49,994 nucleotides of DNA from Methanosarcinaceae archaeon (GTDB lineage: Archaea > Halobacteriota > Methanosarcinia > Methanosarcinales > Methanosarcinaceae). The stretch lies in assembly GCA_030611265.1 (NCBI GenBank), contig JAUWQD010000017.1, positions 1 through 49,994 on the forward strand, written 5' to 3'. Below, one piece after another: positions 1 through 49,994 of the stretch (position 1 is the stretch's first letter; each line of letters begins with the position of its first letter). The notes beneath the pieces were generated by a model, which ran no database searches, was not told the DNA's origin, and worked only from the letters and a program-made list of their open reading frames with translations. The position numbers and the translations under genes are program-made.

Positions 1-438
1 TGAGGAAACAACATAGATTTTTACTCTATGACTGTCCAGAAGAACAAGTCCGAATGATTCATATTCATCAACCAGTCTTGCAAGTGGTTTGATATATGGT
101 GATGTATCTACAATTAGCAGGTTTTCAACTGGCATCCCTAATTTGTATACTTTAAAAAAGTTGTGAATATTTGATGCAAATATAGCAAGACCTTGCTGCC
201 CTTTTTCTCTATCGTTTTCATTCAAATATTCCTCTACCATTTGAATTGATTTTTCAAAATTTTCAGACAATTCTTTATTTCCTTTCAGAATAGATTTGCA
301 AGTATTTTTTCTTCTTCCCACAAATTTACTGTCAAGATTTTCGATATCCAGATAAAGGCTGATAAACGAATCCCTGTTTTCAGGATCATAAATTTCCGAA
401 AGCTCTTTAATGTCACTGTTGTTAAGATCTGTAAGCAT
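1..438 (-). CDS. baeRF/Vms1-like release-factor-type protein, N-terminal part (runs off the window)
   Basis: An uninterrupted reading frame of 146 codons runs from ATG at 438 to the window edge, so the C-terminus is missing. The visible protein begins MLTDLNNSDIKEL, has the strand SLYLDIEN, a helical middle, and the block PYIKPLARLVDEYESFGLV followed by LLDSHRVKIYVV. That layout matches the N-terminal region of the bacterial-archaeal eRF1-like (baeRF) / Vms1-Ankzf1 family, whose members release nascent peptides from stalled ribosomes. The catalytic eRF1-type loop would lie outside the window. A TATA-like stretch about 20 nt upstream suggests a leaderless transcript. Family call is from memory of motifs, not a search; Pelota and RqcH, also rescue factors, lie 10 kb away. 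Confidence 0.7.
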   Translation of the reverse strand, partial: MLTDLNNSDIKELSEIYDPENRDSFISLYLDIENLDSKFVGRRKNTCKSILKGNKELSENFEKSIQMVEEYLNENDREKGQQGLAIFASNIHNFFKVYKLGMPVENLLIVDTSPYIKPLARLVDEYESFGLVLLDSHRVKIYVVSS

Positions 439-457
439 GTGTTTGATAGAGACTTTA

Positions 458-472
458 TAGTATATATTTTAT
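458..472 (-). promoter_or_regulatory. TATA-box promoter of the baeRF-like gene; half copy of repeat family A
   Basis: The plus-strand string TAGTATATATTTTAT is identical to the first 15 nt of the family A palindromic repeat found elsewhere in the window. Its position, about 20-34 nt before the ATG at 438, fits an archaeal TATA box giving a start of transcription at or near the start codon. The rest of the repeat is not recognisable here. Confidence 0.5.
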
Positions 473-625
473 TGACTTGTTTTTGAGCCCCAATCGCGCC
501 ACCCCTGAATAGAATTCCGGGATATCCTTTGCAGTTGGACTTACTTTTTCTCTCATGTCTCTTACGTGGAAATTGGGTTTTTTATTAAGTAATATTTTTA
601 AAGCATTAACATTATAAATTTAAAG

Positions 626-1384
626 ATGATTCAAGCTGAACTGCATGGTAAATTATTCGAGATTGAAAATAGTGAGGATGTCTTAACATCAAATATTTTC
701 GGCTTACTGAAATATCTTCCAAATGATGTTTTTCTAAACATATTAGACCATGCCAAAACACTTTCGGGAAAAAAAATTGAATTTGACTTAAAGAGTTATA
801 TTCCTGAATTTATATTTTGGGAGAATATTAAGGGTTATGGTGAACCAGATTTAATTATCAAATTTCGTGATAAAGTGGGGCATGAATTGATTCTTTGTAT
901 AGAAGTTAAATATTATAGCTCTAAAAGTGGTTATGGGGATAATGATCAATTAAAAAGGTATTTTGAAGCTTTATCTATCTCATCAAAAGAAAAATCTTGC
1001 TTTCTAGGTATTGTATATTTAACTAAATACCCTTCAAGAAAAGAATTGGAAGATTCATTATATCTTATAAAGCAGAAAGAACTTGACGACGCTGAAGAAA
1101 AGTTATTTCAATTAAGATGGTTTGAAATAACAAAATCTCTTGAAAATTACAATGGGGTACTGAACAGATATGAGAATTTGATACTAAAAGATTTAATCAA
1201 ATATTTGAAATATAAAAATTTCGTTGAATTTTCTGAATTTTCTTTCAAATCCAACGATTTTAACATTTCTCCAGACCACTTTTATGTTCTAAATCATCAA
1301 GAATTCAAGAGCTTCTCGTTTTTAAAACAAGATTTTAATATTGAAGTAAATGAAAAAATCACATATGGGGATAAATATAAATGA
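626..1384 (+). CDS. PD-(D/E)XK nuclease superfamily protein
   Basis: 252 residues. The nuclease core is visible: GEPDLIIKF with P74-D75, then LILCIEVKYY with E93 and K95, then a helix with Q108 and Y112 (NDQLKRY). An upstream helix SEDVLTSNIFG carries E17/D18, a common partner of this motif in stand-alone PD-(D/E)XK proteins. The catalytic residues appear intact. No DNA-binding domain is recognisable in the remaining 140 residues. The start follows an AT-rich promoter with no Shine-Dalgarno, so it may be leaderless. The next gene overlaps its stop by 4 nt (ATGA), so the two are probably co-translated. Composition is much richer in AT than the housekeeping genes nearby, suggesting horizontal acquisition. 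A defence role is inference only. Confidence 0.7.
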   Translation: MIQAELHGKLFEIENSEDVLTSNIFGLLKYLPNDVFLNILDHAKTLSGKKIEFDLKSYIPEFIFWENIKGYGEPDLIIKFRDKVGHELILCIEVKYYSSKSGYGDNDQLKRYFEALSISSKEKSCFLGIVYLTKYPSRKELEDSLYLIKQKELDDAEEKLFQLRWFEITKSLENYNGVLNRYENLILKDLIKYLKYKNFVEFSEFSFKSNDFNISPDHFYVLNHQEFKSFSFLKQDFNIEVNEKITYGDKYK

Positions 1385-1902
1385 CAAATAAAGAATATAA
1401 TCTTATAAATGCATTCCAATATATTAAAACGTTTTATCGAGAAGTAGCACAGATGTTAGAAGATATACAAGAATTGATGGATAAAGAAGGCTGGACATCC
1501 ATGGGGGGCAGTGCAGTAACAGCTGACTTAAGTAAATCACTTGATAATCCTGACATTTGGATACCATATTATCTATACAAGAATTTCACAAATGATGAGG
1601 AGGGAAATTACAAAAAAGGAATCTTAGTTTTCTTTGATATAGAAAACAATAAGTTTCCTATAAGTATTGTATATGGTAATGTAAATATTTCTGACCAGAA
1701 GCATGATAGATGGGATATATGGAGACTTTGGTATAACAATAAAGATAAATTAAAAGACCTGACTGGCGAAATAATGCCCGTAAAAACTGAATATAATGGT
1801 AAAAAAATTGATGGAAAATTAATTGCCATTCCTTTAACAGATATTAGTACAAAAGAATGTCTTAAAGAGAAAGTTGTTGATAAATTATTGAATTTAGAAT
1901 AA
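1381..1902 (+). CDS. Uncharacterised protein coupled to the PD-(D/E)XK nuclease
   Basis: 173 residues, starting at an ATG that overlaps the nuclease stop codon. I do not recognise the family. It is soluble and rich in aromatic and charged residues, with a helical start (IKTFYREVAQMLEDIQELM), a central beta-rich part (KGILVFFDIENNKFPISIV) and a W-rich segment (KHDRWDIWRLWYNNKDKL). It ends in a lysine-rich helix. There is no signal peptide or membrane segment. Translational coupling and shared AT-rich composition argue that it works with the nuclease, perhaps as a sensor, regulator or immunity partner; none of these is shown by the sequence. Confidence 0.6.
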   Translation: MTNKEYNLINAFQYIKTFYREVAQMLEDIQELMDKEGWTSMGGSAVTADLSKSLDNPDIWIPYYLYKNFTNDEEGNYKKGILVFFDIENNKFPISIVYGNVNISDQKHDRWDIWRLWYNNKDKLKDLTGEIMPVKTEYNGKKIDGKLIAIPLTDISTKECLKEKVVDKLLNLE

Positions 1903-1931
1903 AATACCTGAATCCCCATTTAGATTCATTA

Positions 1932-1990
1932 GTCAAACGTTGCGATGGCACACCCAACCGCAGCAGAGCTGCGGGGTATAACGATTAAGA
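1932..1990 (+). repeat. Family B palindromic repeat, copy B1
   Basis: A 59-nt element beginning GTCAAACGTTGCGA and ending GGTATAACGATTAAGA, with the central hairpin CCGCAGC-AGA-GCTGCGG (7-bp perfect stem, 3-nt loop). It is almost identical to 26937-26995, where the stem reads CCACAGC/GCTGTGG, a compensatory change. It sits just upstream of the start chosen for the gene at 2008. Confidence 0.8.
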
Positions 1991-2007
1991 ATTCAAGAGA
2001 TGAAGAA

Positions 2008-2883
2008 ATGAAACGAGCACCAAAGATTTGGATGATTATTGCCATGCTATCTATTTGCTTATTAAGCAATAGCGCTCAAGCTGCTTCATATGATACTGAA
2101 ATAATTGAAATCGATGGCAGCATACTGAAAGTATTCATTTTTGGAGCTTTCACTGAGAAAAACATGGAAGATGAAGCTGCAATTTATTATTCTGCAGGTT
2201 ATAGAGGAGTTGAATTTTATGATATAGATAATGATCATGTTGCATCATACTGGGAAGGAAAAATTCAGTTTAAAGATTCATCTCAAATTCTTTACAAAGA
2301 AAAAGAAACGGCAACAACCTACATACCACAATTAACTCCTGAAGAAAAGGCAGAAAAAGAAGAACAGAGAGCAAAAGAAGTAGCATTATTCAAAGAAGTA
2401 TGGTCTTACATCACAAAAATATTGGCCCTTATTCTATCAGGAACTTTCATCATCATTCTTTTTACAAATCACAAGTACATTTTTGAATTTGTTATATCAC
2501 CACAACTAGAGAAATCTAAACTTTCTAGAAAGATCATCAAAATGGATTCTAACACTAGCATTAAGGAAAGAATGAAAACTGCTATTTTAGTAGATGAAAG
2601 ATATGCAGAGTTAAAAAAAGAATACAAAGCATTACCCCCTGCAGAAAGAAAAACATTCTTAGCAAAATTATCAAAAGAAAGGCAAGACTCCAATAAAGAA
2701 AAACAAACTCAAATGAGAAGATATAAAGATCTATCTTATTCAGAGCGCAGAGATTTTGACAAGAAAGAAGTTATTGAAAGAAGAAAAACTAAAGAAAAGT
2801 TTAGATCCCTTTCACCTGAAGATAGAGAAGCATTCATATTAAAGATAGCCGAAGATTCATTAATTCATAAAAGATCAGAATAA
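2008..2883 (+). CDS. Signal-peptide protein with one membrane segment and a charged DUF3106-like tail
   Basis: 291 residues from ATG 2008. The frame is open back to 1945, but the extra 21 residues are just the translation of repeat B1, so the internal start is preferred. The N-terminus is a clear signal peptide (MKRAPKIWMIIAMLSIC, then NSAQAASYD). An external domain of about 100 residues follows, then a membrane helix near residues 133-153 (WSYITKILALILSGTFIIIL). The cytoplasmic tail contains three similar units: ALPPAERKTFLAKL, DLSYSERRDF and SLSPEDREAFILKI, reminiscent of the DUF3106 repeat. The function is unknown. AT-rich composition and the repeat at its 5' end mark it as part of the accessory island. 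Confidence 0.6.
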   Translation: MKRAPKIWMIIAMLSICLLSNSAQAASYDTEIIEIDGSILKVFIFGAFTEKNMEDEAAIYYSAGYRGVEFYDIDNDHVASYWEGKIQFKDSSQILYKEKETATTYIPQLTPEEKAEKEEQRAKEVALFKEVWSYITKILALILSGTFIIILFTNHKYIFEFVISPQLEKSKLSRKIIKMDSNTSIKERMKTAILVDERYAELKKEYKALPPAERKTFLAKLSKERQDSNKEKQTQMRRYKDLSYSERRDFDKKEVIERRKTKEKFRSLSPEDREAFILKIAEDSLIHKRSE

Positions 2884-2928
2884 TCTAAATAATACAGAAA
2901 GAAATGCAACTAAGGAGAAAAAAATAAA

Positions 2929-3510
2929 CTACACAAATAACATGATTATTACTACACCTTGCCCGACAAATCCTGAAAATACAGGGATCGCAAGGTTATC
3001 ATCAATCTCACCGACCACGGTTTCAACGACGGTTGCCACAAGTGCCATGATAAGAGCAACAAACCAGTTACCAAGAAAAGCATATCCTATACAAAAATCC
3101 ACCACAAATTCGGCAGCACATCCTTCAATTGACTTGCCATTGTAGATGCGCATCTTGCCAAATGCCTTTCCAATAAGTGCAGCACTCATGTCCCCGAAAG
3201 TTGTCATCAAGATCGCAGCATAGGCAATCGTTTCGCTAAAAACCGAGATGGAAATGATTGCGCCAATTGTGAAAAACACATGACCTGCAAGTTGCGATCC
3301 CTCCTTTTCCCGAAACAGGAAATGAAATAGCGGTATCTGCATGCCGTGTTCAAGCCTGAAATGTTCAATCACAAGAATGATTACAAGATACGTGATAAGG
3401 AAAGTCAGAACCACCTCTTTGCCTGCGTAGGCATAGATCAGGATAATTAGAACCGAAGTTAAGTGGATGGTTTTTCGTAATATTTCATCGATAAGTCCAG
3501 TGGGTGCCAT
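2929..3510 (-). CDS. CTP-dependent lipid kinase of the Dgk1/Sec59/VTE5 (dolichol kinase) family
   Basis: 193 residues, almost entirely hydrophobic, with about 5-6 predicted membrane segments. The family signature lies in the middle and end: TTFGDMSAALIGKAFGK, then NGKSIEGCAAEFVVDF, then VATVVETVVGEIDDNLAIPV. These are the cytosolic loops that bind CTP and the lipid alcohol in dolichol kinase, yeast Dgk1 and phytol kinase. In archaea this family is thought to phosphorylate isoprenoid alcohols or lipids using CTP; the actual substrate cannot be read from the sequence. The size is usual for archaeal members. It is a single gene with its own TATA-like promoter and converges with the gene at 2008. 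Confidence 0.75.
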   Translation of the reverse strand: MAPTGLIDEILRKTIHLTSVLIILIYAYAGKEVVLTFLITYLVIILVIEHFRLEHGMQIPLFHFLFREKEGSQLAGHVFFTIGAIISISVFSETIAYAAILMTTFGDMSAALIGKAFGKMRIYNGKSIEGCAAEFVVDFCIGYAFLGNWFVALIMALVATVVETVVGEIDDNLAIPVFSGFVGQGVVIIMLFV

Positions 3511-3531
3511 CGGAACTCAATTGGGCTTTTG

Positions 3532-3546
3532 TAGTATATAAAAAAA
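3532..3546 (-). promoter_or_regulatory. TATA-box promoter for the Dgk1/Sec59-like gene
   Basis: TAGTATATAAAAAAA lies 22-36 nt upstream of the ATG at 3510, the spacing expected for an archaeal box A with a very short leader. Its first nine bases match the TATA end of family A repeats, but no second hairpin is present. Confidence 0.45.
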
Positions 3547-3746
3547 GTGTATTGTGTGCAAAACTTGCCAACAAATATATTGCCGAAGTTGAGATGTGGA
3601 GTTAGTGGTTTTACACATTTCTGGAATATTATATTTATATTGTAAATACATAGAAGACATGTTTTGAATATACGATTCGCCAACTTCAGCAAAAATATGA
3701 TATGTTTCTTTCCGAACCATTTGTCCAAAGATTTCGAAAACCCCAA

Positions 3747-3817
3747 TGCGGCTGCCGGGATTCGAACCCGAGTAATTGGCTTGGGAAGCCAATGTCATAC
3801 CACTAAACCACAGCCGC
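3747..3817 (-). tRNA. tRNA-Gly (anticodon CCC)
   Basis: Read on the minus strand, the acceptor stem is GCGGCTG...CAGCCGC with discriminator A. The D arm is GTGGTTTAGTGGTATGAC, the anticodon arm TTGGC-TTCCCAA-GCCAA (anticodon CCC), and the T arm carries GGGTTCGAATCCC. All four stems pair. CCA is not encoded and no intron is seen. Confidence 0.95.
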
Positions 3818-3889
3818 ACATAGCGTGTAAGTTAAATGATGGGGTCGTAAGATTATATCCTTTGTGTTTTAGAACAAAAAAACACACCA

Positions 3890-3908
3890 CGAGTGCCGCA
3901 GGCACTCG
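3890..3908. terminator. Perfect hairpin between tRNA-Gly and pscS
   Basis: CGAGTGCC-GCA-GGCACTCG forms an 8-bp perfect stem with a 3-nt loop, 12 nt beyond the pscS stop codon. An A-rich run on its tRNA side reads as a T-run on the minus strand, so a terminator for the minus-strand pscS transcript is plausible. Confidence 0.5.
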
Positions 3909-3919
3909 CTTAAACTCCC

Positions 3920-5083
<1,164 letters not shown>

Positions 5084-5182
5084 TCAAAATGTAGGTTAAA
5101 TGTATATCTGGATCTGCTATATGTGTAGGCATCAATACTAATAAAAATATGCATCGGAATGTAGTACGCACCGACACCAGAC

Positions 5183-6127
5183 CTAATCCATCACATCCAG
5201 CATAGCATCAATTGTCTTTTGAGGGGTAGAGGTGGTATTAACAATATAAGGATTGACCTTCTTGAACAATCTCCTGAAAAACTTGATCCTCATATCAAGT
5301 TTTCTCTCATCCTTAACAAGCAGGTGTGGATTACAAAAATTATTTTCCAAAAGATAATCGATCATCTCATCCCCATCCATGCTGCGGACAAGTTGCGGGT
5401 CAGACGGATCTCTCTTAAGTGTAAAGAACGTCTCAAGCGTAGTTTTATCATGCATCTTCGCAGCACCGATCACATTTCGCAGGTTTATAACTGCTCTTTG
5501 TTTTGAGTCCAGAACAGTCTGTTCCATGATCGGCTTGAATTCCTCAAAATCGTCCTCAATACCTTCCCTGATATACACATTTTTCTCAGATGCCATGCAC
5601 ACAGCCTCACCATGCTGGAAACGTGTGAAAAACCAGTCATCGCTTACAAGCGTGGTATGCGGTCGTCGCATAAATCCATAACCGAGCGTAGTCTTGCCGG
5701 TCCCGCTTGGTGCAACAATAGCAACACCGCTGCCATTGTACTCAAGACATGCGCCGTGAAGTGAATAGAACATGTGCACATCTTCGAGCACATCCCCTGC
5801 CACAGCAAGAGCCAGGGATTTCACATAACCATAGTAATCACAATTCCAGATAAACACAGTCCGCGAGAACGGCTCGTACTCAACCTTAAAACCATCGATC
5901 TCAATATTATCAAAAACCAATATTCGACCATGCGAACGGATCCTCTCACCGAAATGGTAAAAGTTCTCATCAAACGTACCCATAGTCCCGGGCTGGTCTG
6001 TAATAAGTTTAATGCAACATCCATTGATGTCCACTTTACGTTCAAGCAACAATCTGCGCTCTCTTTTAAGATTGCCCCAATGTTTGTCCGCTTCTGATGT
6101 TGAGATTATATCGATGGTATATGCCAT
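5183..6127 (-). CDS. HPr-kinase-like P-loop protein
   Basis: 314 residues from ATG 6127. A GTG 9 nt upstream also reads in frame, but GGAGTG lies 6 nt before the ATG, favouring the latter. A Walker A motif APSGTGKTT sits at about residues 139-147, preceded by YSLHGACLEY, and VSDDWFF follows at 161-167, with the acidic pair of HPr kinase/phosphorylase C-terminal domains. The first 120 residues and the basic C-terminus (RIKFFRRLFKKVNP) are not assigned. Archaea of this type lack a sugar PTS, so the substrate is not HPr; small-molecule or protein phosphorylation is possible. It is the gene immediately upstream of pscS on the same strand; a link to phosphoserine metabolism is speculation. Confidence 0.6.
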   Translation of the reverse strand: MAYTIDIISTSEADKHWGNLKRERRLLLERKVDINGCCIKLITDQPGTMGTFDENFYHFGERIRSHGRILVFDNIEIDGFKVEYEPFSRTVFIWNCDYYGYVKSLALAVAGDVLEDVHMFYSLHGACLEYNGSGVAIVAPSGTGKTTLGYGFMRRPHTTLVSDDWFFTRFQHGEAVCMASEKNVYIREGIEDDFEEFKPIMEQTVLDSKQRAVINLRNVIGAAKMHDKTTLETFFTLKRDPSDPQLVRSMDGDEMIDYLLENNFCNPHLLVKDERKLDMRIKFFRRLFKKVNPYIVNTTSTPQKTIDAMLDVMD

Positions 6128-6254
6128 GTGTTCCACTCCGGTTATATCTCTGTTTTTCAGGTATTTATCCTATTCATAAAAATAAAAACAATATGGGGAT
6201 ATTCCTCATCCCCATTATAAAATATATTGCCTAAATGATCGGACGCACTATAAC

Positions 6255-6533
6255 TTATACGTCCGCAGCTTTGCTAAAAACTGATATGAACTCATCACAA
6301 TCTGCAATAAGTGTTGATAGCGCATCCTTGACAACAGCAATAGGATCGGTGCCATCTGTCATTACATACAGTATAGGATCGCTTATTGTTACATGCTTCA
6401 TATCATAGGATGCAGTATGCACTCTCTCATCGGCAAGCAGTACAGATTTTAACATATTGAGAAGAGTGTGGCTTTCACCTACGATCTCAAGATGCATATC
6501 ATTATCAGATTTATCAACAATATTTAGTTCCAT
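6255..6533 (-). CDS. rpoL: DNA-directed RNA polymerase subunit L (Rpb11-like)
   Basis: 92 residues, usual for archaeal RpoL. It begins MELNIVDKSDNDMHLEIVG and carries the family block ESHTLLNMLKSVLLADERVH, then DMKHVTISDPILYVMTDG. The C-terminal helix ends ADCDEFISVF. RpoL pairs with RpoD (Rpb3-like) to nucleate RNA polymerase assembly. It lies directly downstream of the Csl4 gene (34 nt), the usual archaeal order csl4-rpoL, so the two are probably co-transcribed. Confidence 0.95.
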   Translation of the reverse strand: MELNIVDKSDNDMHLEIVGESHTLLNMLKSVLLADERVHTASYDMKHVTISDPILYVMTDGTDPIAVVKDALSTLIADCDEFISVFSKAADV

Positions 6534-6567
6534 AAAATATCACCCTATCATAAAATATCAATTGCAC

Positions 6568-7389
6568 TCAGACGATTCCTGTTCCGAAGCCTGCTGCAAT
6601 TTTTCGGTTCTGGATATTTCCACAGGATGGGCATTTTAATTTATCTTTGCCCTGATCCTTGACCATGGATGTATGGCAGTTTGGACAGAGTGCTTTCATA
6701 ACACCTAACTCGGATCCAGATGTTGTAAGTCGCATATTCTCAAGATTTATGACCTTTCCTTTGATAATGTCAGATATTCCGAATTCATTGGACATATCTC
6801 TCACATACGCTTCCTTAACATTGGACACGTGTATTGCAGCAACTGGAGCCTGGAACGCTCTTTCACCTTCTCCTTTGATCGCTTCAATTCTCAAAAGTAC
6901 CATGGAGTCACGAACATTAAAGATCGCACCAACAACAATATCACCCTCTTTGATCACTGGAGGTGTGGCTATTTTTGGAATTACCGATATAGTTCGTCTT
7001 TTCTTATTGACACTAACGGTTCCGGCAACAAGAGAGAAAATATCTCCACCACGAGTGAATGTCTCTGAACCTGGCGCAAACTCTTCATTTGTACCGATCA
7101 GGTCACCGGGCAGAACAAATACGGTCTCTTCAGTAATCTCTGGTTCAGCCTTTTTCGTTGGTTTTTTTGCAGCCATATTCTTGCCAGTCTCTTTTGAATT
7201 ATCCTTTTTGGTTGTCTTTGGTTTTCTGGAAGCAGGCTTTTTTTCCATTTTCTCTTCCACAACTTCAGCTTCTACTGTTTCCCCGGTTTCGACTTCATCC
7301 AGACTTTCAACTTCCTCTTCTTCCTCTGTTCCTTTTATCTTCCTTCTTGAAGTTTTCTTTCTTATTCTAATGATAATCCCTCTTGTCAA
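6568..7389 (-). CDS. csl4: Exosome subunit Csl4 with a long low-complexity N-terminal extension
   Basis: 273 residues. The last 185 form a standard archaeal Csl4: an N-terminal barrel starting FVLPGDLIGTNEEFAPGS, a central S1-like domain (IKEGDIVVGAIFNVRDSMVLLRI reads as the core) and a C-terminal zinc ribbon CPNCHTSM...KCPSCGN. Csl4 caps the archaeal RNA exosome and recruits substrates and DnaG. The first 88 residues are unusual: KK/RR-rich, then EEEEEVESLDEVE, then K/P/T-rich, with no predicted fold. They could come from a misplaced start, because internal methionines exist at MEKKPAS and MAAKKPT, but the frame is open and its composition looks coding. The ORF starts at ATG 7389 just after a TTATAACT-type AT-rich promoter. 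Confidence 0.9.
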   Translation of the reverse strand: MTRGIIIRIRKKTSRRKIKGTEEEEEVESLDEVETGETVEAEVVEEKMEKKPASRKPKTTKKDNSKETGKNMAAKKPTKKAEPEITEETVFVLPGDLIGTNEEFAPGSETFTRGGDIFSLVAGTVSVNKKRRTISVIPKIATPPVIKEGDIVVGAIFNVRDSMVLLRIEAIKGEGERAFQAPVAAIHVSNVKEAYVRDMSNEFGISDIIKGKVINLENMRLTTSGSELGVMKALCPNCHTSMVKDQGKDKLKCPSCGNIQNRKIAAGFGTGIV

Positions 7390-7463
7390 AGTTATAATTA
7401 GTTAGTTATTTAGTTATAAGTTGCAAATAGTAATTCAGTAAGTATTGGATCATTGTCCTATTG

Positions 7464-8048
7464 TTACATAATCCTGTATATTTCAACTTCGATCTGTTCC
7501 ACATCTTTTTTATGGAATTTAAATGTTCGTTTCATTGAGAATGAAGTCTTATACCACTCTGTAATGACGGCAGGACTAATGAACTTTTGGATAAAATCAT
7601 GACTTCCACAATTATGGATGGAATATGTGACCTCACTTGTTCTCAATGCAGTTAAAAGAAACGGTCGATCATTGCCCTTTGCCTGAGCACCAAAAGGGGG
7701 ATTCATGACCACCGTATGCGTATTTTCCTTGATCTCTGATATATCGCAGCATACAAATTCAACATCAACGCTCATCTTTTCAGCATTTTTCCTTGCAATT
7801 TCCAGTGCCTTCTCATCGGAATCAAAACCAACCACACTTTCCGCACCAAGCAGTTTTGCACCGATCGCAAGAATGCCAGTCCCGCATCCAAGGTCGTACA
7901 CAGTATCTGCAATATCCCCTTTCATGTACGCAAAATGCAGCACCTCTGCAGCAAGCACTGCCGGGGTTGCATACTGCTCAAGTGTAACATCAGGTGAATC
8001 AAAACCCGCAACCTTTTCGAGTAAGATCTCAAGTTTTCGCTGTTTCAT
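7464..8048 (-). CDS. METTL5-like N6-adenine RNA methyltransferase
   Basis: 194 residues with a class I SAM methyltransferase fold. Motif I is DLGCGTGILAIGAKLLGA (about residues 51-68), followed by the acidic strand VGFDSDEKAL, and the catalytic NPPF of N6-adenine/N5-glutamine enzymes in VVMNPPFGAQAKGNDRPFL. Length and the N-terminal KLEILLEKV...LEQYATP block match the archaeal relatives of METTL5, which modifies an adenine in small-subunit rRNA. The target here is inferred. The stop lies 9 nt before... the Dph2 gene end on the same strand, so hpt, dph2 and this gene look like one transcription unit. Confidence 0.85.
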   Translation of the reverse strand: MKQRKLEILLEKVAGFDSPDVTLEQYATPAVLAAEVLHFAYMKGDIADTVYDLGCGTGILAIGAKLLGAESVVGFDSDEKALEIARKNAEKMSVDVEFVCCDISEIKENTHTVVMNPPFGAQAKGNDRPFLLTALRTSEVTYSIHNCGSHDFIQKFISPAVITEWYKTSFSMKRTFKFHKKDVEQIEVEIYRIM

Positions 8049-8057
8049 TGTGTGATT

Positions 8058-9062
8058 CTACTCTCCTAATATCTCATCAAAAACAAGTTCTTCCCATATA
8101 TTTTCGCCAAGCACGATTGCAAATTCCTGAGGCGTGAGCATAGGGGCATAGAACCGTCCCACCTCATCCACCGCAAGTCTTGGACATGCTGTATTTACAA
8201 ACGCATCGACCTTGAATTGCAGGAGTTGCTCGGGAGTGATCATATCCATGGACAGAATATGTGCGGTCTTGTCATGCTTTATTGCAAGTTCCTTCAAAGA
8301 AGCTGCAAGTTCCATGCGTTTTTGCCCGTTCTTTGTGGAGACCAGTATTCCAAAATGTGACGCATCAAGTGATTTTGCGATTACTGCACTGCGCTGGCGC
8401 AATATCTTTGACTGGTCTACTTCACGCACCTCATTCATAAGAGGGTCTGCGATTACCACACGTTTGTTTGTTGCAAGAGTGACTCCAAGCGGGTGGAATT
8501 CACCGCTTCCGATGTATAGATACTCATCGCATTCCTCCGGAGATTCGACTCGAGCAGCCGAAAAATTGCAGCCAAGCACCTGCCCAGGGTATGCGATCTT
8601 ACTGTCACCCGCCCCGATGACACATGTTTTGCCGCTTTGTTCCAAAATCTTACGGACTTCACCTAATTTATGCACATGCTGGACTGTTGTAATTAAGCCG
8701 ATACACTGCTCATGCAATTTGAGCAGCGCTTTTTTGGCAACAGCACAAATATCTGCATTTGATCGTGCTTCAATAAAATAGACTTTTTCACTCAACTTCG
8801 TATCATCAAGTTCAGAATGACCAAAATGAAACAGGATATCCACACTATCCACTAAGGCAGCATCAAGATCACAAGCACCAAAACATGGATTTCCCGAGAT
8901 AATGGTACTTACGCCAGTTGCTTCTTCGATCTGTGAAGAAATTTTTGGACCGCGCCTTTTAAACCCTTCAGGGAACTGGAGTCCGACAACTTCTGCACCG
9001 CTTTTTACTATTATATCTATAACCCGGTCGATCTGAAAATCAAATGCTTCATTACTGTTCAC
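8058..9062 (-). CDS. dph2: 2-(3-amino-3-carboxypropyl)histidine synthase (diphthamide biosynthesis, Dph2)
   Basis: 334 residues. Archaeal Dph2 is an atypical radical-SAM homodimer that cleaves the other C-S bond of SAM to modify a histidine of elongation factor 2. Its [4Fe-4S] cluster is held by three cysteines from three domains. All three are visible: [10 protein letters not shown] (first domain), [11 protein letters not shown] (second) and [11 protein letters not shown] (third). [14 protein letters not shown] matches the N-terminal signature. The ATG overlaps the end of hpt by 11 nt, implying translational coupling. Confidence 0.93.
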
Positions 9063-9621
9063 CTGATGCCTCCATTATTTGTACTCCATTCTTGTTCACA
9101 TCAATTTTAACAAGCGTTGTAACGTCAATGCCCAATTTCGCCAGTTTGGACGAACCGGCCCCACGTTCGATCACGACAATTATGCCACATATACTTGCAC
9201 CAATATCCTGCAAAGCTTTCACAAGGGCATGAAGTGTCCCTCCGGTGCTGATCACATCATCCACGATCAGTACACGGTCACCTTTCACTATCCCATTAAT
9301 GTACAACTCGCCATTGGAATAACCGGTACTCTGTGAAAGTTTCACTTCACCTTCAAGTTCGTACTTTCTTTTTCTAACGATCGATAGCGGAATACCTGTT
9401 TTTAACGAAAGTGCGGTTGCGATCGGAATTCCCATTGCTTCCACTGTGAGTATTCGATCCACGTCTGTGTCTACAATTTTCAAAATATGGTCTGATACTT
9501 CCCCGACCAACTCAGGATTGAGTACTGGTACTCCGTCAGATATTGGATGTATGAAATAGTAATATTCCCCTCTTTTGATTATTGGGGCTTCAGTTAGTGA
9601 TGTTTTCAGCAGGTCAAGCAT
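9052..9621 (-). CDS. hpt: Hypoxanthine phosphoribosyltransferase, archaeal type
   Basis: 189 residues. The PRPP-binding loop is [18 protein letters not shown], the type I phosphoribosyltransferase signature with two aspartates and TGGT. An upstream [20 protein letters not shown] and [10 protein letters not shown] match archaeal Hpt/adenine-type purine salvage enzymes. It makes IMP or GMP from free base and PRPP. First gene of the hpt-dph2-METTL5 cluster on the minus strand; the start is the first ATG and a T-rich, TATA-like stretch lies about 45-55 nt upstream (near 9670). Confidence 0.9.
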
Positions 9622-9725
9622 GTTTTTGTACGGCTCTCTTTGGTTTTTGTCTGATGTGATGTATGTGTATTTTTATATATAAAATAACTGTAAAAAAGTT
9701 TTGTTTTGTCAAACAGTTCTTTTCT

Positions 9726-10766
9726 TTATATCTTATATCTCAAAATCGCCGCAATCCCACCAAGCGCATGCAGTTTCTGCCCGGGCTCGAACTCCGTACT
9801 GAAAACCACAACCTTTCCCTGTGCATGTTCCACAGCCATCAGCAGTGAATCAATATTCCCTTTTTCGCGTTCAAGTCTCAGCATCTCATCCGCAACCAAA
9901 AGTGTTTCGATCGCACCATAATCAAGAGCCTTTTTTACTTCCTCAGGACCATAGGCTGCCTTTCCGTCTAATGCGATCTCCTTCAACAGTTCTTCCATAA
10001 GCGACGATTCCCTTGCGATCCTTGACTCTTCCATGATTCGATCCACAGCACCGCGCCGCAGGACTTCCTGAAAACCGGACATACCGATGGATGACGTGTC
10101 CTCTGTCAGCACCGTTTCCGCCATCTCCTTTTCATGAGTTCGAAGGTACTTCATAAAATCCTCTTTTGTAAACCCGGGTCCTGCCACTACAATTGATTCG
10201 GATTCCGCAGCAGCAGTCTTCAATTGGTCAAGTATCATTTTGAAGAAAACTTCGCGCAATGTCCCTTCGCCTTTGCCTGAGGATTGTGTGATGTGTGAAT
10301 ACATTTCTATACCGTAATGTCTCACAAGTCCTATGTCGGCATCACCTTCCTCGATACCCACAATAACTACCTTCGGCCGTTTGGCTGCGGCTTCAGCTTC
10401 GTTCACTCTTTCGAGTTGGTCCTTTTTCCATATTTTGTTTATGGACAGGTTCACTCCATCCTCAATGTTCAGTGTATGGTATGAAGTCACATCCATGCCA
10501 TGTTCAATTGTACCATGAACCCGCAGACGATTGGAAAATTTATGGAACTCCACATCCTCAACCCTGATCCCAAGCCTAACTGTCTTCTTTTCCACTTTTT
10601 CAGGGCGCAGTTTGTCGGTCGAACCCTCTGCCTTTCGTTTTGTAACTGAAAAAACAAGGTCGCCTTTTTCAATGATATACTTCAAGTGCCACAGGTCATC
10701 AAGGGTTTCAGGAGTAAGGGCAATTTCGCCTTCATTGCCTTTCAAATACCTTTTTGTGACTCTCAT
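9726..10766 (-). CDS. pelA: Pelota (Dom34) ribosome-rescue factor
   Basis: 346 residues from ATG 10766; a GTG three codons upstream also reads in frame, but AAGGTGT sits 5 nt before the ATG. It begins MRVTKRYLKGNEGEIALTPE, the Pelota N-terminal Sm-like domain. The central eRF1-like domain (VVIVGIEEGDADIGLV) and C-terminal domain (AIETLLVADEMLR, then VEHAQGKVVVFSTEFEPG, GGIAAILRY) are complete. Pelota enters the empty A site of stalled ribosomes with aEF1A and ABCE1 and lacks the GGQ of termination factors, as here. It lies 45 nt downstream of RqcH on the same strand: two quality-control factors in one unit. Confidence 0.95.
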   Translation of the reverse strand: MRVTKRYLKGNEGEIALTPETLDDLWHLKYIIEKGDLVFSVTKRKAEGSTDKLRPEKVEKKTVRLGIRVEDVEFHKFSNRLRVHGTIEHGMDVTSYHTLNIEDGVNLSINKIWKKDQLERVNEAEAAAKRPKVVIVGIEEGDADIGLVRHYGIEMYSHITQSSGKGEGTLREVFFKMILDQLKTAAAESESIVVAGPGFTKEDFMKYLRTHEKEMAETVLTEDTSSIGMSGFQEVLRRGAVDRIMEESRIARESSLMEELLKEIALDGKAAYGPEEVKKALDYGAIETLLVADEMLRLEREKGNIDSLLMAVEHAQGKVVVFSTEFEPGQKLHALGGIAAILRYKI

Positions 10767-10811
10767 AATTGACACCTTATATGACTACAAGTAACTGGAA
10801 ACAGCTGCATT

Positions 10812-12803
10812 TCATTCTTTAATATCCGATTCCCCGGGAGGTAGCATAATTGCAATAAGGTCAGGCGATGCTATCTGCTTCACAAACTGCACATCCTTGA
10901 GTTCATCAACATAGATACGGGATATCTTTTTAGATATGTCGTTTTGGTTGAACTTTCCCGGAACAACCTCGATAACGTGTTTGGCATGATTTCGCACAGC
11001 AGACACCGGACCACCAATGACTCGCGTCTCTCCCGTAAGTTCAAGTCCGACCGCAACCCCTACCTGCACATCCCTGTAATAATTACGCTCGCCACGTATT
11101 ACAAACGATCCTTTGTTCAGGAACTCACCTGACTCGGGCGTTTTTGATACCTGTTCAGGCTTGATCCAGTAGCAATCGCCACTGAATTGTCCCGATTTCC
11201 AGACACTTGAATACGAAACAACAAATTGTGCAGTTTCCTGCAATGTGGTTTCAGGTACTTCCTTGCCTTCTGTCCTGATAACTGTCATTGGGGCACCGGG
11301 TGTTTGGGTATGGAATGCGATATCGCGCTTTTCCATATATTTACTCACAATTTCCTCATTGGTATCGGCATTCCGACCACCAACAACAAGGAATCCGTCG
11401 GATGAAACAAACCACCTGAACCGATCGTACCAGTGTTTCTTACGTATGACCTTTCGCCGTTTTGGTGCTTTTTTCTCCTTTTTCTTCATCGCGAGTTTTG
11501 TATGCTCAATGGCAATAAGGGCACCATCTCGCTTTTTCATGAGTTTTTTCGCTTTTTCGTAATAGACCTGTGCATTTTGCGGAACTGTCTTGCGTATGTC
11601 GATAGTCGCATTTTTGCCTTCAAGGTCAACAACGATCGTACCTTCGGCAGAATTGATACTCACGATCATCTTTGCAGCAGGAAGTGTATCCTTTGCCTGT
11701 TTTAATATCGATTTGATCTCACTCCATGAATACCCTTTTTTCCGGGCACCGTTGAGAACTTCCAGTAACTCCTCGATCGGTTGGTAATTCGCATAGACCT
11801 GTTCTGCAATTGCTGTGAATTTGTCTGAATTGGTCTCAAACTTCTTGATCGCAGTTTGCTGTTGCAGCAACCTCCGCTCAAATATGTTGACCTTCTCTTT
11901 CTTGACTACTTGTACTTCTTCGGTCACGGCTTCTGCTGAAAGTTTGCCGAAAAACTCGTCCAATGCGCCATTGAACGAGTCGAAATACTGTTTTTCTGAA
12001 TCGCGGTATTGTTCAAGTTCAAAAGGAATCACGTTATGGGGTTCAAGTTCTCCGTTAACCTCTTTTTTGATTATCTGCGGCTTAAGTTCCCCTGAAATCA
12101 GTGGCGAGAATACATCCTTCAACGAACTATGAATTGCAGAAACATCCTGAGTGGATATGTCTTTCGCATCCTTGTTCTTATCAACCCCTGCGCGCAGGCA
12201 GACTTCTTCTGCAAACACTCCACCGAGATTGAAACGATTTGCGATCGTTCGCACCACATTGGAATCAGATGATGAAAATGCATCTGCAAGTTCATCTTCA
12301 CTGGCATCCAGTGGACTTATCTTCGCTTCGGGATATTCGTAAATCTCTCCGCTTCGTATCCTTCGTCCCCTGAATGTAATAGGTCTCATCGGGAGTATGA
12401 TCTTGCGTTCATTGTCAAGCAACACAATGTTGCCTTGTGAGAAGAGTTCCGCAACAAGTATTGTTTCAATACCGCCACGTATTATCCCAAATTCGATTAT
12501 CCTGTCAAAGTCATATTGTTTAGCAAAGGTGATGCGTCCGCCGAGTATGTGTTTTCGGAGCAGCATTGGGAAAGAATGCGGCGTTTTTGGGCTTGGCCGA
12601 ATATGTTCACTCATGTGTGCCCGTTTTCCGGCTTCTATCACAAGATTGTGCCTGCCTCTGCCAAAGAGGAATAGGCTTAACCGAATCTCATCGGGCACAG
12701 GCTGGTATATCTTGCCGATCTTTGCATCGTTTAGGGAGTGTTCACCTTTGGTAAACTCCGATACAAGAGCAGCCACATCGGCACTTGTCATTTCCTGTTT
12801 CAT
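10812..12803 (-). CDS. rqcH: RqcH/NEMF-family ribosome quality control factor
   Basis: 663 residues. It has the NFACT architecture: NFACT-N at the start (TSADVAALVSEF, then LFGRGRHNLVIEAGKRAHMSE), paired HhH region, a long coiled coil (EEVQVVKKEKVNIFERRLLQQQTAIKKF), and the NFACT-R domain with KHWYDRFRWFVSSDGFLVVGGRNADTNE. RqcH binds split large ribosomal subunits carrying nascent chain-tRNA and adds C-terminal tails. Residues expected for NFACT-R (the DGFLVVGGRNA block) are intact. Co-oriented with pelA. The ATG at 12803 is the first start; a second ATG is four codons on. Confidence 0.93.
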   Translation of the reverse strand: MKQEMTSADVAALVSEFTKGEHSLNDAKIGKIYQPVPDEIRLSLFLFGRGRHNLVIEAGKRAHMSEHIRPSPKTPHSFPMLLRKHILGGRITFAKQYDFDRIIEFGIIRGGIETILVAELFSQGNIVLLDNERKIILPMRPITFRGRRIRSGEIYEYPEAKISPLDASEDELADAFSSSDSNVVRTIANRFNLGGVFAEEVCLRAGVDKNKDAKDISTQDVSAIHSSLKDVFSPLISGELKPQIIKKEVNGELEPHNVIPFELEQYRDSEKQYFDSFNGALDEFFGKLSAEAVTEEVQVVKKEKVNIFERRLLQQQTAIKKFETNSDKFTAIAEQVYANYQPIEELLEVLNGARKKGYSWSEIKSILKQAKDTLPAAKMIVSINSAEGTIVVDLEGKNATIDIRKTVPQNAQVYYEKAKKLMKKRDGALIAIEHTKLAMKKKEKKAPKRRKVIRKKHWYDRFRWFVSSDGFLVVGGRNADTNEEIVSKYMEKRDIAFHTQTPGAPMTVIRTEGKEVPETTLQETAQFVVSYSSVWKSGQFSGDCYWIKPEQVSKTPESGEFLNKGSFVIRGERNYYRDVQVGVAVGLELTGETRVIGGPVSAVRNHAKHVIEVVPGKFNQNDISKKISRIYVDELKDVQFVKQIASPDLIAIMLPPGESDIKE

Positions 12804-12885
12804 ATTGGGAGTATAATGCTTTGGTTAGACTATAAGGTTTATCCAAGATTTTCAGGCATGTTTCCGTATGGAAAATGATATATGT

Positions 12886-12907
12886 ATACTTAGGTATACT
12901 GAAGTAT
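12886..12907. promoter_or_regulatory. Palindromic operator/promoter of the toxin-antitoxin pair
   Basis: ATACTT and AAGTAT form an inverted repeat around a central GTATAC palindrome (12886-12907), just upstream of the antitoxin ATG at 12918 and next to TATA-like sequence GATATATGTATA. This is the usual position and symmetry of an operator bound by a ribbon-helix-helix antitoxin dimer. Binding is inferred. Confidence 0.55.
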
Positions 12908-12917
12908 AAGTGATATT

Positions 12918-13157
12918 ATGGATGCAACTACCATTAAGATACACAGGGATACAAAATCCCAACTGGATAACTTCAGGGAATACAAAAACGAAAGTTACGA
13001 TGAAGTTATCAAAAAGGTCATGTTCATAGCAAAAACATCGGAAACTGAACCTGAGTTAAGCAGGGAAACGATCAAGTCTATCAAAGAAGCAAGAGCAAGA
13101 ATAAGCAAAGGTAATTTCTTGACTGAAGAAGATGCTCGAAAACGGTTGGGCTTATAA
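12918..13157 (+). CDS. Antitoxin of a type II toxin-antitoxin pair (VapB/ribbon-helix-helix-like)
   Basis: 79 residues. The N-terminus MDATTIKIHRDTKSQLDNF has the strand-helix pattern of ribbon-helix-helix DNA-binding antitoxins, followed by a helical, acidic tail (ETEPELSRETIKSIKEARARI) that would wrap the toxin. Preceded by AGTGAT 6 nt before the ATG. Its stop abuts the toxin ATG with zero spacing. The upstream palindrome suggests autoregulation. Confidence 0.8.
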   Translation: MDATTIKIHRDTKSQLDNFREYKNESYDEVIKKVMFIAKTSETEPELSRETIKSIKEARARISKGNFLTEEDARKRLGL

Positions 13158-13412
13158 ATGTACAATCTAATATTTGACGAAGAAGCAATTGTTTTTCTAA
13201 GCAAATTGGATAAAACCCAAAAAGAAAGAATATTCAATAAAATACTGGATGCAAAAGACGATCCATTCCATTTTTTTGAAAAACTTAGCGGCAGACCGGA
13301 GTTCAAATTAAGAGTTGGTCCACATAGGGTTATTGCTGACATTAAACAAAACGATAGGATTATACAGATACTTCACATCGGTCACAGAAGAAATGTATAT
13401 AAAAAGTTGTAG
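13158..13412 (+). CDS. RelE/ParE-superfamily toxin
   Basis: 84 residues, the usual length. It begins MYNLIFDEEAIVFLSKLDK and has the RelE-type core: helical region, then KLSGRPEFKLRVGPHRVIAD and IIQILHIGHRRNVYKKL, where the arginines and the C-terminal tyrosine fit mRNA-interferase members. Such toxins cut mRNA in the ribosomal A site when not held by the antitoxin. It follows the antitoxin directly and ends 33 nt before priS; it looks inserted between rqcH and the replication genes. Confidence 0.85.
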   Translation: MYNLIFDEEAIVFLSKLDKTQKERIFNKILDAKDDPFHFFEKLSGRPEFKLRVGPHRVIADIKQNDRIIQILHIGHRRNVYKKL

Positions 13413-13445
13413 TAATATATAGGTCATAAATCTTAAACCGCAAAA

Positions 13446-14624
13446 ATGAACGAGAAAACAAAACGATTCATAAAGTCAAAGTTTCAGGACTATTACCGCA
13501 CCGCAGAGATTCATCTCCCTCCAGATTTCACGTCACGTGAATGGGGATTCATATTATTTGACGAAATGCCTGAGTTCGTGATGCGACGCCACAAAGCATT
13601 TGGTTCACAAGGCGAGTTGCAGGATTATCTATCGGGAATGGTGCCGGCACATGCGTATTATTCTGTTGCGTACTATGAATATCCTAATGCGCCAAAGATG
13701 AAAGAGAAGAACTGGTTGAGTGCTGACCTGATATTCGATCTTGATGCCGACCATCTACCCGGTGCTCCGAAGTCATATGCCGATATGCTGGAACATGTAA
13801 AACAGGAATCGCTTAAATTGTACGGATTCCTGAACAACGATTTTGGTTTTGCTGAGGAGGATATACATATAGTATTCTCGGGTGGCAGAGGTTATCATTT
13901 TCATATCGGCACACCTGCCGTTCGCTCGCTGGGAAGTGCGGAGCGGCGTGAGATCGTGGATTATGTGAGCAGTACAGGTCTTGAGGTAAATCGTTTCTTT
14001 GGCAAGAAAGAAGTGAGCGGTGATGCGGGTTCTGAGAGTGCCGAAGTTTTCGTACTTCCTTCTGAAGATGAGGGCGGCTGGGGCGGGCGGATCAACCAAT
14101 ACATAATATCATATCTGTCAAGGATTACGAAACAGGACGATTCAATCAAGATTCTGAAAGGTTTTGATAAGATTGGAGATGTAAAGGCAAAGAAATTAGT
14201 TAAAATATTTAGTGATCAACATAAAGTATCATTACTCAAACAGGGAAATATGAGTTCATTATCAGGGATGAATAAATTTTTTGAAACTCTTGCAAATCAG
14301 GCTGTGTTCAAAATGTCGGCAAGTGTTGATGAACCTGTTACTGCGGACATCAAACGGTTGATACGCCTGCCAGGCTCGCTCCACGGAGGATCAGGGATGC
14401 GTGTGGTCGCACTTTCAATTTCGGAACTGGAAACTTTTGACCCGCTCAATGATGCTGTTGTGTTTAGTGATGAGTCGGTACAATTAAAAGTGATAAAACC
14501 ATTTTCGGTGCAAATGAAAGGGAATGAATTCGTAGTAGAGCCGGGTGATGGTACAATTGAGATTCCCGAATATGCCGCTATATATCTAATGTGCAGGGGG
14601 GCAGCAGAATATGGATCGAAATGA
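13446..14624 (+). CDS. priS: DNA primase small (catalytic) subunit
   Basis: 392 residues, full length. The catalytic carboxylates are in FDLDADH (D98, D100, with D102 and H103 following), and the nucleotide-binding SGGRGYHFHI lies near residues 144-153. LIRLPGSLHGGSGM is the conserved C-terminal block of archaeal/eukaryotic PriS. With PriL (not here) it makes primers for replication. Its end overlaps the GINS gene by 14 nt, the common archaeal priS-GINS arrangement. Confidence 0.95.
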   Translation: MNEKTKRFIKSKFQDYYRTAEIHLPPDFTSREWGFILFDEMPEFVMRRHKAFGSQGELQDYLSGMVPAHAYYSVAYYEYPNAPKMKEKNWLSADLIFDLDADHLPGAPKSYADMLEHVKQESLKLYGFLNNDFGFAEEDIHIVFSGGRGYHFHIGTPAVRSLGSAERREIVDYVSSTGLEVNRFFGKKEVSGDAGSESAEVFVLPSEDEGGWGGRINQYIISYLSRITKQDDSIKILKGFDKIGDVKAKKLVKIFSDQHKVSLLKQGNMSSLSGMNKFFETLANQAVFKMSASVDEPVTADIKRLIRLPGSLHGGSGMRVVALSISELETFDPLNDAVVFSDESVQLKVIKPFSVQMKGNEFVVEPGDGTIEIPEYAAIYLMCRGAAEYGSK

Positions 14625-15360
14625 ATTAAAAACTGCACTGCGGGATGAGAGTAGTTCTTCATTAAAATCGCTTCACCTTGATTTTTATGATGCAGTTGAT
14701 GAGTACATACGTGAGTTGGAGGCTGAGATTAAAGGGATCAACAATCCCCGTTCTGCAGAATCGAAGATGCTTGAGGATGAATTGCAAAGTGCGCTTACAG
14801 ATATAGAGATTATCTTCATCCGTCGCCTGCGTAAGATAACTACACGTGCAACATCGAACGCATTTTCAAACAGGTCTGCAAAGTCGGATATGGATAAATT
14901 GCTTCCGGCTGAACGTAAGGTGTATGATGATGTCTTGTCTGCAATAAATGTCGCACGCAATGATCTGGTCGAGCCTATTATGGATCCTGATTCAGTGCGA
15001 AATGTTGTAACTGCTCAAAAAGCGCCGGATGCGAATGTAGATCTAGACTTAGACGCTAAAAAGGATGCGGAAAGTGAGCAACACGGGGCAAACATTGAAA
15101 CTAATGAGCAATTAGATACCGCTTCGCCGCAAGGGTCTTTGGAACTTATAAACGACACGGGCGAAAGTGATATAGGCAAAAGTAATATAAGTGAGGAATA
15201 CCTTGTTGTGCGAATACTGAAAGACCTATCTACTTTCCAGGCTGTAGACGATCGCAATTATACATTAAAGGCGCATGATATCATATCATTGCCTGCAATT
15301 AATGCAAAAGGACTGATCAAGCGAAAAATTGCACAGCCTATTCGAGAAAATCTTCGCTAA
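14611..15360 (+). CDS. GINS complex subunit Gins51-type
   Basis: 249 residues. The N-terminal A domain is helical (FYDAVDEYIRELEAEI, then EIIFIRRLRKITTRA, the GINS hallmark). A 70-residue acidic, low-complexity linker follows (about residues 130-195). The small C-terminal B domain begins EYLVVRILKDLSTFQAVDD and has YTLKAHDIISLPAINAKGLI. A-then-B order identifies the Sld5/Psf1-like Gins51 type. GINS links MCM helicase, GAN/Cdc45 and primase, consistent with the overlap with priS. The last five codons (ENLR and stop) lie inside a family A repeat, so the C-terminus has been supplied or replaced by repeat DNA. Confidence 0.85.
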   Translation: MDRNELKTALRDESSSSLKSLHLDFYDAVDEYIRELEAEIKGINNPRSAESKMLEDELQSALTDIEIIFIRRLRKITTRATSNAFSNRSAKSDMDKLLPAERKVYDDVLSAINVARNDLVEPIMDPDSVRNVVTAQKAPDANVDLDLDAKKDAESEQHGANIETNEQLDTASPQGSLELINDTGESDIGKSNISEEYLVVRILKDLSTFQAVDDRNYTLKAHDIISLPAINAKGLIKRKIAQPIRENLR

Positions 15361-15402
15361 GCTCAGATTTACTCGCACTATATATTTATAAAATATATAC
15401 TA
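15343..15402 (-). repeat. Family A palindromic repeat, copy A1, also placed as rpl44e promoter
   Basis: 60 nt. On the minus strand it reads as a TATA hairpin TATATATTT-TAT-AAATATATA followed by GTG and a second hairpin CGAG-TA-AATCT...AGATT-TT-CTCG. It covers the last codons of the GINS gene, and its TATA end lies 36-58 nt before the rpl44e ATG, a workable box A position. Confidence 0.85.
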
Positions 15403-15438
15403 CAAGATAATTAATTCACAATTAATAAGGTGTAAATT

Positions 15439-15899
<461 letters not shown>

Positions 15900-15924
15900 A
15901 CCTTTGTGTATAAAGTGATGCGTG

Positions 15925-16725
15925 ATGGAAAATAACGAAATTTGGCCGGAAACAGGCGATTTTGTAGTCTGTACTGTCATTAATGTAACCGATTTTGGTG
16001 CTTACACCAGACTCGAGGAATTTGGCGGTAAAGAAGGTTTTATCCACATATCCGAGGTCAAGGCCGGATGGGTAAAATACGTAAGGGACCATGTCCGCGA
16101 AGGGCAGAAGATTGTCTGTAAGGTACTGAATGTTGATTCATCACGTCGTCATATTGACCTTTCCTTAAAGGATGTTAACGAACACCAAAAGCGCGCAAAA
16201 ATACAGGAATGGAAGAACGAACAAAAAGGTGCAAAATGGTTGCAATTCGTTGCAGGGGAGAGAAAGACCAACAATAAGGAAATGCAGACGGTCTATGACA
16301 CGATCATCAATAAATTTGGGAGTGTCTATCTGGCGTTCGAAGATGCTGCAATGAACGGTGGTGATTCTTTTGCAGGTACCGGTATCAGCGACAAAGTTGT
16401 TCAAGATATTGTAAAGATTGCACAAGAGAACATAAAACTTCCATTTGTTGATATTGCAGGTTATGTTGATCTTATATCTGATAAGCCAAATGGTATTGAC
16501 ATCATTAAGAAAGCACTTAAATCTGCTGGCAAAGTGAAAAAGAATGAGGTCAAGGTCGATATAAGTTATATTGGTGCACCAAGATACCGAATAAAGGTTA
16601 TTGCACCTGATTACAAAACAGCTGAAGGTGTTTTGAAGAAAGCAGCAACGGCTGCGATTGATGTTATTGAAAAAGCTGACGGGAAAGGTACATTCCACCG
16701 GCACATTGAATCCGTTAAGGCGTGA
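15925..16725 (+). CDS. eif2a: Translation initiation factor aIF2 subunit alpha
   Basis: 266 residues from ATG 15925; an in-frame GTG one codon earlier is possible. Domain 1 is an S1 OB fold: PETGDFVVCTVINVTDFGAY and GFIHISEVKAGWVKYVRDHV. It is followed by the helical domain 2 (QKRAKIQEWKNEQKGAKWLQ) and the alpha-beta domain 3 (VDISYIGAPRYRIKVIAPDY). aIF2 delivers initiator tRNA; alpha contacts the tRNA and gamma subunit. In the regulatory loop the position equal to eukaryotic Ser51 is not assigned here. Confidence 0.96.
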   Translation: MENNEIWPETGDFVVCTVINVTDFGAYTRLEEFGGKEGFIHISEVKAGWVKYVRDHVREGQKIVCKVLNVDSSRRHIDLSLKDVNEHQKRAKIQEWKNEQKGAKWLQFVAGERKTNNKEMQTVYDTIINKFGSVYLAFEDAAMNGGDSFAGTGISDKVVQDIVKIAQENIKLPFVDIAGYVDLISDKPNGIDIIKKALKSAGKVKKNEVKVDISYIGAPRYRIKVIAPDYKTAEGVLKKAATAAIDVIEKADGKGTFHRHIESVKA

Positions 16726-16732
16726 TGGTTTT

Positions 16733-16897
16733 TTGGGACTTAAAATTCGTAGATGTGTGCAGTGTAAGAGATACACAATGGACGAGTTATGTCCAAAGTG
16801 CGGTGGCATGGCTATAAGTCCACAGCCGGCACGGTTTTCTCCACTTGATCCTTATGGAAAATATCGTCGAATGGCTAAAAAAGAGGGTGCAACATGA
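16733..16897 (+). CDS. nop10: H/ACA RNP protein Nop10
   Basis: 54 residues. The frame is open upstream to 16658, but that part overlaps aIF2alpha. The expected start (GLKIRRCVQCKRYTMDE) is the TTG at 16733, with GTGATGG a few bases before. The zinc site is CVQCKRY...CPKCGG, then the conserved PARFSPLDPYGKYRR. Nop10 holds Cbf5 in H/ACA pseudouridylation complexes. Its stop overlaps the PAC2 gene ATG by 4 nt. Confidence 0.92.
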   Translation: MGLKIRRCVQCKRYTMDELCPKCGGMAISPQPARFSPLDPYGKYRRMAKKEGAT

Positions 16898-17679
16898 AGG
16901 AAAATAAGGTTATCCGATTAAAAGATGACATTAAATTGAGTAATCCGATTTTGTTGGTTGGACTTCCCGGAGTAGGCCACGTTGGGAAACTTGTTGTAGA
17001 GCATCTTATTGAGGAACTGGATGCTGAAAAGATCATTGAGATATATTCCCCTCATTTTCCACCGCAGGTGCTGGTCAATGAGGATAGCACTGTAAAACTT
17101 GTGAACAATGAGATATTTGCCTGCAAGGCAAATGATATTGATATTCTTATTTTAACTGGTGACCACCAGAGCGCAAGCACTGAAGGGCATTATGAACTTG
17201 GTGACCTGTATCTCGATCTTGCCGAAGAGTTGGGGGTTTCAAGGATATACACACTGGGCGGATTCCCGACAGGTCAATTGACTCATACAGATGAGGTAAT
17301 TGGTGCGGCAAACAATCCTGTTCTGGTGGAGGAGATGGGGCAATATGGTATCGAGTTCAAGGAGAATGAACCCGGTGGTGGAATTGTTGGAGCATCCGGG
17401 TTATTGCTTGGTCTTAGCCAGTTTCGGAAACTGGATGCGATGTGTCTTATGGGCTTTACGTCCGGTTATCTGGTTGACCCGAAAAGTGCCCAGTTTTTGC
17501 TTGGCGTGTTAAGCAAGATCCTTGATATTGAGATCGATGTAACTCCACTTGAGGAGCGGGCAAAAGAGATGGAAAAGATCGCTGCACAGCTTGCTGAGAT
17601 GGAACAACAGCAGCAAGGGCAGCAGCAGTTTTTGCCGGATACTGTATCAAATGATGAGGATCTGCGATATATCGGATAA
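16894..17679 (+). CDS. PAC2-family proteasome assembly chaperone homologue
   Basis: 261 residues. It begins with PILLVGLPGVGHVGKLVVEH, then HFPPQVLVNEDSTVKLV, LILTGDHQSAS and TLGGFPTG, the order seen in archaeal PAC2/PbaA-PbaB-type proteins. A C-terminal coiled coil ends in a glutamine run (MEQQQQGQQQF) and a tail LRYIG; C-terminal hydrophobic/aromatic tails of relatives dock on proteasome alpha rings. It is coupled to nop10 by an ATGA overlap, the usual archaeal arrangement. A role in proteasome assembly is by homology only. Confidence 0.85.
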   Translation: MKENKVIRLKDDIKLSNPILLVGLPGVGHVGKLVVEHLIEELDAEKIIEIYSPHFPPQVLVNEDSTVKLVNNEIFACKANDIDILILTGDHQSASTEGHYELGDLYLDLAEELGVSRIYTLGGFPTGQLTHTDEVIGAANNPVLVEEMGQYGIEFKENEPGGGIVGASGLLLGLSQFRKLDAMCLMGFTSGYLVDPKSAQFLLGVLSKILDIEIDVTPLEERAKEMEKIAAQLAEMEQQQQGQQQFLPDTVSNDEDLRYIG

Positions 17680-17691
17680 GGAAGGCGTCGC

Positions 17692-18915
17692 ATGCAAATC
17701 AATGCAGACCTGCACCTCCATTCTAAGTATTCTATGGCTTCATCTCCAAAGATGGAGTTGCCAACTATTGCAGTTGAGGCTGCAAGGAAGGGAATTGATC
17801 TTGTAGCAACGAGCGATTGCATTCATCCAAAATGGCTTCTGGAAATTAAGCAGGCGGCTATTGATGATGAGACTATTCGGATAAAAGATACTGATTTTGT
17901 ACTAACAACCGAGATCGAAGATAAGAACAGGGTTCATCACCTGTTGATCTTACCTTCAATTTCAAAGGCTGAGGAACTGGCGGAGGCTATGGGGAAGTAT
18001 GGCAACCTTGCAGCAGATGGTCGTCCAACCATCAAACTTGATGGGGTTGAGATTGCGGAGGCTGCAAAGGATATTGGTGCACTGGTGGGTCCCGCTCATG
18101 TGTTTACGCCATGGACTGCGCTGTATGCGGCGCATGATTCCCTGAAGGATTGTTATGGGGATATGACGGATTATGTTTCTTTTGTTGAACTCGGACTCAG
18201 CGCGGATAGCGATTATGCAGACCGCATTAAAGAATTGCAAAGATTGACGTTTCTTACGAATTCTGATGCACATTCACCGTGGTCAAATAAACTCGCACGT
18301 GAGTTTACGCGGTTTGAAGTACCGGAAATTACTTTTAATGGTTTGAAAAAGGCAATTCTCCGCGAGGGTGGATACAAGTCCACGCTCAATGTGGGTTTTT
18401 ACCCGCAGGAAGGAAAGTACAATAGATCGGCATGTATCAAGTGTTTTACAAATTACACACTTGACGAATGCTTGTCAAGCAACTGGCGCTGTTCCTGCGG
18501 CGGTCGCATCAAGAAAGGTGTGGAAGACCGCATAAATGAACTTGCGGATTTTGCCGAGCCTGTGCATCCCGATTACCGCCCTGATTATATTCACATTATC
18601 CCGCTTGCGGAGATTATCATGATGGCTGTGGGGCATTCGAGCATCAGTACGAAAGGTGTCCAGACTCCATGGAATGCACTTATTGAGCGATTCGGGAGTG
18701 AGGTGACGGTGCTCCTTGAGGCAGACCCTGCTGAGCTGGGAATTGTGGATAGAAGAATCGTTGATGCGATACTTGCATTCCGGCGCAATGAGGTCATTCT
18801 CCATCCGGGTGGCGGTGGGCAGTATGGCTGGATCGAACTGCCACAGGGCAGCAAAGTGAAAAAGCCAGTGGCTAAAACAGGTGCGCAAAAACAGAAGTCT
18901 CTGACGGATTTTTAG
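17692..18915 (+). CDS. Endonuclease Q (PHP-domain DNA repair nuclease)
   Basis: 407 residues. The PHP metal site starts at DLHLHSKYS (H8, H10) and continues with ATSDCIHP, VGPAHVFTPW and LTNSDAHSP. A zinc-binding insert has C248, C251, C260, C267 and C269 (CIKC...CSC). This is the EndoQ (TIGR00375) architecture; studied members nick 5' of deaminated bases and abasic sites. The C-terminus ends QKSLTDF (401-407), a PCNA-interacting PIP box, which supports a repair role on the sliding clamp. GGAAGG precedes the start, 12 nt after the PAC2 gene, so it is probably in that operon. Confidence 0.88.
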   Translation: MQINADLHLHSKYSMASSPKMELPTIAVEAARKGIDLVATSDCIHPKWLLEIKQAAIDDETIRIKDTDFVLTTEIEDKNRVHHLLILPSISKAEELAEAMGKYGNLAADGRPTIKLDGVEIAEAAKDIGALVGPAHVFTPWTALYAAHDSLKDCYGDMTDYVSFVELGLSADSDYADRIKELQRLTFLTNSDAHSPWSNKLAREFTRFEVPEITFNGLKKAILREGGYKSTLNVGFYPQEGKYNRSACIKCFTNYTLDECLSSNWRCSCGGRIKKGVEDRINELADFAEPVHPDYRPDYIHIIPLAEIIMMAVGHSSISTKGVQTPWNALIERFGSEVTVLLEADPAELGIVDRRIVDAILAFRRNEVILHPGGGGQYGWIELPQGSKVKKPVAKTGAQKQKSLTDF

Positions 18916-18944
18916 GTGTGTATGTGGATAAAATATCATTCAAC

Positions 18945-18996
18945 GTCAAACGTTGCGACGGTACACCCAACCGCTCCAGAATTGAATTGAGGGATA
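18945..18996 (+). repeat. Family B repeat, decayed copy B2
   Basis: The left half (GTCAAACGTTGCGACGGTAC, then ACCCAACCG) matches copies B1 and B3 almost base for base. The hairpin half has diverged to CTCCAGAATTGAATTGAGGG, so the perfect 7-bp stem is lost. It lies between the EndoQ stop and the 5' break of the ATPase remnant. Confidence 0.7.
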
Positions 18997-19410
18997 CCGA
19001 TAGTCTGCTGGATAGCATCATGGATTCAATGCCGTCATGTATCATCAACTTTTGAGAACATCTCAGCAGAGTTCCTTGCAGGGCTTGACAGGGAAAACAG
19101 ACTTCTGGCGCGTTTCTCGCAATGGGGGAAGTGGTGGCACAAGGAAAATGAGATTGATGTAGTGGCATTGAACAAGGAAACGCACGACATATTATTTTGC
19201 GAGTGCAAGTGGCGTAACAGGAAAGCAGGTGTTGATATTGTCCAGCAATTGCTTGACAAGGCACCGCTGGTTAAATGGTTCAATGCAGAGCGAGAAGAGT
19301 ATTTTGTTGTGATATCAAAAGCAGGTTTTACCAAAAAAGCAATCGAATTTGCTAATCAGCACGGAGTACTATTGTTCGATCTGAGGGATATAAATGAATA
19401 TTTTGGTTAA
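18991..19410 (+). pseudogene. C-terminal remnant of an archaeal DUF234-type AAA ATPase
   Basis: An open frame of about 139 codons without a usable ATG, starting right after a stop at 18988. The translation has VSSTFENISAEFLAGL, then WGKWWHKENEIDVVAL and ILFCECKWRNRKAGVDIV, ending DLRDINEYFG. The WW...ENEIDVV...CECKW pattern is the nuclease-like C-terminal DUF234 domain of archaeal ATPases of the type found in many paralogues. The whole N-terminal AAA domain (about 300 residues) is missing. The left break coincides with decayed repeat B2. A GTG at 19162 could start an 82-residue fragment, but it would lack half the domain. Confidence 0.7.
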
Positions 19411-19431
19411 TTTTTATCCACCGTGCGCATA

Positions 19432-19665
19432 TCAATCACAATCCACCGAATATATCTCCTTAACTCTTCCAACCTTACCATCTTTTAGCTTAACCTTTAT
19501 TCCGTGTGGATGATTTGAAGATTTGGTCAATATCCTACTCACAACACCTTGAGTTATTTTTCCGCTCCTCTGATCTTGCTTTAAAACAATCCCAACACTA
19601 AGGCCTTCTTTGATATTTGCTCTATTGGTACCCTTGTTCATGATAATATCTAAATTCATGAACAT
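19432..19665 (-). CDS. YwbE-family small protein
   Basis: 77 residues; an internal ATG (codon 9, MNKGTNRANIKEGL) may be the true start, giving 69. The sequence IKEGLSVGIVLKQDQRSGKI, then TQGVVSRILTKSSNHPHGIK and VKLKDGKVGRVKEI, is the conserved YwbE (DUF2196) pattern, a small basic beta-barrel protein with KOW-like look. The function is unknown; nucleic-acid binding is suspected from the basic fold. It lies between the ATPase remnant and the MATE gene, separated by 57 nt from the latter. Confidence 0.8.
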   Translation of the reverse strand: MFMNLDIIMNKGTNRANIKEGLSVGIVLKQDQRSGKITQGVVSRILTKSSNHPHGIKVKLKDGKVGRVKEIYSVDCD

Positions 19666-19721
19666 ATAACAAATACATTTCCATCAAACTTGACTGCGTT
19701 ATTTAGACAAAATTAAAGGCA

Positions 19722-21089
19722 CTATAAGCATTTTTTTGCAAATCCAGTCCCAATTTCCAAAACTCCCTTAAGCACGAAATGTGAAGCAATTCCAGTCAAC
19801 GAATATGCCAGCACTACCGCAAAGAATATCCCCGGCAATCCGAACAAATATGACCCCAAATAAGCCAGTGGAATATACAGGGCGAATATCTGTATCACCA
19901 TGAGAACCGCAGCATGACCCGGTTTATGCAAAACATTCAAAGTAGTGGTCGATATCTGGAAAACACCAAATAAAGCATACCCGATCGGAACGATCCACAG
20001 ATAGAGCATGATTATGGATATGACCTGTGGATCATCATTGAACAACGAAGCGATGGGTCTGGCTGCCAATGCAAGAATAGCAAACATTGCCACACCCCAT
20101 ATTAGTGAAAAAGCATTACTGTATTTGACTCCCAGTTTTACCCGGTCATACCGACCGGCTCCCCAATTCTGGCCCACAAATGGCCCGATGACTGTTGACA
20201 GGGCAAAGATCACTGTCATTGCAAGGAATTCAACACGGGTACCAACACCAAAAGCTGCAACGGCTTCATGCCCATACGTAGATACTAAAGCAATTATAAC
20301 GGCTATAGAAATGGGATAAAGGAGTCTCGTTCCGGCAACCGGCAGCCCAATGTACAGGATGCTTTTCCATGAATCGAGAACCGTTTTTAGTGGAGGCAAT
20401 TCTAATGTTATCATTCCATCCCGATAGTATAGCACCCATAAAGCAACAACTAACGTAATTGCCCTTGCAACAACAGTAGCAATAGCTGCCCCGGCAAGCC
20501 CAAGCATTGGGAACGGCCCAAGCCCGAATATCAACAAAGGGTCAAGTATAACGTTGACGATCACTGCCACAAGCATTATGGCGCTCGGGGTTTTGGTATC
20601 ACCTGTTGCACGGATCGCATTGTTACCCACCATCGGAATAACAAAAAAGAGAACCCCCGGATACCAGATGATCATATATTGACTGATAAGGGAAACTATC
20701 TCTGGTGTAGCACCAAGGAGACTGAAAAAGGGCCTAATGGTTAGAAGCCCAAATAGTACAAAAAATGTGACCAATAACATCGATAAGATCAGACTGTCTG
20801 TTGTCAGTCGCTGCACTCTATAATGATCACCCCTCCCAATAGCCTGTGAGATCACAGCAGAGGCACCGATGCCTATCCCCATTGCCAGGCTGCCAATTAC
20901 CATTACCACTGGAAAAGTAAAGCTCAATGCTGCCAGTTCCTGCGTACCCAGTTGCCCGACAAAAAAGGTATCAACGAGATTAAATGCGACCATCCCGAAC
21001 ATTCCGACGATCATCGGCAGGGTCATATTGAACAGGGTTTTTGCAACAGGTCCTTCGATAAGTTGAGCTTTTTTTGTGTTTTTCATCAA
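19722..21089 (-). CDS. MATE-family efflux transporter
   Basis: 455 residues with about 12 membrane segments. It starts with a short cytoplasmic tail (KNTKKAQLIEGPVAKTLF) and the family opening MTLPMIVGMFGMVAFNLVDT, then FVGQLGTQELAALSFTFPV. The second half begins near ILYIGLPVAGTRLLYPIS and contains VGQNWGAGRYDR, the repeat of the MatE domain. MATE proteins export cationic or metabolite compounds using Na+ or H+ gradients; the substrate here is unknown. It appears monocistronic and diverges from the GTPase gene. Confidence 0.92.
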   Translation of the reverse strand: MMKNTKKAQLIEGPVAKTLFNMTLPMIVGMFGMVAFNLVDTFFVGQLGTQELAALSFTFPVVMVIGSLAMGIGIGASAVISQAIGRGDHYRVQRLTTDSLILSMLLVTFFVLFGLLTIRPFFSLLGATPEIVSLISQYMIIWYPGVLFFVIPMVGNNAIRATGDTKTPSAIMLVAVIVNVILDPLLIFGLGPFPMLGLAGAAIATVVARAITLVVALWVLYYRDGMITLELPPLKTVLDSWKSILYIGLPVAGTRLLYPISIAVIIALVSTYGHEAVAAFGVGTRVEFLAMTVIFALSTVIGPFVGQNWGAGRYDRVKLGVKYSNAFSLIWGVAMFAILALAARPIASLFNDDPQVISIIMLYLWIVPIGYALFGVFQISTTTLNVLHKPGHAAVLMVIQIFALYIPLAYLGSYLFGLPGIFFAVVLAYSLTGIASHFVLKGVLEIGTGFAKKCL

Positions 21090-21280
21090 ATCCTCTGGTC
21101 AACTAACTTCTGGATAGATTATAATATTATTCTATGTGGCATCGGTTAAGATAAGAATCACAATAAATACCATACAATTTCAAAACACCAGTAAAATCAG
21201 ATGGATGACAAAAGGTATCCGGCAACATCTGCATAACCACACAATACATCCTTATATCCCTCCAAACCATTATACACATC

Positions 21281-22054
21281 ATGGTAAGTTACAAGGCGTT
21301 AGTAAGGAGCGTAATCAAAAACTCCGACATCATCCTTGAAGTCGTAGATGCGCGGTTCCCGGACGAGACACGAAACCTCGAAGTCGAGCGGAATGTTATC
21401 CGTGAAAAAAAACCGTTCATCATAGTCCTGAACAAGTGCGACCTTGTATCAAAAAAAAATATTGAGAAGGCAAAAAAACGCTTCTCCAAAATTGCGCCCA
21501 CGATCTTTATATCCAGCAAGGACAAGTCAGGAACAACAATGCTAAGATACAAGATACTTGAAATTGCCAATGTCGAGAAAGGACGCGACGTGATGGTGGG
21601 CAGTGTCGGTTATCCCAACACAGGGAAATCATCAGTGATAAATGCAGTCGTAGGCTCAAAAAAAGCCAGCACGTCCTCAATATCCGGGCACACAAGAGGA
21701 GTGCAACACATAAATGCAGGCTCCCGAATCAAGTTCATAGACACACCCGGCGTAATCCCATTTGACGATAACGATGAGTACATACAGGGACTGCTATCGG
21801 TAAAAGACTCAACGCACCTGAGTGACCCAATTGGTGTTGCCCTGAAAATAATAGAAAAAATATGCGCCGAGAACAAAAGTGCTCTGGAATCTTTCTACAA
21901 TGTCACAGTAGAAGGAGAAAGTCAGGATTCTTATGACATTCTCGAACTTATAGGCCTACAGAGCAACTTTTTGAAAAAGAAGGGTGCCGTCGATGAAGAA
22001 CGGGCTGCTGTAAGAATAATCAATGACTGGCAGAGAGGAAAACTTCTCATCTAA
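21281..22054 (+). CDS. Circularly permuted GTPase of the YlqF/RbgA-like family
   Basis: 257 residues. The G motifs occur in permuted order: G4 NKCD at 51-54 first, G5-like ISSKDKSG next, then G1 GYPNTGKSS at 110-118 and G3 DTPG at 154-157. This order defines the YlqF/YawG group, whose characterised members act in large-subunit ribosome maturation. The archaeal relatives are short and lack the N-terminal extension, as here. The start follows an AT-rich leader; the 190 nt upstream hold no gene. A ribosome-assembly role is inferred from the family. Confidence 0.88.
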   Translation: MVSYKALVRSVIKNSDIILEVVDARFPDETRNLEVERNVIREKKPFIIVLNKCDLVSKKNIEKAKKRFSKIAPTIFISSKDKSGTTMLRYKILEIANVEKGRDVMVGSVGYPNTGKSSVINAVVGSKKASTSSISGHTRGVQHINAGSRIKFIDTPGVIPFDDNDEYIQGLLSVKDSTHLSDPIGVALKIIEKICAENKSALESFYNVTVEGESQDSYDILELIGLQSNFLKKKGAVDEERAAVRIINDWQRGKLLI

Positions 22055-22078
22055 TGTTGAATTGAACAATATCACTTA

Positions 22079-23107
22079 TTAACTAACCCGCACCGCATCC
22101 TCTATCGCCTTTTGCCACGCACCGGCGTCATCAACCTCGATCTCGCGCTTTTGGACATTGTCCCCTGATTCCGAAACAATGAGTTTCGCTTTTTTGAACA
22201 AGCCACCGTTTACAACCCGCGAACCGATGATTCCCTTCACCTTAATTTCCTCTCTCGAATCATCACGCATGTTAATGATCGCCAATCGCTTGTTTGTAAG
22301 TATCAAAAATTGTGCACCTGTTCGTGTCAATCTCAAAAGATGCTCGCCTTTCAAATAATCTGCTCGCAGCCGCCTGAGCAGGTCGAGTACTTTTTCACGG
22401 TTCTTTGGCTGGATTCCAATGATCTCGATATCCTTTGAACCTGTCAGGAGAAAGATGCGTTTTGCTTCGGCGTGCACACCTATGATCTCATTCACCCCGA
22501 TGCGGCGGAATATCTCGGACTTGTTAGACAGCATGCCGCCAGTTCCTTTTTTGAAAAAGATGTTCTTGTTCGTAACAACCATCGCAAGCCTGTTCCTTCC
22601 GATCACAACCGATTCACTTGCAAGCACATTCTCGCCGCTTTTGAGGATTGCCCCATCGATAACAGAATTATTTTTATCCGGCAAGTTTGTGTCACCTGCT
22701 GCGGATGAAACTTGTGACTGCGCATCAGGACAGTAATGGTTCAGCATTTCAACAAGCAAAGCGCCGCCGATGAGTTTCACATTATGCTTTGCAGCCTCCC
22801 CCTCTGCGTCTTTTGTAAAGTCGGAAGTCGTGACAATGATAACCCCATCAACAGTATCGCGGTATCGCAGGCTGCTGTACTCGCGCACTTCTTTCACACC
22901 TACGGCATCAGCGTATCGTTTGACCTGAACAAGCCACCGGTGAGAAAGACCAAAATGCTCAAGCGAAAGTTCAATGTCAATTCCGCCATCGCGGGAATAC
23001 TGGGTAACACTTGCCCCGTAACCCATCTGTTTGAACAGGTACGCTACAAGGTTCTCAAAATCGTCAGGAGTTGTGCTCAAAAGATGGTCGAGCGTCCATT
23101 CGGCCAT
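22079..23107 (-). CDS. Mrr-type restriction endonuclease domain fused to PH-like domains
   Basis: 342 residues from ATG 23107, which follows the TGA of the upstream gene by 1 nt and has GAGGAC before it; a TTG five codons earlier is less likely. Residues 1-120 are an Mrr_cat domain: DDFENLVAYLFKQMGYGASV, DGGIDIEL (catalytic D), and WLVQVKRY (QxK). A linker of about 40 residues follows, then two beta-rich repeats of PH/YokE type: NVLASESVVIGRNRLAMVVT and HLLRLTRTGAQFLILTNKRL. Mrr proteins often cut modified DNA, but here the C-terminal PH-like part suggests lipid or protein binding. No methylase is nearby. Confidence 0.75.
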   Translation of the reverse strand: MAEWTLDHLLSTTPDDFENLVAYLFKQMGYGASVTQYSRDGGIDIELSLEHFGLSHRWLVQVKRYADAVGVKEVREYSSLRYRDTVDGVIIVTTSDFTKDAEGEAAKHNVKLIGGALLVEMLNHYCPDAQSQVSSAAGDTNLPDKNNSVIDGAILKSGENVLASESVVIGRNRLAMVVTNKNIFFKKGTGGMLSNKSEIFRRIGVNEIIGVHAEAKRIFLLTGSKDIEIIGIQPKNREKVLDLLRRLRADYLKGEHLLRLTRTGAQFLILTNKRLAIINMRDDSREEIKVKGIIGSRVVNGGLFKKAKLIVSESGDNVQKREIEVDDAGAWQKAIEDAVRVS

Positions 23108-23108
23108 A

Positions 23109-23279
23109 TCAGTCCTCGCCAACCGAGTATGAAAGACCGCATTCCGGGCAAGAATAAGTAATTATGACTGCACCCTTTTTGCTCTTCTCTTTAGTGGTAT
23201 TCATCCATGTGCCGCAGGTTATGCATTTTTGGTCGAATATGGTACGGTCCTTTGTAGATGATTCATTTTTACCTGCCAT
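23109..23279 (-). CDS. Small zinc-ribbon protein
   Basis: 56 residues from ATG 23279, which has AAAGGTG 6 nt upstream and lies about 30 nt after a TATA box. An ATG ten codons further upstream would fall before the expected transcription start. The zinc site is KCITCGTW...YSCPECGLSY (two CxxC knuckles). The rest is short and charged. The function is unknown; it sits directly upstream of the Mrr-PH gene, separated by one base, so the two are co-expressed and perhaps work together. Confidence 0.65.
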   Translation of the reverse strand: MAGKNESSTKDRTIFDQKCITCGTWMNTTKEKSKKGAVIITYSCPECGLSYSVGED

Positions 23280-23308
23280 TTTTACACCTTTCTCTTTCTC
23301 ATTAGACA

Positions 23309-23330
23309 TTTATAAAAATATAATATATAT
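23309..23330 (-). promoter_or_regulatory. TATA-box promoter for the zinc-ribbon/Mrr-PH pair
   Basis: A 22-nt AT-only stretch beginning TTTATAAAAATATAATATAT ends about 30 nt upstream of ATG 23279, in the correct position for box A on the minus strand. Confidence 0.5.
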
Positions 23331-23432
23331 GTGTCATCTAAATACTTAACATTTATTGATTTTGCACGGTTGTGCGTAATGTGTGCAAAACAGTTATATT
23401 CATTCATGATTAATAGATGCATGTGATTAATC

Positions 23433-23630
23433 ATGGTTGTAAAGATCAACAAAGACAAATGTGACCGGAACCGGATGTGTGTCATTGTTTCAGCATGTCC
23501 CATAGGTGCCATCAAACAAAGAAAGATCGGCCCAATCCTTGCAGATTATCCTGAAATCGATGAAGAAAAATGTACCGAATGCGGAATCTGTATAAAAGAA
23601 TGCCCGCATGATACCGTTTACAAAGAATGA
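23433..23630 (+). CDS. Two-cluster ferredoxin with a variant first cysteine motif
   Basis: 65 residues. The second motif is classic for a [4Fe-4S] cluster: CTECGICIKECP. The first is not C-x2-C-x2-C-x3-C but C10-x5-C16-x5-C22-P (DKCDRNRMCVIVSACPIGAI). The same spacing occurs in the next gene. The two motifs are joined by PILADYPEIDEEKC. A final cysteine after each motif would normally close the other cluster, so cluster I may have an altered ligand or be site-differentiated. It precedes another ferredoxin, thioredoxin and marker 14, all on the plus strand. Confidence 0.85.
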   Translation: MVVKINKDKCDRNRMCVIVSACPIGAIKQRKIGPILADYPEIDEEKCTECGICIKECPHDTVYKE

Positions 23631-23674
23631 TAAAACAATAATTACGAGCCAACTGTGAGAAGAAGCGATAAAAA

Positions 23675-23968
23675 ATGGCAAAGTCAAAAAAATATAAGGT
23701 CGGCAAAAGTGTCAAAGAAGTTGCAAAACTAAAAATAAATCGATGCGACAAATCCCCCCTCTGTCCAGCTAAAAAAGTATGCACTCTAGATGCGATCACA
23801 CAGAAAAAAAGAGGGTTTTTGAACTTGTTTGCAGATTATCCGGAAATTGATCCAAGTAAATGCATGGGATGTGGGGTGTGCGTGGATGCATGCGCCCGTG
23901 GTGCGATCTATATGAAACCGATCGACACGAAAAGCAAAAACAAGAACAAGTCATATAAAAAGAAGTAA
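23675..23968 (+). CDS. Second ferredoxin with the same variant cluster motif
   Basis: 97 residues. The N-terminal 20 residues and the C-terminus (KSKNKNKSYKKK) are strongly basic. The cluster motifs are C-x5-C-x5-C (NRCDKSPLCPAKKVCTLDAI) and C-x2-C-x2-C-x3-C (KCMGCGVCVDACARGAI), joined by NLFADYPEIDPS. The linker and spacing are shared with the gene at 23433, so these are diverged duplicates. The proline normally after the last cysteine is replaced by Ala in the second motif. Basic tails could dock on an acidic partner. Located 44 nt after its twin. Confidence 0.85.
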   Translation: MAKSKKYKVGKSVKEVAKLKINRCDKSPLCPAKKVCTLDAITQKKRGFLNLFADYPEIDPSKCMGCGVCVDACARGAIYMKPIDTKSKNKNKSYKKK

Positions 23969-23995
23969 CATCATTACAAAATAAAGGTGAGTTCA

Positions 23996-24388
23996 ATGGA
24001 CGAATTGGAAGCGATCAGGAAAAAGAAGATGGAGCAAATTATCAGGAAAAAAGAACTTGAATCTTATCCGGATAAACCAATCACTGTTGCGGATGCAGAT
24101 TTCAATCAATTTATATCGAAATATCCATTAGTTGTAGTTGACTGCTGGGCAGAGTGGTGCGGACCATGCCGTATGCTTGCACCGACCATTGATGAGCTTG
24201 CTGCAGAATACAGGGGAAAGATCGTTTTCGGAAAACTCAATACCGACCACAACCGTGCAACTGCAATGCAGTATAAAATATCAAGCATTCCTGCGATGCT
24301 TGTTTTCAAGAACGGGAATTTTGTAGGACAGATAATCGGTGCAGTTCCAAAAGAACAGATCGTGCAGCAACTACAGCCTCTTATGTAA
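23996..24388 (+). CDS. Thioredoxin
   Basis: 130 residues from ATG 23996, with AAAGGTGA 6 nt before; a GTG three codons upstream is less likely. The active site is AEWCGPCRMLAP and the cis-proline block is SSIPAMLVFKNG, both standard for thioredoxin. An extra helical N-terminus of about 35 residues (DELEAIRKKKMEQIIRKKEL) is charged and could bind a partner. It lies 27 nt after the second ferredoxin and 16 nt before marker 14, so it probably serves the same operon. Confidence 0.93.
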   Translation: MDELEAIRKKKMEQIIRKKELESYPDKPITVADADFNQFISKYPLVVVDCWAEWCGPCRMLAPTIDELAAEYRGKIVFGKLNTDHNRATAMQYKISSIPAMLVFKNGNFVGQIIGAVPKEQIVQQLQPLM

Positions 24389-24404
24389 GACGGAAGTGAA
24401 ATAA

Positions 24405-25829
24405 ATGTCAAAACCAAGAATTGCAGATAGCCCAACAATACGTTTGATAGACCTTAAGTCAAAACCATACTTTATTGTCGCATCCGTAGAGGTTGGAAAT
24501 ACCACTACAAAGTGCATCCTGACAGCTACGAACATGGAAGATGGAAAGACAGGTCATGTATATAAAGTTGTGAAGATGACAAGGGATGTGCGCGATCCTT
24601 TACCTGATGAAGCGGTTTTTGGAAGAACATTGAATGGTGTGGGACTTACACGCGAATCAGTATCCGAACTTGTTCGTGATACACTTGTTGAGGCTGTGGA
24701 AAAAGCAAATCTTGACATCAAGACCGATCTGAACTTTGTTGTACGCTCAACAGGAGTGGTTGCAGGTTTTGATATGCCGGAAGAGGTTGGTGAGTTCATC
24801 AAAGCACTGGCGGACGGTTGTCTTATGGCAGGTGTCCCTCCAAAGAACATGACACCTCCAATGTCAATTGACAATCTGCCTGAGAAGTTCCGAAAGTTCA
24901 GTATGATTAAAAAGGTTGTATTTGACGGTGCAGTGGCAAGTGTTATCCCACCAATTGGTGCAACAGGCGTAGAAGTGGTTGCAAATGAAATGGAGGGAGA
25001 ACTTGCAACAGCAGGCATCAAGGAAGGTGCCAAGTGGGCTGATGTTGATTTCAGGAATCCGTGTCTTTCAATAGATTTCGGGACCACGCTTGATGGGCGA
25101 ATCACCAGTGATGACCTGCCTTATGCAAAAACGATCGGTAATTTCTGTGGTTATGCAGGTGCCATTCCCGATGCCATTATCAAGGGCACGCACACGGTCG
25201 ATGTAATTCTCGGAACAGCCCTTGATGTTTTTGATGAAAAATCCGCTGATGTCCTGACACTTAAACTTAAAGGCAAGATGATACGCGAATACGCTAACAA
25301 GATCCTTGATTATGTCATCATAGAAAAAGTTCCAAAAAGCAGTACAAAATATGGAAGCGTGCCTGTAAATCCAAAAGCTGCCGATGAAATGGGAGTTGTC
25401 CTCATTGGCTGCGATGTTGGCGAGAACGGTTCTGACATGGACAAACTGTCTGAAATTGGCGGCGAGATACACAAAAAACATGGACTCAAGATATTGTTTG
25501 CAGTGATTGATGAGGTCATGGCAAAGGTAATTTACCGTCTTGTCAAGGTTGCAAAGGATGAAGGACTTGTGTTTGAAAATTCATCCATCGGCATAACCGG
25601 AAGGGCAGGGATCAGCGGTAACAAGCCAAAACTTGCTTTGAAGTATCTTGGTGATCTCAATATCAACCACAAGATCGATGAGCGTGTGGTTTTCGTGGAT
25701 GACGGACTTGCAAGGGGCGCGGCAGTCATGGCACGTTGCATGAACTCACTCGGCGCACCCAAAAACCCTCTTGGTGGTCGTTCCGGCGGCAAATGTATTT
25801 TGGGAATGAGAGTTAAGTTGCAGGGTTAA
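24405..25829 (+). CDS. Methanogenesis marker protein 14
   Basis: 474 residues. The sequence opens MSKPRIADSPTIRLIDLK and has two ASKHA-like phosphate loops: ASVEVGNTTTKCILTATN near residue 28 and LSIDFGTTLDGRIT near 222. Glycine-rich NPLGGRSGGKCILGMRV ends the protein. This matches the marker 14 family (TIGR03285), found only in methanogens and relatives and lacking a proven function. The ASKHA features resemble ATP-dependent reductive activators of corrinoid enzymes. Two ferredoxins and a thioredoxin directly upstream fit a redox-activation role; that is an inference. Confidence 0.88.
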   Translation: MSKPRIADSPTIRLIDLKSKPYFIVASVEVGNTTTKCILTATNMEDGKTGHVYKVVKMTRDVRDPLPDEAVFGRTLNGVGLTRESVSELVRDTLVEAVEKANLDIKTDLNFVVRSTGVVAGFDMPEEVGEFIKALADGCLMAGVPPKNMTPPMSIDNLPEKFRKFSMIKKVVFDGAVASVIPPIGATGVEVVANEMEGELATAGIKEGAKWADVDFRNPCLSIDFGTTLDGRITSDDLPYAKTIGNFCGYAGAIPDAIIKGTHTVDVILGTALDVFDEKSADVLTLKLKGKMIREYANKILDYVIIEKVPKSSTKYGSVPVNPKAADEMGVVLIGCDVGENGSDMDKLSEIGGEIHKKHGLKILFAVIDEVMAKVIYRLVKVAKDEGLVFENSSIGITGRAGISGNKPKLALKYLGDLNINHKIDERVVFVDDGLARGAAVMARCMNSLGAPKNPLGGRSGGKCILGMRVKLQG

Positions 25830-25903
25830 TCAGTCTCTACTTATATAGTTTAACTACAAAATGGGTGTGTTATATTGTTTATGATGTACGATGGTAAGAA
25901 AAA

Positions 25904-25924
25904 AGACAGGAAAATATCCTGTCT
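25904..25924. terminator. Perfect hairpin downstream of marker 14
   Basis: AGACAGGA-AAATA-TCCTGTCT forms an 8-bp perfect stem with a 5-nt loop, 75 nt after the marker 14 stop. A TTGTTGA...TCAACA inverted repeat follows near 25962-25982. No T-run follows the stem, so a role as terminator or processing site is uncertain. Confidence 0.45.
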
Positions 25925-26035
25925 ATTGTACTGACATAGGAGACAAATTGGAGTCGATGGTTGTTGATCCAACGTCAACATCGCTATATGCAAAATAAGT
26001 AGAAAAAGTATACGAATCGTCAACAACGATGCAAC

Positions 26036-26323
26036 TCACTTTTCGCGCATCTGTTTAATGCTCTGTGCAATCTGCTTTGCAATCACGGTCTTTGGACCAT
26101 TGTTATCAACAAGTACCCTGCCACTCACTTCCCACCAGGATTTTGGATACGCTTTATCAGCTTCAACCTCCGGGTTGAGTCCTAACTTTGCGGCGGCTTT
26201 CTCGATCTCATTGAGTTCAGGCTGTTTGACAGAATCCTTCTTAGAGAGTATCCTGCCATCTTTTCTTGAATTGGTCAGATCAAGATATGCAGGCCATATC
26301 ACCAATTTACCTTTATCGCGCAT
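26036..26323 (-). CDS. srp19: Signal recognition particle protein Srp19
   Basis: 95 residues from ATG 26323, the start giving the expected MRDKGKLVIWPAYLDLTNSR opening. In-frame starts exist at 26329 (ATG) and 26335 (GTG); a TTTAAATTAA box about 30 nt upstream makes a leaderless start in this region likely. The core also has KDGRILSKKDSVKQP, EIEKAAAKLGLNP and KSWWEVSGRVLV. Srp19 binds 7S RNA and helps SRP54 join. The gene is monocistronic and diverges from the gene at 26589. Confidence 0.93.
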   Translation of the reverse strand: MRDKGKLVIWPAYLDLTNSRKDGRILSKKDSVKQPELNEIEKAAAKLGLNPEVEADKAYPKSWWEVSGRVLVDNNGPKTVIAKQIAQSIKQMREK

Positions 26324-26588
26324 TAACATGAACACATATTGGGATTCATTTAATTTAAAGTTGGTCCAGATACATAATCATATTCTCCATCGCGTCAAGT
26401 TAAGCTTGCAAGTTCGTTTAAAACAGGAGAAATGTACAATGGTATGTCTGAATGATATCCCGTAGAGATCGTTCTAAGCCGTGCATTCTTTTTTCGGGTC
26501 GATGACAATCTTTCACCATAAACTCCATTTTGGAACAGTGCCAATCCAAAGCCATATTTATATAGGTTCTTGGACTAAATATAATAAC

Positions 26589-26855
26589 ATGATTCGCACA
26601 AAAAACGGTTTCATTATCGATCCTGAGATTGAATCGTACATAATGGAAAACAAAAAGGATTTCAGGGTTTGCACCACATGTGGAGGACCTGTCATCGTGC
26701 CAACCGAACTTAAACCCGCCAAACCATCAGACATCAAGATAGAGATTGGTGATAATGTCCTGTACGTATCAAAGATACAGGTCAGGTACCTCCGACGCTT
26801 TGATAAGTTCATGCTTGAACAATACCGCAACTCACCGTTTTGCAACATAGGATAA
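26589..26855 (+). CDS. Conserved small cysteine-containing protein of unknown function
   Basis: 88 residues from ATG 26589, chosen because a TATA box (TTTATATAGG) lies about 30 nt upstream; the frame extends further upstream but would precede the promoter. It begins MIRTKNGFIIDPEIESYIME and has one CxxC (FRVCTTCGGPVIVPTE), then IEIGDNVLYVSKIQVRYLRR and the ending NSPFCNIG with a third cysteine. I have the impression of a Methanosarcinales-restricted family but cannot name it. A metal site from the CxxC plus a partner is possible. Confidence 0.7.
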   Translation: MIRTKNGFIIDPEIESYIMENKKDFRVCTTCGGPVIVPTELKPAKPSDIKIEIGDNVLYVSKIQVRYLRRFDKFMLEQYRNSPFCNIG

Positions 26856-26875
26856 GTATCAATCACGCTTTTTTA

Positions 26876-26936
26876 TAGTATATATTTTATAAATATATAG
26901 TGCGAGTCAATCTGAGCGTCAGCGAAGATTTTCTCG
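26876..26936 (+). repeat. Family A palindromic repeat, copy A2
   Basis: 61 nt. Hairpin 1 is TATATATTT-TAT-AAATATATA. Hairpin 2 is CGAG-TC-AATCT-GAGCGTCAGCGA-AGATT-TT-CTCG. It differs from A1 at only a few positions and one indel. It is fused without spacer to repeat B3. Confidence 0.85.
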
Positions 26937-26995
26937 GTCAAACGTTGCGACGGCACACCCAACCACAGCAGAGCTGTGGGGTATAATTATTAAGA
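26937..26995 (+). repeat. Family B palindromic repeat, copy B3
   Basis: 59 nt, same length as B1, with about five substitutions. The hairpin is CCACAGC-AGA-GCTGTGG: relative to B1 the third base pair has changed from G-C to A-T on both sides. It begins at the base after repeat A2 ends and is followed by a candidate folded RNA. Confidence 0.85.
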
Positions 26996-27000
26996 TCAAA

Positions 27001-27098
27001 CACTGAGGACAGTAACCCATGCTTTGATTCTCTGTGACCTGTACGCCTTGCGGGCGTAGCAGGCACTCAACTGCGGTAGGAGGTGAGTGTCCTCTGTG
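27001..27098. ncRNA. Candidate structured RNA (three-way-junction-like fold)
   Basis: CACTGAGGACA (27001-27011) can pair with TGTCCTCTGTG (27088-27098), eleven positions with a single T-T mismatch. Inside, CCTG-TACGCC-TTGCG-GGCGTA-G-CAGG (27038-27063) forms a 10-bp hairpin with one bulged G. CACTCA (27064-27069) can pair with TGAGTG (27084-27089), competing for two bases of the outer stem. No protein frame covers the region. It matches no RNA class that I recognise; strand and expression are unknown, and this rests on one sequence. Confidence 0.4.
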
Positions 27099-27141
27099 AT
27101 CTATTGAAATTTACATGAGATTTGTTAACATTGTATAATTT

Positions 27142-29244
27142 CTAACTATAAAACTTCGCCCTCAGCTTCTCATAAAACGCCTGCTCACCTCCATTTGTTT
27201 TTCTTGAAAGCCGCTCAACTATCAACTCTGGCGTGCTTTTTGCAATATAATTGTAGCACGGAGTTCGCTCTACGATAAGATTCAGATCGGCGTCGAGACC
27301 ACTTGCCTCGATTCCATCTACCCGAACACTGCACTCCGTGTTTTCCAGTATCAACTCAGGCAGGTGTGACACGAACACAGCCATGCTGTTTCTGTTTTCT
27401 GAAAGAACCTCAAGTATGCCTGCAATAATCTTAGCAGACGCACCGGGCTCGGTAATGGATTCCATTTCATCCACCAAAACCACCTTGCTGGAATCATCCG
27501 CAACCACTGAAAAATCCATGAGTGTAGTTTCAAATGCACCTGCGTCCAGTGTTCCTTTCGATTTTGCGAAATAGTAAAGTCCATCCGACATCCCGATCTC
27601 GAGCAACTTCGCAGGGGTCGGGAATCCCATGTGTGCGAGTATGATGCATTGTGCAAGAAGTTCGAGCATTGAAGTCTTGCCTCCCGAATTCACACCACTG
27701 AGCAGCACAACTCTGCTTTTGTCTTGCGGGCTGTAAGCCGTATCACCGACCGAGTAGTCTATCGGGGTAACCTCACCGTACCGCGATCTCAGGAACAGGT
27801 TCTCTCCCTTCACAAAACCGACCCCTGTCTTATCGACCAACTCCGGCATCGTAAGAGCATACTCATGCGCAAAACATCCTATCGCAAACCCAACATCGAA
27901 ATCCAACACACTGCGAACCATCTCCTGCACAATGTCGCGGTATCCGTGCAGGGTCTTTGAGATGTTGCGTTTGTGTTCGATCTTCTTATTATGGATATTG
28001 TGCGCCACATTCTGCTTTAATGCATTCACATGATCGCGGTCAACTTCTACAGGATGCATGATTTCATCAGGAAACAATGAGTCTGCAATCAGCATCTCTT
28101 TTTTATTAAGTCCGAGTTCCTTTGATATCCGCTCTTTTGCTTCCTTGACGACAGTGTTGTATGACTGGGAAACTTCCTTCTCAAGCATCTCTTTTAGTTG
28201 CACATCCCCGCTCACCACCTTGAGCATATCCTGTCCACTGATTGTCAATTTACTTTCGGTCAGGCACTTATCCAGCCTTGAGTTTGCATCACGCACAGCG
28301 TCCGAGATGCAAGTTTCCATATTTTCAATGATCGAGTTCAACCTGTCAATATCAGGATCATTTCCAGCTTTCACATCCCCTGTTTCATCGATCATGGACA
28401 GTGCCATATCAAGTTCTTTGAGATGTTCGTTATCCAGCTTTTCAAAGAACATGGTACTGGCTTCGCGTATCGCCTGTATGACCGCTACTGAGCATTCAAT
28501 GGTTGCAAGGTTCTTTGCAAAAAAGCCGATCACCTGTTCAGGAACTACCTGCCAGTCCTCCAGACGTTGCAGATCGGATACATATTCAGGTTCAACATCT
28601 TCGGGAAAATCGAATCCAAGAAAAGCAGCACCTGACGCAATGACATGAGAATAACCCCGCGCAACATCCACGAACTCGGAAGGCGTGCTTACCATCTGCA
28701 CATCAATGACACTACCAAACCTCTGGCGTGCATACTCGAAATCCTCGTGATTGACAGTGATGATCGCACGCTCGCGTATTTGAGGTGGATTGTACTTGAG
28801 ATTTAAAGGGCGAATACCCGAAAGCAGATTCGGGAAGTCGCTGTTATCCCGAAGCAAACTTGCAGTGTCCACATAATATGATACCGACTCGCGCACAGAT
28901 TCTATTTTATCTTTTTTGCTTGCAGGATATGGGAAATAGATGTGAAGTTTATCTTTTGCATACCGCGTGTGTGCGAACTGTTTTATAATATCGAGCAGCC
29001 GCTCATAGATATCCACGGACTCTTTTGTTTTCAGGAAATCGGATATTGAGACTCCTTCAACCTGTGCGTGCACCTCGTGTACAAGAGATATCGCATATCG
29101 TTGGCCTATGCCTTCAACTTCGGATATGCTGGCAATGTCACCACCAAGTATTGCATCAAGTGCAGCCTCCTCGCTCCCGAAATGACCGATGAAACGTTGT
29201 GCCATCTTTTCCCCGATTCGCGGGATATCCTGCAAGGTTTTCAT
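27142..29244 (-). CDS. MutS-like ATPase with N-terminal helix-hairpin-helix motifs
   Basis: 700 residues from ATG 29244, supported by GAGGTGA upstream and an ATGA overlap with the previous stop; an ORF start 15 codons earlier is not needed. It opens MKTLQDIPRIGEKMAQRFIG, two HhH motifs, and lacks the mismatch-recognition domain I of MutS1 and the Smr domain of MutS2. A long helical clamp region follows. The ATPase has SGVNSGGKTSML near residue 515 (Walker A) and VVLVDEMESITEPG near 587 (Walker B). This architecture is an archaeal MutS-like protein. It ends an operon with a DUF4130 and a radical-SAM gene, pointing to DNA repair. Confidence 0.85.
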   Translation of the reverse strand: MKTLQDIPRIGEKMAQRFIGHFGSEEAALDAILGGDIASISEVEGIGQRYAISLVHEVHAQVEGVSISDFLKTKESVDIYERLLDIIKQFAHTRYAKDKLHIYFPYPASKKDKIESVRESVSYYVDTASLLRDNSDFPNLLSGIRPLNLKYNPPQIRERAIITVNHEDFEYARQRFGSVIDVQMVSTPSEFVDVARGYSHVIASGAAFLGFDFPEDVEPEYVSDLQRLEDWQVVPEQVIGFFAKNLATIECSVAVIQAIREASTMFFEKLDNEHLKELDMALSMIDETGDVKAGNDPDIDRLNSIIENMETCISDAVRDANSRLDKCLTESKLTISGQDMLKVVSGDVQLKEMLEKEVSQSYNTVVKEAKERISKELGLNKKEMLIADSLFPDEIMHPVEVDRDHVNALKQNVAHNIHNKKIEHKRNISKTLHGYRDIVQEMVRSVLDFDVGFAIGCFAHEYALTMPELVDKTGVGFVKGENLFLRSRYGEVTPIDYSVGDTAYSPQDKSRVVLLSGVNSGGKTSMLELLAQCIILAHMGFPTPAKLLEIGMSDGLYYFAKSKGTLDAGAFETTLMDFSVVADDSSKVVLVDEMESITEPGASAKIIAGILEVLSENRNSMAVFVSHLPELILENTECSVRVDGIEASGLDADLNLIVERTPCYNYIAKSTPELIVERLSRKTNGGEQAFYEKLRAKFYS

Positions 29245-30113
29245 ACACTCACCTCGCGCGCATCCCCCACAAACATCTCCAGTGTACAATTTGAGATCCC
29301 GCGCTCGACCTTGTACCTGTCCGCTTTAGCCATCTTGCTCATACCGGCAGAACTTTTTGGCTGCATCTTGCTTGCAAGTCTACGGTTTCTTCGGCTCTCT
29401 ATCATCTGGGAATTGTAGAACACATCCCAGAGTCCCTCGACTTCATCTGCCTCTTTATTCTTTGATGACAACGATGTGCGCAGGCTTTTTACAAACGCTG
29501 CCGCCGTCTTTGTGAAATGGTCAAGACCCACCAGTTCACCATTACCTACCCATGCGGCATTGCCAAATATGACCGCCACGGGGACATCGGGGTTCTTTTT
29601 GGCAAGCCACCTGCAAAAGATATCCGCAACATCATGCGGCGAATCGATATCAACAGTCTGGATACCATTCACAAAATCAGGACGTGCGAACATGCACATC
29701 CTCTGCCACGCGCGGGTGACGTCGCGCATGTAATTGTAATACCTGCGTGCAAGCTTTGATTTTCCTGTGTAGAGATGCTCGGCACTGCCATTACATGAAA
29801 CGATCAAGTGAATAAGTTCAGCCGGGTTCGCTTTACTGTGCCGCAGTACAAGGTCGATATACTGCACAGGGCTTGTGTCGGTGCGTGACATCTTTGCAGG
29901 GCACTTGCCAAGCACTTCCCGAATCAAATTTTTCGTACCTGCGATCGGTGTAAATCCCAACCGTACGACCTCATCTTCAGTTCCGGAAAAAGTGAGTTTC
30001 CGTTCCAGTTCGCGCCTGTCTTTCGCAAAAACAAGTTCGGCATCGGGATGCTCTTTCAGAGCAGAGCATGCCAGAAGTACTCCGTCCACATCTGTCTTGA
30101 ATGCTATTATCAT
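29241..30113 (-). CDS. DUF4130-family putative DNA metabolism protein (partner of the radical-SAM gene)
   Basis: 290 residues. It starts MIIAFKTDVDGVLLACSALK. The middle has KLARRYYNYMRDVTRAWQRM and CMFARPDFVNGIQTVDIDSP, then VAVIFGNAAWVGN, which follows the DUF4130/TIGR03915 layout (HRM-F-RF, then the acidic DHD-like part, then IHD-like). The C-terminus has LWDVFYNSQMIESRRNRRL. In bacteria and archaea this family is encoded beside the radical-SAM family TIGR03916; both are believed to act in DNA repair or modification, with no reaction shown. ATGA overlaps join it to both neighbours. Confidence 0.78.
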   Translation of the reverse strand: MIIAFKTDVDGVLLACSALKEHPDAELVFAKDRRELERKLTFSGTEDEVVRLGFTPIAGTKNLIREVLGKCPAKMSRTDTSPVQYIDLVLRHSKANPAELIHLIVSCNGSAEHLYTGKSKLARRYYNYMRDVTRAWQRMCMFARPDFVNGIQTVDIDSPHDVADIFCRWLAKKNPDVPVAVIFGNAAWVGNGELVGLDHFTKTAAAFVKSLRTSLSSKNKEADEVEGLWDVFYNSQMIESRRNRRLASKMQPKSSAGMSKMAKADRYKVERGISNCTLEMFVGDAREVSV

Positions 30114-31234
30114 GAACCCACCCCCATAAACGAGTGGAGATTGGTCTGTTTGCTGCCATTGATCTCAATGAACGGACGGGCGCGTGAGATCACAACACCC
30201 ATGCGTGCAAGTTCCTGTTCCGATGTGATCGGGCGCGCCTGTATGATCCGGTTCGCACTGATCGGGCCGATCCCGGGGACCATGAGCAACTCATCACGCG
30301 CGGCTTTGTTTATGTCCATCGGGAAATAATCTGGATGGGCATACGCAAGGCGCATCTTTGGGTCGGCATCGGCAAGAAAACCGTCATCATTGAATATCAC
30401 ATCGAAATCCGATGCTTTGATACCATAATCCTTCATCAAAAACGATGCCTGATACAATCGGTTCTCGCGCCATTTTGGTGATGCGATGCCGTTTTGTAGT
30501 GGCGTATCCGGCACCGGGTCAAAGCTCATGAAATATGGCCGGCGGAGTGCATACCTGTCCATAAACTTGTGCACGGTACTGATTATTTCCCTGTCAGGCT
30601 CGTTGACCGCACCCACTACGAACTGCGTGTCATTCGCACCTACAATACGACCGCCATATCCGACCTTGCGCCTCTGTTTTTTGATCAGGTCGCGCGTCCA
30701 TTTGAGACGGGTCAGGATGTCATTATTGTAATCGAAATTCGGGCATATCTCGGAATAGTTGACAGAACTCGTTGTCTCGGCATTTACCCCGAACTTGTTG
30801 GAGTGTTCTGCAATTTCCTCAAGAAGATATTTCGGGGTTCCGGGCATCATTCTTGTGTGTATGTATCCTGTAAATCCCTGACTGCGCAGTAGTTTTGCAA
30901 CCTCAAGCTGCTTCTCGGCTGTGTTTTCCGCATCACCGATGATGCCTGATGATAGGAACAGACCCTCGATGGCGTTCTTACGATAGAACGACCATGTTAT
31001 TTTTACAATTTCCTCAGGTGTCAGCGATGCGCGCACCGTATCACGTTTGTTGCGATTTGGACAATATGCGCACTCACCTGCGCATGAATTGGTGAGCAGG
31101 GTCTTGTAGAGCTGGATGCACCTACCATCGGGTCCAAAGGCGTGACACACTGCGCTTTGGTTGCAACTATCGTATTTGGTGCCTTGTGCAAGGATGCGCA
31201 TGCGTTCGGTGAGGGTGTGGTGCTGCTCGGTCAT
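30110..31234 (-). CDS. Putative DNA modification/repair radical SAM protein
   Basis: 374 residues. The radical SAM cluster motif is CAGECAYC: C51, C55 and C58 (C-x3-C-x2-C). Extra cysteines lie upstream (KYDSCNQSAVCHAF, C24 and C30). SSGIIGDAENTAEKQLEVAK and YIHTRMMPGTP match the TIGR03916 family. The C-terminus has a helix-hairpin-helix, ELLMVPGIGPISANRIIQAR (about 315-334), suitable for DNA binding. The first gene of the operon, it overlaps the DUF4130 gene by 4 nt. The chemical product is unknown. Confidence 0.85.
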   Translation of the reverse strand: MTEQHHTLTERMRILAQGTKYDSCNQSAVCHAFGPDGRCIQLYKTLLTNSCAGECAYCPNRNKRDTVRASLTPEEIVKITWSFYRKNAIEGLFLSSGIIGDAENTAEKQLEVAKLLRSQGFTGYIHTRMMPGTPKYLLEEIAEHSNKFGVNAETTSSVNYSEICPNFDYNNDILTRLKWTRDLIKKQRRKVGYGGRIVGANDTQFVVGAVNEPDREIISTVHKFMDRYALRRPYFMSFDPVPDTPLQNGIASPKWRENRLYQASFLMKDYGIKASDFDVIFNDDGFLADADPKMRLAYAHPDYFPMDINKAARDELLMVPGIGPISANRIIQARPITSEQELARMGVVISRARPFIEINGSKQTNLHSFMGVGS

Positions 31235-31452
31235 TTGATGATAGAAGTATGCGTAGGTATATAACCTCGAGCCAAGCGGGGTGAAAGTATTCGGCAGGTG
31301 CTTAAGCGTATTTTGTTCTCTAACGTATCTCTTAGAGTGATGTAAATTTCAAAAATTGGTATGACAAAAGATATTAGGAATGGTCAGCGTCGAGCGGGTG
31401 CACACATTTTGATCGGGCGCGCACACTTATAGTAAACATTTACCTATCAAAA

Positions 31453-32748
31453 TCACAAAACAATCCGTTCAATAGGCTCCGTGATCTCGAACTCGCCCAA
31501 TACGATCTTCCTCTTCAACTCCTCTGCCGCAGCCGCAGCACGCGCGCGGTCGGATTGGCGAACCACTACCGGAATATCTTTTTCCACCACTCCGTCATTG
31601 TAGTGCAGGTTGCCAAGATTCGCGCTGAATGCACTGCCTGCGCAGTTTGTAGTGCAAAAGCCGCAGTTGAAGCACAACTTTGCATCATGGACGGCTGCCA
31701 CATTGTCATTAAGGGTGACAGCACCCATGGGGCATGTCTGCTCAACCTCGCACACTTCACATTTGATGCACTTATCTGACCGGTAGGTCACTGTCGCGTC
31801 GACATCATCCCATACATCACCATAGGTAGTATCGCAGATAGGGAGCCTGCCATTGACATCAACGATCGTGAGTTTGAGGTCGCGGTCAAGTTTGGTGATG
31901 TTGTCAAGTATATTTTGGTTCAGGACTGGAATAGGCACTGCCCATGTCACAATGATCTCAGGTCCGGCAGATGTCAGGAAACCGCCCATGTATTCGGGAG
32001 TCATACCATACATATCTGCAAAGCCGGCAAGGTTTGGTTTTTCCGGGCTGCTGCGCGTACCTGAACCTGATACAAAACCATCTGCCCCATTGATCAAAAC
32101 CCTGGTTCCAATCCCGATAGTCTCAAGGTTGGGGTCGTTCTTTATCGGGTTCAGTTCACCGCATCCGCAGAAAGTTGCCTCGCCCAAGTTCCCTTTGAAA
32201 TCAACAGCATGGAATATCGAGGGGATTGCATCTTTGTCTGGATTTACAAAAGCGAGATAGTTCTTGAACGCATGTCTTGTTGCAAAAAGGCGGGCATGTG
32301 GTATTTCTTTGAGTGTGATTTTGGTTTTGATGTTCTGTCCTTCAATTGTCTTAACTTCCACTGTAATCGCTTTTCCCTCAACAATGTCTTTGAAAAGATG
32401 ACCTCCGCCATACTTTGGATCAGACCTGCTGTGTGCTGTACCATAGACGATCAGATCCAGCACACCGATGCGCTCGTTCGGGCATGGTCCTACATGTGCA
32501 GGTACATCGTTCAGCCAGACGCATTTTGCGCGCATGAACTTACCCGGTTCTGCAACGGAAAATGAAAGAACGACATAAGTTCCGCTCATTATGCCGCGGG
32601 TTGCGGCAGTCACCACATCGACATCGTTAAAATTGATGCGCTCACCAGTTCGTACACGGTTGCATATCTCTTCCGCTGTCAGGACAATGGCTTCATTATG
32701 TTCGATCTTGTCCTGTATTTGTGCGAATGTTCTTTCTGTAGCAGTCAT
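31453..32748 (-). CDS. Methanogenesis marker 16 metalloprotein (DUF39 plus ferredoxin domain)
   Basis: 431 residues. Residues 1-320 are a DUF39 (COG1900) domain: MSGTYVVLSFSVAEPGKFMR, then PNERIGVLDLIVYGTAHSR and RVLINGADGFVSGSGTRSSP. The C-terminal part has two [4Fe-4S] motifs: CIKCEVCEVEQTCP (about 327-340) and CFNCGFCTTNC (about 358-368). DUF39 proteins take part in homocysteine formation from aspartate semialdehyde and sulfide in methanogens; fusion to ferredoxin and the ending ERIVL are typical of marker 16 (TIGR03287). The exact reaction is unknown. A family A repeat pair lies about 100 nt upstream with its TATA end facing the gene. Confidence 0.82.
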   Translation of the reverse strand: MTATERTFAQIQDKIEHNEAIVLTAEEICNRVRTGERINFNDVDVVTAATRGIMSGTYVVLSFSVAEPGKFMRAKCVWLNDVPAHVGPCPNERIGVLDLIVYGTAHSRSDPKYGGGHLFKDIVEGKAITVEVKTIEGQNIKTKITLKEIPHARLFATRHAFKNYLAFVNPDKDAIPSIFHAVDFKGNLGEATFCGCGELNPIKNDPNLETIGIGTRVLINGADGFVSGSGTRSSPEKPNLAGFADMYGMTPEYMGGFLTSAGPEIIVTWAVPIPVLNQNILDNITKLDRDLKLTIVDVNGRLPICDTTYGDVWDDVDATVTYRSDKCIKCEVCEVEQTCPMGAVTLNDNVAAVHDAKLCFNCGFCTTNCAGSAFSANLGNLHYNDGVVEKDIPVVVRQSDRARAAAAAEELKRKIVLGEFEITEPIERIVL

Positions 32749-32844
32749 GCTTACAATAATGGCGTGTTCCTATTTGAAAATGAGGGTAATGCAGTCGCAC
32801 GGACGTTCAGCCAGACAATTCGTGTTTATAATTTCTATTTTTGA

Positions 32845-32906
32845 TAGTATATAATTTATAGAATTATATAGTGCGAGTTAATTCGACCGAAGGAAGAATT
32901 TTCTCG
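32845..32906 (+). repeat. Family A palindromic repeat, copy A3
   Basis: 62 nt. Hairpin 1 has changed on both arms: TATATAATT-TATAG-AATTATATA. Hairpin 2 is CGAG-TT-AATTC-GACCGAAGGAA-GAATT-TT-CTCG. It is followed directly by copy A4 in the same orientation. Confidence 0.85.
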
Positions 32907-32966
32907 TAGTATATGTTTTATAAACATATAGTGCAAGTTAATCCGAGCATAGCGAGGATTTTCTTG
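32907..32966 (+). repeat. Family A palindromic repeat, copy A4 (tandem with A3)
   Basis: 60 nt. Hairpin 1 is TATATGTTT-TAT-AAACATATA, again a paired change. Hairpin 2 is CAAG-TT-AATCC-GAGCATAGCGA-GGATT-TT-CTTG, where the closing pair changed together (C-G, A-T, A-T, G-C). It is followed by TAGTATAC, possibly the start of a third unit. Confidence 0.85.
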
Positions 32967-33105
32967 TAGTATACAGAGGCTGTCCAGCAATTATTACCTC
33001 CCAACATTAAATCGATTCAATAAACATTGTCTTATTAGATTGGAATCGATACACTAGGACATTGCCGAAAATTGATAGATTATTTTTGGATGAATACCTC
33101 AAATT
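32967..33105. other. Non-coding stretch downstream of tandem repeats
   Basis: Begins with TAGTATAC, the first bases of another family A unit, then AT-rich sequence in which ATCGATTCAATAAAC and TTGGAATCGATACAC share an ATCGAT core. I see no gene, tRNA or strong hairpin. Confidence 0.4.
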
Positions 33106-33414
33106 TCACATCCTGTACCGGAATTTTCTTCTGGCATCCATGGCGTTTTCCATCTCTGATCTTTTGAGTTCTTTATTTATGCACTTGAGCATCTTTCGAT
33201 GATGGAGGTAGCGCCATGTTGAAAATATTAATACAACCAAAATAGCAACGATCCACAGAACATCATCAACAATAATTCCCCATGTGGCGATTTTTATAAA
33301 TAACACAGTCATCAGCAGTGAAACAAATACTACAGTAAGATACTGGTTAGCAGTTCGCTCACATATTTTTTTATGACGTTCCAGTGTTAGAGTTTTCCTG
33401 ATGCTACCCATCAA
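33106..33414 (-). CDS. Small membrane protein of unknown function
   Basis: 102 residues with two membrane helices, about 27-45 (YLTVVFVSLLMTVLFIKIAT) and 50-68 (VDDVLWIVAILVVLIFSTW), between a basic N-terminus (KTLTLERHKKICERTANQ) and a basic C-terminus (HHRKMLKCINKELKRSEM). Both ends would be cytoplasmic. I do not recognise the family. AT-rich leader upstream; the gene diverges from the HVO_0476-type gene. Confidence 0.6.
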   Translation of the reverse strand: MMGSIRKTLTLERHKKICERTANQYLTVVFVSLLMTVLFIKIATWGIIVDDVLWIVAILVVLIFSTWRYLHHRKMLKCINKELKRSEMENAMDARRKFRYRM

Positions 33415-33529
33415 TCCACCCCGCTAACAATTTAATTATTTATATAATATATTATACTCAATTAAATTAATACTTATTGATGCGGTTAACTATTTAGGGG
33501 TTAGGATCAATCATGTGACCAGAGAGAAT

Positions 33530-34183
33530 ATGAAACACGAAATTGAAGTAGTATGTCCTTCATGCTCGCCGAAAACACCGGTATTGCATGAGGTATTGAA
33601 GTCGGGTCAGAATCCTGTTGTAAAATGCAAGGAATGCGAATACGTACACCCCACAAAGATCGAGAACAAAAAACCGGTCAATATAAGGGTAGTCGTAAGT
33701 AAAGCGGATGAGTCATTTAAGCGAAGCATACAACTTGATCCGGATCAGGTTGTGTATGAGGATGATGAATTAATTGTTGAAGACGAGTCGGAAGATGAAG
33801 TATATCCCATTATCGTCACATCCATCGAGTCAAATGAGATACGTGTCGACGGTACAAAAGCCGGGGATATTGACACGATATGGGGCAGGAGTATTGATGA
33901 GGTCATTGTGAAGGTAGCGATCAAAAACGGCAGTAAAACAGAATCGTTCAACAAACGGGTTCCCGGGGGATACGATTTTGTTGTTGGTGATGAGGATGAT
34001 GTGCAGGGTAAAAAGTTTATAATAACCCACATCAAGATACGAAATGGTGAGTTCTGTTCAAGCAAAGGTGAAACTGTCGAGGCAAAACACATAAAACGCG
34101 TGTATGCAACACCTGTTAAAGTAAGAGCATGGGGAGAGGGGAAATCGGCATGGAGTTTGGGGAGAAAAGCGCGAAACTGGTAG
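33530..34183 (+). CDS. HVO_0476-type zinc-finger protein
   Basis: 217 residues from ATG 33530; a GTG at 33515 is also in frame. The zinc finger is [17 protein letters not shown] with [16 protein letters not shown], two CxxC pairs. A highly acidic linker follows ([17 protein letters not shown]), then a beta-rich domain with ITSIE-like strands and [18 protein letters not shown]. Length and layout match the archaeal HVO_0476 family, whose role is unknown. Its last 34 nt overlap the chosen pcm start, so they are coupled. Confidence 0.75.
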
Positions 34184-34797
34184 ATCACCTCAGATTTCAA
34201 GGGGTTGGGGAGAAAGTACTTGATGCGATGCTGCGAGTTCCGCGGCATCTTTTTGTTCCCCCGAATGTTCGTGAAGAAGCATATATCGATACTCCGTTGC
34301 TGATAGGATATAGCCAGACCATCTCTGCACCGCATATGGTCGCTATTATGTGCGACCTTCTGGACTTGCGAGTGGGTCAGAGTGTACTTGAGGTTGGCAC
34401 AGGTTCGGGGTACAACGCTGCTGTGATGGCAGAACTTGTGGGGAGCACGGGGCATGTGTATTCCATGGAACGCATAGCTCCGCTGGCTGAGTTTTCGAAA
34501 AAGAACCTTATGGATGTTGGATGTGCAAATGTCACCGTAATGCTTGAAGACGGGTCCGGCGGCGATTTTCCGCATTCACCTTATGACCGTATTTGTGTCA
34601 CCTGCACCGCACCCGATATTCCACAACCCCTTATCGAGCAACTAAAACCCGGTGGATTGATGGTCATACCTGTGGGAGTCGCTTTCCAGCAGCTCTATCT
34701 TGTAAAAAAAGATATGGACGGAACAGTTCATAAGGAAATAAAAGGCGGGGTCGTGTTCGTGCCGCTCATTGGCAGGTATGGATTTAGTGATGATTGA
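34150..34797 (+). CDS. pcm: Protein-L-isoaspartate O-methyltransferase
   Basis: 215 residues from ATG 34150, with a purine-rich GGGGAGAGGGGAAA about 6 nt upstream; an ATG at 34129 is an alternative. The signature is complete: [20 protein letters not shown], then [14 protein letters not shown] and SAM motif [18 protein letters not shown]. The C-terminal [12 protein letters not shown] is standard. It repairs isoaspartyl residues in aged proteins. It overlaps the zinc-finger gene in a different frame. Confidence 0.93.
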
Positions 34798-35040
34798 ATG
34801 TGTCCTTTGGTCAAAGTGACTTTTTAATTTATTGATACATTTGTTGTTTTTAGTCATACAGCTACATAAAATATATGGAAAAGGCACATAGGATATATCT
34901 CTTGGAGTCACTATACCTCGGAATTAATTATCTAGACCTGTAATAAGCCCCATCATCCTGATATCCCATCTTGTCCGCCAATACATATCAGCAATTTTCT
35001 GTCAGTCACCCCAATATCCATTTTTTAACTCTTTACAGAC

Positions 35041-35334
35041 TCACCTGATAATCGCCCCTTGAGCCATCGCCATACCTACAACAAGGATCTTGCCCCCGTA
35101 TTCAGGGCACCGATCCAATCATTTGCCTGCGCCCCATAACGATTCTGAAATGTGCCGACTGCGCGCGAATGTACTAACCATGCCACAGCATCTATCCAGA
35201 GTACAACGCCGCGCGGTCTCACTAAAATTCAATGTAACCGACTTCGAAATGCCTCCGTTCGCAAGCCCAAAAACCCACCCTATATAATGCGAAAGCACTT
35301 TAACTGCATGCATGTCCAGCACCGGCACAAGCAA
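35041..35334 (-). pseudogene. Frameshifted remnant of a small membrane protein
   Basis: Three consecutive pieces in different minus-strand frames read as one protein when joined: AVKVLSHYIGWVFGLANGGI...VTLNFSE, then RGVVLWIDAVAWLVHSR and FQNRYGAQANDWIGALNTG, then GKILVVGMAMAQGAIIR and stop. The shifts would lie near 35213 (a GC-rich run) and near 35095 (a run of G). The pieces are hydrophobic with amphipathic loops. I cannot name the family. The region sits next to a broken HicB gene and a MITE-like element, consistent with decay. Confidence 0.4.
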
Positions 35335-35374
35335 TATTTATGTGACAAAAACGCATTTTGTTTTTGGTGATAAA

Positions 35375-35500
35375 ATGACAAACCTTACGGCAATCCTGTA
35401 TAAAGACGACGATATGTATGTAGCCGAGTGTCCCGAGGTTGGCACATTTAGTCAAGGGGAAACGCTAACAACAGAGGTCATAAAAAAGTTTAATAGTTAG
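35375..35500 (+). pseudogene. Truncated HicB-like antitoxin
   Basis: 41 residues: MTNLTAILYKDDDMYVAECP, then EVGTFSQGETLTTEV, ending IKKFNS. The first 30 residues are the HicB opening (strand, YVAECPE, then the xSQGxTxEEA motif). Normal HicB continues with the alanine-rich helix ALANLKEAxELYLE; here it stops early and no HicA follows. The cut is 18 nt from a MITE-like element. Probably non-functional. Confidence 0.6.
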
Positions 35501-35518
35501 GAGATAGGTTTATGGGAC

Positions 35519-35638
35519 TGTCGGAAAAGTCCATATTTCGAGGCATTTCAACTTATCCAATAAATGCAGCACAACGCAGCATAGCGTTTTACTTACTAAT
35601 GTTGGTTTAAATGTTTCAGTTTCATCACTTTTCCGACA
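35519..35638. mobile_element. MITE-like element with 12-bp perfect terminal inverted repeats
   Basis: TGTCGGAAAAGT (35519-35530) and ACTTTTCCGACA (35627-35638) are exact inverted repeats bounding 120 bp that hold no coding frame. A further GA/TC pair lies outside one mismatch. No clear target-site duplication is seen. It follows the truncated HicB and lies before the FTR gene. Confidence 0.65.
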
Positions 35639-35687
35639 ATCTCTTTATCTTTCAAAGTCAGGTACTACGAAAAAAGAGATTATCCCT

Positions 35688-35963
35688 TCAAGCAACATAC
35701 AATGCGCACAGGCATGCACCCCGCTTTGCGATATCCTTGTCGCGCTGTGAGCACGGACAGATTAGTACCTTATCCTTTTCCTTGTCGCCGGTCGTAGGTC
35801 TGCACCCACAATATGGTTCACCCTTCTCACGCTTATTGTTGGCGATAGCCTTGATCGCGGTCACAACAATATCGTAATCGGGATTTAATTTGTATCCACT
35901 TTCCTCTGTATTCTTCTTTGCCGATTCATATATTTCTGTTTCAATGTCGTTTGAAAAATCCAC
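35688..35963 (-). CDS. Ferredoxin-thioredoxin reductase catalytic subunit-like protein
   Basis: 91 residues. Three C-x-C motifs hold the expected order: EPYCGCRP, then VLICPCSQ, then GACLCALY. In plant-type FTR the pattern is CPC-x16-CPC-x8-CHC; here it is CGC-x14-CPC-x12-CLC, so the first proline and the histidine of the last motif are replaced. The four cluster and two redox-active cysteines are nevertheless all present. Methanogen FTR homologues reduce thioredoxin-like proteins using ferredoxin. It lies downstream of FprA on the same strand, 48 nt away, in a cluster for oxygen defence. Confidence 0.8.
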   Translation of the reverse strand: MDFSNDIETEIYESAKKNTEESGYKLNPDYDIVVTAIKAIANNKREKGEPYCGCRPTTGDKEKDKVLICPCSQRDKDIAKRGACLCALYVA

Positions 35964-36011
35964 CTATATCACTCCTTATTTTTGTTGTTTACTGGTTCTA
36001 TACGATAAGCG

Positions 36012-37217
36012 TCATTTCCCCTCTATCACATCTGCGAGCCTGCCACCCATCTCACGGCAATATCTCAAATCGTTCTCATCGGGTCTGAACTTCACCTGCA
36101 AACCGGGTTCAATAATCTCAAACCCTGCGGTCTCCAATTCCTTTTCAACCGCTTTCACAGCCCCGCCACCCCATCCGAATGAACCGAAAGCAATTGCTTT
36201 TTTGCTTTTTGGACGAAGTCCCTTAAGATATGTCAAAAATCCGGCAACTGATGGGAATATACCATTATTGAGCGTAGGTGAGCCAACAGCTATTACCGGT
36301 GCAGTCAGTACCTCTTTTATGATCGCACTCCAGTCATTCTTTCGCAAGTTCAGGAGTTTTACCTCCACACCGGTATCACTTATGCCATCCAACATCGCCT
36401 TTGCCATCCGCTCAGTGCTTTTCCACATCGTGTCATAGATTATCAGAACCTTCGGCACAGTCTCGGCATTTGCCCACCGCCCATAAGCAGCGATTATCTG
36501 TGCAGGATCCTTTCGCCATATCACACCATGACATGGTGCGATCATGTCGATCCCAATACCAAGTTGCTCCACCGTATCTACATACTTGAGTACCTGTGAG
36601 CCGAACGGCATCAGGATATTTGCATAATATTCAGCAGCATCATCCATCACATCATCCACCTCATCATTGAAGCGATGTGACGAAGCAATATGCTGTCCAA
36701 AGGCATCATTTGAAAGGAGTATCTTATCCTCTTTGATGTAAGTGTGCATGCTGTCAGGCCAGTGCAGCATTGTGGCTTCAATGAACATCAAGGTCCTGGC
36801 ACCAAGGTTCAACTCACTACCAGTTTCAACAACCTCAAAATTCCAGTCCTTGCATCCTATACTACTATAATGTTGACATAATCCATCCCTGCCTCGTTTT
36901 GTTGCAATAACCTTAGCATTTGGAATTAGTCTCATAAGTACAGGCAAAGAACCTGAATGATCCATTTCCACATGGTTCGATATTACATAATCAATCCGTG
37001 TAGGATCGATTATTTTTTGGATATGTTTGATCATCTCTCCTGCAAAATGTGATTTCACAGTATCAACAAGTGCGATCTTCTCATCTACGATCAGATAAGC
37101 ATTATATGTAGTCCCTTTTGGCGTCACATAACCATGAAAATCACGGATGTTCCAGTCAACCACTCCTACCCAGTAAACCCCTTTAGCTAATTCTACTGGA
37201 CTATATTCGTTATCCAC
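36012..37217 (-). CDS. fprA: F420H2 oxidase-type flavodiiron protein (FprA)
   Basis: 401 residues. The N-terminal metallo-beta-lactamase domain carries the diiron ligands: SNHVEMDHSGSLP (H82, E84, D86, H87), then MLHWPDSMHT, LLSNDAFGQH and APCHGVIW. The C-terminal flavodoxin domain begins KVLIIYDTMWKSTERMAKAM and has VGSPTLNNGIFPSVA and FGSFGWGGGAVK. In methanogens this enzyme reduces O2 to water using F420H2. The electron donor cannot be read from the sequence. The neighbours (ferritin-like, DUF2892, FTR-like) fit an oxygen-stress operon. Confidence 0.92.
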   Translation of the reverse strand: MDNEYSPVELAKGVYWVGVVDWNIRDFHGYVTPKGTTYNAYLIVDEKIALVDTVKSHFAGEMIKHIQKIIDPTRIDYVISNHVEMDHSGSLPVLMRLIPNAKVIATKRGRDGLCQHYSSIGCKDWNFEVVETGSELNLGARTLMFIEATMLHWPDSMHTYIKEDKILLSNDAFGQHIASSHRFNDEVDDVMDDAAEYYANILMPFGSQVLKYVDTVEQLGIGIDMIAPCHGVIWRKDPAQIIAAYGRWANAETVPKVLIIYDTMWKSTERMAKAMLDGISDTGVEVKLLNLRKNDWSAIIKEVLTAPVIAVGSPTLNNGIFPSVAGFLTYLKGLRPKSKKAIAFGSFGWGGGAVKAVEKELETAGFEIIEPGLQVKFRPDENDLRYCREMGGRLADVIEGK

Positions 37218-37250
37218 ACTCCATTCCTCCCAATATGAACATTGATTAAT

Positions 37251-37739
37251 TTATGTCTGCATTCGAAATTGTGTAGACTCTTCAAGGAACCCATCTATGA
37301 GTTCATAATGCCCCCGTTCAAAAGATGCAAGTTTATCGAAGAACCCGCGCTGCTTTTCATTTTCAGCACGTTTTGAAAGTTCAGTATAGAAATACTCACT
37401 TTTTCGCTCAAGACGGAGCGCTGCCAAAAGCACACCAATCTTTCCCAAACGGTCATCAATGAACTCCATAGAAAATGATGTTTTAAAATCCGGGGCATTG
37501 GATTTGACATCCGGCACCGTTTTGTCCTTTCTATATTGTCTCAGGTAGTCGGCATGCCTGACTTCTTCCCCTGCCAGATAATTGTATAATCCAATCGTTT
37601 CCACACTTTTGATAGTAGATGCCTTTTCAAGATAGAACTCCCTGCCCTGCTCTTCCATAGAAATTGCCATCTCAAGCACATTGTCCAACGTCTCAAGTTC
37701 TTCAAGAGTAACTGATATCTCTTTTAGTACATCACTCAT
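37251..37739 (-). CDS. Ferritin-like/rubrerythrin-type diiron protein without rubredoxin domain
   Basis: 162 residues, four-helix bundle. The metal ligands fit AISMEEQGREFYLE, then LAGEEVRHADYL, ALRLERKSEYFYTEL and LASFERGHYELIDG, i.e. two ExxH-type motifs and the Y/F of rubrerythrins. No CxxC rubredoxin tail. Such proteins remove peroxide or store iron. It lies between DUF2892 and fprA on the minus strand with short gaps (16 and 33 nt), so the operon reads DUF2892-ferritin-like-fprA-FTR. Confidence 0.85.
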   Translation of the reverse strand: MSDVLKEISVTLEELETLDNVLEMAISMEEQGREFYLEKASTIKSVETIGLYNYLAGEEVRHADYLRQYRKDKTVPDVKSNAPDFKTSFSMEFIDDRLGKIGVLLAALRLERKSEYFYTELSKRAENEKQRGFFDKLASFERGHYELIDGFLEESTQFRMQT

Positions 37740-37755
37740 ATAACCACTGTTTGCC

Positions 37756-37968
37756 CTACTTATCCTTTATTTTACAGGTATTGATCCCTGCAAAAGTATA
37801 AAGTTGACAATGTCCGGTCACTCCGGTAACCAGCATGATCAAACCAACAGTTGCAATAACATAAGTCAAAATACCTGCAGTCACGATCTGGGCAAAACCC
37901 ACGTATATAAGTACAAGTCCAAATACGATCCTAACTACCCTATCAACGGTTCCTTCATTCGTTTCCAT
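37756..37968 (-). CDS. DUF2892 small membrane protein
   Basis: 70 residues with two membrane helices after a short cytoplasmic start: VDRVVRIVFGLVLIYVGFAQ and ILTYVIATVGLIMLVTGVTG. The tail has HCQLYTFAGINTCK with two cysteines, which is the DUF2892 ending (C-x-LY...G-x-N-T-C). In bacteria such domains occur with rhodanese. First gene of the oxygen-defence group. The role is unknown. Confidence 0.85.
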   Translation of the reverse strand: METNEGTVDRVVRIVFGLVLIYVGFAQIVTAGILTYVIATVGLIMLVTGVTGHCQLYTFAGINTCKIKDK

Positions 37969-38295
37969 GATACACCCCCGCTTAACGTAATGTATTACGG
38001 GTTATAACCACTCATTTATTGATCGATTTACTATGTTTCAGTCCATTATCCCCTTTTTTGGACAGAAGCAATCTACCAAACGCCTAATAAATGATTCAAC
38101 TTGACACTTAAATAACTTTCCACATCAATTAACAATATAATGTGAAAGTGCCGTTCGATATGTGATCAGTCGCGACCATCCAAATCCTTTTTTGTTGTAA
38201 ACAAGACCCTGATTCGTGTATTTAGAAAGTCTTTTATAAAACCGTGGATAATCAGAATACAGATTGAAATTACAATTACATTGAGTAATCCATTA
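37969..38295. other. Intergenic region upstream of two divergent units
   Basis: Non-coding, AT-rich. It must hold the promoter of the DUF2892-fprA operon on the minus strand (a TAACGTAATGTATTACGGGTTA palindrome-like stretch is near 37984-38005, with GTAAT and ATTAC arms). The rest has no frame over 60 codons and no tRNA that I can see. Confidence 0.4.
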
Positions 38296-38355
38296 CGAGA
38301 AAATTCTCAATTCGGTCGAATTAACTCGCACCATATATTTATAAAATATATACTA
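38296..38355 (-). repeat. Family A palindromic repeat, copy A5, positioned as promoter
   Basis: 60 nt. On the minus strand: hairpin 1 TATATATTT-TAT-AAATATATG, then GTG, hairpin 2 CGAG-TT-AATTC-GACCGAATTGA-GAATT-TT-CTCG. Read on plus, the TATA stretch TATATTTATAAAATATATAC ends about 22 nt before the ATG at 38376, the distance for a leaderless or short-leader transcript. Confidence 0.85.
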
Positions 38356-38375
38356 TCAAAAATGGGGACACATTC

Positions 38376-39479
38376 ATGGATAATATCAAAATCGCAATTA
38401 TAGGTATTGGAAATTGTGCAAGTTCACTTATTCAGGGCATTGAACATTACAAGAATAAAGACAGCGATGATGCGATTGGTCTGATGCACTGGGAGATCGG
38501 TGGTTACACGCCAAGCGATATCGAAGTTGTTGCAGCATTCGACATCGATAAAAGGAAAGTCGGAAAAGATGTGGCTGATGCGATCTTTGAGTTGCCCAAC
38601 TGCACCACTGTTTTTTGTGAGAATATACCAAAGACAGGAACCATTGTAAAAATGGGCAAGGTTCTGGATGGTATGGCAGATCACATGAACGATTACGACG
38701 ATAAACACTCTTTTGTCCTTGCCAATGAGAATGAAACCTCAAAAGAGGATATCGTAAATGAGTTAAAAATATCAAAAACCGAAGTTCTTTTGAATTATCT
38801 TCCGGTTGGTTCCGAAAAAGCCGTACGTTTCTATGCCGAATGCGCACTTGAAGCGGGCGTGGCATTCATAAACAACATGCCGGTCTTTATCGCAAGCGAC
38901 CCGGCGTGGGCAAAGAGATTCGAGGACAAGGGCATACCGATAATCGGCGATGACATAAAAGCCCAACTTGGTGCAACCATCACACACCGTACCCTTGCAG
39001 ACCTGTTCAGTAAAAGAGGGGTAAAGTTAGAGCGGACATACCAACTCAATACAGGTGGAAATACCGATTTCCTAAACATGTTGAACAGAAACCGGCTTGC
39101 CTCAAAAAAGGTTTCAAAAACGGAGGCGGTACAGTCTGTTACCGCACAAAGGCTTGATGACGAGAACATCCATATCGGACCAAGTGATTATGTTCCATGG
39201 CAAAAGGATAACAAAGTGTGTTTCCTCAGGCTGGAAGGAAAACTCTTCGGAGATGTGCCAATGAATATTGAACTGCGTCTGTCGGTCGAAGATTCCCCCA
39301 ACTCCGCAGGTGTGGTCATTGATGCTGTCAGGTGCTGTAAACTTGCGCTTGAAAGAGGCGTGGGTGGTGTCTTGTATTCACCATCTGCATTCTTTATGAA
39401 GCATCCTGCAAAACAGTTCACGGATGATGAGGCGTTCAACATGACCGAGGAATTTATCGCGGGAACACGGAATGTGTGA
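38376..39479 (+). CDS. ino1: Inositol-1-phosphate synthase
   Basis: 367 residues. The NAD-binding fold opens IKIAIIGIGNCASSLIQGIE. The family blocks follow: VVAAFDIDKRKVGKDVADAI, LLNYLPVGSEKAVRFYAE, FINNMPVFIASDPAWAKRF, IIGDDIKAQLGATITHRTLA and YQLNTGGNTDFLNM. It makes L-myo-inositol 1-phosphate from glucose 6-phosphate for archaetidylinositol lipids. Full length for archaeal members. Transcription is likely from the TATA box in repeat A5. No co-directional partner follows directly. Confidence 0.93.
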   Translation: MDNIKIAIIGIGNCASSLIQGIEHYKNKDSDDAIGLMHWEIGGYTPSDIEVVAAFDIDKRKVGKDVADAIFELPNCTTVFCENIPKTGTIVKMGKVLDGMADHMNDYDDKHSFVLANENETSKEDIVNELKISKTEVLLNYLPVGSEKAVRFYAECALEAGVAFINNMPVFIASDPAWAKRFEDKGIPIIGDDIKAQLGATITHRTLADLFSKRGVKLERTYQLNTGGNTDFLNMLNRNRLASKKVSKTEAVQSVTAQRLDDENIHIGPSDYVPWQKDNKVCFLRLEGKLFGDVPMNIELRLSVEDSPNSAGVVIDAVRCCKLALERGVGGVLYSPSAFFMKHPAKQFTDDEAFNMTEEFIAGTRNV

Positions 39480-39487
39480 ACGACCTC

Positions 39488-39511
39488 TTCCTGTCGCTAT
39501 ACGGCGAGGAA
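39488..39511 (-). other. Hairpin at the end of the TnpB remnant, IS200/IS605 end-like
   Basis: TTCCT-GTCG-CTATA-CGGC-G-AGGAA pairs as a 9-bp stem with a G-T pair and one bulged G, just beyond the stop of the tnpB remnant. Such subterminal hairpins mark ends of IS200/IS605 elements. Not proven as an end here. Confidence 0.4.
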
Positions 39512-39730
39512 GGAGCTTCCTGCTTCATTCTTCCAAACAGCGTCAGTGAGTTCACAGGCTTTATCCGTAGTTCCTACGGTGCTAAGATTTAAAATGTTAA
39601 TTGCGTCATTAATGTCCCGGTTCATTTCCAGACCACAGTAAGGACACTTATGCGTACATACTAAAGAGATTTTGGAACTATGTCTTATTGCTGCATTATG
39701 GGTAAATTTGTGCGTTAGAGCAACAGTCAA
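39497..39730 (-). pseudogene. C-terminal remnant of an IS200/IS605-family TnpB
   Basis: 77 codons: VCTHKCPYCGLEMNRDINDA, then INILNLSTVGTTDKACELTD and ending EAGSSFLAV. This is the C-terminal zinc ribbon and the RuvC-III aspartate block (RDINDAINI) of OrfB/TnpB nucleases. The first CxxC pair of the ribbon is missing and only about 55 residues match, so the RuvC-I and RuvC-II parts are lost. Upstream to 39770 no more of TnpB is visible. The transposase TnpA is absent. It is dead as a nuclease. Confidence 0.75.
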
Positions 39731-40126
39731 AGATGGAAAATAGGATGGTTTTGTATGATGTTGAATGTTTTTCGTGTGAAAACAGGTTGTTTCAAAATAG
39801 TTTCAGATAGATTAAATATTAATTTGACAAAGTCAAGTCAGTTCGTGAATTTGAAATCACAATCTTTTTAAACAACACAGTCATCAATTAATTAGATATA
39901 TTCGTTTAATGGAATCTGCAAAATGTGTTGTGTTTGAATGGGTTATTGTCGTTCACATGTACATGGAATAGATACATTATTAAAAAGTGATATAGTGGTA
40001 TGTGTCATGATTGACCTGAATGACCGTTAGTACTAAAAAATATGTACTCATTAAATGGAAAAAGTCAAATATGATTGTGAGTTTCAATGTCACATTCAAT
40101 ATATTCAAATCAGAGAGGTATATAAA
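39731..40126. other. Intergenic region before the multiheme cytochrome
   Basis: AT-rich, without a gene. The cytochrome ATG at 40127 has GAGAGGTAT 5-9 nt upstream. An open frame back to 40055 lacks a signal-peptide start and is not supported. I see no clear repeat; a TATA-like AAAAAATATGTA occurs near 40036. Confidence 0.4.
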
Positions 40127-41068
40127 ATGAGAAAACTGATGTTAATTTCGTTGGTAGCACTTCTTGTTGCGATGTTGGCGATTCCTGCATCTGCAGAGGA
40201 GGGCTTTTCAGTCACCACTTTGGATGCGATGGATGTGGATTGTACGTCTGCATGTCACGCCGCAAATCCTCACACAATACACGCTGGAAGACCAGTGACA
40301 TGTGTGGCTTGCCATGGTGAGACACTTTCGATTGCAATTCCGCGATGTGAAAATTGTCACTATGGACCAATACATGAGGTTCACATAGGCAAAGTAGTGA
40401 CAGAAGATTGTTCCTATTGTCACCAGAATCTTGAATATGTACACAACAGTGCTCTTGAAGAGAGCGTGTGTGCGCACTGTCACAAGGACCTGATCATGGA
40501 TCACGGTGGCGAGATTGAAAGTTGTACGAAATGTCACAGCACGGCTCCGGATGTTGTGAAACCTGTTAAGACTGCAGACATGGATATCGTATGTCAGGCA
40601 TGTCACATAAGTGATAATGTGGCATCTGTCCACGGAAATGAGTCAAACGAGCAGGCATGTTACAATTGCCACAGACCTGGAGAAGGTGATGTTTCTGCAT
40701 CCCAGATCCCGCACAATATTCACATTCCGGCTGTATCATGTGTGGCATGTCACATGGAAGATGAAAGTATTATTGTTCCAGAGTGTGTAAGATGTCACCA
40801 AGTCGATGATCTTCACTCATATGGAGTTGTTGGTGTGACGTTAAAAGATCAGATTAAATGTAGTGTATGTCACCCGAAGTCATACTTCGATGAACTTGCG
40901 ACAACAGAACCAGAAGTTTCAGATGAACCAACAACAACAGAACCAGAAGTTTCAGATGAACCAGCACCTGCTGAATCAGAAGAGGGTGCATCATCTGTGC
41001 CCGGGTTTGGAATGGTTTCTGCAATCGGGGCAATTGCAGCTCTTTACTTTGTAAGTAGAAGAAAGTAA
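40127..41068 (+). CDS. 11-heme c-type cytochrome with PGF-CTERM surface anchor
   Basis: 313 residues. A signal peptide (MRKLMLISLVALLVAMLAIP, cut after ASA) is followed by eleven heme motifs: ten CxxCH (CVACH, CENCH, CSYCH, CAHCH, CTKCH, CQACH, CYNCH, CVACH, CVRCH, CSVCH) and, first, CTSACH, a CxxxCH variant. The many additional histidines suit bis-His ligation. A Thr/Glu/Pro-rich linker with two copies of TTEPEVSDEP precedes VPGFGMVSAIGAIAALYF and SRRK, the PGF-CTERM signal cut by archaeosortase A. It would sit outside the cell, anchored by lipid, for electron exchange. Electron partners are unknown. Confidence 0.92.
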   Translation: MRKLMLISLVALLVAMLAIPASAEEGFSVTTLDAMDVDCTSACHAANPHTIHAGRPVTCVACHGETLSIAIPRCENCHYGPIHEVHIGKVVTEDCSYCHQNLEYVHNSALEESVCAHCHKDLIMDHGGEIESCTKCHSTAPDVVKPVKTADMDIVCQACHISDNVASVHGNESNEQACYNCHRPGEGDVSASQIPHNIHIPAVSCVACHMEDESIIVPECVRCHQVDDLHSYGVVGVTLKDQIKCSVCHPKSYFDELATTEPEVSDEPTTTEPEVSDEPAPAESEEGASSVPGFGMVSAIGAIAALYFVSRRK

Positions 41069-41320
41069 GTTTTGCTTTCTTTTATTTTTTCATTTTGTTT
41101 TTTTTTTTGCAATTTTAGTCAATGTTTTTGTTCGGCGCTCTTTTCAATTTTATCCACACAGTTTGACAAAAGTGTACACAACAAATACTTTCATGTTCAT
41201 ATGTCTGCAAAGCACGTTCATTTGATTGAAGTACAGGTTCATACAACCATTGTATTGTGTATGTATGTTGCCAATTTTGTATGAATGAGCAATTGATTGG
41301 CAATCTAAGAGGGCTTTATC

Positions 41321-41917
41321 ATGAGTGTATGTAATATGAATGTGGAACGAAAAACTGCGACTTATGAACATACTAATATCTGTATTTCCCAAATATTTGC
41401 ATATCTTGTCAGATCAACTATTAAAAAATATATTTCCAAGTTCAATAGTAGACAAAAGATTCAATTCTCGCTTGCAGCAGTAGTTTTTTTTACTTTTGGG
41501 ATCGGGGATGGATTTACAGGTGCATATATGATGAATATTTGTGGAATATTTGCAGAAGCAAATCCATTTGCACGTCACATTGTTGAAACGCAGGGTTGTA
41601 TAAGTCTTATTCTTTTCAAGTTGTGGATGATATTTACACTTTTGTCAATAGTGATTCGTATTGAAAAATTCTCAAAGCATCCTATGTACTGGATGACCAA
41701 TGGTTTTTTGGTTGCATTGGGATTTGGTGGAATTATGGCAACAATTACAAACCTTATGCGTATCTATGATGTTGCAATTTTTGGATATGGGGTGCCATCT
41801 CCACTTTTAATTGTCCAGGTGTATACAGGTTTAATGTTTGTGTTAGTACTATTTGGTAATTTGATTGACAATAGTAAATATTCAAAATTTCCACATGTTC
41901 ATGGACAGCATTTTTAG
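41321..41917 (+). CDS. Integral membrane protein (DUF5658-like)
   Basis: 198 residues with four predicted membrane helices: IQFSLAAVVFFTFGIGDGFT, CISLILFKLWMIFTLLSIVI, NGFLVALGFGGIMATITNLM and PLLIVQVYTGLMFVLVLFGN. The loop with GDGFTGAYMM...AEANPFARHIV resembles DUF5658-type proteins (LD-T-G...EANP). The N-terminal 45 residues are charged and may be cytoplasmic. It lies between the cytochrome and archaellum genes, on the same strand as both. Function unknown. Confidence 0.6.
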   Translation: MSVCNMNVERKTATYEHTNICISQIFAYLVRSTIKKYISKFNSRQKIQFSLAAVVFFTFGIGDGFTGAYMMNICGIFAEANPFARHIVETQGCISLILFKLWMIFTLLSIVIRIEKFSKHPMYWMTNGFLVALGFGGIMATITNLMRIYDVAIFGYGVPSPLLIVQVYTGLMFVLVLFGNLIDNSKYSKFPHVHGQHF

Positions 41918-41947
41918 AACACGTTCATGGCACATTTTTTTCAAACA

Positions 41948-41959
41948 TTTATATATAAG
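41948..41959 (+). promoter_or_regulatory. TATA-box promoter of the archaellum operon
   Basis: TTTATATATAAG is a strong archaeal box A 69 nt before the arlCDE ATG at 42028. A start of transcription near 41983 would give a leader of about 45 nt. No Shine-Dalgarno stronger than AAGTGA is seen. Confidence 0.5.
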
Positions 41960-42027
41960 AGTATGCATATACTATTATTGTTTATTTATATCTTACATCA
42001 TACCATCACATTATCATAAGTGAAAAT

Positions 42028-43344
42028 ATGGCTGGATTTGCTGATAAACTAAAGAAATTGACTGGAGCATTCAGTAAAAAAGGTACCGAAGGCGAGGCAC
42101 CGTCACCATTTGGTGCAGAAGCCCCGTCGTTTGGTGAGGGTCCACCCGGTATGGGCGGAGTCCCTGACATGTCTGCAGGCGGTCCACCTGATTTTGGAGC
42201 AGTTCCCGATTTAGCTGCAGGCAGTCCACTTGATTTTGGAGCAGTTCCCGATTTAGCTGCAGGCGGTCCACCTGGAGTTGAGCCACCCGGAATGGGTGGT
42301 GGTCCACCGGGTACAAGTCCGGCAGGTGCACCGGTCGATAATAAGATGGCAGAAGATAACGCCAAAAAGATTGCTGAGATCGAAGGTAGGCTATCGAAGG
42401 TTGATGTTAATATATCAATGGTTCAGCGCGAAAGTGAGGAAGTCAAGAAAACGGTTGAGAAGATCGACCAGAGTGTACTTGAACTTCTATCTCTTTATGA
42501 AATTGTTTCCAATCAGGTAAACCCTTTTGTTGGTGAAGCTGAAACCGGTCGCGAGAGTATCGAACGTTTTGAAAAAACAGAAACACGGATGACTGAACTC
42601 GGTGATGTTATAGTCATGTTAAAGAATGAGATCGATGTTTTATCACAGCATGCTGAAATGCCTGGTGTGGCGCCCGAAACCGAAGAGAAGATCAGTGACA
42701 TAGAAACAAAGATCGATGCATTTGCAGATGCAATGGTGATACTGCATGAAAGCATAGAAACCATGTCATCAAAAACAGATGAACTGTCTGCAAGAACCGA
42801 ACATTTGGATCAGAACATCGTTGATCTGGCAGATACCACAAGCAATATCTCAACAAGGGTGGATGATCTGGAAAAGATCGATTTTTCAAAGATGGTACAA
42901 AAAGCGGCGGTGGAACTTCCTGAAAAGATTGGAGAAGAAATCCCGGCACAAGAGCCAGTCAGCGAGGTCATAACAAAGGAAGGTTATCCCATTGTACGTC
43001 TGGATAGTATCAAAGGCGACCCGATGAGTGTGGTCGTATTGCTTAACTGGATCGAGTTTTTGATGGAACGTGTTGGAAGGAACAATCTTATGGATGCGCT
43101 TGACTATTATATGGATATTGGATGGATAAGTGAAGATGTGCGTTCAGAGATAATGGCGTATGCACGGGGCATAGACTACTATGTCGAAAAACCTACATGG
43201 CGACTGCTTCCTGAGGACCATACAAAATCTCTCATGTTCATTGAGAGGCTATGCGGACGCAAGATCGATAAGAACATGCTAAGTACAATTGATCGGGAGA
43301 TGTCAAAGGTCAAACACGGCTTAGAGGAATTATATGGGATTTGA
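42028..43344 (+). CDS. arlCDE: Archaellum accessory protein ArlC/D/E fusion (FlaCDE)
   Basis: 438 residues. The order is a short helical start (AGFADKLKKLTGAFSKK), a Pro/Gly-rich region with two exact 14-residue units (around residues 52-79), a long coiled coil (residues 115-310, KIAEIEGRLSKVDVNIS onward), and the FlaD/E domain (IVRLDSIKGDPMSVVVLLNW, ALDYYMDIGWISEDV, LFIERLCGRKI-like end). In euryarchaea ArlC, D and E connect the archaellum motor to the chemotaxis switch. First gene of the operon, 11 nt overlap with arlF. Confidence 0.88.
   Translation: MAGFADKLKKLTGAFSKKGTEGEAPSPFGAEAPSFGEGPPGMGGVPDMSAGGPPDFGAVPDLAAGSPLDFGAVPDLAAGGPPGVEPPGMGGGPPGTSPAGAPVDNKMAEDNAKKIAEIEGRLSKVDVNISMVQRESEEVKKTVEKIDQSVLELLSLYEIVSNQVNPFVGEAETGRESIERFEKTETRMTELGDVIVMLKNEIDVLSQHAEMPGVAPETEEKISDIETKIDAFADAMVILHESIETMSSKTDELSARTEHLDQNIVDLADTTSNISTRVDDLEKIDFSKMVQKAAVELPEKIGEEIPAQEPVSEVITKEGYPIVRLDSIKGDPMSVVVLLNWIEFLMERVGRNNLMDALDYYMDIGWISEDVRSEIMAYARGIDYYVEKPTWRLLPEDHTKSLMFIERLCGRKIDKNMLSTIDREMSKVKHGLEELYGI
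42181..42264 (+). repeat. Two 42-bp tandem repeats inside arlCDE
   Basis: Units 42181-42222 and 42223-42264 differ at only two or three bases (GGTCCACCTG versus AGTCCACTTG at their starts). They encode PDFGAVPDLAAG-type units in the Pro/Gly-rich linker. Recent slippage or duplication is the likely cause. Confidence 0.8.
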
Positions 43345-43765
43345 GACCACTGTTGTTGTTGCAATCTTTTTTTTATCGGCTATGGTCCTTGGAACCACAG
43401 CGTATGTTGCGATAAGTGCTTCACAGGATCTGGTGGATGATGCATCGTATGAAAAAAATGAAATGCAGGTCAAACGTTTGCAGACTGATGTTTTGATAGA
43501 CAGTTCAACACCGGTAGGTTCAGCTGCATTATATAACCTGACGATAACGGTTTCAAATACAGGAAGTATGACCTTAAAATCCGATGAACTGAATGTTTTG
43601 GTGGATGGTACAATACAATCATACACTTTCGCACCAACGGCAACAACATGGACTCCCGATGGGACCATAACACTCACTGTTGAAGAGCTTTCAGGTGCAG
43701 GTTCACACAGGGTGAAAGTGATTACAGAGAACGGGATATCCGATTATGATACATACAGCGTTTGA
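43334..43765 (+). CDS. arlF: Archaellum stator protein ArlF
   Basis: 143 residues: an N-terminal membrane helix (FETTVVVAIFFLSAMVLGTT) then an immunoglobulin-like beta domain with ALYNLTITVSNTGSMTLKSD and VKVITENGISD. ArlF anchors the motor to the S-layer. It overlaps arlCDE by 11 nt. It resembles ArlG in its C-terminal domain, as in other archaea. Confidence 0.88.
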   Translation: MGFETTVVVAIFFLSAMVLGTTAYVAISASQDLVDDASYEKNEMQVKRLQTDVLIDSSTPVGSAALYNLTITVSNTGSMTLKSDELNVLVDGTIQSYTFAPTATTWTPDGTITLTVEELSGAGSHRVKVITENGISDYDTYSV

Positions 43766-43884
43766 TCTGATATGGACCAAGGCGGTTTTATAATACATCC
43801 ACTGTATTAAAATATAAAAACGTAAAAACAATCAACTTTATATTAAGTATTATACATAATAAGATTAAATCAACAGGTCTGAAA

Positions 43885-44367
43885 ATGTTGTTCTCACGCT
43901 CTATTTCTAAAGATGAACAGGCAGAAACTGCCATCACCCACATGATATTCTTCATAGCTGCGGTCGTGCTAGCAATGGGCGTTGTTTCTGTTTTGTCAGT
44001 GAATGTCCAATCCATATCAGGGGCAACATCTGCAAGCAGCAAAGTTATATCTGACCAGTTGAGAACTGATATTACGATCATCAATGATCCGGATACGGTG
44101 CCGTACAGGAATAGTGAATATTATACGTTTTATACCAAGAACACGGGAAAATCCGAACTGAACATTGATTATGTAAATCTTGTTCTGGATGGTGTATTGA
44201 TCCCACCGGAAAATCTGACAGTAGATGTGTTGGATGGAGGTGTGACGTGGAGACCCGGTGATGTCCTGAATATAAACGTAACCACAAGCCAATTGAGTTC
44301 AGGTGACCACAGTGTTCGTGTGGTCACAGAAAACGGTAAGTCAGATTCCATGAGCTTTAAAACATGA
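43885..44367 (+). CDS. arlG: Archaellum stator protein ArlG
   Basis: 160 residues. The N-terminal membrane helix is THMIFFIAAVVLAMGVVSVL after SISKDEQAETA, followed by a beta domain with YYTFYTKNTGKSELNIDYVN and HSVRVVTENGKSDSM. The pattern is that of ArlG, which forms the stator tip with ArlF. The 119-nt gap after arlF contains AT-rich sequence (TAAAATATAAAAACG) that could be an internal promoter. Confidence 0.88.
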   Translation: MLFSRSISKDEQAETAITHMIFFIAAVVLAMGVVSVLSVNVQSISGATSASSKVISDQLRTDITIINDPDTVPYRNSEYYTFYTKNTGKSELNIDYVNLVLDGVLIPPENLTVDVLDGGVTWRPGDVLNINVTTSQLSSGDHSVRVVTENGKSDSMSFKT

Positions 44368-44394
44368 AAAAAATGATGGATAGAGGTAATTACA

Positions 44395-45090
44395 GTGGTT
44401 AACGTTTGTTCATTTGAGATTCCAAGAGATGAGTTTAACAGAAAACTGGGAGGAGGTTTTCCTCCCGGTTCATTAGTGGTTATCGAAGGTGGCAGTGGCG
44501 GTGGAAAAAGTACGATATGTCAGCGTACGATATTTGGATTGTTGGAGAATGAAAATAGTGTAACGTTTGTGTCAACACAGCAGACTACAAAAGGATTCAT
44601 AAACCAGATGTATTCACTTGACTACCCAATTGCTCCATATTTACTGAATGGAAATTTGCTATTTATTCCTGTTATTCCATTGGTTCAGGCTGCAAAATCA
44701 AGGATCGATTTTCTTGAGCGTTTGATGGGTGCACAGGAATTGTTTGAGAATGATATTATTGTCATTGATACAATTTCTTCACTAATCAAATACAGTGTGG
44801 ACAATGAAAAAAGTCTTGATCTGATCTCATTTTTCAAAAAACTGAATGGAATGGGAAAGATCATAATCTTGACTGTCGAGCCAAGCCAGTTAAGTGAAGA
44901 TGTAACTTCTATGTTCCGCTCTTCATGTGATATTTACATAAGCTTGAAAGTGAAACCAATGGCTAACGAGGTCAAGCGTACAGTAGTTGTTAACAAATTC
45001 ACAGGAGCCAAGGGTCCTGTGGGACAGATGATAGGTTTCAGGATCGAGCCGAAGGTAGGTCTTGTTGTAGAGATTGCGGCGGTCGGTTAG
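44395..45090 (+). CDS. arlH: Archaellum ATPase regulator ArlH
   Basis: 231 residues, starting at GTG with GAGGT 8 nt upstream. The KaiC-like Walker A is EGGSGGGKSTICQ (32-40) and Walker B is NDIIVIDTISSLIKYS. SNTQQ-type sensor: TFVSTQQTTKGF. ArlH binds ATP without full hydrolysis and docks on ArlI. Confidence 0.92.
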   Translation: MVNVCSFEIPRDEFNRKLGGGFPPGSLVVIEGGSGGGKSTICQRTIFGLLENENSVTFVSTQQTTKGFINQMYSLDYPIAPYLLNGNLLFIPVIPLVQAAKSRIDFLERLMGAQELFENDIIVIDTISSLIKYSVDNEKSLDLISFFKKLNGMGKIIILTVEPSQLSEDVTSMFRSSCDIYISLKVKPMANEVKRTVVVNKFTGAKGPVGQMIGFRIEPKVGLVVEIAAVG

Positions 45091-45115
45091 ACACAAAATT
45101 AGAAGGTGATATATT

Positions 45116-46768
45116 ATGGATCCGGAATTTCAAAAAGCACTGCAAAGAAATCCGCACCTTGGAGTATACATAAACGAGTTCAGGCAAAAGACGGGATCAA
45201 TTCCTGAATTTGTTGTAAGTTTGTCGAAAGACATAGAAGAAGAGAATGTCAATGTAATTCTTCCTGTGGGTGATCCGGTATTTATTCATATATATGGGAC
45301 AGCAGAGATGGGAGTAGCTCGTTATTACACCATTGAACCTCTTCTCTTTCCGAATGAAAAAAGAAAATATGACGCTATCATGAGCATGATCCTTGAGAAA
45401 TCATCAAACGAGCCAGTACCTGATGGGGAAGCCGAGCTCAAAACCTTAATCTCAAAACTTCTCAATGAATCTATCGATGTTGGTGCCGGTGGTGATCTCC
45501 CGGATGAAGATGAAAAACCCGGTCTTTTGCAGAAGTTGATCCCAACGCAAAAAAAAGTACCTCTTAAACAGCAGGAGTACAACAAACTACTGTATTACAT
45601 TGAGCGAAACATTATTGGGTCCGGTCCGATCGAACCCATTATCAGGGATCCGTATCTTGAAGATATCCATAGTATAGGTATTAGTGGTATATTTATTGTT
45701 CACAAGATACTGGGCATGATGGAGACAGACCTTTCTTTTGGTGATGAGGAGGGATTGGATAGTTGGCTTCGCAGTATGAGTGAGCGTATCGGTCGACCTG
45801 TAAGTGATGCCAAGCCTATCGCTGATGGTGCATTGCCTGATGGTTCACGTATCAATATTATTTACAGTCCTGATATCAGTCGGCGTGGAAGCAGTTTCAC
45901 GATGCGTAAGTTCAGTGAAGTACCTGTGAGTATTATTCAGTTGATCAACTGGGGTGCTTTAAATTGTGACATGGCAGCTTATATGTGGATGTTACTTGAA
46001 AATGGTATGAGTATCTTCTTTAGTGGTGAGACGGCAAGCGGTAAAACAACAATGTTGAATGCATGTCTGTCTTTTGTAAACCCGAAATCAAAAATATATT
46101 CAACTGAAGATACTGCCGAGGTTCAGCCTCCACAGGCTGTCTGGCAACAGTTGATAACTCGTGAAGATGGTCCTCCTGATTCAAGGGTAGATACATTTAC
46201 GTTGCTTAAGGCTGCTTTGCGTTCAAGACCAAACTATATTATTGTTGGTGAGATACGAGGTGTTGAAGGAGCCGTGGCATTCCAGGGTATGCAGACAGGA
46301 CACCCGGTTTTGGCTACATTCCACGCATCGGCAATAACAAAGATGATCCAGCGTTTAACAGGTGACCCTATCAATGTTCCTGTGACGTTTATCGATAATC
46401 TTAATGTTGGAATGATACTGCAGGCAGTATATCGAAAGGGACAGTTCCTGCGGCGATGCATCTCAATTGATGAGATCGAAGGCTATTATGAAGAAGCCGG
46501 TGGTGTGGTTACAAGAGCGGTATTCCAGTGGGATCCGGAAACAGATACACACGCATTCAGGGGATTAAACAATAGTTTCATTCTGGAAGACAAGATCGCT
46601 ACAAAGTTAGGGTATGAAGACAAGCGCCAGATATACGAGGATATGTTCTTACGTTCAAGGATATTGGAAGAGATGCGTTCACGCGGCATTGATGATTACT
46701 ACGAAGTGAATGATATACTGGTGAATTTCTATCGACATGGTATCGATGGGTTGCCATTCCATGTATAA
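45116..46768 (+). CDS. arlI: Archaellum motor ATPase ArlI
   Basis: 550 residues, type II/IV secretion ATPase family. The core has IERNIIGSGPIEPIIRDPYL, then Walker A FFSGETASGKTTMLN (near residue 303-310), the Asp box STEDTAEVQPP, Walker B and His box in NYIIVGEIRGVEGAVAFQGM and TGHPVLATFHASAI. The N-terminal 130 residues are archaellum-specific. ArlI drives assembly and rotation. 12 nt before arlJ, with GGTGAT before its neighbour's ATG. Confidence 0.95.
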   Translation: MDPEFQKALQRNPHLGVYINEFRQKTGSIPEFVVSLSKDIEEENVNVILPVGDPVFIHIYGTAEMGVARYYTIEPLLFPNEKRKYDAIMSMILEKSSNEPVPDGEAELKTLISKLLNESIDVGAGGDLPDEDEKPGLLQKLIPTQKKVPLKQQEYNKLLYYIERNIIGSGPIEPIIRDPYLEDIHSIGISGIFIVHKILGMMETDLSFGDEEGLDSWLRSMSERIGRPVSDAKPIADGALPDGSRINIIYSPDISRRGSSFTMRKFSEVPVSIIQLINWGALNCDMAAYMWMLLENGMSIFFSGETASGKTTMLNACLSFVNPKSKIYSTEDTAEVQPPQAVWQQLITREDGPPDSRVDTFTLLKAALRSRPNYIIVGEIRGVEGAVAFQGMQTGHPVLATFHASAITKMIQRLTGDPINVPVTFIDNLNVGMILQAVYRKGQFLRRCISIDEIEGYYEEAGGVVTRAVFQWDPETDTHAFRGLNNSFILEDKIATKLGYEDKRQIYEDMFLRSRILEEMRSRGIDDYYEVNDILVNFYRHGIDGLPFHV

Positions 46769-46779
46769 GGTGATCTGAT

Positions 46780-48435
46780 ATGAATTATGAAAAGGCATTC
46801 CATAGCATTGATATGGACCCGATGTCTTATATCAAAAAGTTTGCAATACCTGTGATTGTTTTTGGTTTTGTCTTTTCGTTTATCTTATACACGTTATTCC
46901 CAACACTTTTTGTTGGACCGACTCAGTACATACCTGCACTGCTTCCGGTAATTTGTATCATATTTGCTGTATATTATCCTATGTCAATTGCAGATGGCAA
47001 AGCTGCAGAGATTGACAACAACATGCACTATTATATTACACAAATGGGTGCAATAGCAACGGCAGAAACACCAAGATTGGATATCATCAGAATTGTTTCG
47101 CAAAACAAGGACTATAAGCGACTTGCAGATGAGACTATAAAGATCTATAATCTGGTAACTGTATGGAACATGAGTCTTGCAGAAGCCTGTAAGTTCATAT
47201 CAAAACGTACACCATCTATTCTTTATGAGGATTTCCTTGACAGGTTTGCTCATGGCTTGCAGTCAGGTGAGAATGTTAATGACTTTTTGAATGCTGAACA
47301 AAACGTTGTGATGAATGAGTATGAATCCATGTACGAAGGTTGTCTTTATGCGATCGAGATGATCAAGGAATTATTCGTATCGATGGTCATGTCGCTTATA
47401 TTTTTGGCATCTTTTGCAGTAATTATGCCGGTTATTACCGGTATGGATGCAATTTTGCTTATGAGCATTGTTGTTGTTACATTTATTGCTACAGATCTGG
47501 TCATGGTGGTATTTGCAAAAAGCAAGGTCCCAAGGGATCCAACATGGCAACAAACAGGGATACTGACGGAAGATCAATTGAAATTGAACCGCTCGATCCC
47601 TGTGTCCCTTGCAGCTTGTCTGGTTGTGGGGATTATTGTTGCACTTTATGGTAAGATTACAATACCAATTGCGGTTGCAATGACTTTAACACCTCTTATT
47701 CATACGGGTCGAATTGCAAGAAAGATAGAGAAAGGTATCAGACGCAGGGATGAGAATTTTCCTTCGTTCATCCGTTCACTTGGAAGTTCTGCAGGTGCAC
47801 GGGGTGGTATGGTGAATGAGGCACTCAAATCGTTGCGTGCGCACGATTTCGGACCGCTGACACATGATGTGAATAATCTGTATCGAAGATTGTCAACAAG
47901 GATCGACAAAATTGAGTCATGGCATATGTTTGCAGCGAGCACAGGCAGTAATCTTATTCAGCGTTTTAGTGTCATGTTTGTTGAGGCAACGCATCTTGGC
48001 GGTAAACCGGAAGTCATTGGGGATATTATTGCTACTAATTTTCACCGGATTGTAACCCTTAGAAAAAAGCGATATCAATCAGCATCAAGTCTGGTCGGTG
48101 TGCTGTATGGTCTTACCGGCGGGATTGGATTCACGATGTATATTTCGCTTGGTGTTTTGGACTTGATGCAGAGTATGTTCTCAAGTGTGAAGATGCCGGC
48201 CGGAATGTCGATGGGTATGGTACTTTATACAAATGTTGGGAGTATTGAAACGTTGTCACTCATGGTGTTGTTTATTATGATCGCACATTCATTATTATCA
48301 GCTATTCTAATACGTGTTGTTGATGGTGGCAATATGCTTAGCGCAACAACCGATTTCGTGATAATGGTTTGGATCTCGGGAGTGGCTGCAGTGGTTACGA
48401 CAACAGGTGTTGCATCACTGCTTGGTATAAGTTAA
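46780..48435 (+). CDS. arlJ: Archaellum membrane platform ArlJ
   Basis: 551 residues. Two T2SSF-type domains alternate with membrane helices: IPVIVFGFVFSFILYTLFPT near the start, LIFLASFAVIMPVITGMDAI and ATDLVMVVFAKS in the middle, and MVLFIMIAHSLLSAILIRVV with IMVWISGVAAVVTTTGVASL at the end. The positively charged loop with IEKGIRRRDENFPSFIRSLG contacts ArlI. Last gene of the operon; a hairpin follows. Confidence 0.93.
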   Translation: MNYEKAFHSIDMDPMSYIKKFAIPVIVFGFVFSFILYTLFPTLFVGPTQYIPALLPVICIIFAVYYPMSIADGKAAEIDNNMHYYITQMGAIATAETPRLDIIRIVSQNKDYKRLADETIKIYNLVTVWNMSLAEACKFISKRTPSILYEDFLDRFAHGLQSGENVNDFLNAEQNVVMNEYESMYEGCLYAIEMIKELFVSMVMSLIFLASFAVIMPVITGMDAILLMSIVVVTFIATDLVMVVFAKSKVPRDPTWQQTGILTEDQLKLNRSIPVSLAACLVVGIIVALYGKITIPIAVAMTLTPLIHTGRIARKIEKGIRRRDENFPSFIRSLGSSAGARGGMVNEALKSLRAHDFGPLTHDVNNLYRRLSTRIDKIESWHMFAASTGSNLIQRFSVMFVEATHLGGKPEVIGDIIATNFHRIVTLRKKRYQSASSLVGVLYGLTGGIGFTMYISLGVLDLMQSMFSSVKMPAGMSMGMVLYTNVGSIETLSLMVLFIMIAHSLLSAILIRVVDGGNMLSATTDFVIMVWISGVAAVVTTTGVASLLGIS

Positions 48436-48483
48436 CAGATGGGGTGGCAGGACCGGATGGGGTGTAGAGTGATGGTTGGAGCA

Positions 48484-48513
48484 GGGGATTTATGTCCGAA
48501 TCCGCATATCCCC
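48484..48513. terminator. Hairpin between convergent arlJ and dehydrogenase gene
   Basis: GGGGAT-TT-ATG-(loop)-CAT-ATCCCC forms a 9-bp stem with a 2-nt bulge and 10-nt loop. It lies between the arlJ stop at 48435 and the stop of the minus-strand gene at 48556, where a two-way terminator would be expected. T-rich sequence follows (GTTTGATTTTTAG). Confidence 0.45.
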
Positions 48514-48555
48514 GCCCGAACGTTTGATGATCAGGTTTGATTTTTAGACTTATCC

Positions 48556-49551
48556 TTAGCCCTGGGTTTTTATATATTCGGCAACGGCATGCCCAACATC
48601 TTTGGTGGCTGATGTTCCGCCAAGTTCCGGTGTCATGATACCGCGTTGAAGCACATGGTTCACAGCATCTTCCACAAGCGAAGCGCTTTTTATATCACCA
48701 AGCCATTCCATCATCATTTTCACGCACAGGATCGCTGCGACCGGGTTTGCAATACCTTTTCCTGCAATATCGGGTGCACTCCCGTGCACGGGTTCGAAAA
48801 ATGCGTATTTTTCACCGATATTGGCACTCGGTGCAAGCCCAAGACTTCCTACAAGTGCGGCTGACATGTCGCTCAAGATATCCCCGAAGAGGTTGGTTGT
48901 TACGATAACATCATATTTTTGCGGGGATGTAATCAGACTGTATGCCATTGAATCGACCAGCATGTCATTATATGGGACATTCGCATCGTCTGCGACATTG
49001 CGGCATGTGTCCAGAAAGAGTTTGTCGGATTTCAATACATTGGATTTGTGAACAATGGTAACCCTGTTTTGTCGCTGTTTTGCAAGTTTACAGGCATATT
49101 CGGCGATTCGTTTTGAACCCTTGCGCGTGATCACTCTTGTCGTATATGATACATCGTCATGAAGTTCTTCGATACCGGAATACATGCCTTCTGTATTTTC
49201 TCGTACGATGACAAAATCAAAATCATTCCTGCCTGTCGCACCTTTAATACCGGCAAGCGGTTTTATGGGGCGTATGTTTGCGTAGACATCAAGCTCTTTT
49301 CTGATCGTCAGTAGCACGCTTTTGTAATTGGGGTCAGGAGGTGTTGTCACTGCGCCAAAAAGGACGCAGTCGCATTCTTTCAATATGTCGATATCCTCAT
49401 CCGTAATCGCGGCACCGGTCCTCTCCCACTTGTCGTATCCAAGCTCAAGCGGCACTTTTTCAATCTCAAGACCGAGTGCATCAAGCACTTCCACTGCTGC
49501 GGGGATCACTTCTTTCCCGACCCCATCACCTTCGATAACTGCAAGTTTCAT
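48556..49551 (-). CDS. 3-isopropylmalate/homoisocitrate-type NAD(P)-dependent dehydrogenase
   Basis: 331 residues from ATG 49551; a GTG three codons upstream also reads, but AAGTGA is 5 nt before the ATG. It opens MKLAVIEGDGVGKEVIPAAV and has the family blocks: VTTPPDPNYKSVLLTIRKEL, IVRENTEGMYSGIEELHDDV, VTIVHKSNVLKSD, TTNLFGDILSDMSAALVGSL and FEPVHGSAPDIAGKGIANP. Methanogens have several paralogues: LeuB (leucine), AksF (coenzyme B) and isocitrate dehydrogenase. The substrate cannot be settled by the sequence, so no symbol is given. No leucine or aks genes are adjacent. Confidence 0.85.
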   Translation of the reverse strand: MKLAVIEGDGVGKEVIPAAVEVLDALGLEIEKVPLELGYDKWERTGAAITDEDIDILKECDCVLFGAVTTPPDPNYKSVLLTIRKELDVYANIRPIKPLAGIKGATGRNDFDFVIVRENTEGMYSGIEELHDDVSYTTRVITRKGSKRIAEYACKLAKQRQNRVTIVHKSNVLKSDKLFLDTCRNVADDANVPYNDMLVDSMAYSLITSPQKYDVIVTTNLFGDILSDMSAALVGSLGLAPSANIGEKYAFFEPVHGSAPDIAGKGIANPVAAILCVKMMMEWLGDIKSASLVEDAVNHVLQRGIMTPELGGTSATKDVGHAVAEYIKTQG

Positions 49552-49994
49552 GATATTCACTTATTCCATGTGGTTATGATTATGATTGGATTATGGTTAG
49601 ATTGTGGTTGTAGTTATGGTTAAAATTTTATGCTTGTTTAGGTGCTTTTGATGCCGGGGAAACAATCCGCCGCAGGCGGCACGTTCCATGACCAATCAAT
49701 AGATGAATACATTCAATCATCTTATGTCCTTATTTATATGACCATTCATCTGAGCCAAATGAAGATAACTTTGGTGGTGATGTAGGAATCCGCCGCGCTA
49801 AAGCGCGCATGGTGGTGCCGGTATTTTTGTACAAATATCAGTAGTGGTAGTAGTATAGTCAAAGCGATAAATAATTAGAAACATTGTGCCTAAAAAATCC
49901 TTTTTTCCATAATGTAGTTAGACTACTCCATAAGTCATTTTTCTTTGAAAATGAATAAATTTGTAACAATTCTTGTCGTGTTCGTTCCCAACAA
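49552..49994. other. Non-coding end of window with two GC palindromes
   Basis: No frame is convincing. Two GC-rich palindromes stand out: CCGCC-GCA-GGCGG near 49667-49680, flanked by AATCCG, and CGCGC-TAAA-GCGCG near 49795-49808, also preceded by AATCCGC. The flanks are AT-rich. They resemble REP-type repeats and may be copies of one family, but the arms differ. Confidence 0.4.

Follow-up and report, generated by a model that had tools for sequence, protein, structure and literature searches.

The gene for methanogenesis marker 14 (MM14) tracked the corrinoid methyltransferase Mtr, not Mcr, across the genomes that we analyzed by computation, and its product was predicted to be an ASKHA-fold protein. 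MM14 thus has the predicted fold, the distribution and the gene neighborhood expected of an Mtr activator. Because its gene follows Mtr through evolution and encodes a putative ATPase fold, MM14 is a candidate for the protein that re-activates Mtr at the expense of ATP. We estimate that the chance of MM14 being an ATP-dependent reductive activator of the Mtr corrinoid, with ferredoxin and thioredoxin as a lineage-specific redox supply, falls a little short of even.

A four-gene cluster ending in MM14

The DNA that we analyzed (the window, 49,994 nucleotides) makes up one contig in the 2.86 Mb genome of a Methanosarcinaceae archaeon, the genus of which is very probably 'Ca. Methanovorans' (ANME-3). 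Two ferredoxin genes (Fd1 and Fd2), a thioredoxin gene (Trx) and MM14 are closely spaced on the plus strand, with gaps of 44, 18 and 16 bases (Table 1). The reading frames therefore confirmed the arrangement given in a preliminary description of this DNA, in which Fd1, Fd2 and Trx lie just before MM14. The thioredoxin matched TIGR01068 (4.6e-34), and its orthologues begin at the internal ATG (MDELEAIR). MM14 scored 699 bits against TIGR03285, above the curated cut-off of 274, and 758 bits against DUF2114.

Table 1. Positions in the window of the four-gene cluster and of other genes mentioned in the text
Feature	Position	Strand	Description
Mrr-type nuclease-domain protein	22079..23122	-	Upstream of cluster
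Small zinc-ribbon protein	23109..23309	-	Upstream of cluster
Fd1	23433..23630	+	65-aa ferredoxin; motifs C-D-x4-C-x5-C-P, then C-x2-C-x2-C-x3-C; archaeal, mostly Trx-linked clade
Fd2	23675..23968	+	97-aa member of the Fd1 family, with Lys-rich extensions at both termini; grouped with sequences from Bacillota
Trx	23987..24388	+	Thioredoxin, WCGPC; conserved N-terminal extension MDELEAIRxKK; probable start ATG 23996
MM14	24405..25829	+	Methanogenesis marker 14 (TIGR03285, DUF2114); predicted ASKHA fold; invariant Cys445 and Cys464
FTR-like catalytic subunit (FeThRed_B)	35688..35963	-	Possible partner of Fd and Trx; outside cluster
FprA-type flavodiiron protein	36012..37217	-	Name assigned by eye
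Rubrerythrin-like protein	37251..37739	-	Name assigned by eye

The Mrr-type gene, the zinc-ribbon gene or both also adjoin Trx-MM14 in related Methanosarcinaceae (L062, L063, L066, L215). Farther along the window, the FTR-like, flavodiiron and rubrerythrin-like genes are consecutive (35688-37739) and form an oxygen-defense set, as judged from the names in Table 1.

Co-occurrence of MM14 with Mtr

The co-occurrence of MM14 and MtrE was counted over 197 genomes of the phylum. The two were found together in 113 genomes and were both absent from 70; MtrE occurred without MM14 in two (G273, G291), and MM14 without MtrE in 12. Nine of these 12 also lacked McrA. The nine belong to families f12, f18 and f22, are mostly 82-97% complete (one is 63% complete), and all keep MtrA-like and MtrH genes. 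In the three stretches of such genomes that we read, MM14 was 0.7-2.8 kb from mtrH, and the mtrA-like gene, mtrH and MM14 lay within about 3 kb. McrA without MtrE was detected in eight genomes, six of which lacked MM14 (G255, G259, G337, G360, G367, G394), and MtrH was absent from all five of these six that were tested. The two exceptions with MM14 were G308, in which the gene is a fragment at a contig end and MtrH is missing, and G379, which is 82% complete. Mtr without MM14 in G291 and G273, and the partial MM14 without MtrH in G308, count against MM14 as an Mtr activator.

In 36 genomes, from four families, MM14 was located at most 13 kb from mtrE. The two genes are divergent neighbors in 23 genomes of f11 and point the same way in f15, f10 and f7; in f15 (L202), MM14 directly follows mtrG-mtrH. 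This link to corrinoid methyltransferase genes (mtrA/H/G/E) was seen in other families and not in the window.

The loci L201, L204, L211 and L212 (f12, f18, f22) come from archaea with genomes of 0.8-1.6 Mb, and the MtrA-like proteins read there are rich in Lys/Arg over a stretch close to the end. A gene for a MetE-type synthase lies just downstream of MM14 in L204, a layout that possibly reflects methionine synthesis by a corrinoid route. In G257 and G365 (L203, L205) we found a second MM14 paralogue, more divergent, with no Mtr genes among the neighbors read. Further, the window's genome encodes a second, divergent MtrE (G000:C27:35731-36585; 352 bits, versus 454 for the first), which possibly belongs to the second complex of Mtr that PMC9012536 mentions in ANME.

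A role of MM14 in Mtr function was proposed in 2014, on the grounds that it is found near mtr and is absent, together with Mtr, from Methanomassiliicoccales (Borrel 2014, PMC4153887); the MM14-Mtr link itself has thus been known since then. New here, as far as the papers that we consulted show, are the retention of MM14 with MtrA and MtrH in genomes lacking Mcr and the predicted fold. Our literature search returned no paper on DUF2114 and, for 'methanogenesis marker 14', a single profiling paper of 2011. We considered whether 'm26, tied to Mtr' (PMC9635834) is MM14 and did not use it; the accessible main text of that paper does not define m26.

MM14 could instead serve MCR, either in the activation of its Ni-F430 or in the assembly of Fe-S cofactors for it. 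In the two f11 loci that we read, genes for markers 17 and 7 are directly downstream of MM14 (the marker 7 match is below the curated cut-off), and both markers belong to the ATP-driven complex for MCR activation whose structure has been solved (PMC12176620). Further, a NifB-like gene adjoins MM14 in f10. However, MM14 is retained in the nine genomes without McrA and MtrE and is missing from most McrA genomes without Mtr. Methanomassiliicoccales have MCR but no MM14 (PMC4153887), and the accessible part of PMC12176620 does not list MM14 among the proteins that co-purify with McrC. We consider a role in MCR function, in place of Mtr, very improbable.

Predicted structure of MM14

DUF2114 (residues 21-473) was the only domain that Pfam assigned to MM14; no N-terminal [2Fe-2S] domain or other Fe-S domain was detected by Pfam. 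A search of PDB sequences with MM14 returned nothing meaningful. An AlphaFold2 model (pLDDT 87, pTM 0.90) showed two RNase-H-like halves, as judged from the order of strands and helices. When the model was compared with the PDB using Foldseek, the top matches were ASKHA proteins, with RACo at ranks 3 (3ZYY, 4.6e-7), 11 (RACo:CoFeSP, 4C1N), 14 and 15. The TM-scores against single PDB chains were low (0.3-0.4), as can happen when two-lobed proteins are compared at different closure.

In an alignment of 23 diverse MM14s, E29-x-GNTTTK, D224-x-GTT and G396/G399-R400 were kept; we assigned these by eye as phosphate and adenosine motifs. C445 and C464 were identical in all 23. Our guess is that the two cysteines either hold a cluster at a subunit interface or make up a disulfide that can be reduced. 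The predicted structure and the conserved phosphate-loop-like motifs back the ASKHA-like loops reported previously. The accompanying proposal of an ATP-dependent reductive activator was strengthened as well, since it would fit the tight association with Mtr and the presence of RACo among the nearest folds of the model; MtrA is the proposed target. The ASKHA fold by itself cannot tell activators from sugar kinases.

Gene order upstream of MM14

In 65 of the 105 genomes for which both coordinates were listed, Trx and MM14 share a strand, and Trx lies upstream at a distance of 16-56 bases. These comprised 63 Methanosarcinaceae and two genomes of the distant family f6. Next to MM14, Trx is missing from Methanosarcina-type genomes and most other families: families f2, f3 and f7 have it elsewhere, and the Methanosarcina-type genera g5 and g14 had no close orthologue among the matches listed. 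Adjacency in 65 genomes indicates that Trx and MM14 form an established local unit, and they are probably co-transcribed across much of Methanosarcinaceae. The ferredoxins beside them are probably a later addition.

The ferredoxin pair preceded Trx-MM14 in the window's genus only, in five of its seven genomes, in one of which it is disrupted. Both reading frames are open in G000, G182 and G184, and G187 has the pair, with the Fd1 match beginning at residue 4 near the contig start. In G186 a 67-base deletion in Fd1 removes the entire C-x5-C-x5-C motif, and Fd2 carries a 16-base duplication; since the genomes are metagenome assemblies, single lesions are possibly errors. Upstream of Trx, 824 bases in G183 and 1109 bases in G185 contained no ferredoxin. 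Thus, absent from two members of the genus and disrupted in a third, the pair is not essential for MM14. We rejected a general ferredoxin-MM14 synteny, the ferredoxins being beside MM14 in this genus alone. The preliminary description had asked whether the gene order is conserved in methanogens and ANME and had staked its proposal on such synteny: Trx-MM14 is conserved across much of Methanosarcinaceae, Methanosarcina-type genomes excepted, and the ferredoxins are not.

The ferredoxin pair and Trx might also be general redox or oxygen-stress genes that lie upstream of MM14 by chance and have no functional tie to it. This is consistent with the location of Trx orthologues elsewhere in ANME-2 and family f7, with the apparently acquired and labile nature of the ferredoxins and with the FTR-flavodiiron-rubrerythrin set in the same window. 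However, a Trx-MM14 spacing of 16-56 bases, found in 65 genomes from two distant families and many genera, is unusual for unrelated genes, and on balance a chance arrangement seems unlikely to us.

Features and ancestry of the ferredoxins

The cysteines of Fd1 are arranged as C10-x5-C16-x5-C22, followed by C47-x2-C50-x2-C53-x3-C57, and the pattern of Fd2 is identical. Both proteins contain ADYPEID, so the two features that they had been said to share were verified in both sequences. The ferredoxins are 40% identical (E = 1e-12), a likeness beyond chance. ADYPEID is not common to the wider ferredoxin family and varies within the window's genus (ADYPGIY in G182). When 39 relatives were aligned, seven cysteines and one alanine were invariant, and over 90% of the sequences had an aspartate directly after the first cysteine. 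Seven of the eight cluster cysteines of a 2[4Fe-4S] ferredoxin are present; the one missing is the second of the first motif, where another residue stands. Accordingly, in the classical arrangement no more than three cysteines ligate the first cluster; it may be a [3Fe-4S] cluster, a labile [4Fe-4S] cluster or one with other ligation. The structure was predicted to be an ordinary dicluster ferredoxin fold (pLDDT 95), nearest to a domain of the polyferredoxin FwdF (TM 0.82 by query length). In a profile search of the PDB with the ferredoxins, the alignments shown were to polyferredoxins or covered just the common C-x2-C-x2-C half.

The first-cluster spacing had been described as rare. We scanned the genomes of 84,980 species (GTDB set) with an exact DNA pattern for C-D-x2-P-x-C-x5-C-P-x2-A-I, which matched 99 stretches; nearly all of the 80 matches listed contained an in-frame ferredoxin. 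The matches were mostly in Clostridia, Coriobacteriia and other Actinomycetota, and they also included ANME-2 and the window's genus. The C-x5-C-x5-C spacing is thus not rare and marks a frequent ferredoxin family. Within the phylum as sampled, ferredoxin matches above 85 bits were confined to the window's genus and f3 (ANME-2), and the next scores were approximately 50. In family f31 (L195, L196), a C-x5-C-x5-C ferredoxin starts with CPQ, not CD, and has no Trx neighbor.

In a FastTree phylogeny, Fd1 grouped with archaeal, mostly thioredoxin-linked copies (0.86), and Fd2 with those of Thermincola, Carboxydocella and one Clostridiales copy (0.92); the tree is tentative, because the alignment comprises 65 residues. 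Their placement in different clades suggests that Fd1 and Fd2 are probably not tandem twins and makes the term 'twin', used for them previously, misleading. We tentatively rejected an origin by tandem duplication.

Ferredoxins of this type and their probable role in thioredoxin reduction

In ANME-2 (f3), a 60-aa copy of the ferredoxin is encoded directly upstream of a thioredoxin and distant from MM14; in the three loci read, it was preceded by a gene for a CoA-disulfide-reductase-like flavoprotein. Contig C25 of the window's genome carries a ferredoxin, a thioredoxin and an FTR catalytic subunit (CPC/CPC/CHC) in a row (L056 2992-10574), flanked by HdrA2 and a FwdF-like polyferredoxin and by a fwdB-containing fwd cluster. 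The same arrangement is kept in G187 (L052). All three partners thus stand together at G000:C25, and in the window the ferredoxins and Trx are together, with the FTR-like gene about 10 kb away. In bacteria most copies stand alone, with no Trx gene next to them; the exceptions were a ferredoxin-thioredoxin fusion protein (L076), a Trx-ferredoxin pair (L127) and a ferredoxin with a Trx frame 127 bases away (L098). In L154 the ferredoxin is fused to a thioredoxin-like tail, as detected by Pfam. This repeated coupling to Trx or FTR makes thioredoxin reduction, from ferredoxin through FTR to thioredoxin, the best-supported role of the C-x5-C-x5-C ferredoxins, as read from gene neighborhoods.

The preliminary description had the electrons of the odd ferredoxins pass to MM14; given the ferredoxin-Trx-FTR operon in the same genome, FTR/Trx is the better-supported acceptor. 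In a direct route, with no Trx intermediary, the ferredoxins would give low-potential electrons straight to MM14, or pass them to its target with MM14 expending the ATP. Their adjacency in five ANME-3 genomes, the predicted ASKHA fold and the need for an external low-potential donor in a protein without its own Fe-S domain point that way. However, no ferredoxin-MM14 linkage was found in other lineages, the ferredoxins are dispensable inside the genus, and at sites distant from MM14 the same type is repeatedly tied to Trx or FTR. We regard the direct route as very unlikely.

A possible mechanism of Mtr activation

Mtr pumps sodium and conserves energy, and the step that it catalyzes is central to both the formation and the oxidation of methane. 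The cobalt of corrinoid methyltransferases slips from Co(I) to Co(II), after which ATP-driven reductive activation is required; in other corrinoid systems, RACo and RamA are the reductive activators. The ATP-dependent activator of Mtr was called uncharacterized in a structure paper of 2025 (PMC12774963).

We infer each step between ATP and cobalt as follows. MM14 may be an ATP-using ASKHA protein that serves Mtr, and most likely it would rescue MtrA after its cobalt has passed from Co(I) to the inactive Co(II). Since MM14 has no Fe-S domain, a separate reductant would be needed. Electrons or thiol reduction could reach MM14 from outside, perhaps via Cys445 and Cys464, and in much of Methanosarcinaceae the source could be the dedicated Trx encoded directly upstream. 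In ANME-3, the two C-x5-C-x5-C ferredoxins added upstream might feed Trx through an FTR. The complete version of this proposal, in which MM14 as Mtr activator represents a new Fe-S-less ASKHA branch with an external redox chain via the C-terminal cysteine pair, extended in ANME-3 by a laterally acquired bacterial ferredoxin, is in our judgment doubtful.

If MM14 does activate Mtr, its survival in Mcr-less archaea with MtrA and MtrH would be explained. The marker is nearly universal but unstudied, and since model methanogens allow its deletion or purification, the question of an Mtr activator can be tested directly.

Comparison with known systems

The Fd-FTR-Trx systems of plants (FTR) and of Methanosarcina acetivorans (FDR, cited in PMC6262447) have counterparts in the window's genome, which encodes CxC-motif FTR subunits, one of them beside a ferredoxin and a thioredoxin. 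In contrast to those systems, the ferredoxins here have the C-x5-C-x5-C spacing, with a residue other than cysteine at the usual second position, and the cluster in the window is without an FTR gene, the nearest being that in Table 1. The C-D-x-S-P-x-C-x5-C-P small ferredoxins of Clostridia and Actinomycetota have the same invariant columns and seven cysteines, and it is with Thermincola and Carboxydocella that Fd2 groups; they differ in their mostly solitary genes.

The MCR activation complex (McrC, Mmp3, Mmp7, Mmp17, A2; PMC12176620) likewise combines marker proteins with ATP-driven reductive activation, which for MM14 would be a putative activity. However, the accessible part of that report does not place MM14 in the complex, and MM14 follows Mtr. 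Unlike RACo (3ZYY/4C1N) and RamA, MM14 has no [2Fe-2S] or [4Fe-4S] domain by Pfam and no detectable sequence similarity to them, and its activity is a presumed one. MM14 resembles both in the ASKHA fold of its model and in its association with a corrinoid methyltransferase system.
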